Below are positions 1 to 64,000 of a stretch of 64,000 nucleotides of DNA, piece after piece. Origin of the DNA: Xylogone sp. PMI_703 (taxonomy: Eukaryota; Ascomycota; Leotiomycetes); NCBI GenBank assembly GCA_021399445.1, contig JAJTUQ010000005.1:4216001-4280000 (forward strand), read 5' to 3'. Each line of letters begins with the position of its first letter. The stretch's first letter is position 1. Below the pieces are notes generated by a model that saw only the letters and a list, made by a program, of their open reading frames with translations, was not told the DNA's origin and did not search any database. The position numbers and the translations under genes are program-made.

Positions 1-85
1 TATGGGGGCTTCTTGGAGGAATTGGCAACCTACCGTTTTTCTTTGGCTCCTTGCTGCCGCAAACGCAGGATATGCATAGAATCTT

Positions 86-277
86 CTACGTCAAAAGCTG
101 AACCATTTTGTGGGATTGCTGATGATCCACTCCAAGTAGAAGGATATGTTGCAGCTCAGCGGCCATATCAGAGTGAGTGAAGAGACTTTCAGCTGTGGCC
201 TTGGCATCAAAAAGGAGGCTACCTGATGTTGTTTTTGGACTGTCCCTTTTTTTTCTTGGAAGGTAAACTGGTTCCAT
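86..277 (-). CDS. possible 5' exon of an unrecognised gene running off the left edge
   Basis: A 63-codon open frame starts at a true ATG (277-275) and reads toward the window edge. It is basic near the N-terminus (PRKKRDSPK) and then mixed; no domain is recognisable. A donor-like GTAG near position 82 could splice to sequence near the edge, so this may be only the first exon, but the implied intron would be about 36 nt, which is short for this genome. It could equally be a chance frame. I assign no function. Confidence 0.22.
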   Translation of the reverse strand: MEPVYLPRKKRDSPKTTSGSLLFDAKATAESLFTHSDMAAELQHILLLGVDHQQSHKMVQLLT

Positions 278-598
278 TGGAAGAGCCTATTTCAATAGGG
301 AGAATATTATAGAATTAAACTAACGAATAGTTTTCCAAGCGCCCCTCCTTCCCAGCGCCTGTTTTACTCCTTTTTATATTTTTGAGAGCTTAAATTTCCC
401 GCTCATCCAGGAACGCATAAAGTACTCCTTAACATACAGGAAAGAAAATGGTGCTGTTAATAATAGTACATTCCTAGGCGTTCCCTTCCCTGCAACTCAT
501 CCAAAAATTTATCCCTATGTGTTTCAGCGGTATTAAATAGCATCAGATTATTCCAGTAAATCATATGCATCCTATCATCCGAGACATGAACCCTTACA

Positions 599-2594
599 TT
601 ACCAGTAGATGGTGGTCTCTCTAGCTCTAGTATCCACTTCTCCCGCTTTACCACGTGTACCACAACGAAGGGTAGCCTCGCGTTTCTGCAGATCGAACAA
701 GATCTCTTTGACCATCACTCGTTTGTCTTCGGGAACGACTTGTCCTGCGGATTCTGCCGAATATGGCGCCAGGTGCTCCTCCTCGTTATGCATAATCCAC
801 CGTGCAGCATGGCCGGAGAGCATACTATCCCACATGCCTTCTCTCCTAGGGCTGGTGAACAGTAACTTAATTGCTTCTCTACGAAGCCTGCGGTCCCTAC
901 ATTTCGTTCCTACCACGAAGAGCGACGGCACGATGCCAAGATCGAGAGCAAATGATGCTTTGATATGATTGTAGTCATGTTCATCTCTGTAACTTGCCTG
1001 TGGTTCATGATAATGATTATGTTGTTGCGAATTTTGGCGATGATGACAGTTGGGATGATTTCCGCATTTCTTCATGGCTAAGGATAGTTCTTCATCTACT
1101 ACAATTTCTCGCGCAAGGTCAACAACCTCTCGAAATTCCGGCATGAATTTATCAAAATCCATTTCCGAGGTGCTGAAGCCCATGACGAAGAGTATCCAAG
1201 CGTTAAGAAACGACATCCTCAGGACGATAATACCGGCACGTTCGGTGTTCGAGACACCTAATGCGCGGCGCCTTTCTAGTATCGGTTTGAATGCGGCTGA
1301 CCATTGTTCAAGTTGCGCCCGATATCCTATACCAGAACTTCTAAGCTGTGAAGGAATGATCTTGTCTGGCGCGGTGTAGAATGAAGTGAGAGCCTCCTGA
1401 TAGCGTAATATTCGCTCGACAAGTGCGTCGAGGGATAGGCGGGCCTCCTGCACGCTAGAGAACAGCTCCGGGATAGTAGCATCGGCGGACGCGCTCGTCG
1501 ATGTCGAGTCCGAGGGAGATGGCGGTGATTGTGGGGATGAAGGTGCCGAATTGGGTGACAGTCGTATTACATATGGTGCAGGAAAGTGGAAAGCCATATC
1601 ATATGACTTGGCTTGAATGGCGAGGCGGGTAAACATTTGGATGAGCTCATCCTCTACTGGATCGTTGCGATCATTGAATGCCTGTATTTGGTTTTGCCGG
1701 CGTTCTTCGAGAAGACTTAAGCCAGACTGGACCTGGAAGATGGCTGCTTGGTGATCGCCAGTAAAGCTCGAAAAGCAAGTGAATAAGACGATGGACATTA
1801 ATATTGTTCGTTGCGATCGGACTTCTTTGTTTGCTAAGGCTTCTCGAAGCTGGGCGAGAGATTTACCATACTGTTGTAGGGCAAATTTGAAGTGATCCGT
1901 AGCAGTATCTTGAACAACTGTCCCATCGTCTGGCGAGCCTGGAGGTGATTCACAAGATTTCTCCAGGGTTTTGTAGAGGGCACCCAGGGCAACCACTGCA
2001 TGTCGTATGGAGGCTTCTGAGTGGCTTTCCTGGAGAACATCCCTCGTCCAGAAATTGGAGTTGAAAAATCCGGAGAGCTCGGTGGCTGTGTGCTCTCTAA
2101 ACAGTTGGAAATATAGGCTTTCTTGGGCATTAAATGATATGCTGACTGAAGGTGTATAGCCAATGAGTGAGGGAGGTCGTTTGGGTTGTCTCTGTCTTGG
2201 GAGTCTCCTCACTAGCGTTCTAGAAGTGAACAATGAAGTCGGGGTATTCGACGACCCTGATGGTAATAAGGGTGCGGGTGACGTGCCTGATGTTGAACTT
2301 GAAGCTCCATTTTGGGGCGGGCGAGGTAGGATTGGAATCACATCGGCCGAGCGATTTCTAGGATTGTAGGCAGGATAGCCATCGCAAACTCTGCCTGACT
2401 TGACGCATCGGTTGCACTGTGGTCTGGTCTCGTCGCACTTCACTCGCCGGCTCCTAACACCCAAGAAATTCAACACAGTGCCCGGCAAGGTAACGAGAAG
2501 CTGGGTATGCTCACTTGCAGTTATTACATCCCGTCTTGACCTTCGGTTTACTCGCCCTTCTTTGCCTAATCGTTCGTGTGCTGCTTTCTTCCAT
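599..2594 (-). CDS. Zn2Cys6 transcription factor with a Fungal_trans_2-type regulatory region
   Basis: Two exons, 2594-2515 and 2453-599, separated by a 61-nt intron (GTGAGC...TTAG), give 644 residues. The splice is needed to complete the binuclear zinc cluster: Cys23 and Cys26 lie in exon 1, and Cys33, Cys40, Cys43 and Cys50 in exon 2, with the usual basic KSRRVK segment between the first and second halves. The rest resembles the middle region of fungal C6 regulators of the Fungal_trans_2 type (ISFNAQESLYFQLFREHTA, then FWTRDVLQ), followed by a Ser/Pro-rich linker and a His-rich stretch (HHRQNSQQHNHYH). Such proteins act in the nucleus as DNA-binding regulators; the target is unknown. The gene is followed upstream by an unusually long gene-poor region. 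The frame could hide one more small intron near the His-rich stretch. Confidence 0.88.
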
Positions 2595-5500
2595 TTCTAA
2601 AGATCACTGGTCTGGCCCTCGGCATCGCTCGCTAAGCTCTGGAACGGATGGTCTGGACGCCGTCGAAGTCGGGTCGAACCATAGAAGGGGCGTGGAGAAA
2701 TGGGCGAGATAATTAAGCCTAGGGAGCTGTTAGTGGCGACTCGAAGCTTAAGTACTGCTGAAAGGGGAGCCGTCACTAACCAGAGGAGACTGGGCCAGGA
2801 GAAAAAGGAACCAAGAAGAAGCTCTGTGGAGAAGAAGCCGGGGCAGGTGGGGATTGAGAAGGAATAAGAAAGGTACAACCCGAGAGAGAGATTTCAAAAG
2901 AGAAAAACTAGGGTGGTACTGTAGACTTGGCAGATCTGCTGTCACGCAACACAGGGAGGTCGTGCAGGTCGGAGATGGAAGATAGGGTAGGGAGGGAAGA
3001 CGTGGGAGGTCAATCGTAGGGAATACCGTAGTGAGAAGGCGAGCCAGGCTAGGTGCTTAGACGACGGACTTGGAGATGCGATGTGGGAGAGATCGCCATG
3101 CCGCTCTTACAGGACTGCTTCTCGCCGCCCGTCAGGGAGAAAGCGCAGGGCAGCGCAGGATGACCGCAACGCAGGAAGTCGAAACCCACAGCAACCTCTT
3201 TTCTTGCCGACTTTTCCTTGGTGGTGCACCGGGAGGAGGAGTAAGAGGGGAGGGAGGAGAAGAAGAATGTAACGTACGATGACTTCCAAGAAAGCAGTGC
3301 GTGCGCGCAGCCGGTATTTAGCAAGAGCGCAAGTACCGCGCTATCTCACCTGGCCCTTTTCTTGAACCTTTCCTGGCCCTCTCTAGTAGTGCACCGAGAT
3401 TTCGGTACTACTACGTACGGGTTGCAGCTCGCGATTCACCTGGCGGCTTGCCATTATTCGCTGGCGGCGGGCGACACTGACCTGCTGCACGCCATTGCCG
3501 GCACTCGAGGGAAGATCCGACGTGCCGCTCTACCACAGTACGAGGTTGGATTCGTTCCATGGCCAGCTCCAACTCCAGCGCACAGCACAATACTGCACCA
3601 GTACCGCAATCAAAACATCATCAAAGACACAGGCACGCAGGGGAGACAGAGGGAGAGAGCGACATCGAATCAAGCACGAAAGCGAGACGGTCGCCCAGGC
3701 CACCGGCTCTCCAGCGCGACCAGGCTGGGGTGTGGACGAGAGAGTGAGTACGTACCAGCGAGACCAGGTACCATTATTGTGTGCCAGACTTCGCAGTGAT
3801 TAGCCCCTAGCAGCTCTCTGGGCGCTCCTCCTTTTGCCTCTCGGGCTGCCTTATTCTCTTGATTCTGCGTTGCTCAACCACCAGTCATTGGCCATTCAGC
3901 TGGCGTCTAGACCATCGAGACCATCAAAAGGGGGACCGATGGCGTAGAGAGACTCCCAGGAACTTGGTCAGGCAGCTTGCAGTGGAGACAGAGCTTGGCT
4001 TTAGCCGTGGAGAGACAGCGAGACAGCCTTGGAGCTTGCACTGGTGGTCGATGTGTGCTTTCCTCGCTTTCTCGGTCTCTTTTCAACGGCCGCTGGCGGA
4101 CGTAACGGACCAGCAATGGAGCACAGCTCGACTTCCCAAGGGAGCGTGGCGGCATGACACGTCTGGCTATCTATCACCAAGGAGCCAAACCAGCAGCCAA
4201 GCAGCGATCATGCCCGCACATCGATGCCCCTCGCTAGCCCTACGAACACTGCAGCTTCTCAAACGTCGGGGGCCAGCAGCTTCACACTCAGTGCCCTTGA
4301 TTCGTGTTCACCCGCAGGTTGGGCGGTGAAGGGTGGGGAGACGAGAAATTGAGGTGGTGGACTGTGGACTGTGGGCAGCGCGATAGACGACGATAGTGGC
4401 AAGAGGCCGCTGTGGGAACCTGCCTTTAGGGCTGAAGCGCTGAGATCTCGCTGTACTCGTGGATGCCTGAGAGTGCCTGAAGGTGCCTGGGAGTGCCTCG
4501 CTCGAGCTTGTAGGGCTGAACTACGCCGCTGTGCCTTCCCCATTGGAGCTGGTCCCCCTATATCGGTCTGCATGCTATTGCTGCAACGTGCACCCTCCCT
4601 CCAGCATCCTCCACGTCTCTCACCGGCTCCTACAGTGCCGGTCGATACAGCAGCATCTCGCCTGCATCTCCTAGCCATCTCCAGCTTACGTGGTTCCCTC
4701 GTCTCATTCGCTCTTGGGTTATGCAGCATGGCACCTACAATAAAATCAACGCGTCTGCAGTCATGCCCTCAGGATTCTGAAGGATGAGGTCAGGACGCCG
4801 AAGTGCGGCCAGCAATCTTGCGATGGATGGCAGATGATCCAATGAGCTGTCGAAATGGCCATTTTTGCGAAGGGCAATAATCTCTGTGGTCAGCCAGCTC
4901 GAGCACCTCGCAGATGAGAGCTGCAAGTGCGGGAGAGAACCTAAAAGCTGCCCTCTAGTTTTGGGCGCATCTTGGCTCGTTGTTCGACAGAACTTCTAGA
5001 TGACGGATGTCTGCTACCGTCCACCTTACCACGCCAACCATATCCACCATCTCGTGCATACCAGCACGCCTTCAGCCCCCCGTTGAAATAGCATGCTGGG
5101 TTGATACTCATTAAACTTCATACAGCGAGACTAGCGCCCAAGCTTGAGAGCTTCCAAACTCCTGAATTTCGTTTGCCGCGACATGGTCCAAGTGCTGTGC
5201 TGTACGTACGTATACATGTACGGAGAAGGAAACTTGCCCTGCGATAAATGAGTAGTTCTTGGCAAGGAGTCTTCTCTCAGAAGGAAGAGGTACATATGTG
5301 TGATACCTTGGCAAAGGAATTATTATTACTGTTGTAGGTATGGACGAGAGAGAAAACGGGACAACGGTCAAGTACCCTGGCTCAACCCCTAAAGACTCCA
5401 GAGCTCACCTCTGGGCATCACTTCCCAGCAGTTGGGCTCGTCTCGAGCCATCCAATGAAATCCAGGCTGGGCAGGGCAGGCCCTGTTCACCGGAAATCTT

Positions 5501-6900
5501 CGACTCTTCTGCCTTAGCAGCCGTTTCTCGTGCGGAGCGTTGGAACCGACGGGGCATGTCAGACTTTAGGGGCGAGCCACACCGACGGAAAACGTTCTGG
5601 TCGTGCTTGGGCTCTCAGTCAATAATACTGTAACTTAAGGTCATCGCCGTGACAAATTTGCCAAGATCGAGGCATGATATGCTGAGCAGCCCTCTCGCTG
5701 GTTCGAAGAGAGTCACACATTCTGGCGGTAGCTTCCACCAGCGGTATACGCTACCTCTGGACGAGCGATCAGCTGCAGCTGCGTGCATGCTGGCTGTGGC
5801 TTTCTACTGCTGTGGCGGGGGAGAGTTGTGGCTTGAGCTGAGTTGCCCCAAAAGCTTGATTCTACAGCTTACAGCACCAGAGCTTCTCACGTTTTACGAT
5901 TGCAGTAACTGCACGTTGCGTTATCCCAATTCGTCCGTCAGCATGTGCATTGTCCGTACCGTCGTACTCGGGCTACTAACCCTGCAGAGAACTTCAACGG
6001 ACAGTTCCAAGGGAACTTCTACCGCCCCACGACTGATGGCACCCAAGCACGCCAACTAATTCACTCCCGAAATACTTTATTGATCCTCTGCCGAAGTGAG
6101 ACGGCACTGCATACTCCATACGAATCTAGTCCCGGACTCGGTTCGGCTTGCGACCGATTGCGTTCCTCTGAACTTTATGTGCGTGTCTCATCTTAGCTAA
6201 CCTTTATCTTGTAGTCTCCAATCTCGATCCAACGTCCCAGCATAAACGTCCATCATCTCACTAGCACTTGTCGCTTTCCTCTGCACCGTTGGTTCTCGTG
6301 TAGTGAAGCTTGCTGCCAATGTTGTCAAGCTGGAGCATCAGCATAAGCTGCTGTCATTAAATGCCGGCAATTGTGTCCAATACCTTCTACAACCCCGAGA
6401 CCCCCCAACCAGAGGCTTGCTCGGATGTACCATAAGGGAAATGATACGCCAATAGGATCAACAAGACCATGCTGGCTTGCTACCATACTGTCTCTCGCTG
6501 CTCTATGGGCCCACAGCATCTTTCAACCTAGACAAATGCGGAATCGCTGCTAGCTTCCCATGCTCGCGGTGTTCCCTTAACACTACTGTAAAGATGGGAC
6601 AGAGATGCGGCGAGGAGCTATCCCCGGGGCTCCGGAAGACTTGCGCATTGCACCCTCCCAACGCTATCACTACGTCTTCAATAATGAGCAGCTAAGCATG
6701 GTAGATTGATATTAGGGCTCCACAGCCGAAAGATGCTGATCACTGATATATCGGACTGGCAAGATCGACCAAGTTGCTCTGAACGGCGCATTTGAAATCC
6801 CTTTTCCACCAACCTCCGCTTTTGCCCATCGGCGGACGGATGGTAAGAGGAGGTCAGAGCGTAGGTCTGCAAGAACTAACCAAAGGTGGTCTATCTGATG
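2595..6900. other. gene-free GC-richer intergenic DNA upstream of the Zn2Cys6 gene
   Basis: Many short open frames occur on both strands but overlap one another, have no recognisable domains, and lack consistent splice structure. The first several hundred bases upstream of 2594 are presumably the promoter and leader of the Zn2Cys6 gene. I see no tRNA-like or transposon-like sequence here. Confidence 0.5.
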
Positions 6901-8321
6901 TTACACAACATTAGATGAACTTCGGTACCGGTAAGTCACTACCACCAAAGGATGATATTGTAAGTGCATCGAGAGGGGGGATTTTCTTTTTCATCAGACG
7001 TTTCTGGCCTGATTTTCTTTAGCCGACACTCTCTTCTCGAGGCTCTGGGAAAACCATTGGTTAGATCGTATACATGAAGTACACTAGTTTCTAATTTCTT
7101 ATCCACAAGCACACTCAAGTGAGACTTTGATCTTGAACAGAGTGAATAGTAGATAGTTGAATTGAATTATGAATTAATCGAACAGCTACCTAGTTTTGTC
7201 ATTCTTCTTTTTTTTCTAGAAAAGGGAGAGATCAGTTCTCAGAACAAAACGAGAACTCCAGTTGAATTGACTGCTTATACCTTCCTATATCTGTGTTCTG
7301 ACATCAATCATCTGCCGATGGCCCTGCTAAATCCGAGCACATACTTCAAGAAGGGCTCTATTTCTTCGCATGATTGTGACGAGCTCCGGCTTGTAACGTC
7401 AAATCAGAGAGGAAATCTTCGTTTGGACAATTTTATCCCATTCTAAGAGGATAGAATTCCGAATGAAATTATCCTAGCATGCTCTAGCACGCAAAGTGCA
7501 GATATAGTGCTAGAAGCGGTTGAGGAGCGACTGGAAAATAGGAAGCCCAGGTAAATATATGACTACAGTCCGGTGGAACATAATCAGCCCGAGGGTTTGA
7601 TAACAGGGCGTCGGAACACCGTTCGATGGTGTCACACATTACTTAACACCATCTAAACCATCGACTGCTACCACTGCTCTTCTCCATTCTTTACATTTGA
7701 TGTGGGGCCTTTCAGCTCGGACTTTTTGCAACGATTTTTATACCGTTGTTGCTGAGGTTAGTTAAACGCCTTTGGCCGAATTTTGGCCCAGTCGCATGGG
7801 TCAGGAAAAAAACGATGAATCCTTTGGGACTTCTTGAAAAAGAAGGATAGGGTTCGCTTTCCCTGAACAGATATCTGCATGGAGAGCAATAGTTGACCGA
7901 CATGCTCAAAACAATGTTTCTGCTAATAACCAAGGTGGCAATATATGAAATGACCGACATGATAGAGGAGATGCCCAGCATGATAAAGGACATCATGAAA
8001 ACTAGTCAAGTAACGACTATACTACTATCCTCAGCACTTATTATGGAGCAGTATTCATTTATCGATGTGTTTCCTCTCTGTGACAGTGATGTCGCACTTC
8101 TACGGGGGGAAGTACTAGAGATGTTCTGGCCCGATAGAAAAAGTCAACACAATGGAAAGCAGAGCTCTTCCGCGGTGAAATGACCTCTTCGCGATAGCTG
8201 CCGCATCGTTATCACGTTGGGCAAAAGATCTCTATGAGGATTGGACTATGGGTATCTTGCCCTAAAACCTTCCGTGCCATCTAATTATGCGAGTCAATGG
8301 AAGTGACGATATCCTCCATGA

Positions 8322-8688
8322 CTACAATTTACAGCCGCTCTGTTTACAGTGAAGACCACGAGAGTACATTTTATACATATTCTTTGCTTGAATTTACACT
8401 TGGAAAATGGCTCAGTCAACACGCCTGCGAGGACGAAGATAGTAAGTGTTTACGCGCTTCCACCAAGTGTTCTTATTGAAAACAGCAGAACAAGCCTTGC
8501 TTGTCGGTAAGTATCTCCTTCCTTCTGTGCTCGCTCCTGCGAGCTAACTTCTGGCCAGTCGTCTGGTATCCTAAAGGCCCGATCTCGCGCTCTTGCCGAA
8601 GCGATTGTCGACAGTAATAATGTTCGAACCGTGAGTCTTCCTTTGTTACTAAAATAACTTTACTTTGGTCATCCATTTGCAGCCTTGA
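8322..8688 (+). pseudogene. possible spliced gene fragment (three short introns), unrecognised
   Basis: Open frame 8322-8441 (40 codons, no ATG), then putative exons 8486-8506, 8559-8630 and 8683-8688 join in frame through three GT...AG introns of 44, 52 and 52 nt; the second carries CTAAC ten bases before its CAG. The joined reading has protein-like segments (NTPARTKIQNKP, ARSRALAEAIVDSNN) and ends at TGA 8686-8688. There is no start codon in this frame, so an upstream exon is missing or the gene is broken. 'NTPARTKIQ' vaguely recalls the start of fungal Tc1-type transposases, but this is not secure. Confidence 0.33.
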
Positions 8689-9149
8689 TCGACACGCCTG
8701 TATACCAAGACGAAGGCCTTTCTGGATAGTAAAAGTTGAGGTAACTTTTCTTGACACCGCAAAAGGTGTGAGGTAAGAGGTTTCTACTTCTTTTTGATTC
8801 TAGAACTAGGGAAGAGACAGACAGCTCTTGGTCTTAAGACTCTTCTTTACATTGCAAATACACATATGGAAATCGGGTTGGCCGAAGAGGTTCGTTCATG
8901 AGATGTACATCTTAACTAGGAAATTTCTGGAAGCTATTACCGACCAATGGTACGCTCTTTGAACCTGATGAGCTTCACAACTACGAAATGTGGACAAACA
9001 AAAAGTAGCTTAAAGAGTATCACTTACAAGTCCCTGGAATCTCAAGACGATGTGATGCGACTGTATATATTAAGATTCCTGAAGAGACGGTTCAAACCGT
9101 CCACAATCAGGTTTTTCCTTTTTAAGCCTCTGGTTTTTAATAGAGGTGA

Positions 9150-9314
9150 GCAATCAAGAGTTTTATTACGCCTATGGGAGGCACAGAAGGAAAGGATATT
9201 CCTGAAACTATAGCCAATAGATTTAGACTGGAGCTTGTGGAGAGGGCTCGGGCCCAGGCAAGAAGGAAGCGAAGTGAATACTGCAGCAGAGACTTTAGAG
9301 GCTGCAAGCGCTAG
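9150..9314 (+). pseudogene. protein-like open fragment near the decayed gene
   Basis: A 54-codon frame without an upstream start reads MGGTEGKDIPETIANRF and then a strongly basic, Arg-rich helix-like segment (ERARAQARRKRSEY) before TAG. An unrelated protein-like segment in another frame lies just upstream near 8945-9008 (TLFEPDELHNYEMW). Together these look like exons or debris of one element with 8322-8688, but I cannot join them without guessing. Confidence 0.22.
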
Positions 9315-10000
9315 CTTCCAGTAAGTTTGCAAGGAGAGGAACGATTACGAAAAGATAAAGGCCTGTGCATTGTATATAGCATGAGCCATGAGTTGGCCCT
9401 GCCTTGTACTAGACGAGCAGGTGTCCTGCCCCTGGCTATCAATTGTAGTCGTCATCGAAGTTTATTGTCGGAATTATTGTTACTGTCAATCTCTTTCTCG
9501 TCACCTTTTCTGCATTAATTTTAACTCCCTTGATCAGATGGTTATTATAAGCTAAATCAGGACTTTGCCTGACTTATCTCTCTCTATCTGTCTCACTTCC
9601 ATGCGTACGAGATTCTTGTACTTCACGTGTAGTTGCTTATCTGATCACGAAGAACGAGAAAGAGGGAGAATGGTGATGCTATTAGGAGTTTGTATATACA
9701 AATGGAAAATAATATTTACTATGAAACCCTAATATGTATTGAGAAGAAGAGTGAATTTAGGCTTTACGTCATTATTTTATTGTGCTGTATGGTAGCAGCT
9801 GAGATTATTAAGACCGAGTCCACCGACCCAAAAGGAGAGAACTAGCCCTGCACCCCTCGATCCCCTCCCGGTTTCCATGTTCCCAAAGCTCTCCCTATAA
9901 ATGAACAGAGGAAGTGTAAATTAGAGTAGTTGAGTGGATCAGATCGTGGTGAGGGCTTCACGCCTTGTCCCAAAGAAAAGAGAATAACGTCCAGTCGTTG

Positions 10001-10001
<1 letters not shown>

Positions 10002-10037
<36 letters not shown>
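10002..10037. repeat. (TG)18 microsatellite
   Basis: Uninterrupted TG dinucleotide run of 36 nt, followed by a degenerate CGTGAGTGAGAGAG tail. It lies about 400 bp beyond the stop codon of the repeat-peptide gene on the opposite reading direction. Confidence 0.97.
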
Positions 10038-10041
<4 letters not shown>

Positions 10042-10432
10042 AGTGAGAGAGTAAGAGAATATGGGTGTGCTTCTCTCGTGATAATCGAAATGTAAGTGCT
10101 TGCTTGACTTGGATAGGATCCAGACCAAGAAAGATGGATGATGTTCAATGACTGAAGAGTTAAACCTGGGAAGGCGATTTGAGTATAAAACGAAGATGTT
10201 GACGACTTGGAAGTCTGACTCCTCGTTGTAGTTCCGAAAGTAAAGTAAGAGACCCTGAAAAAAGAAAAAGTCCTGAAAAGGAGAGAAATAATTGGTTGCT
10301 ATTCCATCGTGAGAGGCGAGATGAAGAAGTCTCTACCCTCCCTACCCAACCAGGCTTTGTTGCAACCATATTGGAACCATCCCCGCCATACCCCTCACCC
10401 CCATCCTCCACTTGCCCCCCCTCGAAGAGTGT

Positions 10433-10615
10433 TTACATGACGTTGCAGCCCCGAGGAACATCTTTCTGGACGGTACACCCGGTCGTGACATCTTTCCTCA
10501 TGAAGGAGCAGCCGGTTGGGACATCTTTCTTCATAACCGTGCATCCAGTCGGGACGTCCTTCATGACGGTGCAGCCACGGACAATGCCTTTCTTAGTGGA
10601 TTGTGATCGAGTCAT
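10433..10615 (-). CDS. 60-residue cysteine-containing tandem-repeat peptide, unknown family
   Basis: True ATG at 10615-10613 with A at -3, stop TAA 10435-10433. After a 12-residue basic start (MTRSQSTKKGIV, then R) the protein is five imperfect repeats of 11-12 residues of the form G-C-[TSN]-[VF]-[MQ]-(K/R)-K-D-V-[PT]-[TR], the last one truncated after the Met. The DNA copies differ largely at third positions: Gly is GGC, GGA, GGC, GGG, GGC; Cys is TGC four times and TGT once; Pro is CCG, CCA, CCT. Length differences are one whole codon. This is the pattern of selection on protein, so I believe the frame is coding. There is no signal peptide or membrane segment. A TATA box (10787-10779) and a pyrimidine-rich leader precede it. 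Repeats ending in Lys or Lys-Lys recall multi-core peptide precursors, but secretion signals are absent; metal binding by the Cys is another guess. Confidence 0.62.
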   Translation of the reverse strand: MTRSQSTKKGIVRGCTVMKDVPTGCTVMKKDVPTGCSFMRKDVTTGCTVQKDVPRGCNVM

Positions 10616-10778
10616 CTTATATGTATTGAGATTCTTGAAAGAAGGTCAAGAAGAGCGGAGATGATTGTATAGAGCAGTCTTGTTGCTTGACGATTAGAGT
10701 ACAGAAGACCGTGCTTTTGATCGATAAGGGGAAGGAACAGAAGGGGAGAGAGCAAGAGGGGAAGGGGGGTCAGGGGGG

Positions 10779-10787
10779 TATTTATAA
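10779..10787 (-). promoter_or_regulatory. TATA box of the repeat-peptide gene
   Basis: On the minus strand this reads TTATAAATA, 164 nt upstream of the ATG, and is followed by a long C/T-rich tract (purine-rich on the plus strand, 10732-10778). A TATA box with a CT-rich leader is typical of strongly expressed filamentous-fungal genes. Confidence 0.5.
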
Positions 10788-12837
10788 CATCTCGATAGGA
10801 GAAAGAGCTTTGATGGAAAAGGACTATTGTTCCTACAGCACAATCAATCCTGATGAATGGGGAGAAAGAGGGCGTTGCGTAGCTACAGATCGCGCAGCCA
10901 ATGGAAGAATACCAAGAGCGTGTTGATATTGTTCGTGACACAAACCTCACATTCATCTCCCATTATCTCGAGAGAGCGAGATAAGAGCGGGATAATGGAG
11001 AAACACACCAGTCCACCACGCTCTGGAGTTGTGTGGATTTTGCCACAGATTCGGGATGCTCCCCACATGCTGATCTACTGCACGTTGAGGGGAGCACTGG
11101 TTGATTTCGTGCGGGAACATGTGGATGATGGAGGAGACTTGGGAACTGCAGACAAAGAAAAGATTGAAGCAGAGCACATCTAGGACGCCCTTGGGAGCGG
11201 TATTGGAGGATCCTGGGATGAGTGCAGTCCAGGCGTTGCAGCCGGATGCGTGGGCATGGTAAGCGAGATCTCCTTAGTATTGTTCTTTGCACGGTGGTTT
11301 TTGGCTCCTAACCCTGTTGAGAAATCAACCTCCTCCACTCACTTTGACTGGGAACATCGAGGCTGAAGAAACTCGAAGATCGACAATCAAAGGGATGCTT
11401 GGGGTAGGATTGAGCGACATGTGGTTTCCTTTGGGGAGGGTCCCGGATCTCGGAATGTCTTCATCACCGGATGATTCAGAAGTAAGGAGCCATGAGGGGC
11501 TTTGGCAGACGCAAAGCACATGAGAACTGCAACCTTGTGATATGCATGCTATTCGTATCCTCCCCAATGACGAAGCAGAGATGTCTTCTTTGGGTATCTC
11601 AAGAGAAGTTCAAGGAACATGCAGCACAGTCGGGTCAAATGTTACCTTGAGGCGACTGTTTAAGGCGGAGAGCGCAGTTCAGGCCTCCACTCGATGTCCT
11701 ATCAACCAGAACGTATTTGTATCATGGAGTCGAACAACTGTAAGTTACTTGACTTTGGGTTGAGACTCTTTCCCCTGTGCTAAGGGATCATTAGGGCTCC
11801 TCGAATATGATAACGAAAGGAGCACTGCAAGAAGTCTCTATTCAACAAACCAGAGGCTGAAATGAAGCTAGACAGAAAGAATATTTTCGAACAGATCCCT
11901 GCAGAGATCCATGTGCCATCGGAGAATAGCATCCCGAGCATGAAACTTGAGCCCCTGGAGTGTGGTATGAAGGAGACTGGCCCAACGTACCAACTACCGT
12001 GTGGCCGGGAAAAATACCTTGAAATACGATGCAGCGTGCGTGATCTCACTGGGTCACTACAACCATACCAATCTACACACTCGTGGTTGAATGGCACTCT
12101 ATGGAAAAGGGGATCGACACACGGAAAGCAATGAAGCCAACCTGGCTGATGATAGGAGGCAGGCACATAATGGAAGCCGCGACTGTACAGCCACGCGAAC
12201 CAAACACCGGTACTTATCAGTGCCAGCTAGCACCAACATCCGGAATCACGGTCTTACTTACAGATTATCATTTCAATTAACTCAATTATTCATGTAAAGC
12301 CGAGTTGCTGAGTTGAGCACGGCTTGATCCGTTGAGCCACAATATAGTTGTGCACACTGAAGGAAGGTAGGAGAGTGGAGTTGATGTTCGCAATCTCCGG
12401 CAGATACATACCTGCATGTGTAGTCGTGTTGAATGTTTGATTGCACAAAACACAGACTGTGCCTCCGTAGCTACATACACCTAAAGGAGGCATGAGACGG
12501 TGGAGAAGGAATGCTGCTTTAAGAAGGCATGACAGGACCGCCCCCACCCATGGAAATGTTATCTCTGGCCTGAAGGCCGACGACAGTCTAGAACATCAGC
12601 CATTGATGACTAAACAGCGACTTTGCCGAGGGAGGCTCAAAAGCAAGCCAAGCCAATCATAGCTCTCTTGACTTACAAAAGTCCTCTAAGCCTCTTTTCG
12701 ACTAGCTCATGTTCAGCATATGCGGGACTCAGCCTTACGACCCCAAAAATTGTTCCCGATGTCATCGCACCACAGCCTCGAGCCTCACGATCGATTATAT
12801 CGAATTTCCTACCAAAACAGGAGATTGATCCTCCACA
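10788..12837. other. intergenic DNA with unassigned minus-strand open frames
   Basis: Several overlapping frames occur on the minus strand between about 11567 and 10953; one segment (near 11250-11160) reads AYHAHASGCNAWTALIPG and looks protein-like, but I could not build a spliced gene. The last few hundred bases before 12838 serve as promoter and leader of the next gene. Confidence 0.4.
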
Positions 12838-13470
12838 ATGTCCACAACGCAGCCTCCTCAACCACCCACTTCCTCTAAACCCAATTCCCAAGCGGAATTA
12901 ATCCACAATGTCTCCCTTGCAGCCGCCATCCTCTGCCCTATAATAATCCTCCTCCCACCTCGAAAGCTCGACACATACACTATCCTCTTAGCGGCCGGCA
13001 CATTTGCAGGATGCAACCAATTAGCATTAGAGTACACCGGTCGAAGCATTGTCGACAGGATACAATCAAAGTTACAGTCCACATCCATGACCCCCGGCGC
13101 CGAATTACCAGAGAAAGCAAAGATAATGCAGGCGCGATTACGGGAAGAAAAAGCCGCCATGTTACGGCAGAGGAATGGAATAAGTCATCCGTCTGAGCAG
13201 CAGGATAATAGCACTGTGTTGGAGGCATTAAGAAAACAAGAGGATGAGAAGAAACGGGCTTTGCTGCAGCGACTTTGGATGGGTGGGGAGAGTGCTGATT
13301 GGAAGCAGAAGAGGGACGAAAGAGAGAAGAAAGCTCTGGAGGAAGGCAAGGGATACGGTGACCTGATTATGGAACAAATCTGGGAGGTGGTGAACTGGGG
13401 CCCGAAGGAGAATAAGGAGGCCGAACATGCTGACGAGAAAGATGCTGCGGAGAAGAATCAAAAGAGGTGA
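12838..13470 (+). CDS. conserved fungal small membrane protein (often labelled 'rhomboid family membrane protein')
   Basis: Single exon, 210 residues, ATG preceded by CCACA. After a Pro/Ser-rich N-terminus there are two hydrophobic segments, about residues 24-42 and 46-64, separated by RKLDT. The remaining two thirds is soluble and strongly charged (Lys/Glu, coiled-coil-like, ending DEKDAAEKNQKR). I recall orthologues of this shape in filamentous ascomycetes carrying the 'rhomboid family' label, but no rhomboid Gly-x-Ser or His active-site motif is present here, so I would not call it a protease. The role is unknown, probably in an internal membrane. Confidence 0.72.
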   Translation: MSTTQPPQPPTSSKPNSQAELIHNVSLAAAILCPIIILLPPRKLDTYTILLAAGTFAGCNQLALEYTGRSIVDRIQSKLQSTSMTPGAELPEKAKIMQARLREEKAAMLRQRNGISHPSEQQDNSTVLEALRKQEDEKKRALLQRLWMGGESADWKQKRDEREKKALEEGKGYGDLIMEQIWEVVNWGPKENKEAEHADEKDAAEKNQKR

Positions 13471-13903
13471 CGCTGTTCCGGGTAGGAAATGATAAGTAAA
13501 GCTTCGTGTACATTATTAAATTTGGTATTGGACATATCATGGGAAAATTCTGGCTGGTAAGGAAGGACTCCCAGCTCTTTGGATTGGGAGGATCACGAGA
13601 GGAATCACACCCCTCAAGACCTTTGTAAGTATAGATAAAAAGCCCCGCAGGTGATAAAACACATCTACTGGGCTCGATTGAAGTATAGCTTGAGATAACG
13701 ATATCTACAAGTACGAAAAATACAATTTATAATCATCAATTATGCAAGAGACCTGAGTTGCAATGTTTAGCGTATGTATATTACCGTTTCCGTTTTGTTT
13801 GCCAACCAGCCATATCCCAAGCCTCTGTATCCCAATGCTATTGTGACCTCCATATCCCAAGTCTTTTTTAATATACAAATATATATGCGGCTGTAGCACC
13901 ATC

Positions 13904-15128
13904 CTACCTGCTTTTCCTCTTCTTCCTCATCTCATTCTCGGATAGATCCTCTATAGATTTTCTCTTCTCACGATCTCCCCTATGCTTCTTCTTTGGTGTA
14001 GTTTCTGGGTCTTCTAAAGACTCCTGCGATCCTTCAGAGCCTCGTCGCTTTCTCTTCTTCTCTTTCCTTGGATTCGAACCAGTCTCATCTTCTTCATCTT
14101 CCTCGGCAGCCCTTTTAGCCCTTTCCTTCAATCTCTCTTCCACGATTCTTGCTACTTCTTCACTCTGCTTAGCCAGTCCCTTAACTCTCTTCTGCTTCTT
14201 GATCTTTTTCACTTTTTTCTCGTCAATTGGCTCCTCGTCCTCATCTACGCGTCTCTTCCTCGATAACTTTTCTGCTATACCACCTGTGGAAAGTTCCATG
14301 CCGGCGGCTCTTTTCTCAGCTATCAGCTTCTTTAATTTCTTCCTTAGCTCTTTCGAGTCTTCGCCTAAGCGCGCTCTTGATTTAATCTCTGAAAGCGGTC
14401 TATCCTGCATAAGATAGTCTTCGTCGGCATCGTGATCTTGTACTTCGTTGTTCAAAGTTGCAATCTCTTGGAGATTCAGTGGTATAGACCCGGAGCTTAA
14501 CTTCACCCCGCTGAGAGCCTTCCCATCAACGCCAATGACCCCCGATTTGATATTAATAACCGTTCCGTCACCCGCTCGATCGCTCTTCGACTTTACTTGT
14601 TTCCTGATCTTATTCGTTGTCTAAACAATCACCAAAATCAGTACCCACCCAAACTCCTAGCAATGCGCAAGGAGAGCCGGAGAATCGGGGCAGTACTCAC
14701 CGCAAATTTATAACTGGAATTAGCATCTTCCCTCCCAATCCTCGCCCGCTCAATCATACCGCATAAACTCTTCCAGTGTCCCACTTCTCCTCTCTCCCAC
14801 TGCATCTGCTCTTCTTTCTCTAGAGCGCTCATTTCGGCGCGCATGCTCTCCTGGATTTGCTCGAGGCTGTATTCGCAGAGCATACTTGTTAGTCTCCATA
14901 TATTTACCAATATGTTCACTTCATAGCTTGCGCCCAGCCCCTAGAATGCGCCTGTCACATAAAGGGGCGATACCGTGTGCGCTCGAAGGTAAGACCGGTG
15001 AGTTCGATGTACACTCACAATTTGACATGCTCATCCATAAGCTCAATATGTCTCTTCACAAGAGACGCCCATTTCATATCCCTTGAATGATGATGCGTTG
15101 GTAAGTCTACAGTCGTTACAGGCGCCAT
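13904..15128 (-). CDS. Lys/Glu-rich nuclear-type protein, unrecognised family
   Basis: Three exons, 15128-15019, 14884-14701 and 14620-13904, give 336 residues in a continuous frame. Introns are 134 nt (GTGAGT...ACAAG, an AAG acceptor) and 80 nt (GTGAGT...TTTAG). The N-terminal 100 residues are helical (MKWASLVKRHIELMDEHVKF, then SMRAEMSALEKEEQM). A middle segment reads GVIGVDGKALSGVKLSSGSI. The C-terminal half is low-complexity with many KKxKK and KRKRR clusters suited to nuclear or nucleolar targeting. I cannot name the family. The helical start followed by a basic tail would fit a ribosome-biogenesis or chromatin-associated factor, but this is inference only. Confidence 0.7.
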
Positions 15129-15799
15129 GGTGAGTATCTCCTCTATTGTCGTCATAATTCACTCCTCACAACCGCTATTGTAGTCGCCGTGCTGAGAACA
15201 ACGGAAAACTTTAATCATCCAGGCATTCGATCTTGTTCCCACTTGCCATTTGATGTAGAAATTCTATGTCGTGCAGATTCTAATTTTGGGGGGTTGGACG
15301 TTGAGTCGTCGAGTCCCGTTTATTAGCTTCGGCTGTTGATTTTATTCGCGGATCGCGAGGCTGGTTGAGGGGCCGTGTATAATTCGGCAAGGCTGTCGTT
15401 TCACAAATGCAAGGCTACGTGGTCACCAATTATGACCAGGAAATAACACACTAATCCAGTTTAAGATTTATGTTATTACAGAACAAATAGATTCACATCA
15501 TACAATTAAACATCCTATGTCATATCTTGAAATTATCTCCTCTTGCACAGAGGTAATAAAGCTGTGCTTAATAAACATCCATCAATAACATAACTTGATG
15601 TCGGTAATTAAAGTAGTGTTTTTGCTGGATAATCCAGTGTTCCCTCCTATTCGATATGTGGGTTGGAGTTCAGTGACCTCCGACACTCTTACTTTTGTCA
15701 AATGTAAATCTAAACGCCGCCACCATGCAAATGCAATTTTAACTCCCCCAACCCAAGAATGAAAGTTACCAACACGTCATAGTCATACTTCGTGCACAT
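15129..15799. other. intergenic region between two minus-strand genes
   Basis: Holds the promoter of the charged-protein gene near 15129 and the 3' flank of the rhomboid gene. Two runs of AT-rich sequence are present; no gene, repeat or RNA is recognised. Confidence 0.5.
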
Positions 15800-17480
15800 T
15801 TACCGGAGTCCCATCAACTGGTCTATCGCAGCTCGTTTCGCATTAGAGGACGTGGATTGGGTATTGGTTAACTGGAGATTTCCAATATCACACCAGTGGT
15901 TGACGTTCTGTACGCGAAGTTAGTTATATCTCCACGTAAGATAAATGTGTAACTTACAATACAACTCAAATACTTGCACCAACTGCAAGTCTTTCGGTAG
16001 GTATAGAAGTTTTTCAGCAGTAAAATGAATGAGACAAAAACGCCCACCAAGGCAAGAGCCCGAATGACCCACCATGCCCACCAGGCTGGCTTGCGACCCT
16101 TGAAAAATGCAAGTGGGTGCTTGATGAATCCAGTAACACCACCGTTTTCTTGTCCATTATCTTTGAATTGACGGACAGGAGTGTATGGTGGATCGGAGCC
16201 GATTCTCGCACGTAAGGAATCTGGAGAATGAAGAATACAGATTCCGAGAACAAGTCCCATGAGGAACCCTCCAATATGAGAGAAATTATCCAGGCCAGGT
16301 AATAAGCCCAGAACAAATGATATCACTATATCGAGAAGAAGAAACAGGAGGTCTCTCGTTGGATTTCCTCCATTCCGTTTCTTCTCATCCCAGGTGTATA
16401 GCAGATCGAGTAGCGAGATTGCAAGAATACCAAATAAAGCTCCTGAAGCACCGGTGGAAGCAATACCAGTAGCGGCAAAGTTTCCACCCAAAACGAACCC
16501 AAAAATTCCAGAACTGACGTAGACGAGGAAGAAGCGAATGGAGCCAATAATTATTTCCACTTCTCGTCCCAAGCTCAACTGCATCAACATGTTGAATCCG
16601 ATATGAATTAGCCCGGCATGAAGGAAAATGGGTATGATGAATCGGAACCATTGGTTGGGTTGAGGACTTTGGTTGATGTCTCCATTGTATAGAGGTTCAG
16701 GGACACCATTGAAGCCGCACAATTGCGACAGCGTACATTCAGCGACAGAAGCATCAGTCGTGTTCGGGCAACCCCAGGAAATAGGGCCCTGAGTGGCATT
16801 TCTATCCTGAATTCCTTTAACGTTGTGCATACACGGTACATATCGTGCTCCCATATTAATCAGGACCCATGGAGATGGACCGATCATAGGGTTGAAGGAA
16901 GGATGTATCTCAATTGGTGACTTCGTTAGAGTAGCTAGCCGTAGTCAGTATTTTGGGAATTTAAGCTTAAAGAGTGGAACTCACCATTCTTCACGATCTC
17001 GGCGATGAATACGGCTACTTGAACGATGGTAAAGATGTAGACTACCCATGGGATCCGTCCTCGTTTCTTAAGAACTCCACCGAAACCGCTTATCCGATTG
17101 CGGCGCGTATTCTGTAGATACGAAGGCGCATCGCCTGCGTCATAGACGTGATCTGTTGTATTGTTGTCCTTTGGCGGAACCTGGTCGCGTAAAGGTATAG
17201 CATCATTCATCGAGCCCATTGAATCCTGTGGTCGTCCACCACCTCCCTGCCCGTAGTATCTCGAATCTTGTCCAAAGCTAGACTGGCTTCCTTGCGCCCC
17301 TAGAGGATATACATGGTCGTCGAAGGGAGCCTCAAAAGGTGACGTTCTCGGGGGGATTCCTTGGGTAGCGGGTAGTTCAGTGCGGTATGAAGGCAAGGAG
17401 TGTTCGCTGTAGGTATCGGGATATTGTTGATATGGCTGGTGTCCCGAGGACTGAGGGTTATAGTAGTCGTTGGCAGCCAT
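15800..17480 (-). CDS. rhomboid intramembrane serine protease
   Basis: Exons 17480-16985, 16934-15958 and 15907-15800 (introns 50 and 50 nt) give 526 residues. The cytosolic N-terminus (about 150 residues) is rich in Tyr, Gln, Ser and Gly; then come a first membrane segment (IPWVVYIFTIVQVAVFIAEI), a large lumenal or extracellular loop with several Cys and NxT sites, and the six-helix rhomboid core. The catalytic serine lies in GASGALFG and the catalytic histidine in HIGGFLMG; the conserved loop HAGLIHIGFNM is present. After the last helix a Cys-rich tail (CSWCKYLSC, then NHWCDIGNL) is restored only when the third exon is spliced. The product cleaves membrane-anchored substrates within the bilayer, probably in Golgi or plasma membrane. 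Substrates are unknown. Confidence 0.92.
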
Positions 17481-18023
17481 GGCCAGGATCTAATACGAAT
17501 GTCGTAGTGCAGAACGAAAGGACTAGGTTGACGAGGACCCTCGCGATCTTTTCGGATATGAAACGAGGGGGCTGGAATCGGATGTTGAAAGAAAGAAAGT
17601 CGTTCCTGTGCTTTACTGCACCATGGGAAACACTGAAACGACAGATATATGATGCTGTTGACAATGATTGGAATTTCTCTGGTTGATTTATGAAATGAGT
17701 TGGATGTTATGGAAATGACACAAAGCTGGTGTTGCACCGCCCAATCTACGTACTCAGCACCGCCTCGTCAGAACCGGGAAGTGGAGGCTGATTCGCGTCT
17801 GCATTTGACAGCCACTGCAGCGCATGTTTCAGCCGCCTAAAAATGGTTAGGTGTTGACGTGGAGCTCTGCGCACCCGTAGGTGTAGCTTGAGTAAAGCTC
17901 TCCCAGCACGTTGCCAGAACAATCGGCAGGGTCCACCAAAATTCGCCGTCAATCAGGAACCGGTGTGTCCGGAGGATCTCCAATGTTGATCCATCACGAC
18001 TGATCACTCCGGAGTCTACTTAT
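17481..18023. other. upstream region of the rhomboid gene
   Basis: Promoter-side sequence of the rhomboid gene; no gene or repeat recognised until the fold-back element at 18024. Confidence 0.5.
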
Positions 18024-18124
18024 CTCGCGGCGGACAAAATAGTTGTCAGTGTGGTACTTCTGGGCTCGCCAAACTTTGGTGGCGACTTATGTACCACCAT
18101 GCCAACTATTTTGTCCGCCGCGAG
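18024..18124. repeat. 101-bp fold-back element with perfect 22-bp terminal inverted repeats (MITE-like)
   Basis: The left arm 18024-18045 (CTCGCGGCGGACAAAATAGT plus TG) is the exact reverse complement of 18103-18124. Complementarity continues imperfectly inward, for example GTGGTAC at 18051-18057 against GTACCAC, and CGCCA against TGGCG near the centre, so nearly the whole element is one interrupted palindrome. It contains no open frame. Flanks CTTAT and CTTGT might be a worn 5-bp target duplication. The size and shape fit a miniature inverted-repeat transposable element; no second copy lies in this window. Confidence 0.75.
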
Positions 18125-18640
18125 CTTGTGTACTTCATCAGCCACCATAATACTCCACAAAAGACATTCTACAGGCCACTTGTTCAATTACTCACTATGC
18201 TGTGCCCTGTAAATATATTTCTATACTTATCCATTACTAAATAGATCGTCAAGTGATGGTCGACTTGTTGCAACTACTTCTTTACGAGCTGCAGCCTGGA
18301 TTCGAATTTCAGATATAAGCAAATGCATCCATCTCCGGGTCTCCGGAAACTTTGTATGCAAAAGTTGTGTAGACGGAACATTTTTAGAGTTATTACTATC
18401 ATAAGTCGCTATCCCACTGGGTTGTTGCCTGTGAGCAAATCCTATATACATGTGGCCATGCCTGCCTGTCATCAGTGGTATGCAGTCATGCTCGCTGCTA
18501 CCAAGTATTAATACCCGATTAATAAAATGCCCAGTCTTCTCTCTACCGCTGGTTGACTAATGGTTCCCTAAAATCATGAAAGTCCGGCTTATCCGTCATT
18601 AGTATATATCATCAATTCGTGATCTCTTCCGTGGCCCTTT
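18125..18640. other. intergenic, no gene seen
   Basis: Between the fold-back element and the 3' end of the next minus-strand gene. Short frames only; nothing recognised. Confidence 0.5.
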
Positions 18641-19115
18641 TCACATTGCTCTCTGGTACTGAATGTCAGTTCAACCGAATCCAGCAGTTCAGAGGATTGC
18701 CGGAAATGGCGCCACTTACAACAGACTGGATTTGATATTCCATCCCTACACAACTTGGCTCAGCTGTCTCCAAGCAAAAGTCCTCTAACGCCCATTTCAG
18801 AAGAAACCGAAAAGTATTGCGACCAACGCCAATCAACGCCTGTGATATGAAAAATGCGGTCCAGACAAAACAGGCCAATACAATGGCAAACATGAAGTTC
18901 CACGCCATTCTTTCGTTCGGCGTCATGACATATCCACCAAAGGTGATGTTATAGCGATACCACATTATCTTCACACGATGTACGAGAACGTTATACCATG
19001 ATGACTGAGGTAGACGAACAAGATGATATTTCTCAGTCATAACACGCTTCAAGTTTGAACGGGGTTTCTGGAGAGAGTTGAACGTAGCACTCGAAGTATC
19101 GTGGTACTTGATCAT
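18641..19115 (-). CDS. probable small subunit of serine palmitoyltransferase (Tsc3/ssSPT-like)
   Basis: True ATG at 19115-19113. Exon 19115-18720, intron of 61 nt (GTAAGT...CTGACATTCAG), and a last exon 18658-18641 give 137 residues. The core reads YRYNITFGGYVMTPNERMAW and then a single hydrophobic helix FMFAIVLACFVWTAFF. This matches the pattern of SPT small subunits: a basic lead-in, Tyr-rich segment, Met-x-Pro-x-Glu-(K/R) just before one membrane helix. Such subunits sit in the ER membrane and stimulate the first step of sphingolipid synthesis. The tail beyond the helix (about 45 residues, Cys-containing) is longer than in short family members, so an additional unseen intron is possible. 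The GTG-initiated extension upstream is not used in this call. Confidence 0.58.
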
Positions 19116-22100
19116 TTTCGAACACGGCACCGGATGACTCGAAACTTGGAAATATGGAATTGACGGATTCAGTGGATGCTACTTTCTTCTGGCTCAACAA
19201 TCGTCGTCGTTCACTCTATAACACGATGCTCAGGTAATATAACCGCTTTCTTGAATCAAATTTCAATGTTATCTCCCGCTTGTTTGGTCAGTCACGAGGT
19301 TGAGAAGGGCAGAAATACAACAAGTGTTTAAGAACAAGAGGAGATGATTTATTGGTATTTCAGCAGAAGAAAGACTGAGTCCTACCTTCCCTTCACAGGC
19401 GGAAGCACAGCAGCAGCTTCTTCCCTTTTACTCCCAACAGATACACAAAAGTGCAAAAAGAGAAATCTACCTCGCGCTTGCACTCGATACAATGATTCAA
19501 CAGGCCTGAGACAGATTAAGAAAAAGAAGCTGCCACAAACGAATTTAGGGTTCCACGACGCGGACCTTCTGTTATGCATTAATAATATTAGGGAAACCAG
19601 CCAAACAATTTGCGCTCGAGCTGGATTACACGAGCATTATCTTATAGCGAGCTGATCCCGACCCTCTCAGAGCTAACTGGTATGTGTAATCAGACGGCAG
19701 CTTGTACTGTAACGTCATGGAGGCCATACCCGTGGCATCCGAAGCAACCCAAGACTACGTCCATTTAAGTCCTTTATTCCCGCCGAGTGGAGGTGCATCA
19801 CAAGACCGTTGAAGGGAAAGTGTTACTTCTCATTGTGAGGTCTGAATGGCAGCACCGTCCGATTATCCGTGCAACCGAGCACAGGTCCAAGGACCAGAAG
19901 CAGAACTTGATCATCGAGAGCATGTTTATGTCATATGCATTTGGTTTGCTTACAACTCGTCCTTCCTCGACCGCCGTTCCTGTCCGACACTAATCGGAGG
20001 AGATAGAGGGAACAAAAGGCTGTTCTCCGACTCGAGGCTCCCGATTTCCTTCCGCAGAATAACGCTGCAGCGAGGCTGCATGAATCATGGAGCTTTTGCC
20101 CCGGTGCAGGGCTCCCGCCGCCGCGCCAATGACAGGGCTGACAAAGCTACCTCGACGGGGACGCTAATGCACCCAGGAGCACTCCTAACTTCATTCCTCC
20201 AATCCTTCATTTACTTCATCTAGGAGTTTTCTCACATCATATTTCCAACGTACGATACTGGCAACTCCTTTTGGCATGTGGCATCCGCCGACCATGGGGA
20301 AGATCATAGCTCCCGAATTGTCGAGTTTGTGTGTTGTGGTTAGTCCTTCTACCAGTCCAGTTTCTGCGGTCCAATACCGGAGGCTTTTTTAAACCCTTAC
20401 CTCAGTGATTACGGTATCAATTTTTTTGATTACCCTTTGCTTCTACCCCTTCCCGCTATCGATCAATAAATCCATCAAACCGTCTTCTCGAGACTTTCAC
20501 CCGTATCCGAATCTGTCTAGCTTCTGGATAAAAACAAACAACACCAGGCTTGGTACGGAATGCTCGGTTCTGCATTCATTAATCGGCGAGAAGAGTGACA
20601 ACTAGGGAAGCTTCCAGTATCAGCGGCCGCAAGTTTTTCCATCCGTACCCCACACTTCTTCGCTGAGGAACTCCTTACACCTAGGATTGGGAAGCTTCGG
20701 AAGTAGAAGAGCTCCGAATTTGCTAATTATCCAATTGTGATAAGAAATTAGTTCCTAATCCGGGTTTAACGCCTCGCTAAGGCTACCAGTACATATTTCG
20801 CATACTCCGTACGCAGGTTTAAATATCACACGAGGTTGGATAGTGGGTTAAGTATACAGTCTTATGCTCATACTTTTCTACCCTATCACTTTCGCCAAAG
20901 GACAATATCCGACAGTAATATGATGTCCGGATCCTCCTACTTATAATCACCATTATATCCTTCGCCTAATAACTTACGCCCATTAGTTTGAGGATTGCAC
21001 CGGCAGATTCTCGCGCGAAAAACGCTGTGCGGAATCTTGACGTCTCTGAAACGAATAAGGAAGCACTGTTATACTCTCTGGACCTTCACGATGTTGATGC
21101 TAATACCACAAGTGGGAATATGCCTTCTGCACAGCCTCCGCATATCTTCACTGCTTCACACTAAAATGGGCAATGTTTGCGACTTAAATCGCGAGAAGAA
21201 ACCGTTGAGAGTCGATTAGCCAGTCGCAGGGAGATTTTCTAAACGTCTCAGATCGGGTTTTGTATGATCTTTCCAGGGTCTTCTGATTGGCCATCAAGCT
21301 TAAAACGCACTTCGTAGGTTGATGTGGAAGGGGATCCAGGCGCTCCAAGCTTAAAAGGGGATCCTGGGGGATCGTCGGCTATGGCGCCCGTTGGGCTGTG
21401 TTGCTTATTCCCACCGTCAACCATCACAGTCTAGTAAGGCATATCTCTTTTTCTTCATTTCATTAATTCTATTTCATAACTATCTTGGTATTCATTTCAA
21501 ATTTTTAAAATTATATCTAGTTTATTCGATCTTTCCCATCATTTACAGGTAGCTGAAAGAAGCCTATATTACCATAGATTCAATCCTACTTTTACAGTAG
21601 GAGAATTATAGACCGTCTATGCTGCGGAGAAATAGAGGCTGTGCGATGATTTACAACTCTAACTTAATCTTCACACTAGCTCGATTCAATCCCTGCATTT
21701 CATGCGTCGCTTAGTCTTGAGTTTTTCTGCTCTTATCGTCGCGCCGTTGAGGGATTCGCACAGAACTTGCCGCCGCTGTGACGTTTGACGCTTGCCCTCG
21801 CCTTGAGTCTCTACTAGTACACATAAAGGAGTTGCATTCGAAGAACCCTGTTCTAGGTGAGCCGGGCTTACCTTTGGTATCATCTATTGGGTGAAGATTC
21901 CTTGCCCGATTTCGTTTTGTCAGTCGCCTTACCTTTTCGTTCCTAGTCTCAAAAGAATTTATCATGATCCACTCGAGATGGAAGTATTGGCCTCGACCCT
22001 GTGTAAGTCTTTAGGGTAAGTCGTTTCCTTCAGAAATGGGTCCGTGACAAGCTTCACACTGGCACAAGTTGTTTCGTGTGTTTGATATATGGTCGGGTCT

Positions 22101-22473
22101 CGCAAACATGTCCGAGTTAGGTCCCAAGTGCTATCATTCTTCTCTTCTGCCGGAAGCTTTGGACGAGACAGAGACTTACAGACATGCTTGGCATGTTTTA
22201 TATCCTCAGAAATCAATTCAGGAGTCATTTGAGTATACGGAAAACGCAGTCTACTAGCAAAATACGTCTCCAAGAACCAACTATAAGTACTTCCTAATGG
22301 TCTGCTCTTTTCCCTTCATCAGTGATCAATAAACGCATTCATACTTCATTCTTCTCTTCAAAGTATATCTTATTTAATTTATCAGCTGTCTTTACGATTG
22401 ATTCGTAATCACATTCTCCCTTGCACGCTCACTTCGACAGAATTTTTCAGCCTTACACAGATATCTCAGCAAA
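19116..22473. other. 3.4-kb intergenic region
   Basis: Divergent upstream space of the SPT-subunit-like gene (left) and the Egh16-type gene (right). Open frames are short and overlapping, with no domains. A pair of similar GGGGATCC-centred segments occurs near 21330-21370. I see no RNA gene or transposon. Confidence 0.5.
22282..22287 (+). promoter_or_regulatory. TATA-like box of the Egh16-type gene
   Basis: TATAAG lies 192 nt upstream of the ATG at 22474, followed by a C/T-rich leader (CATTCTTCTCTTC near 22343). Position and context suit the core promoter of an inducible secreted-protein gene; assignment is inference. Confidence 0.35.
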
Positions 22474-23327
22474 ATGTTCTCTAAGCTCTTTCTGATTGCT
22501 CTGGTAGCAACACCTCTTGTTAGAGCTCATGGCAAGGTTTCCGTTGCGGTACATTCCTCAGCCTCCTAGTTGACTAGGTCGATGAAACTGATGTAGCCTA
22601 GACCGGTGATTTAGGTGGAAATACTACTGCCCTTGGTATCCAAGGTGGCGTTATCCCTGGCGCAGGCCCTAACAGGAAAACCGAAGTCGACACCACCGTA
22701 TTCAATAGGCGTGATGCTGCCACCGATGGTCTGGGCAAGACTAAGGCTGGACCTAACACCCTAGATGGGATGTCCGATGTCATTGCCCAGTCTGGTAGCA
22801 CTCTCCCGCAGGTTAGTTCTAATGGAGGCTCCATCACCGGCACTCTCCATATTGTCACCACTGATGGTGCTGGCCCTTATACCGCTATCGTCGATCCAAC
22901 GGGTACTGGTGCTTTCAGTCAGGGCACAGAAGCAACTGTAACAACACAAGTGCCAGGTAAACGAGGCAACATTGCAGCGCCTAGGGACCGTCGTTTTGTG
23001 CCTCGCATGCTTGTTAAGATGGGTCTCATGAAGCGTGCTGCCAATGTCAACGAGGACTTTCCAATCGCCATTCAGGTCCCTGCGGGAACTACCTGTACTG
23101 GAACCGTTGCTGGCCAGTCGAATGTTTGCCTTATGAAGATTGCAAATCCTTCTGCTGCAGGACCTTTTGGAGGAGTGATTGCCTTCCAGATGGCTGATGC
23201 TGGTACCGGAAGCACCGGTACGACTAACGAAACTGACTCCACTACTGAAGCTGCTTCTACTGGAGAGAACACTTCAGGAAATGAGAAGGCCAAGAGAGAG
23301 TTTATTGGGGCTAAATTCAGAGTGTAG
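22474..23327 (+). CDS. secreted Egh16/GAS1-family protein (appressorium-associated virulence-factor family)
   Basis: Exons 22474-22548 and 22602-23327 (53-nt intron; only the acceptor at 22600-22601 keeps the frame) give 266 residues. The signal peptide MFSKLFLIALVATPLVRA is followed by HGKVSVATGDLGGN, the family N-terminal pattern. Later segments match the family: GPNTLDGMSDVI, GTLHIVTTDGAGPY, a Cys pair in GTTCTGTVAGQSNVC, and AAGPFGGVIAFQM. Members (Blumeria Egh16, Magnaporthe GAS1/GAS2/MAS3) are secreted or appressorial proteins of unknown biochemistry linked to host penetration, and occur in saprobes too. The last 50 residues are Thr/Ser/Glu-rich with a KR site. The protein is expected outside the cell or in the wall. 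Confidence 0.88.
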
Positions 23328-23819
23328 AATATTTATTCCTCAGTCACCAGTCTGCTGCAGGTTATAGCTTGAGGTGAATTTCGGAATAACAACCACGGAA
23401 GCTTATGTAGTATGGATAGTTGGTCAGGATAGCGGCAAGGGCATTTGGAGAGATGTACAATAGAAGTTTCCTATCTACACCTTCTTTTATCCGTTCCTTT
23501 AATCTTATGATGTTGTGCTACACGTGTAACAGTTCTAACCTAAGTAAAGGGAGATAGGGACATGGCAGTCATTCATAAAGATAAAGCTTTTTTAGGGAAT
23601 CTCAAAGTTCCGAAAGAAGATAGGTTTTAAATATCAGTCATCTCTTTCAAATTGGTTCCTTTTAAGTCTATAGAAGATATCGCTGGCCAATTTCTGCTCT
23701 ACCAGCTCATTGATAAAAAAAGTATCACATATAAGTCCCTTTGCCCCAGGCTATTTTCATGCTCCTTGAACGCCAAAAACACACCGTGGAATGCGAGTTA
23801 CAAAAACCAAGTGCCCAGA
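23328..23819. other. convergent 3' intergenic region
   Basis: Space between the 3' ends of the Egh16-type gene and TAF6. AT-rich, no gene or repeat recognised. Confidence 0.5.
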
Positions 23820-25248
23820 TCAGTTCTTTTCCGCTGACTCCAAGATAGTCTTATTGAGATGGCTGTTCCCCAACGCCGCTACCCTGCTTCCAATAACGGT
23901 GCCTAAATAGTCCTCCAGTGCAGCCTTGTCATCCACGTTACCACTAGCGCCATTTGTTAAGAGTTGCGAACTATCAACCATGCTCTTTATGGCTTTGATA
24001 ATTGCAGCTATGAGCATCCTAACCTCCTCGCTGTTTTCACCTCTCTCGTTCTGGTGCTTTAATATGATGTACTCAAACTCTTTTAGATATGGGAGAATGA
24101 GAGTTCGTACTGCCTCGGGACCACCGACGATGGCTACGCCGCTGATAGCGCCATACTGTTCTCCAGGCGGTTTTGATGGATCGAGGAAGGTCTTGAGAAA
24201 CGTACGAACTAGCCTTGGCCTTAATTCTCTATTAGAGTGTGCGTACTTCTTTGCAATCTGGCCGACGAGAGAGATCGAAAAATCGCGAAGTTGGTACAGG
24301 TCCCTCAGATGATCTGGTCCAATCCCAGCACCAAGCTTGCGCCCAATTATGCATGTCAGGACGGGTGGAATGAGAGATGCAACATAAGGATCAATGAATA
24401 GAGACTTATTTGCAATCATTGCTGCAGTAAGCTCCATCATCTGGCGAAGGACGAAGAGATTATTCAGTGAATGAGTCACCTTCTCCGCAACGAACTGGAC
24501 GAAATATGGCACGAGCTGATGGAGACCAGGATCGGATCGAACACTTTCTAGGGCAGACTCTCTTAGTGCTGTGACCTCTGGATCTGGGTCTTCATCCAAT
24601 ATAGCACCGCGGATTTTATCGAAGAAGAGGATTAACTCTTTAGACACAACATGTTTCACTAGTGGCTTGAATGTTACATTATCGTTGCCAGTCAAAGCTG
24701 CAAGAGCAGGTTTGGCACCGGGGCCCTTAGGAACAAGTTCGTTTGTCCTTGCTTCTGCAGCGGTTGGATTTTGAGGTATCGATGGTTGGACTCCTTCAAC
24801 GGCAAGCCAGTGTGCTGAAAATTATTAGTCTTTGCGAAAATTCGGCGAGTCCTGACGACCTACCAGTGAATGTCATATCTCGAGGGACCTTAGGCAAAGG
24901 AGCGTTTATGAGCTTCTCAAAGTCTACCTCCTCATCTTCAATATAGAACAACGGCTGTCCGGGGCCCAATGAAGCTTCTCCAAACCGTAACGGCCTCGTG
25001 GATTCATAGCCATACAGTGGCTCAACATCCAGAACCTTAAGCGCCTGAGCTATGTCCTGTGTTCCTAAAACCGTCCTCTTCGCCTGGTGCATAAATCGCA
25101 TAGCCTCCACAATGACTTGACCTAATCGATATTCCACGTCCTGCGATAGAGCTCTAACCGCCTCCTCGTTCAACGACCCAATGCCAACTGATTCTGCGAC
25201 ATCCCGGACATTGTCGGGGTTCCAGACTAGCTTTGGTTCCGCCGCCAT
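23820..25248 (-). CDS. TAF6: TFIID/SAGA subunit TAF6
   Basis: Exons 25248-24864 and 24814-23820 (49-nt intron, GTAGGT...TTTCAG) give 459 residues. Residues about 5-70 form a histone fold ([29 protein letters not shown]...), the pairing surface for TAF9. The segment [20 protein letters not shown] with [20 protein letters not shown] is characteristic of TAF6. The C-terminal 290 residues form the HEAT-repeat domain ([10 protein letters not shown], then [16 protein letters not shown]). It is part of general transcription factor TFIID and, by analogy with yeast, SAGA. It is transcribed divergently from the thymidylate kinase gene. Confidence 0.95.
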
Positions 25249-25855
25249 GGTGACCGTTGGATGAGTTCCAGTCGAGCGCGTGCTAGTTAAGCTTCTCGAT
25301 CTGTAGATCTAGTCGTCGTAATCAAATCAGTGCTCTCTTCTAGACATTGAGCTGATCGCAGATCCAATTCATACGGATCTCGATGGTCGAATATAGTCCG
25401 TGATATTATGAGGTACGGACGTGGAGCGACGACACTCCGCTCGCAAGGCTTAAGAATTTCGATACATCAGCTTTGGTCGCGTTGTTAGGTGTGGGGAGCG
25501 CTGGAGCCAGCGGAATCTGATGACTAATCAGATGTAGCCTCTGGGAGCACAGAAATGGCACGAGGCTGTTGCGCACTGCCTGTTTATAAATTACATTTTG
25601 AGATTTACGCAATATTTGAATGGCAGGTATCGCAATTGTATTTTTGAACTTTTGAGTTTCTTTTTTTAGTTAGATAATTAGACATGCCTTGTTCACAATT
25701 GATAATGGGTCTCAAGACGAGGATACTGAAAAAGTCGCGTCTCAGTGACGTTGAAAGTTCCCCACACCATAGCCTTGTCCGATACTCAAAATTCAATATC
25801 CACCTCACACAGTGTATTGCTAAATTATACTTTGATCACAATACCCTCCCAAAAC
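25249..25855. promoter_or_regulatory. shared divergent promoter region, TAF6 and thymidylate kinase
   Basis: A 607-bp interval between two start codons pointing apart. No third gene is seen. A run of T and TTAG repeats lies near 25660-25680. Core elements cannot be assigned with confidence. Confidence 0.4.
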
Positions 25856-26774
25856 ATGGCAAGTAATCAGGACCAAGACCGGCCCTGGCAACAGCCCACA
25901 ACTCCCATAACTCGCGGCGCATTCATAGTGGTTGAAGGTCTAGACCGAGCTGGCAAGACCACTCAAGTCAGGGCTCTCGCAGACGAATTGTACAGCTCAG
26001 GAAGGAATGTAAAGGCCATACGTTTTCCCGGTATATAGAAGCTACCATCCCTTCTAAGATTTGCCATTTCAATGGTATTTTGTTTCTCTCTAGCTAAGAG
26101 GAAGTCTTGATAATATGTAGAACGGACGTCTCCAATCGGACAAATGATCAATAACTACTTGCAGAGCAAGACGGAAATGGATGATCATGTAATACATCTT
26201 CTCTTCTCAGCTAATCGCTGGGAATTTTCGTAAATATACCCATTACTTGAACCTTACTTCCCATACTGTAACCTTTTGGGCTGACCTGGGTTCAAATACT
26301 AGGAAATTCATTTCTGAGAATACGACTAAAGGATACACCATAATTTGTGACCGATACTATTACTCTGGAATAGTTTATAGTGCTGCAAAGCAAAACCCGA
26401 GCCTTTCGTTAACGTGGGCACATGAGCCGGAAGTAGGATTGCCACGACCAGATATAGTTGTGTTCTTAGATTTGGACTCTGAGGAGGCTGAGAAGAGAGG
26501 TGGATACGGAGATGAGAAATATGAGAAGAAAGAGATGCAGAAGCGTGTGAGGGAATTATTTCTGGACTTGCCTCTGTTAGGGACGGATGAGAGTGAGGAC
26601 ATAGAGGTGATCAATGCTGGCGGTTCAATTGAAGAGGTTGCGAAAGAGATAAAGGGGAGGGTCCTTCAAAAAGTGAAAGAGGTGGAAGAAGGTAGACTTG
26701 GGAATGAGCTTAGAATAGTCAGAGCTTGGCCTGATGGTGTCTTAGATGAACTTGATAAGAGCAAAAAGAGGTAA
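25856..26774 (+). CDS. CDC8: thymidylate kinase (dTMP kinase)
   Basis: Exons 25856-26030, 26121-26229 and 26303-26774 give 251 residues. The P-loop is in FIVVEGLDRAGKTTQ, the substrate-binding DR(T/S) motif follows in PERTSPIGQMINNYL, and the second conserved region IICDRYYYSGIVYSAAK and DIVVFLDLD are present, with an acidic lid region (GGYGDEKYEKKEMQKRVRELF). It phosphorylates dTMP to dTDP for DNA synthesis. It is longer than yeast Cdc8 (216 residues) because of an N-terminal extension (SNQDQDRPWQQPTTPITR) and a C-terminal tail after the kinase fold. Intron phases are consistent throughout. Confidence 0.93.
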
Positions 26775-26989
26775 AAAATACCCAATTGCTCTTGTATTCT
26801 AAAATTGGCGCATATATGTCTTTGAGTAATATAATGAGTAGTATGGTCTAAGCCTCCCATATAATGCATGTTGAAAATCCGCAAACCCCATACCCCCCGA
26901 GCTCGGCGTTGAAGATCACGATGCTCATGTGTCCCCTATCCGAATGACCCCAGAACGCCTAAATCCAAATTTCGAGTATTATATATCCA

Positions 26990-28087
26990 TTAACGATTCA
27001 GACCTATAAGATTAAGGAACTCCATTCTAGTTTTCTCTTTCTTTTCCATGCAACCCAAGACGCAGCTTGTGATCGTGGTTGCACTCGTCTTTTGCACACC
27101 ACGCATAACCACTGAATTCTAAGTTAGAACGTTGTACATAATATCCAGTCAACAAAATTTACTCACTGCAAAGATGAGAACTCTCCAAAACCACGCCAAC
27201 ACCCAAAGGCTTCAGAATCTCCATAATGGCATGTGCGACGTCCTTCGTAAGGCGTTCTTGAATTTGTAAACGGCGAGAAAACATATCTGCAATGCGAGGC
27301 AACTTCGATATACCGATGACGTCTTTGTCAGGGATATATCCAATATGCATCTTCACAGAGTCAATTATCAAACTTCAGAACAACACGGTGATATGTAACA
27401 AAAGAGCTTACCTTTCCAGTAAATGGAACTAAGTGATGCTCACACAGGCTGAATACTTCAATATCCTTCACAATCACCAATTCATTATGGTCTTCATGGA
27501 AGATGGCATCATTAACAATATCCCGGACATTCTCTTGGTAGCCCCTAGTGAAATAAAGCATAGCTTTAGCATATCGCTCCGGGGTACCGAGAAGTCCCTC
27601 CCTGTTAGGATCTTCCCCCAAGCATTCAAGGATAGTCCGAACAGCACCAGAAAGTTTATTTAGGCGAAGAGCAGCCTGCTCAGGGCTTTCTTCAAGCCGC
27701 TCACGCGTTCCACGGCCTCAAACAATGTTAGGAGGTGCAAAGTAATATCAATTGACGCTATCTAAACTCACTTGGTTTGCTCAAGCCGTCAAAATCGACT
27801 ACGGGAGTCGGAGACCGAGTTTCGGTGAGGGGCCTAAGAGGCGAGGCTTCATCGCGAGGATCTCTCGCGGCCTTGCTCAGAATACTTCTTCGTCGTCGTC
27901 CATGATGATTAGGTATTCCATTTGGGTTCGAATTAAGTTTTTTGTTGGCTCTTTGTCTGGCTCTCTTTCTGCGGGTAGCGTCGGTTCCGTTTGGCGTAGT
28001 CTGGCCAGACTGGAGCGGACTGCCACCTGTGATGGGAGACTTTCCATCTGCAGTTCCCTCCTGAGGTATATTTGACAATTCAGCCAT
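26990..28087 (-). CDS. FOL2: GTP cyclohydrolase I
   Basis: Four exons, 28087-27772, 27716-27412, 27350-27167 and 27111-26990, give 308 residues. Introns are 55, 61 and 55 nt; the first uses a GAG acceptor just after CTAAC and the second an AAG acceptor. The first 110 residues are a Ser/Pro/Arg-rich extension ([12 protein letters not shown]). The catalytic core follows: [19 protein letters not shown], zinc ligands in [10 protein letters not shown] and SSHLCM, and [16 protein letters not shown]. The end [18 protein letters not shown] is typical. The enzyme forms dihydroneopterin triphosphate, the first step to folate and tetrahydrobiopterin. It is divergent to TAF11. Confidence 0.95.
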
Positions 28088-28516
28088 TATGTGTTCGGGA
28101 TTGGTGAATGGTGTTGAGTCCCTGGTGGCGGAGTGACTCGAAGCTTTGAAGTTTACGGAGGGGAAAAACTCTGGGAAGTAGAGACTCCGAGCTTATGACG
28201 GCTTATGTTTCCCATTTTAGGCAGGCGGTGGGAATCATTACGCACTAGCGCCTGAGAGATTGCCGATCGCCGCAGACTCGCGTTCTTCCCATGCATTGCA
28301 TAACTTTCAGCCTTGTCCTATTGCTGTGAAGCCGAAAGGTGAATTCTATCCAGGAACTGGCTCCTGTAAAGCTTCATTCCATCCACAGCAATTTATCGCC
28401 AATCTTCTCCTTGTTCCAACAACTGCTATTAGTCAAAGCGCAGCACGTCAATTGCAGTATACTACGAGTCATACATTTACAGATAAGTCGTCGCGTGCGC
28501 GACGCCAAAAAGGAAT
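28088..28516. promoter_or_regulatory. shared divergent promoter region, FOL2 and TAF11
   Basis: A 429-bp interval between oppositely oriented start codons; no other gene. No clear TATA box on either side, as expected for housekeeping genes. Confidence 0.4.
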
Positions 28517-29529
28517 ATGGCCTCTCCACCCTACTCACATAGCTACAACGGCTCCGTCTCAACTTCATATGCGTCGAATCCGCCCCTACCGCAACCTCCT
28601 AAACGTAGACAATCAGATATGCCATTTTCCGGACCTACGGTAAAGCGCCGCAAAGCATCTATGGTCTCTACAACATCATCTAACCATCCCCTACGACAAA
28701 CGTCTTTCCCGCCTGAGAATGCCTCAGAGACATTATATTCGCGGTCGCCGAGTGTGGAGACGATGAGCCTCGTGTCTGGTAGTGGTGTTGGAAGTCAGCA
28801 AAAGAAGAAGCGCGGACGGAAATCCAAGAGCGGCGTGAATGGGAATGACGATACGGCTTCGGTATCTGCATTTGGAGGTCCGGCATTGACGGCGGTGTCT
28901 GGAACGTCTGGTGGAAGAGGAAGGCCAAGGCGACCGTCAAAGGGCGAGAGCGATGATGAGGATGAGGGAGGGGAGGGCATGACGGTAGAGATCGCAGCAG
29001 GGACTTTAGAAGAGAAGCAAAAGGAAATAGAGCACAGGGCAATGTTAGTGAATGCATTCGACCCGGAGCAGTTTTCGAGATACGAAGCTTGGCGATCGTC
29101 GAAATTATCAGATGCCATTGTTAGGCGGGTGAGTGTTTTATGAATTATCAGGACTGAGATCCTGGGGGACTTTTTAAAACTAATATGCCTGGTTAGATCG
29201 TCAACCAGACACTTTCACAATCGGCTCCGGCGTCCGTGATATTAGCTGTTAAATCAGTAGCCAAGATGTTCGCGGGAGAGATGATCGAGGGAGCGAGGAA
29301 GGTACAGTCGGAGTGGATAAGCCTGGAGGAACCAGAAGAGGGTAAACCGAAGGAAGACGAAACTCGGCGAGGGCCTTTACTGCCGGATCACCTACGAGAA
29401 GCCATCAGGAGGTATAAGATGGGGAGAGAAGGTTGCTTGGCTGGCCAGCTAGGGCTATGGCAACACCAATCCAGCAATGGAGTGGAGAGATTTGCAGTAA
29501 AGGTTATGGGGAAGCGGCTATTCAAGTGA
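28517..29529 (+). CDS. TAF11: TFIID subunit TAF11
   Basis: Exons 28517-29128 and 29197-29529 (68-nt intron, GTGAGT...GTTAG) give 314 residues. The N-terminal half is a disordered Ser/Pro/Arg/Gly-rich region with an AT-hook-like GGRGRPRRPSK and an acidic DDEDEGG run. The C-terminal histone fold carries the TAF11 signature: MLVNAFDPEQFSRYEAWRSS, IVRRIVNQTLSQSAPASVIL, MFAGEMIEGARKVQ, and GPLLPDHLREAIRRYKM. It pairs with TAF13 in TFIID. The intron lies inside the first histone-fold helices, and the splice restores a continuous fold. Confidence 0.93.
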
Positions 29530-30966
29530 GCAGAGCAAGGCTCTCCAGCGGTAATGGTATTGAATGAATTAGAGGGGTAAATATGCTGGATAAGCAGCAT
29601 GTTCAACAAGGCAGAGCCGAGCGTAATTGCTGCGATGGGTCGGAACAGAATGACTTGGTTAAGGGCTATGCATCATGGGATTATATCGGGGTGTTAAAAA
29701 GGCGAACCCGTAGCATGGCTGAGAAAGATTTCCAGAGCTGGTGCTCGTGGCGCAGTACTATAATAATAGAGAGCCAAGGAGAGGCTTTTTTGAAAAGCTA
29801 GAGGGCACAACACTCTCTGGCTTTAGAATCTTGCATTCAGCCGCCAGATCAGTTGGAAACACCGGAGTTATGCAAGATAGAACATACCGTAATGACTGCC
29901 CTGAGACTAAAAGGAAAGGGTAAACAATACACATTAATCACCTGGCTAAGAAACTGAGTGTGCTTGAATATCTCTTATCAGTTATCTGAAGTGGCACGGA
30001 TATTTCTCTTCTGCAATATCGTACTATATTATGGTAATTAGTTTGGAAATATGATGGTGATGGTCTTAGTGGAAGACATCAGGTCTGGTTTCTGGTTTCT
30101 GCTTGCTGCATCAGAACATCTGAGACCAAGCGAGATGATCATCAGCACACTGCAGGTATATAGCAACAGATTGAGTCCTCAATATGCACCGGAAAGTTTG
30201 TGCGTGAGAACTATGATTTCAACAATACATGCAACGTCTGATTTGGATTTGCTGATATAACCATCTCATTAGGCTTTTGGTATATGTGCTTGTACAAACG
30301 CATGGAAGAGAAATGCTCCAGCCGCGTGCGGTACTTAAGCAGATACGGTAGGTAAGTACCCGCAGATATCAGGACCTGTGCGGCGTGCGCTTGCAGGCTT
30401 GGAAGTACCGAGGCGGGAAGTCTCCACCGAACTGCAACACTGGGAAAGCCGCCCAGCGGACGCCTGCCAGGGCGAGGGGAATCGCAATCGGCGCGATCGA
30501 CCCTGCAAAACTCGCAGAATCCAGCCTCTCTCACGCTTTTCTGACTGTGCTTTGCATTTGCTGGCTGGGCTGGAATTTCCCCTATGATTAGCTGATTGGC
30601 AAGGGGGAGGGAAGAGGAAGAAAGGAAATGATGCCCATCTGGCCCTAACGCCATGTAAGCCTTTAGAGGGGCTGCGTGCCAAGTCTCCGATCCTCCCTAT
30701 GTCCTTCGACGCATGTGCTCATATTGTTGTATTGTTATTATTCTTGTTCCTCTGGTACCTCTTCTGTAGAAAATACAACCACCATAGCTGGGCATCACCA
30801 GCATCGCCATTGGCCCCTATACCTTCGTTTTGGCAGTTGCTTGAATTCCTCTTTTGGAGTATATATTTATTTATTCTTTCAGTCCTTCATTTTGGATCCG
30901 TCTCAATTGAATTGAGATTAAACTGCAGCAACTGCTGGGAATCTTGTTATGTGGTCGTAATCCACC
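29530..30966. other. intergenic, promoter side of the acyltransferase gene
   Basis: Short overlapping frames only. The final 250 bases are T-rich and likely contain the core promoter and leader of the acyltransferase gene. A GC-rich island (30370-30540) carries long shadow frames on both strands without domains. Confidence 0.45.
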
Positions 30967-32484
30967 ATGCTGCGACCGCTCCGAAATCTGGTAGCCAGCG
31001 TCCTACCAGCTGGAATCCTCGACAACAACTCTTACGCCCTCATCACTAGCAATGAAAACTCGTCTCCTGCCCTGAAATCGAACGAAAATGTTTTCTCTCG
31101 TGTCAAACTCTCCGTCCAGAGATTCGGCTTCTTTATCCTGCCCTCGCCCATCCAGAAACGCTTACGCCCTGCTCAATTCAAACCACAACGCTTGTATCCA
31201 ACCTCCTATCTCGATGGCTTGCGAGGCGTGGCCTCATTGATTGTGTTCTTCTGCCACTATACTGAAGGTAATATGGGGTCGTACACGCATTCGTACGGTC
31301 TGCCCAAAGATGCCAAAGTCCACTCATCACCACTACAGCTTCCCTTCCTCCGCGTCGTCTACAGTGGCCGTCCAATGGTACATATCTTCTTCGTGATCTC
31401 AGGCTTTGTTCTCTCCTACAAACCCTTGAAACTCGCACGCGCAAGGAACTGGAGCAGCCTGCAGAATACGCTGTCGTCCTCGGTCTTTCGTCGTGCTATG
31501 CGTCTCTTCATACCAACTACCACCTCGACCTTCATGATAATGCTGCTTATACGCTTTCGATGGATGGGAAAGCCTATGCCTTCATTTTGGGCGCAGTTTT
31601 GGGATTGGATGCATGCTGTCTGGAAGATCACCTTCTCGTGGAAGTGGGATATCACCCAGTTCCTTCCATATGATGTTCATCTGTGGACCATTCCTATTGA
31701 GATGAGCTGCTCGATGCTTCTTTTCGTCACGATCATGGGTATGAGCAGGTGCAAAGTGTATCTTCGTCTGATAATCCTCCTAGGAATCATGTTCTATTGT
31801 CTCAAATGTCAGCATTGGGCGGCCTTCGAATTCCTCGGCGGTATGTTCATTGCAGAAATTGGACTTATCCAGATCGCTCGGGCTGAACGAGATGCCAATA
31901 AAGAAGCAGCAACTGCATCTTCATCTCCGACACCTATCACCACTGAAGTCAAACCAGCAGGTCCATCCCGCGGCTGGACTATTTTCTGGTGGATCAATTT
32001 CGTGATAGCCATGTTCCTGGCTGGCTGGCCCAACCAAGGCGCAAAGGAAACACCGATCATAAAACACCTCGTCCCTATCACCATCGACCCGTACTTTACA
32101 ACTGGGGGTGATTTGGTTTCGTTCCCTTGGTTCGCACTAGGCGCCATTCAGACGGTTTTTGCATGCCAGCAGCTTCCTGCTCTGCAGAGGTTCTTCACCA
32201 CGGGTATTGCACAGTACTTGGCAAATTTATCCTACGCGCTGTACCTGATGCATGGGCCTTGTCTGGATGTCTTTGCACACCGTGTGATGCCGCATGTGTG
32301 GGCACTAGTCGGGGGCGCTGAAGGAGCGGGAATGTTTGCTAAAATGTTTGTTTGGTTCGTGGGATTATGTTGTCTTTCTATCCCTGTCTTCTGGTCGGCA
32401 GATGTCTTTTGGAGAGCGGTGGATACGCCTTCGGTGCAGTTTGCTAAATGGGTGGAAGATTGTTGCATCGTCAAGGAGGATTGA
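30967..32484 (+). CDS. acyltransferase-3 family integral membrane protein
   Basis: Single exon, 505 residues, ATG in a CACC context. The Acyl_transf_3 (PF01757) hallmarks are present: SYLDGLRGVASLIVFFCHYT near residues 78-97, and MVHIFFVISGFVLSYKP around 138-154, followed by RRAMRLFIPT. About ten hydrophobic segments follow, with a soluble Ala/Ser/Thr-rich loop near residue 315 (ANKEAATASSSPTP). Such proteins O-acetylate or otherwise acylate carbohydrates, lipids or secondary metabolites using a membrane-embedded His; the substrate cannot be told from sequence. It has no clustered biosynthetic partner except the distant Ppo gene, with the repeat array between. Confidence 0.9.
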   Translation: MLRPLRNLVASVLPAGILDNNSYALITSNENSSPALKSNENVFSRVKLSVQRFGFFILPSPIQKRLRPAQFKPQRLYPTSYLDGLRGVASLIVFFCHYTEGNMGSYTHSYGLPKDAKVHSSPLQLPFLRVVYSGRPMVHIFFVISGFVLSYKPLKLARARNWSSLQNTLSSSVFRRAMRLFIPTTTSTFMIMLLIRFRWMGKPMPSFWAQFWDWMHAVWKITFSWKWDITQFLPYDVHLWTIPIEMSCSMLLFVTIMGMSRCKVYLRLIILLGIMFYCLKCQHWAAFEFLGGMFIAEIGLIQIARAERDANKEAATASSSPTPITTEVKPAGPSRGWTIFWWINFVIAMFLAGWPNQGAKETPIIKHLVPITIDPYFTTGGDLVSFPWFALGAIQTVFACQQLPALQRFFTTGIAQYLANLSYALYLMHGPCLDVFAHRVMPHVWALVGGAEGAGMFAKMFVWFVGLCCLSIPVFWSADVFWRAVDTPSVQFAKWVEDCCIVKED

Positions 32485-32819
32485 TCAGTGTTAGCTCACC
32501 CGTCCCCTTGCGTCTTTTATTTCTTTTCCTTCTTCTTTGAGGTAGACATGGTTTAAGCATGAGTATGGAGATTCTGTACTATATATTTCCATGTATAATG
32601 GCGTTTTTGGATAGAGAGATTTGTTTGGCTAGCTTTTGGATCTGGATTGCTATGGTTCATATTGATGATGGGATACTTGTGTAACCATCCTTCTCTATAC
32701 ATTTTCAAATTAAAAGTGTGATTTTAAGCTCATTGGCATGTGAATTCATTCAGAAACAGAAGTGCAAAGCAGAGTATAGTCTCTCACGGCAGGTCTTGAA
32801 GAGGAGAAGAGCTTGTAAG
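32485..32819. other. 3' flank of the acyltransferase gene
   Basis: AT-rich 3' untranslated and intergenic sequence leading into the repeat array; no gene. Confidence 0.5.
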
Positions 32820-34628
32820 CGTTGCAAATCTGAGTATTCGAAATCTTCACTATATATCTCGGCGCTAGTAGCACGGATCACAATAGCATCTAGCAGTTAG
32901 AAGAATGGTAACAACTTCTGTTGCGTGTCTGAACGGCAGAAATCGTCACTATATACTCGTCTTGACAAAAAGAACTATTAATAAAGGGATAAAAGAAGAA
33001 AAAGAAACTGAAGAGGTCTAATCCCAGGCAAAAGAGTTCGGGCCATACAGTTATCACTTGTTGCGTACTGTATGCCCTACATCTCCCCTAATGTTCAGTG
33101 CTTTGTGCACTATTAGGATTAGTCCCTTTATCCCACCTCCAGAACAGTAATTGACCTGACGCTCTGCCATGAGAGGCGCTTTTTACTGTTCCTTGTATAT
33201 TACCACCTTCTTTGTACTTATATATCAATGTATAGGCCCGACGAGCAATAGGTACGCTAACCAAGGATGAGGTTAGTCATACTCCCTCCTGTCAGTTACT
33301 TTCTCCGGACTATTGATATGTATCACATCGCTGCACAGCATGCACACACAGATACAAATACGTATAGCCCTCCAATAAGGATGGTTTTACAAATGTTGCG
33401 GATCTGGGTATAAGAAATCGTCACTACCAAGCTCGGCGTCATATTACCCAAAAAGCATCTTTTACGTTGCGTATCTGAGTGGTGAAAGGTACCACTTATA
33501 TTCCTCGGCATGGTATGTTACCTATATGTGAGTGTGGACCCCTTTCCTCTCGAGCACAGAGAAGTATACGATAATGTGATACTTTCCCGTTGCGTATCTG
33601 ATAATTTGAAAACGTCACTATATATCTCGGCGAATCCAGGGGAAGAGAGCTTTCGAAACGTTGCAGGTCTGGGTACGGAAAATCTTCACTATATTTCTCG
33701 GCGTATTCGTTGATTCTTTCGTAAAGGACATGCATGTCTGATTGTTGCAAGAGCCTTTTTTACGTTGCAAATCCAAGAATGGGAAACCGTCACTATATAG
33801 CTCGGCGTTGTATGCATGACACATGATTGGGTCTCTTCTTTTACTATATCAAGAGGTTCAGAAACAGGGAGACATCTTCATGTTGCGTATCTGAGTGTAA
33901 GAATTCATAACTATATATCTCGGCGTAGATCTAACTTCTATATCAATGATTGGCCAGAAAAGAGCTACAGCTCTTGAATCGTTGCGGATCTGAATCTGAA
34001 GAATCTGCACTATAAGTCTCGGCATAGATTTAGACTCTTCCTTGTAGTATAGTCGTGATAGCAAGAGGTTTGCCTTTTATCGTTGCGAGTCTGAGAACTG
34101 GAAATCGTCACTATATCACTCGGCGGAGATTTGAACGATTCCTACATATATGATTCAATAAGAAGGCACATTGTCAAACGTTGCAGATCTGAATATTGAA
34201 TACTTTCACTATACTTCTCGGCGCGGCTGCATACAGGGCCAGATTCCTATCATGATACATATGCATTTAGCTTTAACAAACAAGAACGGTCATCATATCT
34301 CTCGGCGTTCTAACCCCCCATGCATCAGAAGAGAAGAGAGCCTTATTATTCGTTGCGGGTCTGAATATCACAAACCATCACTATATCTCTCGGCACCGAT
34401 ATGTCAACGTATACATGCATCTAAAAGAAACGTTGCGAATCTACACATTAGAAGTCGTCACTATATTTCTCGGCGTACTCTGTGTGCAGATCAAGCTTTG
34501 TCATTGATCGTTGCGTATCTGGTTTTCAAAAATCTTCACTGTATCTCTCGGCGCAGCTGTGAAGCGTTACTATTCGCCATAAATATGAGAACTTAATTTA
34601 TGTTGCGAGTCTGGATGGAGGAATCTAA
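32820..34628 (+). repeat. dispersed array of ~14 conserved 45-nt units plus partial copies; noncoding
   Basis: Units at 32820-32864, 32919-32962 (3' end worn), 33394-33438, 33465-33510, 33588-33632, 33659-33703, 33763-33807, 33881-33925, 33980-34024, 34081-34125, 34179-34223, 34351-34395, 34431-34475 and 34509-34553; a 3' half at 34284-34307, a 5' half at 34601-34628 and a weak one at 33059. Almost all are exactly 45 nt. Consensus by unit position: 1-7 CGTTGCG, 9-14 ATCTGA or GTCTGA, 15-20 variable, 21-26 GAAATC, 28-36 TCACTATAT, 38-45 TCTCGGCG. Intervals of 26-77 bp are unrelated to each other. Unit starts are not spaced by multiples of three, and frames are broken, so the array is not coding. 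In plus-strand RNA, positions 1-5 could pair with 41-45 using G-U pairs. It lies between the 3' ends of the acyltransferase and Ppo genes. Confidence 0.93.
32981..33191 (+). ncRNA. candidate structured RNA block inside the array
   Basis: Several complementary segments nest or follow each other: ATAAAGGGA 32981-32989 with TCCCTTTAT 33123-33131 (9 bp); CTAATCC 33018-33024 with GGATTAG 33116-33122 (7 bp); GGGCCATACAG 33040-33050 with CTGTATGCCC 33068-33077 (one bulged C); AGTGC 33097-33101 with GCACT 33107-33111, extended by CTAAT/ATTAG; and GAACAGTAA 33142-33150 with TTACTGTTC 33183-33191 (9 bp). The result is a closing stem around two hairpins plus a third hairpin outside. The loop of the first hairpin contains TTGCGTA, as in the array units. 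No folding energy was computed. Confidence 0.4.
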
Positions 34629-34970
34629 TGCTACAGAACTTGACAGGACCTAGCTTGTCTTCTTTGATATGGATATGTAACTGGCGAACTATCAGTGGGG
34701 TGCATATTATTTACGATATGAACTATATAGGTCAGAATTTTGGAGAAACAAAAAAGGAGAAGTTAAAATGAAGCCATGAATTTGGTTACCTGATTCTCTT
34801 TCTAACTCTATGACTAATGCTAATCCTACGAATTTGCGTATGATATCCAAAGGCACATATATGCGTTATGCTATAACACTAACTTCCACGGAAGTCTCCT
34901 CAAAACGTTACCAAAAGTAAATTCCTTCTTGGTTCTCATCAAATAGATATACTCCTGTATGCTTCACAAA
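34629..34970. other. 3' flank of the Ppo gene
   Basis: AT-rich sequence between the end of the array and the stop codon of the Ppo gene; presumably the Ppo 3' untranslated region. No further array unit is seen. Confidence 0.5.
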
Positions 34971-37900
34971 TCATTCCTCATCCCACCATAACTTCATGCT
35001 CGTCGGGAATGGGAAATAACTCCTCTGGTCCGGCGTCATATACAGAACACTTCCAGGGATAGGTCCTGGGATCTTTTTGAGATCTCCCGGATTCTCTCCA
35101 TACGAACTGGTCGCCTTCCTCAAATTCTTCAAACCAAATACAACCTTGAACATGGTCGTCATGGATAGCTTGCTCGCGTCCATACCAGCACATTGGTGTG
35201 GACCGAGACCATATGTCAAGTAGTTCTCCATTGGGCGGTCTAGACGTACAGATAGGGGATCAGGAAAGACCGCTGGATCAATGGAGGCTTGCATTAGGTT
35301 TGGGAAAACACGTCGACCTGTGGGAATTTCAATGGTAGCTTCACCATCTTGGATAGTAATAGGTCCTTGTGTAGGCTCTGAGGGCAAGTGGTCTCTGTAT
35401 AGGCCGGTCGTGGCGCCCAGACGGGCTCCTTCTAGGAAGCTTTCGTGGTATTAGTTGAGGTTATCACTTGATACAGACATGGGACTTACTATCTCAGAAT
35501 TTGCTCATCTGCCTCTGGGGTATCTTGATGCGCTAGCTCATACAATTTAGGGATGTACTCAGGGGCATTGGTAAGATAATAGTCTGCCGATTGCACGAAA
35601 AGCTGAGACTGATTTGCAACACCCGCAACAGCGGTTGGAAGTCTGCGAAAACATCAACATCAGGATATAGGAGCCTTTTGTATTATAATAGGGAATTCTT
35701 ACATATTTGTCCATACAATTTCCTTTATAGGTAGTTTGCTGTTTAAGAATCTTTGGATCATATGTGTACCGTAGTCGGTTAAAGGGCCTGTCTGTTGCGG
35801 TTTTGTGGTAAAGTATGCAATGATTCCTGTTGCTGCAACGGCCTCTACATTTTGTTGTAGGAGTTCCCCAAGCTGTTGTGCTAGCACTCTTGCAGTCGTG
35901 TTCACTTGGAATGCCTTGGCAATATCGGCATTGAAGAAGATAGCGATGAAAATAATACAGAATATCTGATACATCTCTTGCTCAGTGTATTTTCCTTTCG
36001 GAAAATCTTCTGTCTTGATAGGCAGGCCGAATACTGAAGCAGAAAAGCGAGCGCTGACAAGATTAGCTACATCACGAACGATGTCAACTTCGTAAGATTT
36101 TGTGCCAGGAGTTTTAAACTTATATTTGTTGATGAGAGCGTTTGTAGTGATGGAGAAGAATTTCCTAACTTCTGCATCCCACGGCTTAGGATAGAGAGCT
36201 TTCATGACTATAGTACGAGAGGAAGCATTGGCAGGGAGATCTCCGGATAAACAGAAATTGACGCCATATGTTTTCTTCGGTTGAGATGCTAAGTATTCAA
36301 TAGCCTTTCCCCAAGTAACTTTGAAACTTTCTTTGTCTTCAATGACTCTTTTGCAAGCTGCAAAGCTGTTTATGAAGATAAGAGGCTGGGTAGGTGTCGG
36401 CCTCTCCCATGAATACTGGTCGGCTCGACCGAGTGACTGAAGGATAGCTCGATTCTCCGAGGGAATGACAAATGGGAAATGGACATAGACGGAGTTGTTG
36501 TCAAAGTTGTTCGGGAGTGCACGTAGGAATAGCTTGTACATGACGGCTCCATCATCGACGGTAACATCATATTGGACTTCATTGTAACTATGTAACTTGT
36601 TAGCAACTTCAGAAAGAAAAATAGGACGGTGGTACAAAACCCCCAAGCCGTGAGATTCTTCGGCGTGTAATCAACTGTGTAGAAACGATCGCCCCTAACT
36701 AGAGCAACGGCGTCGGATAAGATAGCATATGAGGTTGTGAAATTTACACAGAGTCCAGAGCCCGGAGACATGGGTGGTTTTGCTTTCTCAACAACAAGGC
36801 CGGGGTACAACTCCACGAAATCCGGTGAATCATACAAATCTCTCAATTTTTGAGCAACGGCTGGGTCTGGGTTAATGTCTTCGAAAGTGGCATGTTTACT
36901 GAGTCCTGAAAATTCACGGAACTCGTTGAGGGTCGCCATATTCCATGCTCGAGCTTGAATGATACCTAACATTTCGACGGATCTAAGAATCTTCGGTACT
37001 CTATTGGCGCCGAATGAACCAGCAACATCTTCAACTGAACTTATTAGAAGCTCTGCTACGGCGTTATCATCCAAGGTACCGTCAGGATTACGTTGAAGGC
37101 TAGCGAATGGACGCTGCAGAGGATCTTCAGAAAGTGATTGTTCGAATTCATTGAGTGTGCCAAGAAGTTCCCGTAGAGAAACGTCTTCTGGATTTCTTCC
37201 GGGGAATAAATTGGCATACTCGTCCTGAGTCCACTTTTCATCCCTTTCAGAGATAGCTGAGTGCCATCTATAAACTAGACTGCGTATTAGTGATTGGAGA
37301 TCATAGCAGATTAAGTATAGCTTACTTAGATTGAACTCTGCAGAGACTTGATTTCCAAGTCCCTCTGGAGCTGGAGTATTGAAAAGCGTCTTTCCGTCTC
37401 CACTGCGAGGATCTAGATCCCATTGTGTGCCCACTCGATTTAGACTTAATATTGTTCTCACGTAATCCTTGAGGATTATATTTGCATATAGACCGCAAGT
37501 CACAAGACGTCCGGTCTGGAATAGATCGTTGTCGTATTTGTCCCAGGCTTCCTGGCCTGCGTCGTCTCTTGGCTTGGTGAAACGGCCATTTTCATTGATC
37601 CTGATATATAATCAGAGCAGTGATAGAGTAGGCAACGAAGGTTAAATCTTACATGGCTAGCTGAGTGACGACGTAATTGTGGAATCGGTTAAACATGATT
37701 AAGAAAGCACCAACCCCTGGAGGAAATCCCAAGATTCTCTTCGATGAGAAAGAGTCCGGCTTCAGTCTACCATCCTTGAATGTGCGCATGGCATCTTGCT
37801 CCTGCTGATTAGTTCCATAAAGCGGAGACAAATCCAGATAGCTACTAGCCATTGAGATTGTGTAGTCATCATGGCTCTATCCCTATCAGTATCGCATAGC

Positions 37901-38507
37901 CACGAGGCTTAATCGGAAGACTTACAGTAAGGAAGATGTCATGGATAATAATAGTAGCTAGATAGAATAGCATACTAGAAATCTTGTTTGGATGAGGTTC
38001 AAATGTTTCTCCACGGACCATTAAGCTATCAAATATTATCCCAGGATCGGGCAGAGCTATATTTTGCAATATTACAGGCTTTGCTGACCGCGCATATGGC
38101 GTATTTGCTTTCCCGAGATTGGGATCCCGGATATTGTTGTTAGAGCCATCCGCTGAACGATACTTATACTGCGAACCGAGACTAGATACAGGTGGATGTG
38201 GAAGAGAATTGTATAGAGAGTTGATGAAGCTGCTGGTCAAGTCATTGCTAAGCTTGGATGAAGTTGGAAGCTTGGCTAATAACTGAACTAGGTGCTCGAG
38301 GATGAGCTGATCATCGTTCTGGAAGCCTTTGACTTCTGAACTGAATAGCTGAAAGAGAGTTTCAACATCTCTAAACCCGAACTTCTTGAGGTCGGCTAGG
38401 AATCCCTTCATCTTAACCTGGTCATCGTTGGCTGGAAGATAAGGATATTGAGGGGTTGATGAGAAGGATTTGGATAGAAGCTGCTTGACTGAGAATAATG
38501 ATTCCAT
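34971..38507 (-). CDS. ppo: Ppo-type fatty-acid dioxygenase/P450 fusion (psi factor-producing oxygenase, linoleate diol synthase family)
   Basis: Seven exons (38507-37926, 37876-37653, 37600-37326, 37274-36641, 36587-35703, 35642-35490, 35439-34971) give 1073 residues. The N-terminal heme peroxidase/dioxygenase domain has the distal-His motif IIIHDIFLTSHDDY, SSYLDLSPLYG, and the catalytic Tyr362 and proximal His365 in YRWH. The C-terminal P450-like domain has VAGVANQSQ (the amide residues used for hydroperoxide isomerisation) and the heme-Cys loop GLGPHQCAG (Cys about 1001). Family members oxidise linoleic and oleic acid to hydroperoxides and diols or related oxylipins that control sporulation and host interaction. 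Both halves appear intact, so 5,8- or 7,8-diol synthase or 10R-dioxygenase-type activity is possible; the exact product cannot be read from sequence. Confidence 0.95.
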
Positions 38508-40035
38508 ATTGGATTAGTTTGTATTGAGAAGGTAACAAGGACACCAAGATATTTGACGGAAAACCTTAAATTGTTGAATCCTATATTCACAAGGATATGG
38601 ACGCCAGGTAGTAGTGAGATGTTGAAGACACAGGTCAACTAAGATCCTAGCTCCATAGGAGCTCTTTGCCAGGCCTTTGAGATTTGCCTATTTGTGGGAT
38701 AGGGGGGCAAGAAAGTTCAGGAAAGAAAACGTCCTTTGAGCACTCTCGATAGAAATAACTGGTAATTTGAAACAGATAAAGCATAAAAAAGAACAAAAGC
38801 TAGAGAAGAGAGTATGGAAGTAAGAGTTTATAAAATACTATACCCAGTGAGTCGATTCAGACATCGGACTGCAGCAAACCCTAGGGCAGGGCAGATTCCA
38901 TATACAATACCTAGGCACCACGAATCTTTTCTGGGGGAGAGCATCGTATCCAGTCCAATCAGTGAACGACTCGGATGGTCATTTGTAACAAAGAAAGATA
39001 CCAGACACTATAGATATCCAATTCTGGGCTCGTCCTGGCAGCGGCACATGAGTCTCAGTCCCTGAGCGGTATATGCGAGACAACACGATCAGCGCCTATC
39101 TACAGAACAGATCCTCTGGTGCGCGTTCCTGGTTCCGTGAGTGGTAGTTGCAGAATGATTCACCAGACCGCGGGACAGTTAATCTCGGTGCCCAGAAGTG
39201 GCTCTTGCATGTGTACATCTGGGGAGTTGATAGGGTGTAGTATGAAGGCTGCAGCCATTGGGATCCTCAGCGCCCTTGCCTCGCAGACCGCAGGTCTCGT
39301 GGATGTATGCATGTCTCTCCTTATTCCACGGAACGTCAAGACCATCTCGACTTAATTCTGCACTTGATGAACAAAGCAATATATATCCATGACGGGGTGG
39401 TTTTCCTAAATTGGCCGCTGAATAAAAAGATGAAGACGGACTAGGTTGATAAGCAGGCTTCTAACACGCTCATGCCAGGACATAATGTCGCAATTGGTAC
39501 CTTTGGGGGTTGATACGAAGGGCCTCGGCTATGATAGACCGATGAGCATGACGATTTGCTGCATAATGGAGCTGCTATCCCTAAAGCTCCCCTTATCCCA
39601 GACCAAATCCAGTACGGACGATCCGATGGTTGGCAACATCTTATAAATTAGATGTTAAATGGCATTTTTATTATTGGGATTGATGTATGCGGCTGAGAGC
39701 ATGAATCTCCTTACGGCAATTCATATGGAGAACAAGCTTGTACAGATAGAGTTCTCACGGGACACCACGATGCCGGTCCGTTTTTGAGCACACTTACGTA
39801 CTATATCTGAGTCGCAACCTTCAGAGGACTCGCTGCCCAGATTCGTATTTTCCATTCACAGTGTGGTGGCTCAGCTGTGTCGCAGATCCTATGGTCTTTA
39901 TACTGTGGCTGCTGTTGAGTAACATGACCCGCTCATGTGAATTACGGTTCAGAGAACTACGAGCCACTCCTGCGCTCGAAACCGGACAACATCGCGATAG
40001 CATCAAGGCAACCTCTTTCTTTTCTCTGAGACCCA
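38508..40035. other. intergenic, Ppo promoter side and GST 3' side
   Basis: Upstream region of the Ppo gene. Only short overlapping frames; nothing recognised. Confidence 0.5.
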
Positions 40036-40683
40036 CTACCATATCGTCAGATCATACCCATTTCCCTTCCCAATTCCCCTCTTCCAGGCCTCCCTCTCCT
40101 GGATCCTCTTCTTCCAGCCCGCAAGCTTGGGATAGTCCTTCGCGAAATCCACCCACTTTCTCTGCTCCGCCATGTCCAGCGGCCAGCTCAGCATGATATC
40201 CATCCTCCCCAGCTCTCCCCCATTGAACCATTCTGCGTCCCCCAGCTCGCTCTCTAGGTAACTTAGATCTTTCTCCCACTCCGCCGTCGAGAAATTCTTC
40301 CTTAGCCCATTCTGGACCGCTCGCGCCAGGTAAACAAGCGGCCACGGCGTCCTCTTTGCGGCGATATCAAACGTCAATTCGGTCGTCATGATCGGACCCA
40401 GTGTCGAGCCCGCAAAGGACGTAAGTGTCTCATCGCGGATCCAATCCTTGGCCGTAAACCTGCCTGTCGTATCGTAGGTCTTAATGAGGTATGCCGCAAT
40501 GGCAGATGATTCCGTTATAGCTGTCCCATCAGCGGTGACGAGGACGGGGGCCTTTCCTAGGACCTGGACATCTTTGATTTCTGGCGGGGCGCGGAAGGTT
40601 TTGGGGTTCCGGAAGTGGTTCTGGAGGTTGTACTCTATGCCCAATTCTTCAATGAGCCAGAGTATGCGCTGTGATTGGGAGTT
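40036..40683 (-). CDS. glutathione S-transferase, 5' exon unresolved
   Basis: The frame from 40683 reads NSQSQRILWLIEELGIEYNL, the classic N-terminal GST start (Ser in N-S-x-S-Q/R-R-I-L-W), then QVLGKAPVLV with TAITESSAIAAYLIKTY (glutathione-binding Glu-Ser), and a helical C-terminal domain ending near GNGYDLTIW. It is 215 residues without the first residues of the beta strand. A CACAG acceptor lies just before 40683; the upstream ATG at 40770-40768 would give MYDIKPQ after a 66-nt intron with an unconvincing donor (GTCCCA). The product is a cytosolic conjugating or peroxidase-type GST; no substrate can be assigned. Confidence 0.85.
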   Translation of the reverse strand, partial: NSQSQRILWLIEELGIEYNLQNHFRNPKTFRAPPEIKDVQVLGKAPVLVTADGTAITESSAIAAYLIKTYDTTGRFTAKDWIRDETLTSFAGSTLGPIMTTELTFDIAAKRTPWPLVYLARAVQNGLRKNFSTAEWEKDLSYLESELGDAEWFNGGELGRMDIMLSWPLDMAEQRKWVDFAKDYPKLAGWKKRIQEREAWKRGIGKGNGYDLTIW

Positions 40684-40770
40684 CTGTGGTGGAGTTGGTT
40701 ATTTTATGCTTTTATTTTAGTTTGCGACGAATGTGGGGGACAGTGGGACCTGGGGTTTTATGTCATACAT

Positions 40771-41412
40771 CTAGATGATGGAGTGTAGGTACTCCAGCCT
40801 TAGTTACGCCTACTGCCATCTCTTTTAGCGTGTGTTGATCGCTAATTAGAGAAGTGTGTTGATTAATTATTGGGAGTAATTATAGGATTTAAAGGAAGTA
40901 GTACAGTAGTGGGAGTTGGATACTACCACGTTCCATCTTCCATGCTACAAGCCTACAAACAAACATCCTCGTCGCAACAACAATCCTGGTCAGTAACTAC
41001 ACATCCGATGTAGGCAAAACTCTCTTGGAGGCTCTATATTTTGGAAGTCACTACTTATGCGCGATGCTCATATTGGGTTACGAAGGCCTTTGACGGCTTT
41101 TGATCCCGATACCACTCTCTGCGATGCACCGGCTGAACAAGGATACAATCAAGATAGATCCGTACAGGCATCTCAGTCTTGCCAGCCAATGTGCTTTGAG
41201 TTGGTATCCCGACCTTGCGGCTTCCCGGCCCTGGCATGACAGACCGCAAGCTACGGTAGGTGAAAGGCTCAAAAGCCCATCTTTAACCTCTACTTTCTCA
41301 TCTATTCTTCAATCTTATCTCTTTCATTTTTTGTTTGATTTTTCATTTATTATATAGTTAGTTGCATTTGCGCATATCCATATCTCCATCAATTGTATCT
41401 TAAACAGGGACC
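40771..41412. promoter_or_regulatory. divergent promoter region, GST and hydroxyacid dehydrogenase
   Basis: Start codons point apart across this interval. T-rich stretches precede 41413. No further gene seen. Confidence 0.4.
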
Positions 41413-42797
41413 ATGGCCAAGCCAGTTGTGTTACACATCGGTGACCCGGTGAAATGGAACACGGAGTACTACCAGCAATTCTCAAAAGATTTCACAGTTA
41501 TACGTCCTTCGACAAAGGAACGCCAAAGGGATGAATTTATTAAAGCTTTAAAAGAGAAGAGATGGGGCAATTTTGACGCTATCTTCAGACCATTTTGGAA
41601 TACCGGTGGTGAGATGGGGAGATGGGATAAAGAATTGATTCCTCTGCTTCCTCGGTCTTGCAAGGTGTTTGCTTCTGCTGGTGCTGGGTTTGATTGGGTG
41701 GATGTTGATATTCTTGCTGATTATGGTATGTATATATTTTCCCCGTTGATATATCAAGCAAAGAAAGAAGAGTTTCTGATACTCATTATGATCATAGGGA
41801 TTATCTACTGCAATAGGTACGCCAGTCTCCGAAACGATATTGTTTTGCATATCAAAACAGAATAAAATAAGTAAGAAGCACACATCTCACCTTTCTCAAG
41901 CGCAGCAGCATCCTCCGAATCCGTCGCCGATTTCGCACTATTTCTCATCATCTCAACTTTCCGGAATCTGAAATGGTAAAACTCACCCCCTTAAATCTAA
42001 GAACTTACATGTTCCTCAAATCATGTCATTTACTAAAAAGAGACAAGGTGCACAACAGCCTCATCCAATCCTGCAACATTCCAAGAATGCCACCAGGATG
42101 CTGCAGTCCAGTCCCGCAACCCACGCGGCCACAACCTGGGCATCATCGGCCTGGGAAACATCGGCTTCACTATCGCAAAGAAGATCCATCTCGCACTCGG
42201 CATGAACATCAAGTACCACGACATCATGCGCAAATCGCCTTCCCAGGAGTCCCACGTTGGCGCAGAGTTCTTCCCGGATCTGTACGCTATGCTAGCGGTC
42301 TGTGATTGTGTGGTGCTGGCTACGCCAGCTGCGCCGAACGGGAAGAAAGTAGTTGATAGGGAGGCACTCGGACATTTCAAGATGGGGAGTCGGTTTGTGA
42401 ATATTGCGAGGGGCAGTCTGGTCGATGAGGAGGCGGTGGCGGATGCGGTTCAGGAGGGAAGGTTGGTTGGGGTCGGGCTGGATGTGCATGAGGATGAGCC
42501 GAGGGTTAATGAGAGATTGAAGGGGATGAGCCAGGTTATTTTGACGTCCCATAATGCTGGTGGTACTTTGGATACGTGAGTTTACTTTTGCTCTCATTTT
42601 CTATATTCTATTCTTATTGTTTTTCTTATACCATGTTATCTATATGTTTGGCTGATTGAAACCTCAGACACATCGGATTCGAGCTGCTGTCGATGCAGAA
42701 TATTGATGCAGTATTAAAGGGGAAAGATGCTTTGACGCCTGTTAATAAACATCTGATAAAGAGCTCTAGCAGCAAGAAGGAGCGGGCTCTCCTGTGA
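41413..42797 (+). CDS. D-isomer-specific 2-hydroxyacid dehydrogenase (glyoxylate/hydroxypyruvate reductase-like)
   Basis: Five exons, 41413-41725, 41798-41816, 41901-41975, 42048-42575 and 42668-42797, give 354 residues. The second exon is only 19 nt and supplies GIIYCN, which joins to SAAASSESVADFALFLI as expected for the family. Two acceptors are AAG. The NAD(P)-binding Rossmann motif is LGIIGLGNIG; catalytic residues lie in ARGSLVDE (Arg), GLDVHEDEP (Glu) and TSHNAGGTL (His). The enzyme reduces 2-ketoacids such as glyoxylate or hydroxypyruvate with NAD(P)H in the cytosol or mitochondria; the exact substrate is not determined. Confidence 0.93.
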
Positions 42798-44785
42798 TTA
42801 TCAAGGTAGCGCTATTCAATATACCGTTCTGTTATTTCACTGTATCTTCTGAATGTGAGACAACTACATCAGCTGTTATTCAATAAACATTCATATTTGA
42901 AGATACCTCTTCCAAGAGCTCATAATATTCACTCAAGGTAGGTTGAAAGTCTCCTTCTACTCTGTGCTATGACTTGATTCACTTCAACGTTATAGCTAAC
43001 AGAGAGAGTCTGGCCAGTAGCAATGAGTGAAAGTACAATAGAGACAAGTGAGTATATAACTTACTGCAGAGGCCCTCGTCTCTGAACCATGTGCTACTAG
43101 TGAATAGACAACAAGCAGGTGTATTTAAGAAGACGAGGACTCTCATAAATCAATAAATCCTTGCTACAAAAGGTAAATCTGAAATACTTATCCGAAGCTC
43201 AAGATGTTGAGAGGGCTCTGATACGGTGTTCGATATTTCTACAACAGGTTTCTTTCCCGTAGTTCTGTTATAGAACTGCTACCACATGGTGTCTCCTACA
43301 GCGGCCTCCTGCCTTTAATGAGAGTCTTTCATCTCTAAGGGTGTGTTTTTTATTATAAGAAGAGATTTTTGCCTCCAACAAGAACTTCCTGTCTCTTACA
43401 ACAGTCTCCTGCCTTCTACGAGCCGAAAATGCGGTCAGCATATGACTGACGAGCTGGTCCAAGTGGCTCAAAACAGAGAGAAGCGTGTAATGAAACGCGC
43501 TTTCGAATGGGTCCTGTAGGTCACACATTCCGAATACAGAGAACAAGCCCAACTAGCAGAGTTTAGACCTGCACCGCGACAGCTCCAACCATAGCAAGCG
43601 AATTTCCGACCATGTGTTTGGAATGCTTTGGTGCGGCCTGATCGAGACCGTGATTACCCAAACAGATGTATGTGACTTCAACACTGCCTTTGAATCTAAT
43701 CTCCGTATTCGAAATCCACGCCAGCACGATGGCCATCCCTGCATCTGGCTCAGGAACTATTCAACACGCAGGCCAGGATGCTGCTTTAGTTCGTAAACTT
43801 TGACAGGCAAGCCATTAAGTCCCTGCTTGTGTTCCTCCGCGATGTCCTCGACCTTGGCTGGTTGGTCGAGGCGTCCGATTGAATACGAGCAGGGACTGAG
43901 GAGAGAACCAAGGCGAAGCACATACTACAATGTTGAGACTACGGCTAGTTTATGCTGCAGAGGTAGCCGTTACTGATATAGTCAGGTAGGGCATTAGCAT
44001 GGACCAACATTATGAGGCAAGTTTCGGACAGTCAGCTAGAACGTGGACGGCAAGCTATGTCAATTTTACCGGCGTGGAGAATTTTCACGTTCCATGTCGA
44101 TCTGTTTGAATGGTCTATAAAGGAAGATTTGCGCTACATGCAACGGGGAGCACGGGCTGAGAGAACGCTATTGCCGTAGGGGGAAGATTTTGATGTCGAG
44201 TGAGGAACACGAGAGACTCCCAAACTGCATGGTGCTGCACAGGAACACGCTGTGTAGAAACGTATTGCAGGAAGATGCGATGTGTGGTCACATTGATGGA
44301 TTGTAGAGAGAACTGAGGCTGTGGGAAGAGTTATGATACAAGGCAGTTGGCTCGGAATCTTGGAAATCAGCTCAGTCATAGTGTGCGTCTGCTTGCCCAC
44401 CAGCTAAAGGGCTGCAAGAAATGCCAACTACGCTCCCTTATTCTTTGGTACTGTTGTTTTCTACCTGTGTTTTTGTGACGTTTCTAGAGGGTTTATCGGG
44501 GCACTCAACTTAATTGTGTCTGAATAAACTTCTGTTTTAGATGTGTCTCCAAGCTACAAAGAAGTTGAAAGAAAGGGGGAGTTGCCTGCTCCTTGTGATT
44601 GGTTGGCAAGTAATCTCACTGACCTGTGAAAATTTTGTTGCATATCTGGGTATTATGTCCTTAAGTCTCTCGATTTGTCCCAAAGTCTCTGCAGATGTGC
44701 AACAAAATATTGGAACAACAAGAAACCCGGGCTTGGCCTCTACTTATTGCTTAAGTATCTAGATTACCCCCTACCTCGCTAACAT
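42798..44785. other. 2-kb intergenic region with faint direct repeats
   Basis: No gene recognised. Around 43240-43425 there are loosely repeated segments containing CTCCTGCCTT with CTACA or CAACA upstream. The rest is ordinary AT-rich intergenic DNA between two convergent genes. Confidence 0.45.
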
Positions 44786-46683
44786 CTAAAGCCCATAAAC
44801 ATCTCTCGCATTCTCATTGATAAACTTGATCCCTTCAGCCCTGAAAGTATCATTCTCCGCATAGCTTCCTCCATGCGTACCGTCAACCGTGAAGACAAAA
44901 TTCATGCCAGCCCCTCCGCCTGAAGTCGCGTTATACACCGGCCAAACAGTAGTCCCGGGAATACCATGGTTGTTCGGATCCAGAGTAGCGATAAACGACA
45001 CCCAGCTTCTACTCATCTGATTTGCGAGGTTCACAAATGTGGCAGGCTTATCAGCAAATGGATTAGGATTGTAGTTTCCTTGGCCTTTGATGTTGTAGAA
45101 TACGAATGCTACTTCCTGGAAGTGTGTTGCACCGATATAGGGAGGGACACCGTCTACGACGACATCGAAACGATAGGTGTAAGCGGAAATATTATAATTC
45201 GACCAGGCCGTAGAAGTAGCACGCCGGGGAGCAATAACCACGATATCACCAAAATAGGCAGCCTGTCGCCGCCACTGGAGACCTAATGTGCTCGCAACTA
45301 ATGATCCCGGTTTGATGATCTCCGGATAGGTCGAAAGACTAGGGATCCCAACAGCCTGCTCATCAGGGTAGAGATAGGTTATTATTTTGGCCGTGCAAGA
45401 ATTTGGAGGGATAAGTGTGCTGTTCAGGACAGCCAGGAATTGTTCCGTCGTATTGATCACACCATAGCCCGCTCCAAATGCGGTTTCTTCATCGGTATTG
45501 GTACCAATGATGATTGGGACTTTGGAAAACTTGCCCTGCGCAAGTTGGTTAGAGGGAAAAGTGGCTATGAAATCATTATCGATCTGAGGAGTAAAGGGCC
45601 CGGCGCCGGAAGTATTTAGGGCAGCATTGAGCTCGGAGAAAGGAAGAGAGCGTAGGCATGAAAGTGATGAGGAGGTGTTAGAAGAGGTGCACGATGTCTT
45701 GGCTACAAGAGCGTCGTACGTCTTCTGATAATAGGTGCTATTGAACCCGCCTGGAAAGGTGGCTGGGAACCAGTACACACCAGGTCCACCAGATTCTAGT
45801 ATCGCAGCTCGGTATAATCCATCGTCTCGGCCTAGAACGAGCTGGTAAATGGCTGTTTGTTGACTGGGTTGCTCCAAAAGAGATTCCTACCATTGTAGGC
45901 AAGCAACTGGGCTCCAACGGCTTCTGCACCACCACTTTCACCCCATATTGTAACCTTAGCAGGATCTCCACCGAAGGCCGCAATATTCTCCTGAATCCAC
46001 TGTAGAGCTAATCTCTGGTCACGATATCCTAGATTTGTAGAACCCTCGGCTAGTACCTCCTTACCACCCAGAAAGCCAAACGCCGACAATCTGTACTGAA
46101 TGCTTACGCCAACCATGGGCATGCCCATCTGTACACTGTTCTCTACAATGAAGCTGAGGTTGTACCGAGGATCGTTGGATCCACCCATGAAAAGACCTCC
46201 CCCATGCATCCAAACTGCCACTGGAAGCTTGGAATCAGGGGTTGCCGTGCTCGGTCGAGTGACACTCAGGTAGAGGCAGTCTTCTGATAGGGCATGGTTG
46301 GTGTCGTCCCCGCCGTAACCAACGCAAAATGGCGAGTACTCTGTTGCTCTCTTTATGCCAGTCCAAGTTGAATTTAAGCTCTGAGGGACTCTGAAACGCA
46401 AATCCCCGACAGGTGGCTACAGGAGTCAGTGTCTCGATTCCCTGTACCGTTCAGAGCTTTGACGTACTTGCGCATAGGGTAGTCCAAGGAAGTAATCTTG
46501 GTTATACGAGGTCTGTGCAATTCCGTAGTAAGATCCACTCTTGACTGTCACAACAGGGCCAATAGTTGACGATGGAGATGCTGTAACTGTCACTGTTACA
46601 GTAGAGGCGGCAGATGGACAGGTGGTAGCAGAGGAGAGAGTTGCCAGAATACCCGTGAACAACAGCCGATACAGAACCGCCAT
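44786..46683 (-). CDS. secreted type-B carboxylesterase/lipase
   Basis: Exons 46683-46468, 46416-45891 and 45831-44786 give 595 residues. The true ATG is at 46683; a TTG 12 nt upstream only extends the frame. Signal peptide: MAVLYRLLFTGILATLSSA. A Ser/Thr/Val-rich linker precedes the alpha/beta-hydrolase core. Motifs: GLPYAQPPVGDLRFR (restored by intron 1), EDCLYLSV, WMHGGGLFMGG (oxyanion hole), nucleophile Ser in GESGG, YNGRDDGLYRAAILESGG (restored by intron 2, acceptor TTCTAG), acidic residue in NTDEETAFG, and His in GATHFQEVAFVF. The enzyme hydrolyses esters outside the cell; substrate unknown. Several N-glycosylation sites are present. Confidence 0.93.
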
Positions 46684-47609
46684 TGTAAACTCCAACAGGC
46701 CGAGCTACCCCAGAGATACTGTGAGTAGCAGGAACTGATCTCCTTTTTATAGACATCCCCATCATTATCAACCAGTCCAGCACCGCAGTCAGCCAATGCT
46801 GCACCCATGGTTCCGTTAAGTGGGGAGGCCTGGGAATATTAGAAAGCTGATTCACAAAAAAAGATCTCATAGCTTAAGTGATCTGCAATTTCAGTAGAAC
46901 AGTTGAACTCATTAATGCAGGCAAAAAGGGACTTCAAAGTGAACCATCTGATAGACCTTACTGGATGGAGATGGTTTCCGATCGGACTCAGGGACCGAAT
47001 AGAGGGGGTTCGTGATATTGCCAGGGGAGACGACGTCATAGATGCATTGAAAAAGAGCAGTATTTGTAGAGCGGCGTGACCTTTGCCGCCACGTAGAGCT
47101 GGCGAGAGCAAGTGGGCAGAGCACTGTTAAGCCTTAATTATTGTGTGTTTGACTTGTGTCCGCATATGGCATTTTCCAACTCCAAGAACATTAGTACTGG
47201 TCCAGCACCGAGCTCCCACACCGCACCGAAGACACGCATCTGTTCAATCTAGGAAGGTTTATGAAGTTGGATGGTCATGGGCCGAGGGGCGGGCAGATTG
47301 GTGGGCGAGGCGGGGTACAGGGGTCAGCCGCCCGCATGTGGGGTAGCTGCCACTTAGACCCGTTGACGTATGAAGTCCAGATTCTTGAACCGCCGTCAAA
47401 GGCGAGCAAGCAAGCTGTAGCATCAATTATCCGGCCCTTTTATGGGAGATTTCAATCACCCACTGACGGCACCTTGTCGCCGGTCTCCGATATCATTTCG
47501 GCACCGCAGGCCGGCCATAAAACTTGGATAACAGCAGCGGCAGCAATAGAATGGAAGCTCCAAGAAGCGCTCTGGGCCAAAAATATTCAAGTTGACAGTT
47601 CTCGATTTA
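46684..47609. other. intergenic between two minus-strand genes
   Basis: Contains the esterase promoter and the 3' flank of SLX1. Short frames only; nothing recognised. Confidence 0.5.
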
Positions 47610-49088
47610 TCAATCCAGCTGGTCAATATCATCCCACTCGCTATCTTCAATAACATTAGGAAATGCGGTGGCTGAAGATGCTGCTGCATGTACCTTAGCG
47701 GCCGTGTTGGCGGTGAAATTGCTGTCAGAGTCTTCTGAGTCCGGAATCTCATGCCACATACCACCAGTACCTGATCCCACGGTTTTAGACTGGGAATCCG
47801 GCGGTATATCGTCGTCAGTCGCATCACTCATATCTAACTGTGATTCTGTGTCTTCCTCCAAATCAGATGTTTCTGACGCTGAAGGGGCCTGATGCATATT
47901 AGTGGCAGCTTTACTACGTCTTTTCTTCAACAACTTCTCGACTTCTTTTTGTCCGCGCATCCGGAGACTGAGCTCTTTCACCACATCTATCCAGGCATAT
48001 TCCGTTTTACAGCTTGGACAGGTGCCTTGGATTGGCAGCATTGACTCGTCATCGCCGACCAAGAAGTGCCTGCTCAGACAGGTCACATGGGTGACAGCTT
48101 GGCAGGTAGGATTTGGGCAGATGGTATATATTCCTCCGTCGTGCTCAAGATCAACATGGCAGATTGCACATGATCCTTCTCGCTCGAAAAGGGTGATATC
48201 TCTTCCTTTCAAGACATGCTGCTTCTGCTTCCCATAGTCGATATTCAATGCGTGAATGCCATGACTGGGGATTCCCTCCTTGCTGACTCCCTTGCTGTTA
48301 GTATCCACATCCCCGTAAGCCGCTACTGGCTCGTTAAGAGGAAAATCTAGTATGACTGGGAAGGTATCTCGGAGTTGTTCAGGTGCGGCCTGAGATAAGC
48401 GGAGCCATTCCTTATGCAGGTCTTCCGCAAAGAAGCGAACATCGAGAGGCCATCTTGAGAACGAGGGAACTCTTAGTAGGAGGTGTAAATTCGATAGCAG
48501 GGATTTGACCGTGTTCCGAGGAGTTTTTGGTTGTCCATTTCTCTTCTTTTGAGTAGCAAATGAGAGGCGAGATTCAGGGGGGATATGCTGGGTTATATGG
48601 GGGTGTTGCCATGCCCATCTGCGAGTATAATATTAGGCAATGCTCGACAACGGATAAGAAATGGACATGATCAACAAGAACAAGCCTTCAACATGCGATC
48701 TGGAGAGACCAAAATCCGAAAAGGCTCATGTAATGAGGTGTATCACGTGGAAGCAATCACGTGATTCTAGACAAATGCTGGATGCGACTCACTCGAATTT
48801 CAGCGCAGCAATCTGACTGGGAAAGCCTGTAACGATGCAACCCATCTCCCATGGCCGCAGACTGTCCTTCTTCGTTCGGGCAGCGCCGCCCTTGGCCAAT
48901 CCGTTGTGCTGACGAAGACGACGTACTGCACGACATCAGCAAAACATCCATGGATGCGCGGCAGCCATTTCTTGCGCGGGCGTACCTGGATTGGGTGTCG
49001 AGCCTATATACAGGCCTCTGCTGTGGTTCACAGTGGACCTGAGCAGATAGCAGCAATAGAAGGCGGGAATTGGGCGCTCTGGGGCCAT
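47610..49088 (-). CDS. SLX1: structure-specific endonuclease subunit SLX1
   Basis: Exons 49088-48986, 48925-48793 and 48618-47610 (introns 60 and 174 nt) give 414 residues. The GIY-YIG nuclease domain opens with [15 protein letters not shown] and [19 protein letters not shown], continues [20 protein letters not shown], and has the metal-binding Glu in KFEWAWQHPH. The C-terminal RING-like zinc domain is CAICHVDL...[11 protein letters not shown]...CLSRHFL...CPSCK. An acidic tail follows with DSEDSD and [14 protein letters not shown]1 with scaffold SLX4 cuts branched DNA (5' flaps, Holliday junctions) in the nucleus. An in-frame ATG at 49133 could add 15 residues. The second intron is unusually long and contains two CACGTG motifs. 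Confidence 0.95.
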
Positions 49089-49133
49089 CTTCACGACGAG
49101 CGCAGGGCGATCTGACTCGCAGTTCTGGTCCAT

Positions 49134-55972
<6,839 letters not shown>

Positions 55973-57219
55973 TTGCTTGACGATATACCCCATTACATCA
56001 CCTGGGAACCTTTTCCTTTCTTATCGAAATCATCATTCCAAGGAGTCTAAAACCATTCTAGAAGGAGAGGCGTCCATAACGCACTGTTTAATATGCTACG
56101 CTTACTTGTATCATATTTCGTTTTCCTTTTTCTTTTCTCTGATCATATATACAACATGGAAATTTGCGGCGGCGGTGTTAAAAGAGCAAATAATTGTTTT
56201 CTTCGGCAGCTCTATGCGGCGGGGGAGTATTGGCATTGGACTGGCTTTTGGTCTGCGATTCTCCCACCTTGATTGGCACATTTGACTTTGGTCATTCTTC
56301 GCTGCTGTTAACACAGCACACGTCTTGGCGTGGCTTGATTCCTTTGGAATGAAATGTAACCATCATAGCTGTTACATAACAAATATTACAGATAGAAATG
56401 CTTTATGAAGTTCTGCTATAGGTCTGGACTAAAGTACTCATGTGGTAGAAGTTGGACATTCAACCCAGCAAGAATAGGCTATTATCTCGATGAGTGACTG
56501 AGAAATCAGGCACAGTGGTATGCCATCTTCTAACCTCTTGTAAGCCAACGGTGAGTGAATACGTCAATAGACCTACACTTACAACTTTCGTTTTTAGCCT
56601 ATCTTAATAACCACACATAGTTGCTACCTCGGATTCATTCCAAGGACGAATCGAATTTCGTCATAGAGCAAACGATCTCACATAACTCACCGGGATATCC
56701 AGCTAATTATAGATCTTGTTACCATCTTATCTTGTCTTTGTCAATGCATGTCTCACCTACTCTCAATAGCCCTCCGTCCGCTATCATTTCCCCTTTCACA
56801 ATCGTCGCGGCTCAAGGTGCATATAAGGCGGATGCACGTTTTAATCCAGTTTTGCAAACATGATTGCTCTCCGGTTTGAAACATGAAAGAATGGAGAGAA
56901 GCCTTGAAGTTCGCTGCTTTTGTCATACCTTACGGATATTGAATATGCGAGCAAGTATTCTCTGAAAGCGAGTGAATTCCTGCATGTATAGTTCCTGTGC
57001 ATTGATGGTTTGTTCAATTCATTCACTCGGTTTCTTCACACCATATTCAATCTGATTGCGATTGAATAATCGTCCTTATATACGGCCTTTTGGATATTTT
57101 CTCAATTACTTTCCGGTAAGCTATTTTGAAACTCCTGTGCTTGATTAAACTTCCCAAATCAAACAATCCATCATAAGATCACAAAGAAAAGAGTGGTGAG
57201 AGCAATTCCCGAGTTGGAT
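55973..57219. other. intergenic between KDM5 and the SET gene
   Basis: Same-strand interval holding the KDM5 3' flank and the SET-gene promoter. No gene, repeat or RNA recognised. Confidence 0.5.
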
Positions 57220-59367
57220 ATGGCGGTAGATACGGAAGAGCGTAAGCCTACTCCTGGTCTTCTGCCGGCTATTTGGGGCCCCGAAGAAGCTGTCAAACTA
57301 GAGCCCAAAAAGCTAGGTCATACGAATAGTTTCGCAGTTACCCCTTATTATTATCCCGGATCAGAGTCTCAACAAACTATTGCATCACAGGTCCCAGAGG
57401 CTTCTAATCCAGTTTCGAGTCATGTCACCGTCAGCAACGATGTTACAATTGATCTTCGTACCGAATGGATAGGTACAAGTCCATTTTTTACAGATCAAAA
57501 TATAGAATTACAGATTAATGTAAGCCAATCTCTTTTATACATCACTACTCTCATAATATTTCTCCAAAGGGGTTAACTAACTATATACACTCAGGGAGAC
57601 CTTGATAAACTCATCTCCTACCGTGAAGCCATTGTGCATGATATTGCGGCATCGCCTTATGACCCTATCTTTTACTTAGAACTGAGTCGGTGCGATTGTA
57701 AGCTAGGCTTCACTGATATTGGTGTAGCATCAGCTCATAAAGCTCTTCTCCTTATTGAAGCTGGACTTGGTATTGATACAGAAAATCCCCTTCCAGATAC
57801 ATGGCGCAAAAGCGTCATCAAGTGCATGAAGTTCAGGCTGTGCGGCTCCTCATCTACTATAATAAATGACGAACTTCAGTATCTTCATTTAGACACATAT
57901 CTCCAGCTCCTACGCGGATTCCTGGGTTGTGCAGCATATTGGGACGGGCTTCTATTGGTCAAGAAAGCTCTCAAGCTGTTCCCGAAACATGGAGAATTGC
58001 TGGAGATCCAACAAATTCTCAGCGAATCTTTCAAAGACAAGCATAATGACCTGGTACAAATGGGAGTTGCGGAAGATATCGTAGCACTGACTAGAACGGG
58101 GAAGATCTTTCAAAAGCCGTATCCTTGGATAGATCAAGAATTATACTTTAGGACACCACAGCTATTGAAGAAGATTAACAAGGGTTTGAGATCGAGCTCG
58201 TGTGAGGTGAAGCCTGCTGTTTTTACTCAACAAAACGATGGCACCGGCACGAATGATGAAGATGCAACGGATGCAGAAAATATAAATACACGTCCACTTG
58301 GTCTATTTGCATCCAGAGATATCAAGGAAGGAGAGATCATTTTGGAAGACAGCACCCTTATTGGTATCTCAGATGTACCATCGAGTGCACTGAAACATTG
58401 CGATGCCTGTCATGCGTCACTCATAATTCCCTTCATCCACCCATCCAAGATTGTTCAGCCGACCTGCTGCAAGGATGTTGCATTTTGCAGTCAAAGCTGT
58501 CATGACACAGCAATGAAAAGATATCACCGAATGCTCTGTGGAAAGGATTGGGATTGGCTTTATTCCGCACCTGGTCGGCCCAGGAGCCGTGATAGCAAAG
58601 GCCCTGATGATAAGTGGCGCCCAGTAATGTTTCTGCGAACCATGGCAATTGTCCTAAATGATATGAGAAGCAAACCTAGAAAGAATGGAGAGACGGTCCA
58701 TCCGCTACAACATGAGCTGCTTGCTCGTATGGCCGCCAATTACCCATCACCAGACAAGATTGTACCTGAAGTGGACCATGACTGGCAATATTTCGAGAAT
58801 GTCGTTGCTCCAACCAAAATACTCATTTCCCTTGGAGTCAATGTCTTCACAAATACGGAGCTTACACCCGAGGTCATACAGACGATATACTGGAGATTAG
58901 AGAATAATGCAAATATGTCTACCGTCTCTCTTCCTATTCGAAGAGATCGAAACAACCAACTTTCCGTTGTGAAGCAGGGGGATAAGAACCAAACCGAACT
59001 GTTCAAGATGACCGCCGTCAGTCTCAATCCGAATTACCTATTCTTCAACCATAGTTGCCAACCAAACGTCAGCTGGCTCGGAGCACCACCGGATCCCTTT
59101 GTAAACATTGAATGGCTGAAGGGCTCAAGTGGGAGCGTCATCAGACCTGGATCGAGTACCGTCCTTTGTGTAGCTGCAAGGGATATAAAGAAAGGAGAAG
59201 AATTGAAAATCAGTTACATTGGAGACCCAACTGGAGAACGTGATGAGCATGGTAGGGAGGGAAGGAAATATTGGCTAAAGAAGTGGTTTGAGAATGGCTG
59301 TGGATGCACTTTGTGTGAGAAAGAAAGGCAGGAGGAAGACGGTTTTGATATTGAGGAACGGGATTGA
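57220..59367 (+). CDS. SET-domain lysine methyltransferase with MYND-like insert
   Basis: Exons 57220-57519 and 57595-59367 (75-nt intron) give 690 residues; the ATG at 57220 is chosen because the longer frame starts with GTG. The N-terminal third is helical and TPR-like (DLDKLISYREAIVHDI, VASAHKALLLIEA). The SET domain starts RPLGLFASRDIKEGEIILED, is interrupted by a Cys/His cluster near residues 370-412 (CDACHASL...CCKDVAFCSQSC...CGKDWDW), and resumes with FFNHSCQPNVSW, VLCVAARDIKKGEELKISYI, and post-SET-type GCGCTLC. This is the SMYD-like architecture of fungal SET proteins. The substrate may be histone or non-histone and cannot be told from sequence. Confidence 0.9.
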
Positions 59368-59830
59368 GAGGACTTTCGTCGGTTTGAAGATGCTAACTGC
59401 CATCTAGACGTATGCTTTCCCTTGGAAGATGCGACCTGCACTTCCCTTATTTCTCCCTTTATGGATTTTGCGTAGTTAACATCTTTTCTTTTCTTTTCTT
59501 TACATTGCATGGACGATGGTATTGGCCATTGAGAATTTTAATAGGATAGTCATTAAGAGAATTCATCTAGGAAATAACACAATTTGAACTCTAGCAAGAG
59601 TATTTCCCATCGTATTATTTCTAGGAACGCTCATTGCCATCCGTGAAAAATCAACTCTTGAAATGATCAAATTGTTAGCCTATTAGCGCTTTTGTAAACA
59701 AGTGAACCTCTACCATGACACCGTCACCCAAAGTTTGAAAAGTTCCACAAGCAATTGTGACTGTCCTTGTGGACTTCTGCGTGGATTACATACAGTACGT
59801 AGTATACATTGAGCCAAGCCACCTGTAGTC
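59368..59830. other. convergent 3' intergenic region
   Basis: Between the 3' ends of the SET and SF3a60 genes; AT-rich, nothing recognised. Confidence 0.5.
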
Positions 59831-61378
59831 TTATAACAGGCCTTGCTTTTGCAAATCATAATACACTTTTTCGGGCATAACGTTACCCTCAGCATCCTCC
59901 ATCTGGACGATGCTACCCTCATCAACCTTATTCTTCTTCTTCTCCCTCTGTATCTTATCCCAGAGTTTGAGTGCGTCCTCCAGTCCTGTAATTTCTCTGA
60001 ATAACGTCGTATTGGTGATTCCCAAACATTTCAGGCCGTAGATATGACGAGCTTCATTGAAATGCTTATCAAAGGCGCGTCTACCCATATAGACATAATT
60101 TCCGCAGATCTCACACTTGAACTCCACGCCGAGACCGTGGAGCTTGTAAAGCCAGAAAGGTATAGGTTTACCATCCCAAGCCAGTGGCAGCTTCAAGGGA
60201 TTATAGATCTTCTCTTCGCCTTCGGATTCATTATCGGATTCCTCCTTTGCAGCAGCTGATGATTCGGCAAATAGTGCATCCAGCTCCATCTGTCGCTCTC
60301 TCTCTGTCATGCCTTGCTTTCGTTCCACATTGATCCTAGTTTCGCTTCTCTCTTGAGACATGGCAGCAGCGAGACACCTAACTCGATTCTCCCGCTCCGC
60401 AACTGCTCGCTCCTTTAATCGCCAGGTGCTTGTGTTCGGCCGGGCAGAACCTTCAGAAGCTCCTCCGCTTTCTGCTTCTCGTGCTGCTCTCGCCTCAGCA
60501 GCTCGGATGTGCTTCTTGCCGCTTAGATGGCCTTTGTATACGTTCTCATTCTTAAACTCCTTCTCACAATCTGCGCACCAAATACCATCACCACTAGGGC
60601 CATTTGCTTGGGGCTGAGCTTCTAGATCCCATCCAGGGACGCTGTTGTTCTCCCACGCCTGGTCGAATTCCTCATCGAATGAGCGGAAGAGTTTGTCAAG
60701 ATCCTCAAGAGGCCGTGTCCTTCGTATGAAGCCTTCTAAGTAGTTGGCCAATTCGCCAACATAATTGAAGTAGACGTCAGTCATCTTGTCAGGCCGCTTG
60801 ATATTGCATTGTGGCGGAGTGAAGACATCGAAATTATCGAGATATTGTAGATAAGTAAGGCGCTTGATATTAGGGAGGTTGAGATAAAGCTCGTGCATAG
60901 TCGTAAGATCCAAAAATCTTCCAAAGGCTTCTTCACCCGTAAACATGTTGTCCACTTCAGAAGCCATGTACTCTCCTTCACCAGGCGCTTTCTTCTTGTA
61001 CGCCTTTTCTAAATTCTCCACTGGTTCATTGGGATACCTTTGGTGAAACGACTTAATCTCTGCTAGTTCCTTATAGAAAGCTTCCAGAGGTTCACCTGTT
61101 GAAATGGTTTGAATCTCCTTGCTTCGAGATCCATCCGCATCTTTGTAAATGTCGAGCAGTCTTTTGGATTGATCCTGTATTCGGTCAAGAAAACTGGCTA
61201 TTTGGTGGTCACGGTTTAATCTTTCTCGAATCTAGCACCCAGTGTTAGCCTTCGAGGGCTGTCAGGCAGCGAGTCTGCAAATACTTACATGTCGTGGCTC
61301 ATCTGCGATTCGATCAGCAATACCCTGCTCTAGTCTCTCGAGATCCTCATGGAGAAATCTCTGCTCTTCTAGAATCAT
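59831..61378 (-). CDS. PRP9: splicing factor 3A subunit 3 (SF3a60/Prp9)
   Basis: Exons 61378-61289 and 61231-59831 (57-nt intron, GTAAGT...GCTAG) give 496 residues. It starts MILEEQRFLHEDLERLEQGI, the family N-terminus, followed by DIYKDADGSRSKEI and the conserved central block MFTGEEAFGRFLDL with NLPNIKRLTYLQYL. A U1-type C2H2 zinc finger (CADCEKEFKNENVYKGHLSG, with KKH) and a C-terminal matrin-like finger (CEICGNYVYMGRRAFDKHF) are present; the latter is in the highly conserved domain GLKCLGITNTTLFREIT. The protein is a component of U2 snRNP acting at the branch site in pre-spliceosome assembly. Confidence 0.95.
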
Positions 61379-61644
61379 TATTCCCGCGAATGAACGTGTC
61401 TAAACTCTAGATATGATAGTTAAGTGACCAATGATGTTTCTGACGTTCGTTGGCGTCTTTGTCTTGGTGATTGAAACATTGATTGATGCCGAGGAACCTG
61501 AGGCTCTGGAAGTTTTCGCGCCACCCAATCAGCCGCGCGCCTTTCAATCGCCACTAGATTTTGAGAGCCTTGTTCAACTTAAATCCTAACCACCACAACG
61601 AAGTAACGATATATCCACCAAATATATCTAAAACAATCGACAAA
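61379..61644. promoter_or_regulatory. short divergent promoter, SF3a60 and eIF4A3
   Basis: Only 266 bp separate the start codons of two RNA-processing genes pointing apart, which makes shared control likely. No TATA box stands out. Confidence 0.45.
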
Positions 61645-62949
61645 ATGGCCGACGGAATAGATCGCAAAGCTGATGAAAGGCTCGAGTTTACAACATCTCA
61701 AGATGTGACTGTAGCTCCTACTTTTCAGGATATGCACTTGAAGGGTATGCTCTCCAGTAATAGATGGTTATAAACGTTCCTGACAAATTTACAGAGAATC
61801 TACTTCGTGGAATCTACGCGTACGGTTATGAATCTCCTTCAGCTGTGCAATCCCGTGCTATTGTTCAGATTTGTAAGGGCCGTGATACTATTGCGCAAGC
61901 GCAATCTGGTACTGGTAAAACAGCTACATTCTCAATAAGCATGCTCCAGGTTATCGATACTGCAGTACGAGAGACCCAGGCCCTTGTTCTATCGCCTACC
62001 CGAGAGCTTGCGACTCAGATTCAATCAGTTGTGATGGCTCTGGGAGACTATATGAACGTTCAGTGTCATGCTTGTATCGGAGGAACAAATGTTGGTGAAG
62101 ATATTCGGAAGCTAGATTACGGCCAACACATTGTGTCTGGTACGCCAGGTCGTGTCGCTGATATGATTCGTCGCCGCAACCTCCGAACTCGACATATCAA
62201 GATGCTGGTTCTCGACGAGGCTGATGAACTTTTGAACCGCGGTTTCAGAGAGCAAATATACGATGTCTATCGCTACCTTCCACCCGCGACACAAGTAGTG
62301 GTGGTATCCGCCACTCTTCCTTACGATGTACTCGATATGACGACAAAGTTTATGACCGATCCAGTTCGGATTCTCGTCAAGCGTGATGAATTGACTTTGG
62401 AAGGCCTGAAACAGTACTTTATTGCTGTGGAAAAAGAAGAATGGAAATTTGATACACTCTGCGACCTCTACGATACCCTTACTATTACCCAAGCTGTCAT
62501 TTTCTGCAACACACGAAGAAAGGTGGACTGGTTGACTGATAAGATGCGTGAGGCCAACTTCACTGTTTCCTCAATGCACGGAGAAATGCCCCAGAAGGAG
62601 CGAGACAGTATTATGCAAGACTTCCGCCAAGGCAACTCACGGGTTCTCATCTCCACTGATGTCTGGGCTCGTGGTATCGATGTTCAACAAGTCTCACTAG
62701 TCATCAACTACGATTTACCTAGCAATCGTGAGAACTATATCCACAGAATTGGTCGTAGTGGTAGATTTGGACGAAAAGGTGTGGCTATCAACTTTGTTAC
62801 GAGCGAAGATGTCAGAATTTTGCGTGATATTGAGTGTAAGTCCTTCCTTCCTAATGTGAAATCCCACGGTGGAATGCTGACAATTACTAGTATACTACTC
62901 AACTCAGATCGATGAAATGCCAATGAATGTTGCAGACCTTTTGGCATAG
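61645..62949 (+). CDS. FAL1: DEAD-box RNA helicase eIF4A3/Fal1
   Basis: Exons 61645-61744, 61795-62835 and 62891-62949 give 399 residues. All DEAD-box motifs are present: upstream Gln in [18 protein letters not shown] (I), PTRELA (Ia), GG and TPGR (Ib), DEAD (II), SAT (III), [12 protein letters not shown] (IV), [15 protein letters not shown] (V) and [11 protein letters not shown] (VI). The end ([20 protein letters not shown]) matches eIF4A3 rather than eIF4A1, and requires the last intron (GTAAGT...CTAG). The product is an ATP-dependent helicase in nucleolar rRNA processing (yeast Fal1) and, where exon-junction complexes exist, their core. Confidence 0.95.
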
Positions 62950-63646
62950 GCGATGTAGATATTGAACTTCAAGAGAATGCGGGTCATTACCAGCGCCCCG
63001 ATCTGTAGGTAGTTCGGGACACTTTTACGTGGGAGGAAAGGGATAAGATCAACAAAAGTAAGGGAAGACATTTCAGGCTCATCCTAGATACCTACTGACA
63101 TTTAGGTGTCCATTTTAGATCAAAATGAGATTGGATTACTCTACCAATGTTTTTGTAGCACGAAGGAATATAAGCCACTGGTCCGGGTTCGGTGTTATAA
63201 TATTGGCAGATTTCATGTTGGAAACGTGGAACTATTTCAATGTACTTAAAGCGGAATGCTGTTGTCAATTCCATGGGCATAAAAGTACTGAATTTAAGGC
63301 TGAAGGTTTTCGTCCTGATCACAGTCCATATTGACTAAACGAGATGGTTCTTTCTCCAAATTCTCTACCATGAACATTTCCAAATATAATTTTCTGCGCG
63401 TTATTGGTCCTGACTAAGAGCAGTTGGATAGAAAGTCATTATAGTACAGCTTAAACTGTAGAACCAGCAGAGCATGATCATTTCTTTCTTTTTTCTAGAA
63501 GTACGTCTATGAACACAGGATCATCAGTTCTGTTTGAGTGATGATCTGACCTAACGCCAATATGGCCAACGGGACTCTATTCGACCGGCCTGATGTGATA
63601 CCATTTCCAATGATATTTTCCCATATACTTCCCAGGAGATGCCCTT
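62950..63646. other. convergent 3' intergenic region
   Basis: Between the helicase and the Shp1-like gene ends; short frames only. Confidence 0.5.
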
Positions 63647-64000
63647 CTAGGCCCATTTCTGTACCGCCGTTCCTCCTCTCTTGAACTCGGGTACGTCACC
63701 TAGAACTAAGCTCTTGTCTGTGTGATCTTTATTAGGGAAAGTGGTTGCCAGCACCCATGGACGGTCATTGCCCCCGGGATATGCTCTGGAGATAAAATCG
63801 TACACATCTCCGATTGTATGAGTCGTATTGAAACGAACAGGAAGACGTGTTCCATCTCCTAATTGCAGTCGAATAGAGATGACCGGTTGGGATGAGTCGA
63901 CGTCAACTGTGGGAGGTCCACTAGCTTGAGATGGAGCAGCTGTTGTAGGGGGAGGAGCAGTGGATGGACCCGGTCCTGGAGTGGGGCTACCTAGCCTATG
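63647..64000 (-). CDS. SHP1: Shp1/p47-type UBX-domain cofactor of Cdc48 (C-terminal part, cut by the window edge)
   Basis: The frame enters from the right edge and stops at TAG 63649-63647. A Pro/Ala/Thr-rich linker precedes a complete UBX domain: SQPVISIRLQLGDGTRLPVR, HTIGDVYDFIS, a Pro-containing loop AYPGGNDRPWVLATTFPNKD, and DVPEFKRGGTAVQKWA at the end, which is the Shp1-type terminus. These adaptors bring the AAA ATPase Cdc48/p97 to membrane fusion, proteasomal and autophagy substrates. The N-terminal UBA and SEP domains would lie beyond the window, so full architecture is inferred. Confidence 0.9.
   Translation of the reverse strand, partial: HRLGSPTPGPGPSTAPPPTTAAPSQASGPPTVDVDSSQPVISIRLQLGDGTRLPVRFNTTHTIGDVYDFISRAYPGGNDRPWVLATTFPNKDHTDKSLVLGDVPEFKRGGTAVQKWA

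Follow-up and report, generated by a model that had tools for sequence, protein, structure and literature searches.

Between two convergent genes of the leotiomycete Xylogone sp. PMI_703, a unit of about 45 nt recurs more than a dozen times, its letters kept while the DNA that separates the copies varies. The question raised by this locus is what acts on such a unit. A preliminary description of the window, that is, of the whole 64,000-nt stretch analyzed here, which is part of contig C21 in a genome of 50.13 Mb and 25 contigs, offered structured small RNAs, long-footprint protein-binding sites, and worn transposon termini as candidate explanations. The present analysis delimits the array, follows its relatives through the genome, and weighs these readings against one another.

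The window array and its relatives in the genome

The plus strand of the window carries, within 32820-34628, 14 near-full units, here called type I, together with two halves. Thirteen copies are 45 nt long and one is 46 nt. A weight matrix trained on 12 of the thirteen 45-nt copies, with the unit at 34179 held out, scores all thirteen at 36-63 bits, while its top scores in the window outside 32.7-34.7 kb are 8.6 bits on the plus strand and 1.8 bits on the minus strand. The coordinates and scores thus bear out the earlier count of fourteen near-full units plus halves, nearly always of 45 nt. The features are as follows, with scores from the window matrix unless otherwise stated.

32820..32864, + strand, type I unit 1, 45 nt, 63.3 bits
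32919..32963, + strand, type I unit 2, 3' block degraded, 35.9 bits
33029..33195, no strand assigned, dispersed MITE-like repeat within the array but not part of it, at least 38 copies elsewhere in the genome
33394..33438, + strand, type I unit 3, 55.2 bits
33465..33510, + strand, type I unit 4, 46 nt (one extra base), read from the sequence, missed by the ungapped matrix
33588..33632, + strand, type I unit 5, 60.2 bits
33659..33703, + strand, type I unit 6, 58.1 bits
33763..33807, + strand, type I unit 7, 55.7 bits
33881..33925, + strand, type I unit 8, 56.2 bits
33980..34024, + strand, type I unit 9, 51.0 bits
34081..34125, + strand, type I unit 10, 60.1 bits
34179..34223, + strand, type I unit 11, 45.8 bits, outside the matrix training set
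34285..34307, + strand, half unit (3' half), read from the sequence, repeat family D4
34351..34395, + strand, type I unit 12, 57.8 bits
34431..34475, + strand, type I unit 13, 57.1 bits
34509..34553, + strand, type I unit 14, 56.8 bits
about 34601..34620, + strand, half unit (5' half), 12.2 bits with the window matrix and 17.3 bits with the refined genome-wide matrix

The gaps of 26-77 bp given previously are correct provided that unit 4, of 46 nt, and the half unit at 34285 are taken into account, the one exception being the 430-bp interval 32964-33393, which contains the separate dispersed repeat; copies of that repeat elsewhere are 77-89% identical. The unit at 32919 and the 46-nt unit are absent from the list obtained with the refined genome-wide matrix, and such units must therefore be undercounted elsewhere as well. 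A satellite or other tandem repeat can be rejected, since the spacing is not conserved (neighboring listed units of 33588-34553 lie 71-172 bp apart, start to start), the spacers drift, and Tandem Repeats Finder, at its default score, lists no array in 32-35 kb.

The array is, as described before, noncoding and placed between convergent genes. On one side an acyltransferase frame ends at 32484; on the other lies a gene on the minus strand that matches haem-peroxidase domains and whose last exon, P450-like in our own reading, is open to a stop codon at 34971-34973. One neighboring frame found no match in the PDB, and scans for sigma-70-type promoters and terminators, using models not designed for fungi, stayed near the shuffled level.

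The unit is not confined to the window. Pattern and DNA searches of this genome, along the lines proposed at the outset, place type I at about 31 loci among the matches listed, on contigs C1, C12, C19, C20, C21, and C22; further loci on the small contigs may lie beyond these matches. Specifically, a 35-place head pattern with up to three mismatches has 133 matches in the genome and none in the reversed control, a looser head pattern 177 versus 1, and a tail pattern 254 versus 28. A DNA search with another array returned 15 loci, among which C12:6615083 was the sole one absent from the other searches. Twenty-six arrays were read, yielding 220 units compared with 0 in the reversed control of the same 179,323 bases; each has 3-18 sites over 0.2-2.8 kb, with ordinary genes adjoining those inspected. 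Seven of the 26 were taken as tight cuts, so that their unit counts are lower bounds, and about five further loci lie at C1:4647437, C12:120225, C12:6615083-6619011, C19:2654697, and C21:2040214. A bacterial or viral origin was rejected: viral contigs hold no exact match of the head pattern, and the single matches of an 18-place tail pattern in 14 stretches of bacterial and archaeal genomes were judged to be chance. Word searches of the open-access literature returned nothing on this element, a weak basis for calling the array undescribed, and the titles among the matches listed for short unit strings were all unrelated.

The type I consensus, from 177 units, is CGTTGCGNATCTGRNNNNNNRAAATCNTCACTATAWNTCTCGGCR, which amounts to about 50 bits. 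In a set of 203 units, the 220 minus 17 that score below 35 bits, conserved edges extend beyond the 45 nt, with T-T-T ahead of the unit and a pyrimidine behind it. A sub-type, in which GCGCTATA or ACGCTATA replaces TCACTATA and positions 28 and 30 co-vary, is scattered across many arrays. The head of type I, GTTGCRNRTCTGA, is shared by a second unit, type II (TTTTGTTGCAYGTCTGAANGTTTGCTCGGAAACGTGCAT), within which there is an inverted repeat. The 24 genome matches of the type II pattern (0 reversed) all fall within three arrays on C22, as do all 52 matches of a DNA search with one of these arrays. Weak type II-like traces were seen by eye at C12:88350-88620, and ATTGG motifs occur in the spacers of the type II arrays.

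Constraint on the unit and growth of the arrays

A neutral duplicate is expected to lose core and spacer letters equally. In five pairs of duplicated segments, counted on realigned sub-segments and only at columns labeled alike in both copies, identity is 208/216 (96%) in the core, 117/144 (81%) at variable positions within the unit, and 322/439 (73%) in the spacers (core versus spacer, p 1.8e-14; core versus variable, p 5e-6; variable versus spacer, p 0.06). The pairs were picked for spacers that can still be aligned and so do not represent spacers in general. One pair involves the window segment with units 9 and 10, related to C12:4817391-4817580, and its spacers are identical at 51 of 94 positions. 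That the core was kept while the spacers diverged points to purifying selection on the core, and supports the preliminary claim that selection acts on the unit rather than on the spacers. The companion claim, that the spacers are unrelated, stands for most arrays but fails for some inter-array duplicates, whose spacers keep the 73% identity given above.

The arrays also bear signs of exchange. Although a nearest relative within the same array is found for 43 of 203 units, compared with 8.8 expected, the remaining 160 are closest to a unit of a different array; units of different arrays agree at variable positions much beyond the level reached with shuffled columns, and partly similar flanks accompany the 17 closest inter-array unit pairs. 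The likeness within arrays, together with the relatives and flanks found between them, suggests that arrays grow by local duplication and by the copying of pieces between loci. Two facing units separated by a 12-base middle, moreover, form a palindrome around CAGTACTAGA(A/T)A that is present at three loci; a fourth carries a diverged copy.

C12:4816380-4816481, facing-unit palindrome
C21:1386203-1386304, facing-unit palindrome
C21:1760370-1760471, facing-unit palindrome
C20:5349200-5349292, facing-unit palindrome, diverged copy

Such exchange raises the alternative that the units have no function, and that unit-sized gene conversion keeps the copies alike while the spacers drift. Sequence does move between arrays, as the 160 units with a nearest relative elsewhere indicate, and the palindromes at C12:4816380 and C21:1760370 have arms that are 98% identical within each locus and different between loci, as conversion would produce. 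Conversion should, however, homogenize the variable positions to the same degree as the core, whereas the duplicates keep the two at 81% and 96% (the p 5e-6 above), and we regard this explanation as quite improbable.

A mobile element would likewise be expected to copy array pieces between loci. In that case the arrays would serve as transposase-binding repeats, internal or subterminal, within non-autonomous elements of one family with worn or unrecognized ends. Several observations fit: distant loci share array pieces with no shared flanks found in the stretches compared, some arrays are divergent (for example, nine minus followed by nine plus units at C21:1441044-1443849), and the facing-unit palindrome with its 12-base middle recurs as described. 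However, a masked all-against-all comparison of 19 unit-masked segments found no terminal inverted repeats and no common ends or flanks save a few spacers, the MITE, and the type II repeats of C22 and C12:88 kb, although ends shorter than about 25 bp could escape it, and most arrays have no spacers in common. Matches to transposase or reverse transcriptase are likewise absent from the 20 frames that flank 11 array loci, eight of which match nothing, and transposase from the 10 frames of the window. The flanking frames include Sec62, a FAD oxidoreductase, GINS Psf2, a tRNA-ribosyltransferase, Urb2, a fatty-acid hydroxylase, and a WD40 protein, among which no common function was seen. Per-array core identity is 0.89-1.00 (all 220 units, 26 arrays), a range in which no spread of ages is visible, although it is biased upward in that units found by matrix omit badly decayed ones. 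The lack of common ends, common flanks, and transposase in these sets disfavors worn transposon termini, and a mobile origin in this broader form seems to us unlikely.

A single mutated 5.8S/ITS2/LSU relic is present at C21:3181179. Judged by eye, it has numerous apparent C-to-T and G-to-A changes of the kind expected from repeat-induced point mutation, and its ITS2 appears Leotiomycetes/Helotiales-like.

The array family is thus real, widespread, constrained, and noncoding. The combination of a conserved site with free spacers, which clustered long-footprint binding sites require, is what the counts from duplicated segments provide.

Proposed recognition of the unit

Repeated units with unrelated spacers recall polycistronic small-RNA clusters, and the arrays might accordingly encode small RNAs, or precursors of them, in clusters. 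Facing units could form hairpins, and the inverted repeat of the type II unit does fold (z -1.8 to -2.9, 3 units). Type I, however, folds no better than its shuffles (z +0.2 to +1.3, 6 units), RNAalifold gives no pair from 13 units, and stacked covariation is absent from both a 134-unit set, from which units below 35 bits were also excluded, and a set of 164 non-redundant units. In the larger set, 15 column pairs exceed z 5 with mutual information >0.05; 12 of these lie within 3 positions of each other and three within 4-8, with none of the pairs more than 8 positions apart passing. The 134-unit set contains isolated longer-range dependencies (3-34, 8-28) and a weak pairing excess at 8-37, but no stack. 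The Rfam search that had been suggested, run over 32400-35000, matched no family, its single hit having an E of 6.5, and no tRNA was found in the window. A known RNA family or a type I RNA fold was rejected on these grounds, structured small RNAs are disfavored, and we hold the small-RNA reading in any form to be very improbable. The short-range dependencies, the lack of a fold and of an Rfam match, and the use of both strands point to recognition of DNA rather than RNA, although an RNA motif read linearly would also give short-range dependencies only.

How the units are placed bears on the same question. The array was originally described as unidirectional, which holds for the window, where every unit is on the plus strand, but across the genome only 15 of 26 arrays are one-stranded. 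Among 215 units scoring above 25 bits, the strand switches at 18 of 189 neighboring pairs. None of the 165 same-strand gaps is shorter than 14 bp, and the five gaps below this length among all 189 belong to facing units; when units are placed at random, about 30 of 189 gaps are this short, and the lowest of 2000 trials still has 17. For facing (tail-to-tail) units the gap can shrink to 11-13 bp, with a further pair at C20:5349200, one unit of which is degraded and below the cut-off, only 3 bp apart, while head-to-head pairs are at least 22 bp apart. Such strand-dependent minimum gaps are what a rigid footprint with a longer reach beyond the head would produce.

The main peaks of the start-to-start distances fall near 72 and 90, and lesser ones near 60, 80, and 100. 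After strict de-duplication (96 pairs) the favored period is 9.7-9.8 bp, its strength matched by 4 of 3000 smoothed nulls within a period band picked after the distances had been seen. Stricter removal of near-duplicates weakens the signal (nR2 from about 14 to 8.2), the period falls short of 10.5, and the half of the data from C1 and C12 (52 pairs) peaks at 15.15 instead. Because it depends on the filter, departs from the DNA repeat, and shifts in C1 and C12, the helical phasing of units at about 10 bp is modest and only suggestive.

Among the explanations originally offered, long-footprint protein-binding sites fit best, given the short-range dependencies, the use of both strands, the minimum spacing, and the weak helical phasing. 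Type I units are, as far as their sequence can tell, probably bound by protein. On balance we lean towards reading the arrays as clusters of composite sites at which a sequence-specific DNA-binding protein, or one of a few paralogues, would cover about 50 bp. Together these sites would make up a chromatin- or chromosome-organizing element; the organizing function is itself a guess. In such a model the protein would contact five blocks, CGTTGC, TCT, AAATC, CACTATA, and CTCGGC, with the letters between them largely free. Several copies would sit side by side, at least 14 bp apart on the same strand, and build a protein–DNA assembly; this may serve in boundary formation, nucleation, or pairing, and not as a single gene's promoter.

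Candidate binders were also considered. Eight tandem C2H2 fingers with a 28-residue period are encoded at C21:1858468-1859118 (the best 150 of 230 candidates were scored), the other C2H2 loci among the matches listed having one or two fingers. The site of this protein, predicted with a simplified recognition code, is G-rich and scores -3.78 on the 203 units versus -1.15 on shuffled units; this protein is not supported as a binder of type I, its predicted site fitting the units worse than shuffled letters do. The window array and the DNA flanking it hold no match, with up to one mismatch, to either the TFIIIC B-box (GGTTCGANTCC) or the CENP-B box (TTCGNNNNANNCGGG), and for the window array a TFIIIC boundary cluster and a CENP-B box array were both rejected on this basis.

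The mating-type locus and comparison with known systems

The type II arrays occupy three stretches of contig C22.

C22:1363874-1365250, type II array
C22:1432559-1433750, type II array
C22:1444513-1446101, type II array

Between them, at C22:1406125-1406517, lies the sole match in the genome to the MAT alpha-box, the one family that was searched; the link to mating type had been guessed beforehand. The arrays lie at about -41, +26, and +38 kb from the alpha-box gene and bracket 82 kb of the 50.13 Mb (0.16%). As one locus in one genome, the association is a lead, and it may reflect the build-up of repeats where recombination is low. A study of the mating-type loci of a helotialean fungus (PMC9225152) does not use the word "repeat" in its main text. 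A speculative but possible extension of the binding-site model is that types I and II form one chromosome-organizing family of sites of about 50 bp with paralogous binders, type I acting at some thirty loci while type II may mark, insulate, or pair the mating-type region. The type II arrays around this locus suggest a specific place to look.

Arrays of this kind recall several known systems. DNA transposons such as En/Spm and Galileo carry subterminal repeat arrays in which, as in the candidate sites described here, a protein-binding unit recurs in both direct and inverted orientation; in the loci and frames read here, in contrast, neither common ends nor a transposase nor nearly identical copies of a whole array were seen. 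In fission yeast, clusters of TFIIIC B-boxes bound the silent mating-type region. The likeness lies in site clusters around a mating-type region and extends to type II only, and there are differences: the window array and its flanks are without a B-box, and the type II arrays stand 26-41 kb from the mating gene. The meiotic pairing centers of Caenorhabditis, where arrays of a chromosome-specific motif of about 12 bp are bound by the HIM-8/ZIM zinc fingers, are similar in that dispersed motif arrays occur at a limited number of chromosomal sites. Their motif is, however, short and specific to a chromosome, whereas type I spans six contigs.

Finally, the Su(Hw) array of the Drosophila gypsy element is a cluster of insulator sites in which, as here, conserved site copies of tens of base pairs are separated by short, unrelated spacers and form one acting block. 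The present arrays differ in numbering about thirty in the genome, in belonging to a fungus, in having a longer unit, and in being known from sequence alone. Long, conserved noncoding DNA sites in dispersed arrays appear to be best known from animals, as insulators and pairing centers. A fungal case with about thirty arrays and measurable constraint would provide a small-genome model for how such arrays function and spread, and is also a clear case in which the evolution of unit and spacer can be compared inside one genome.
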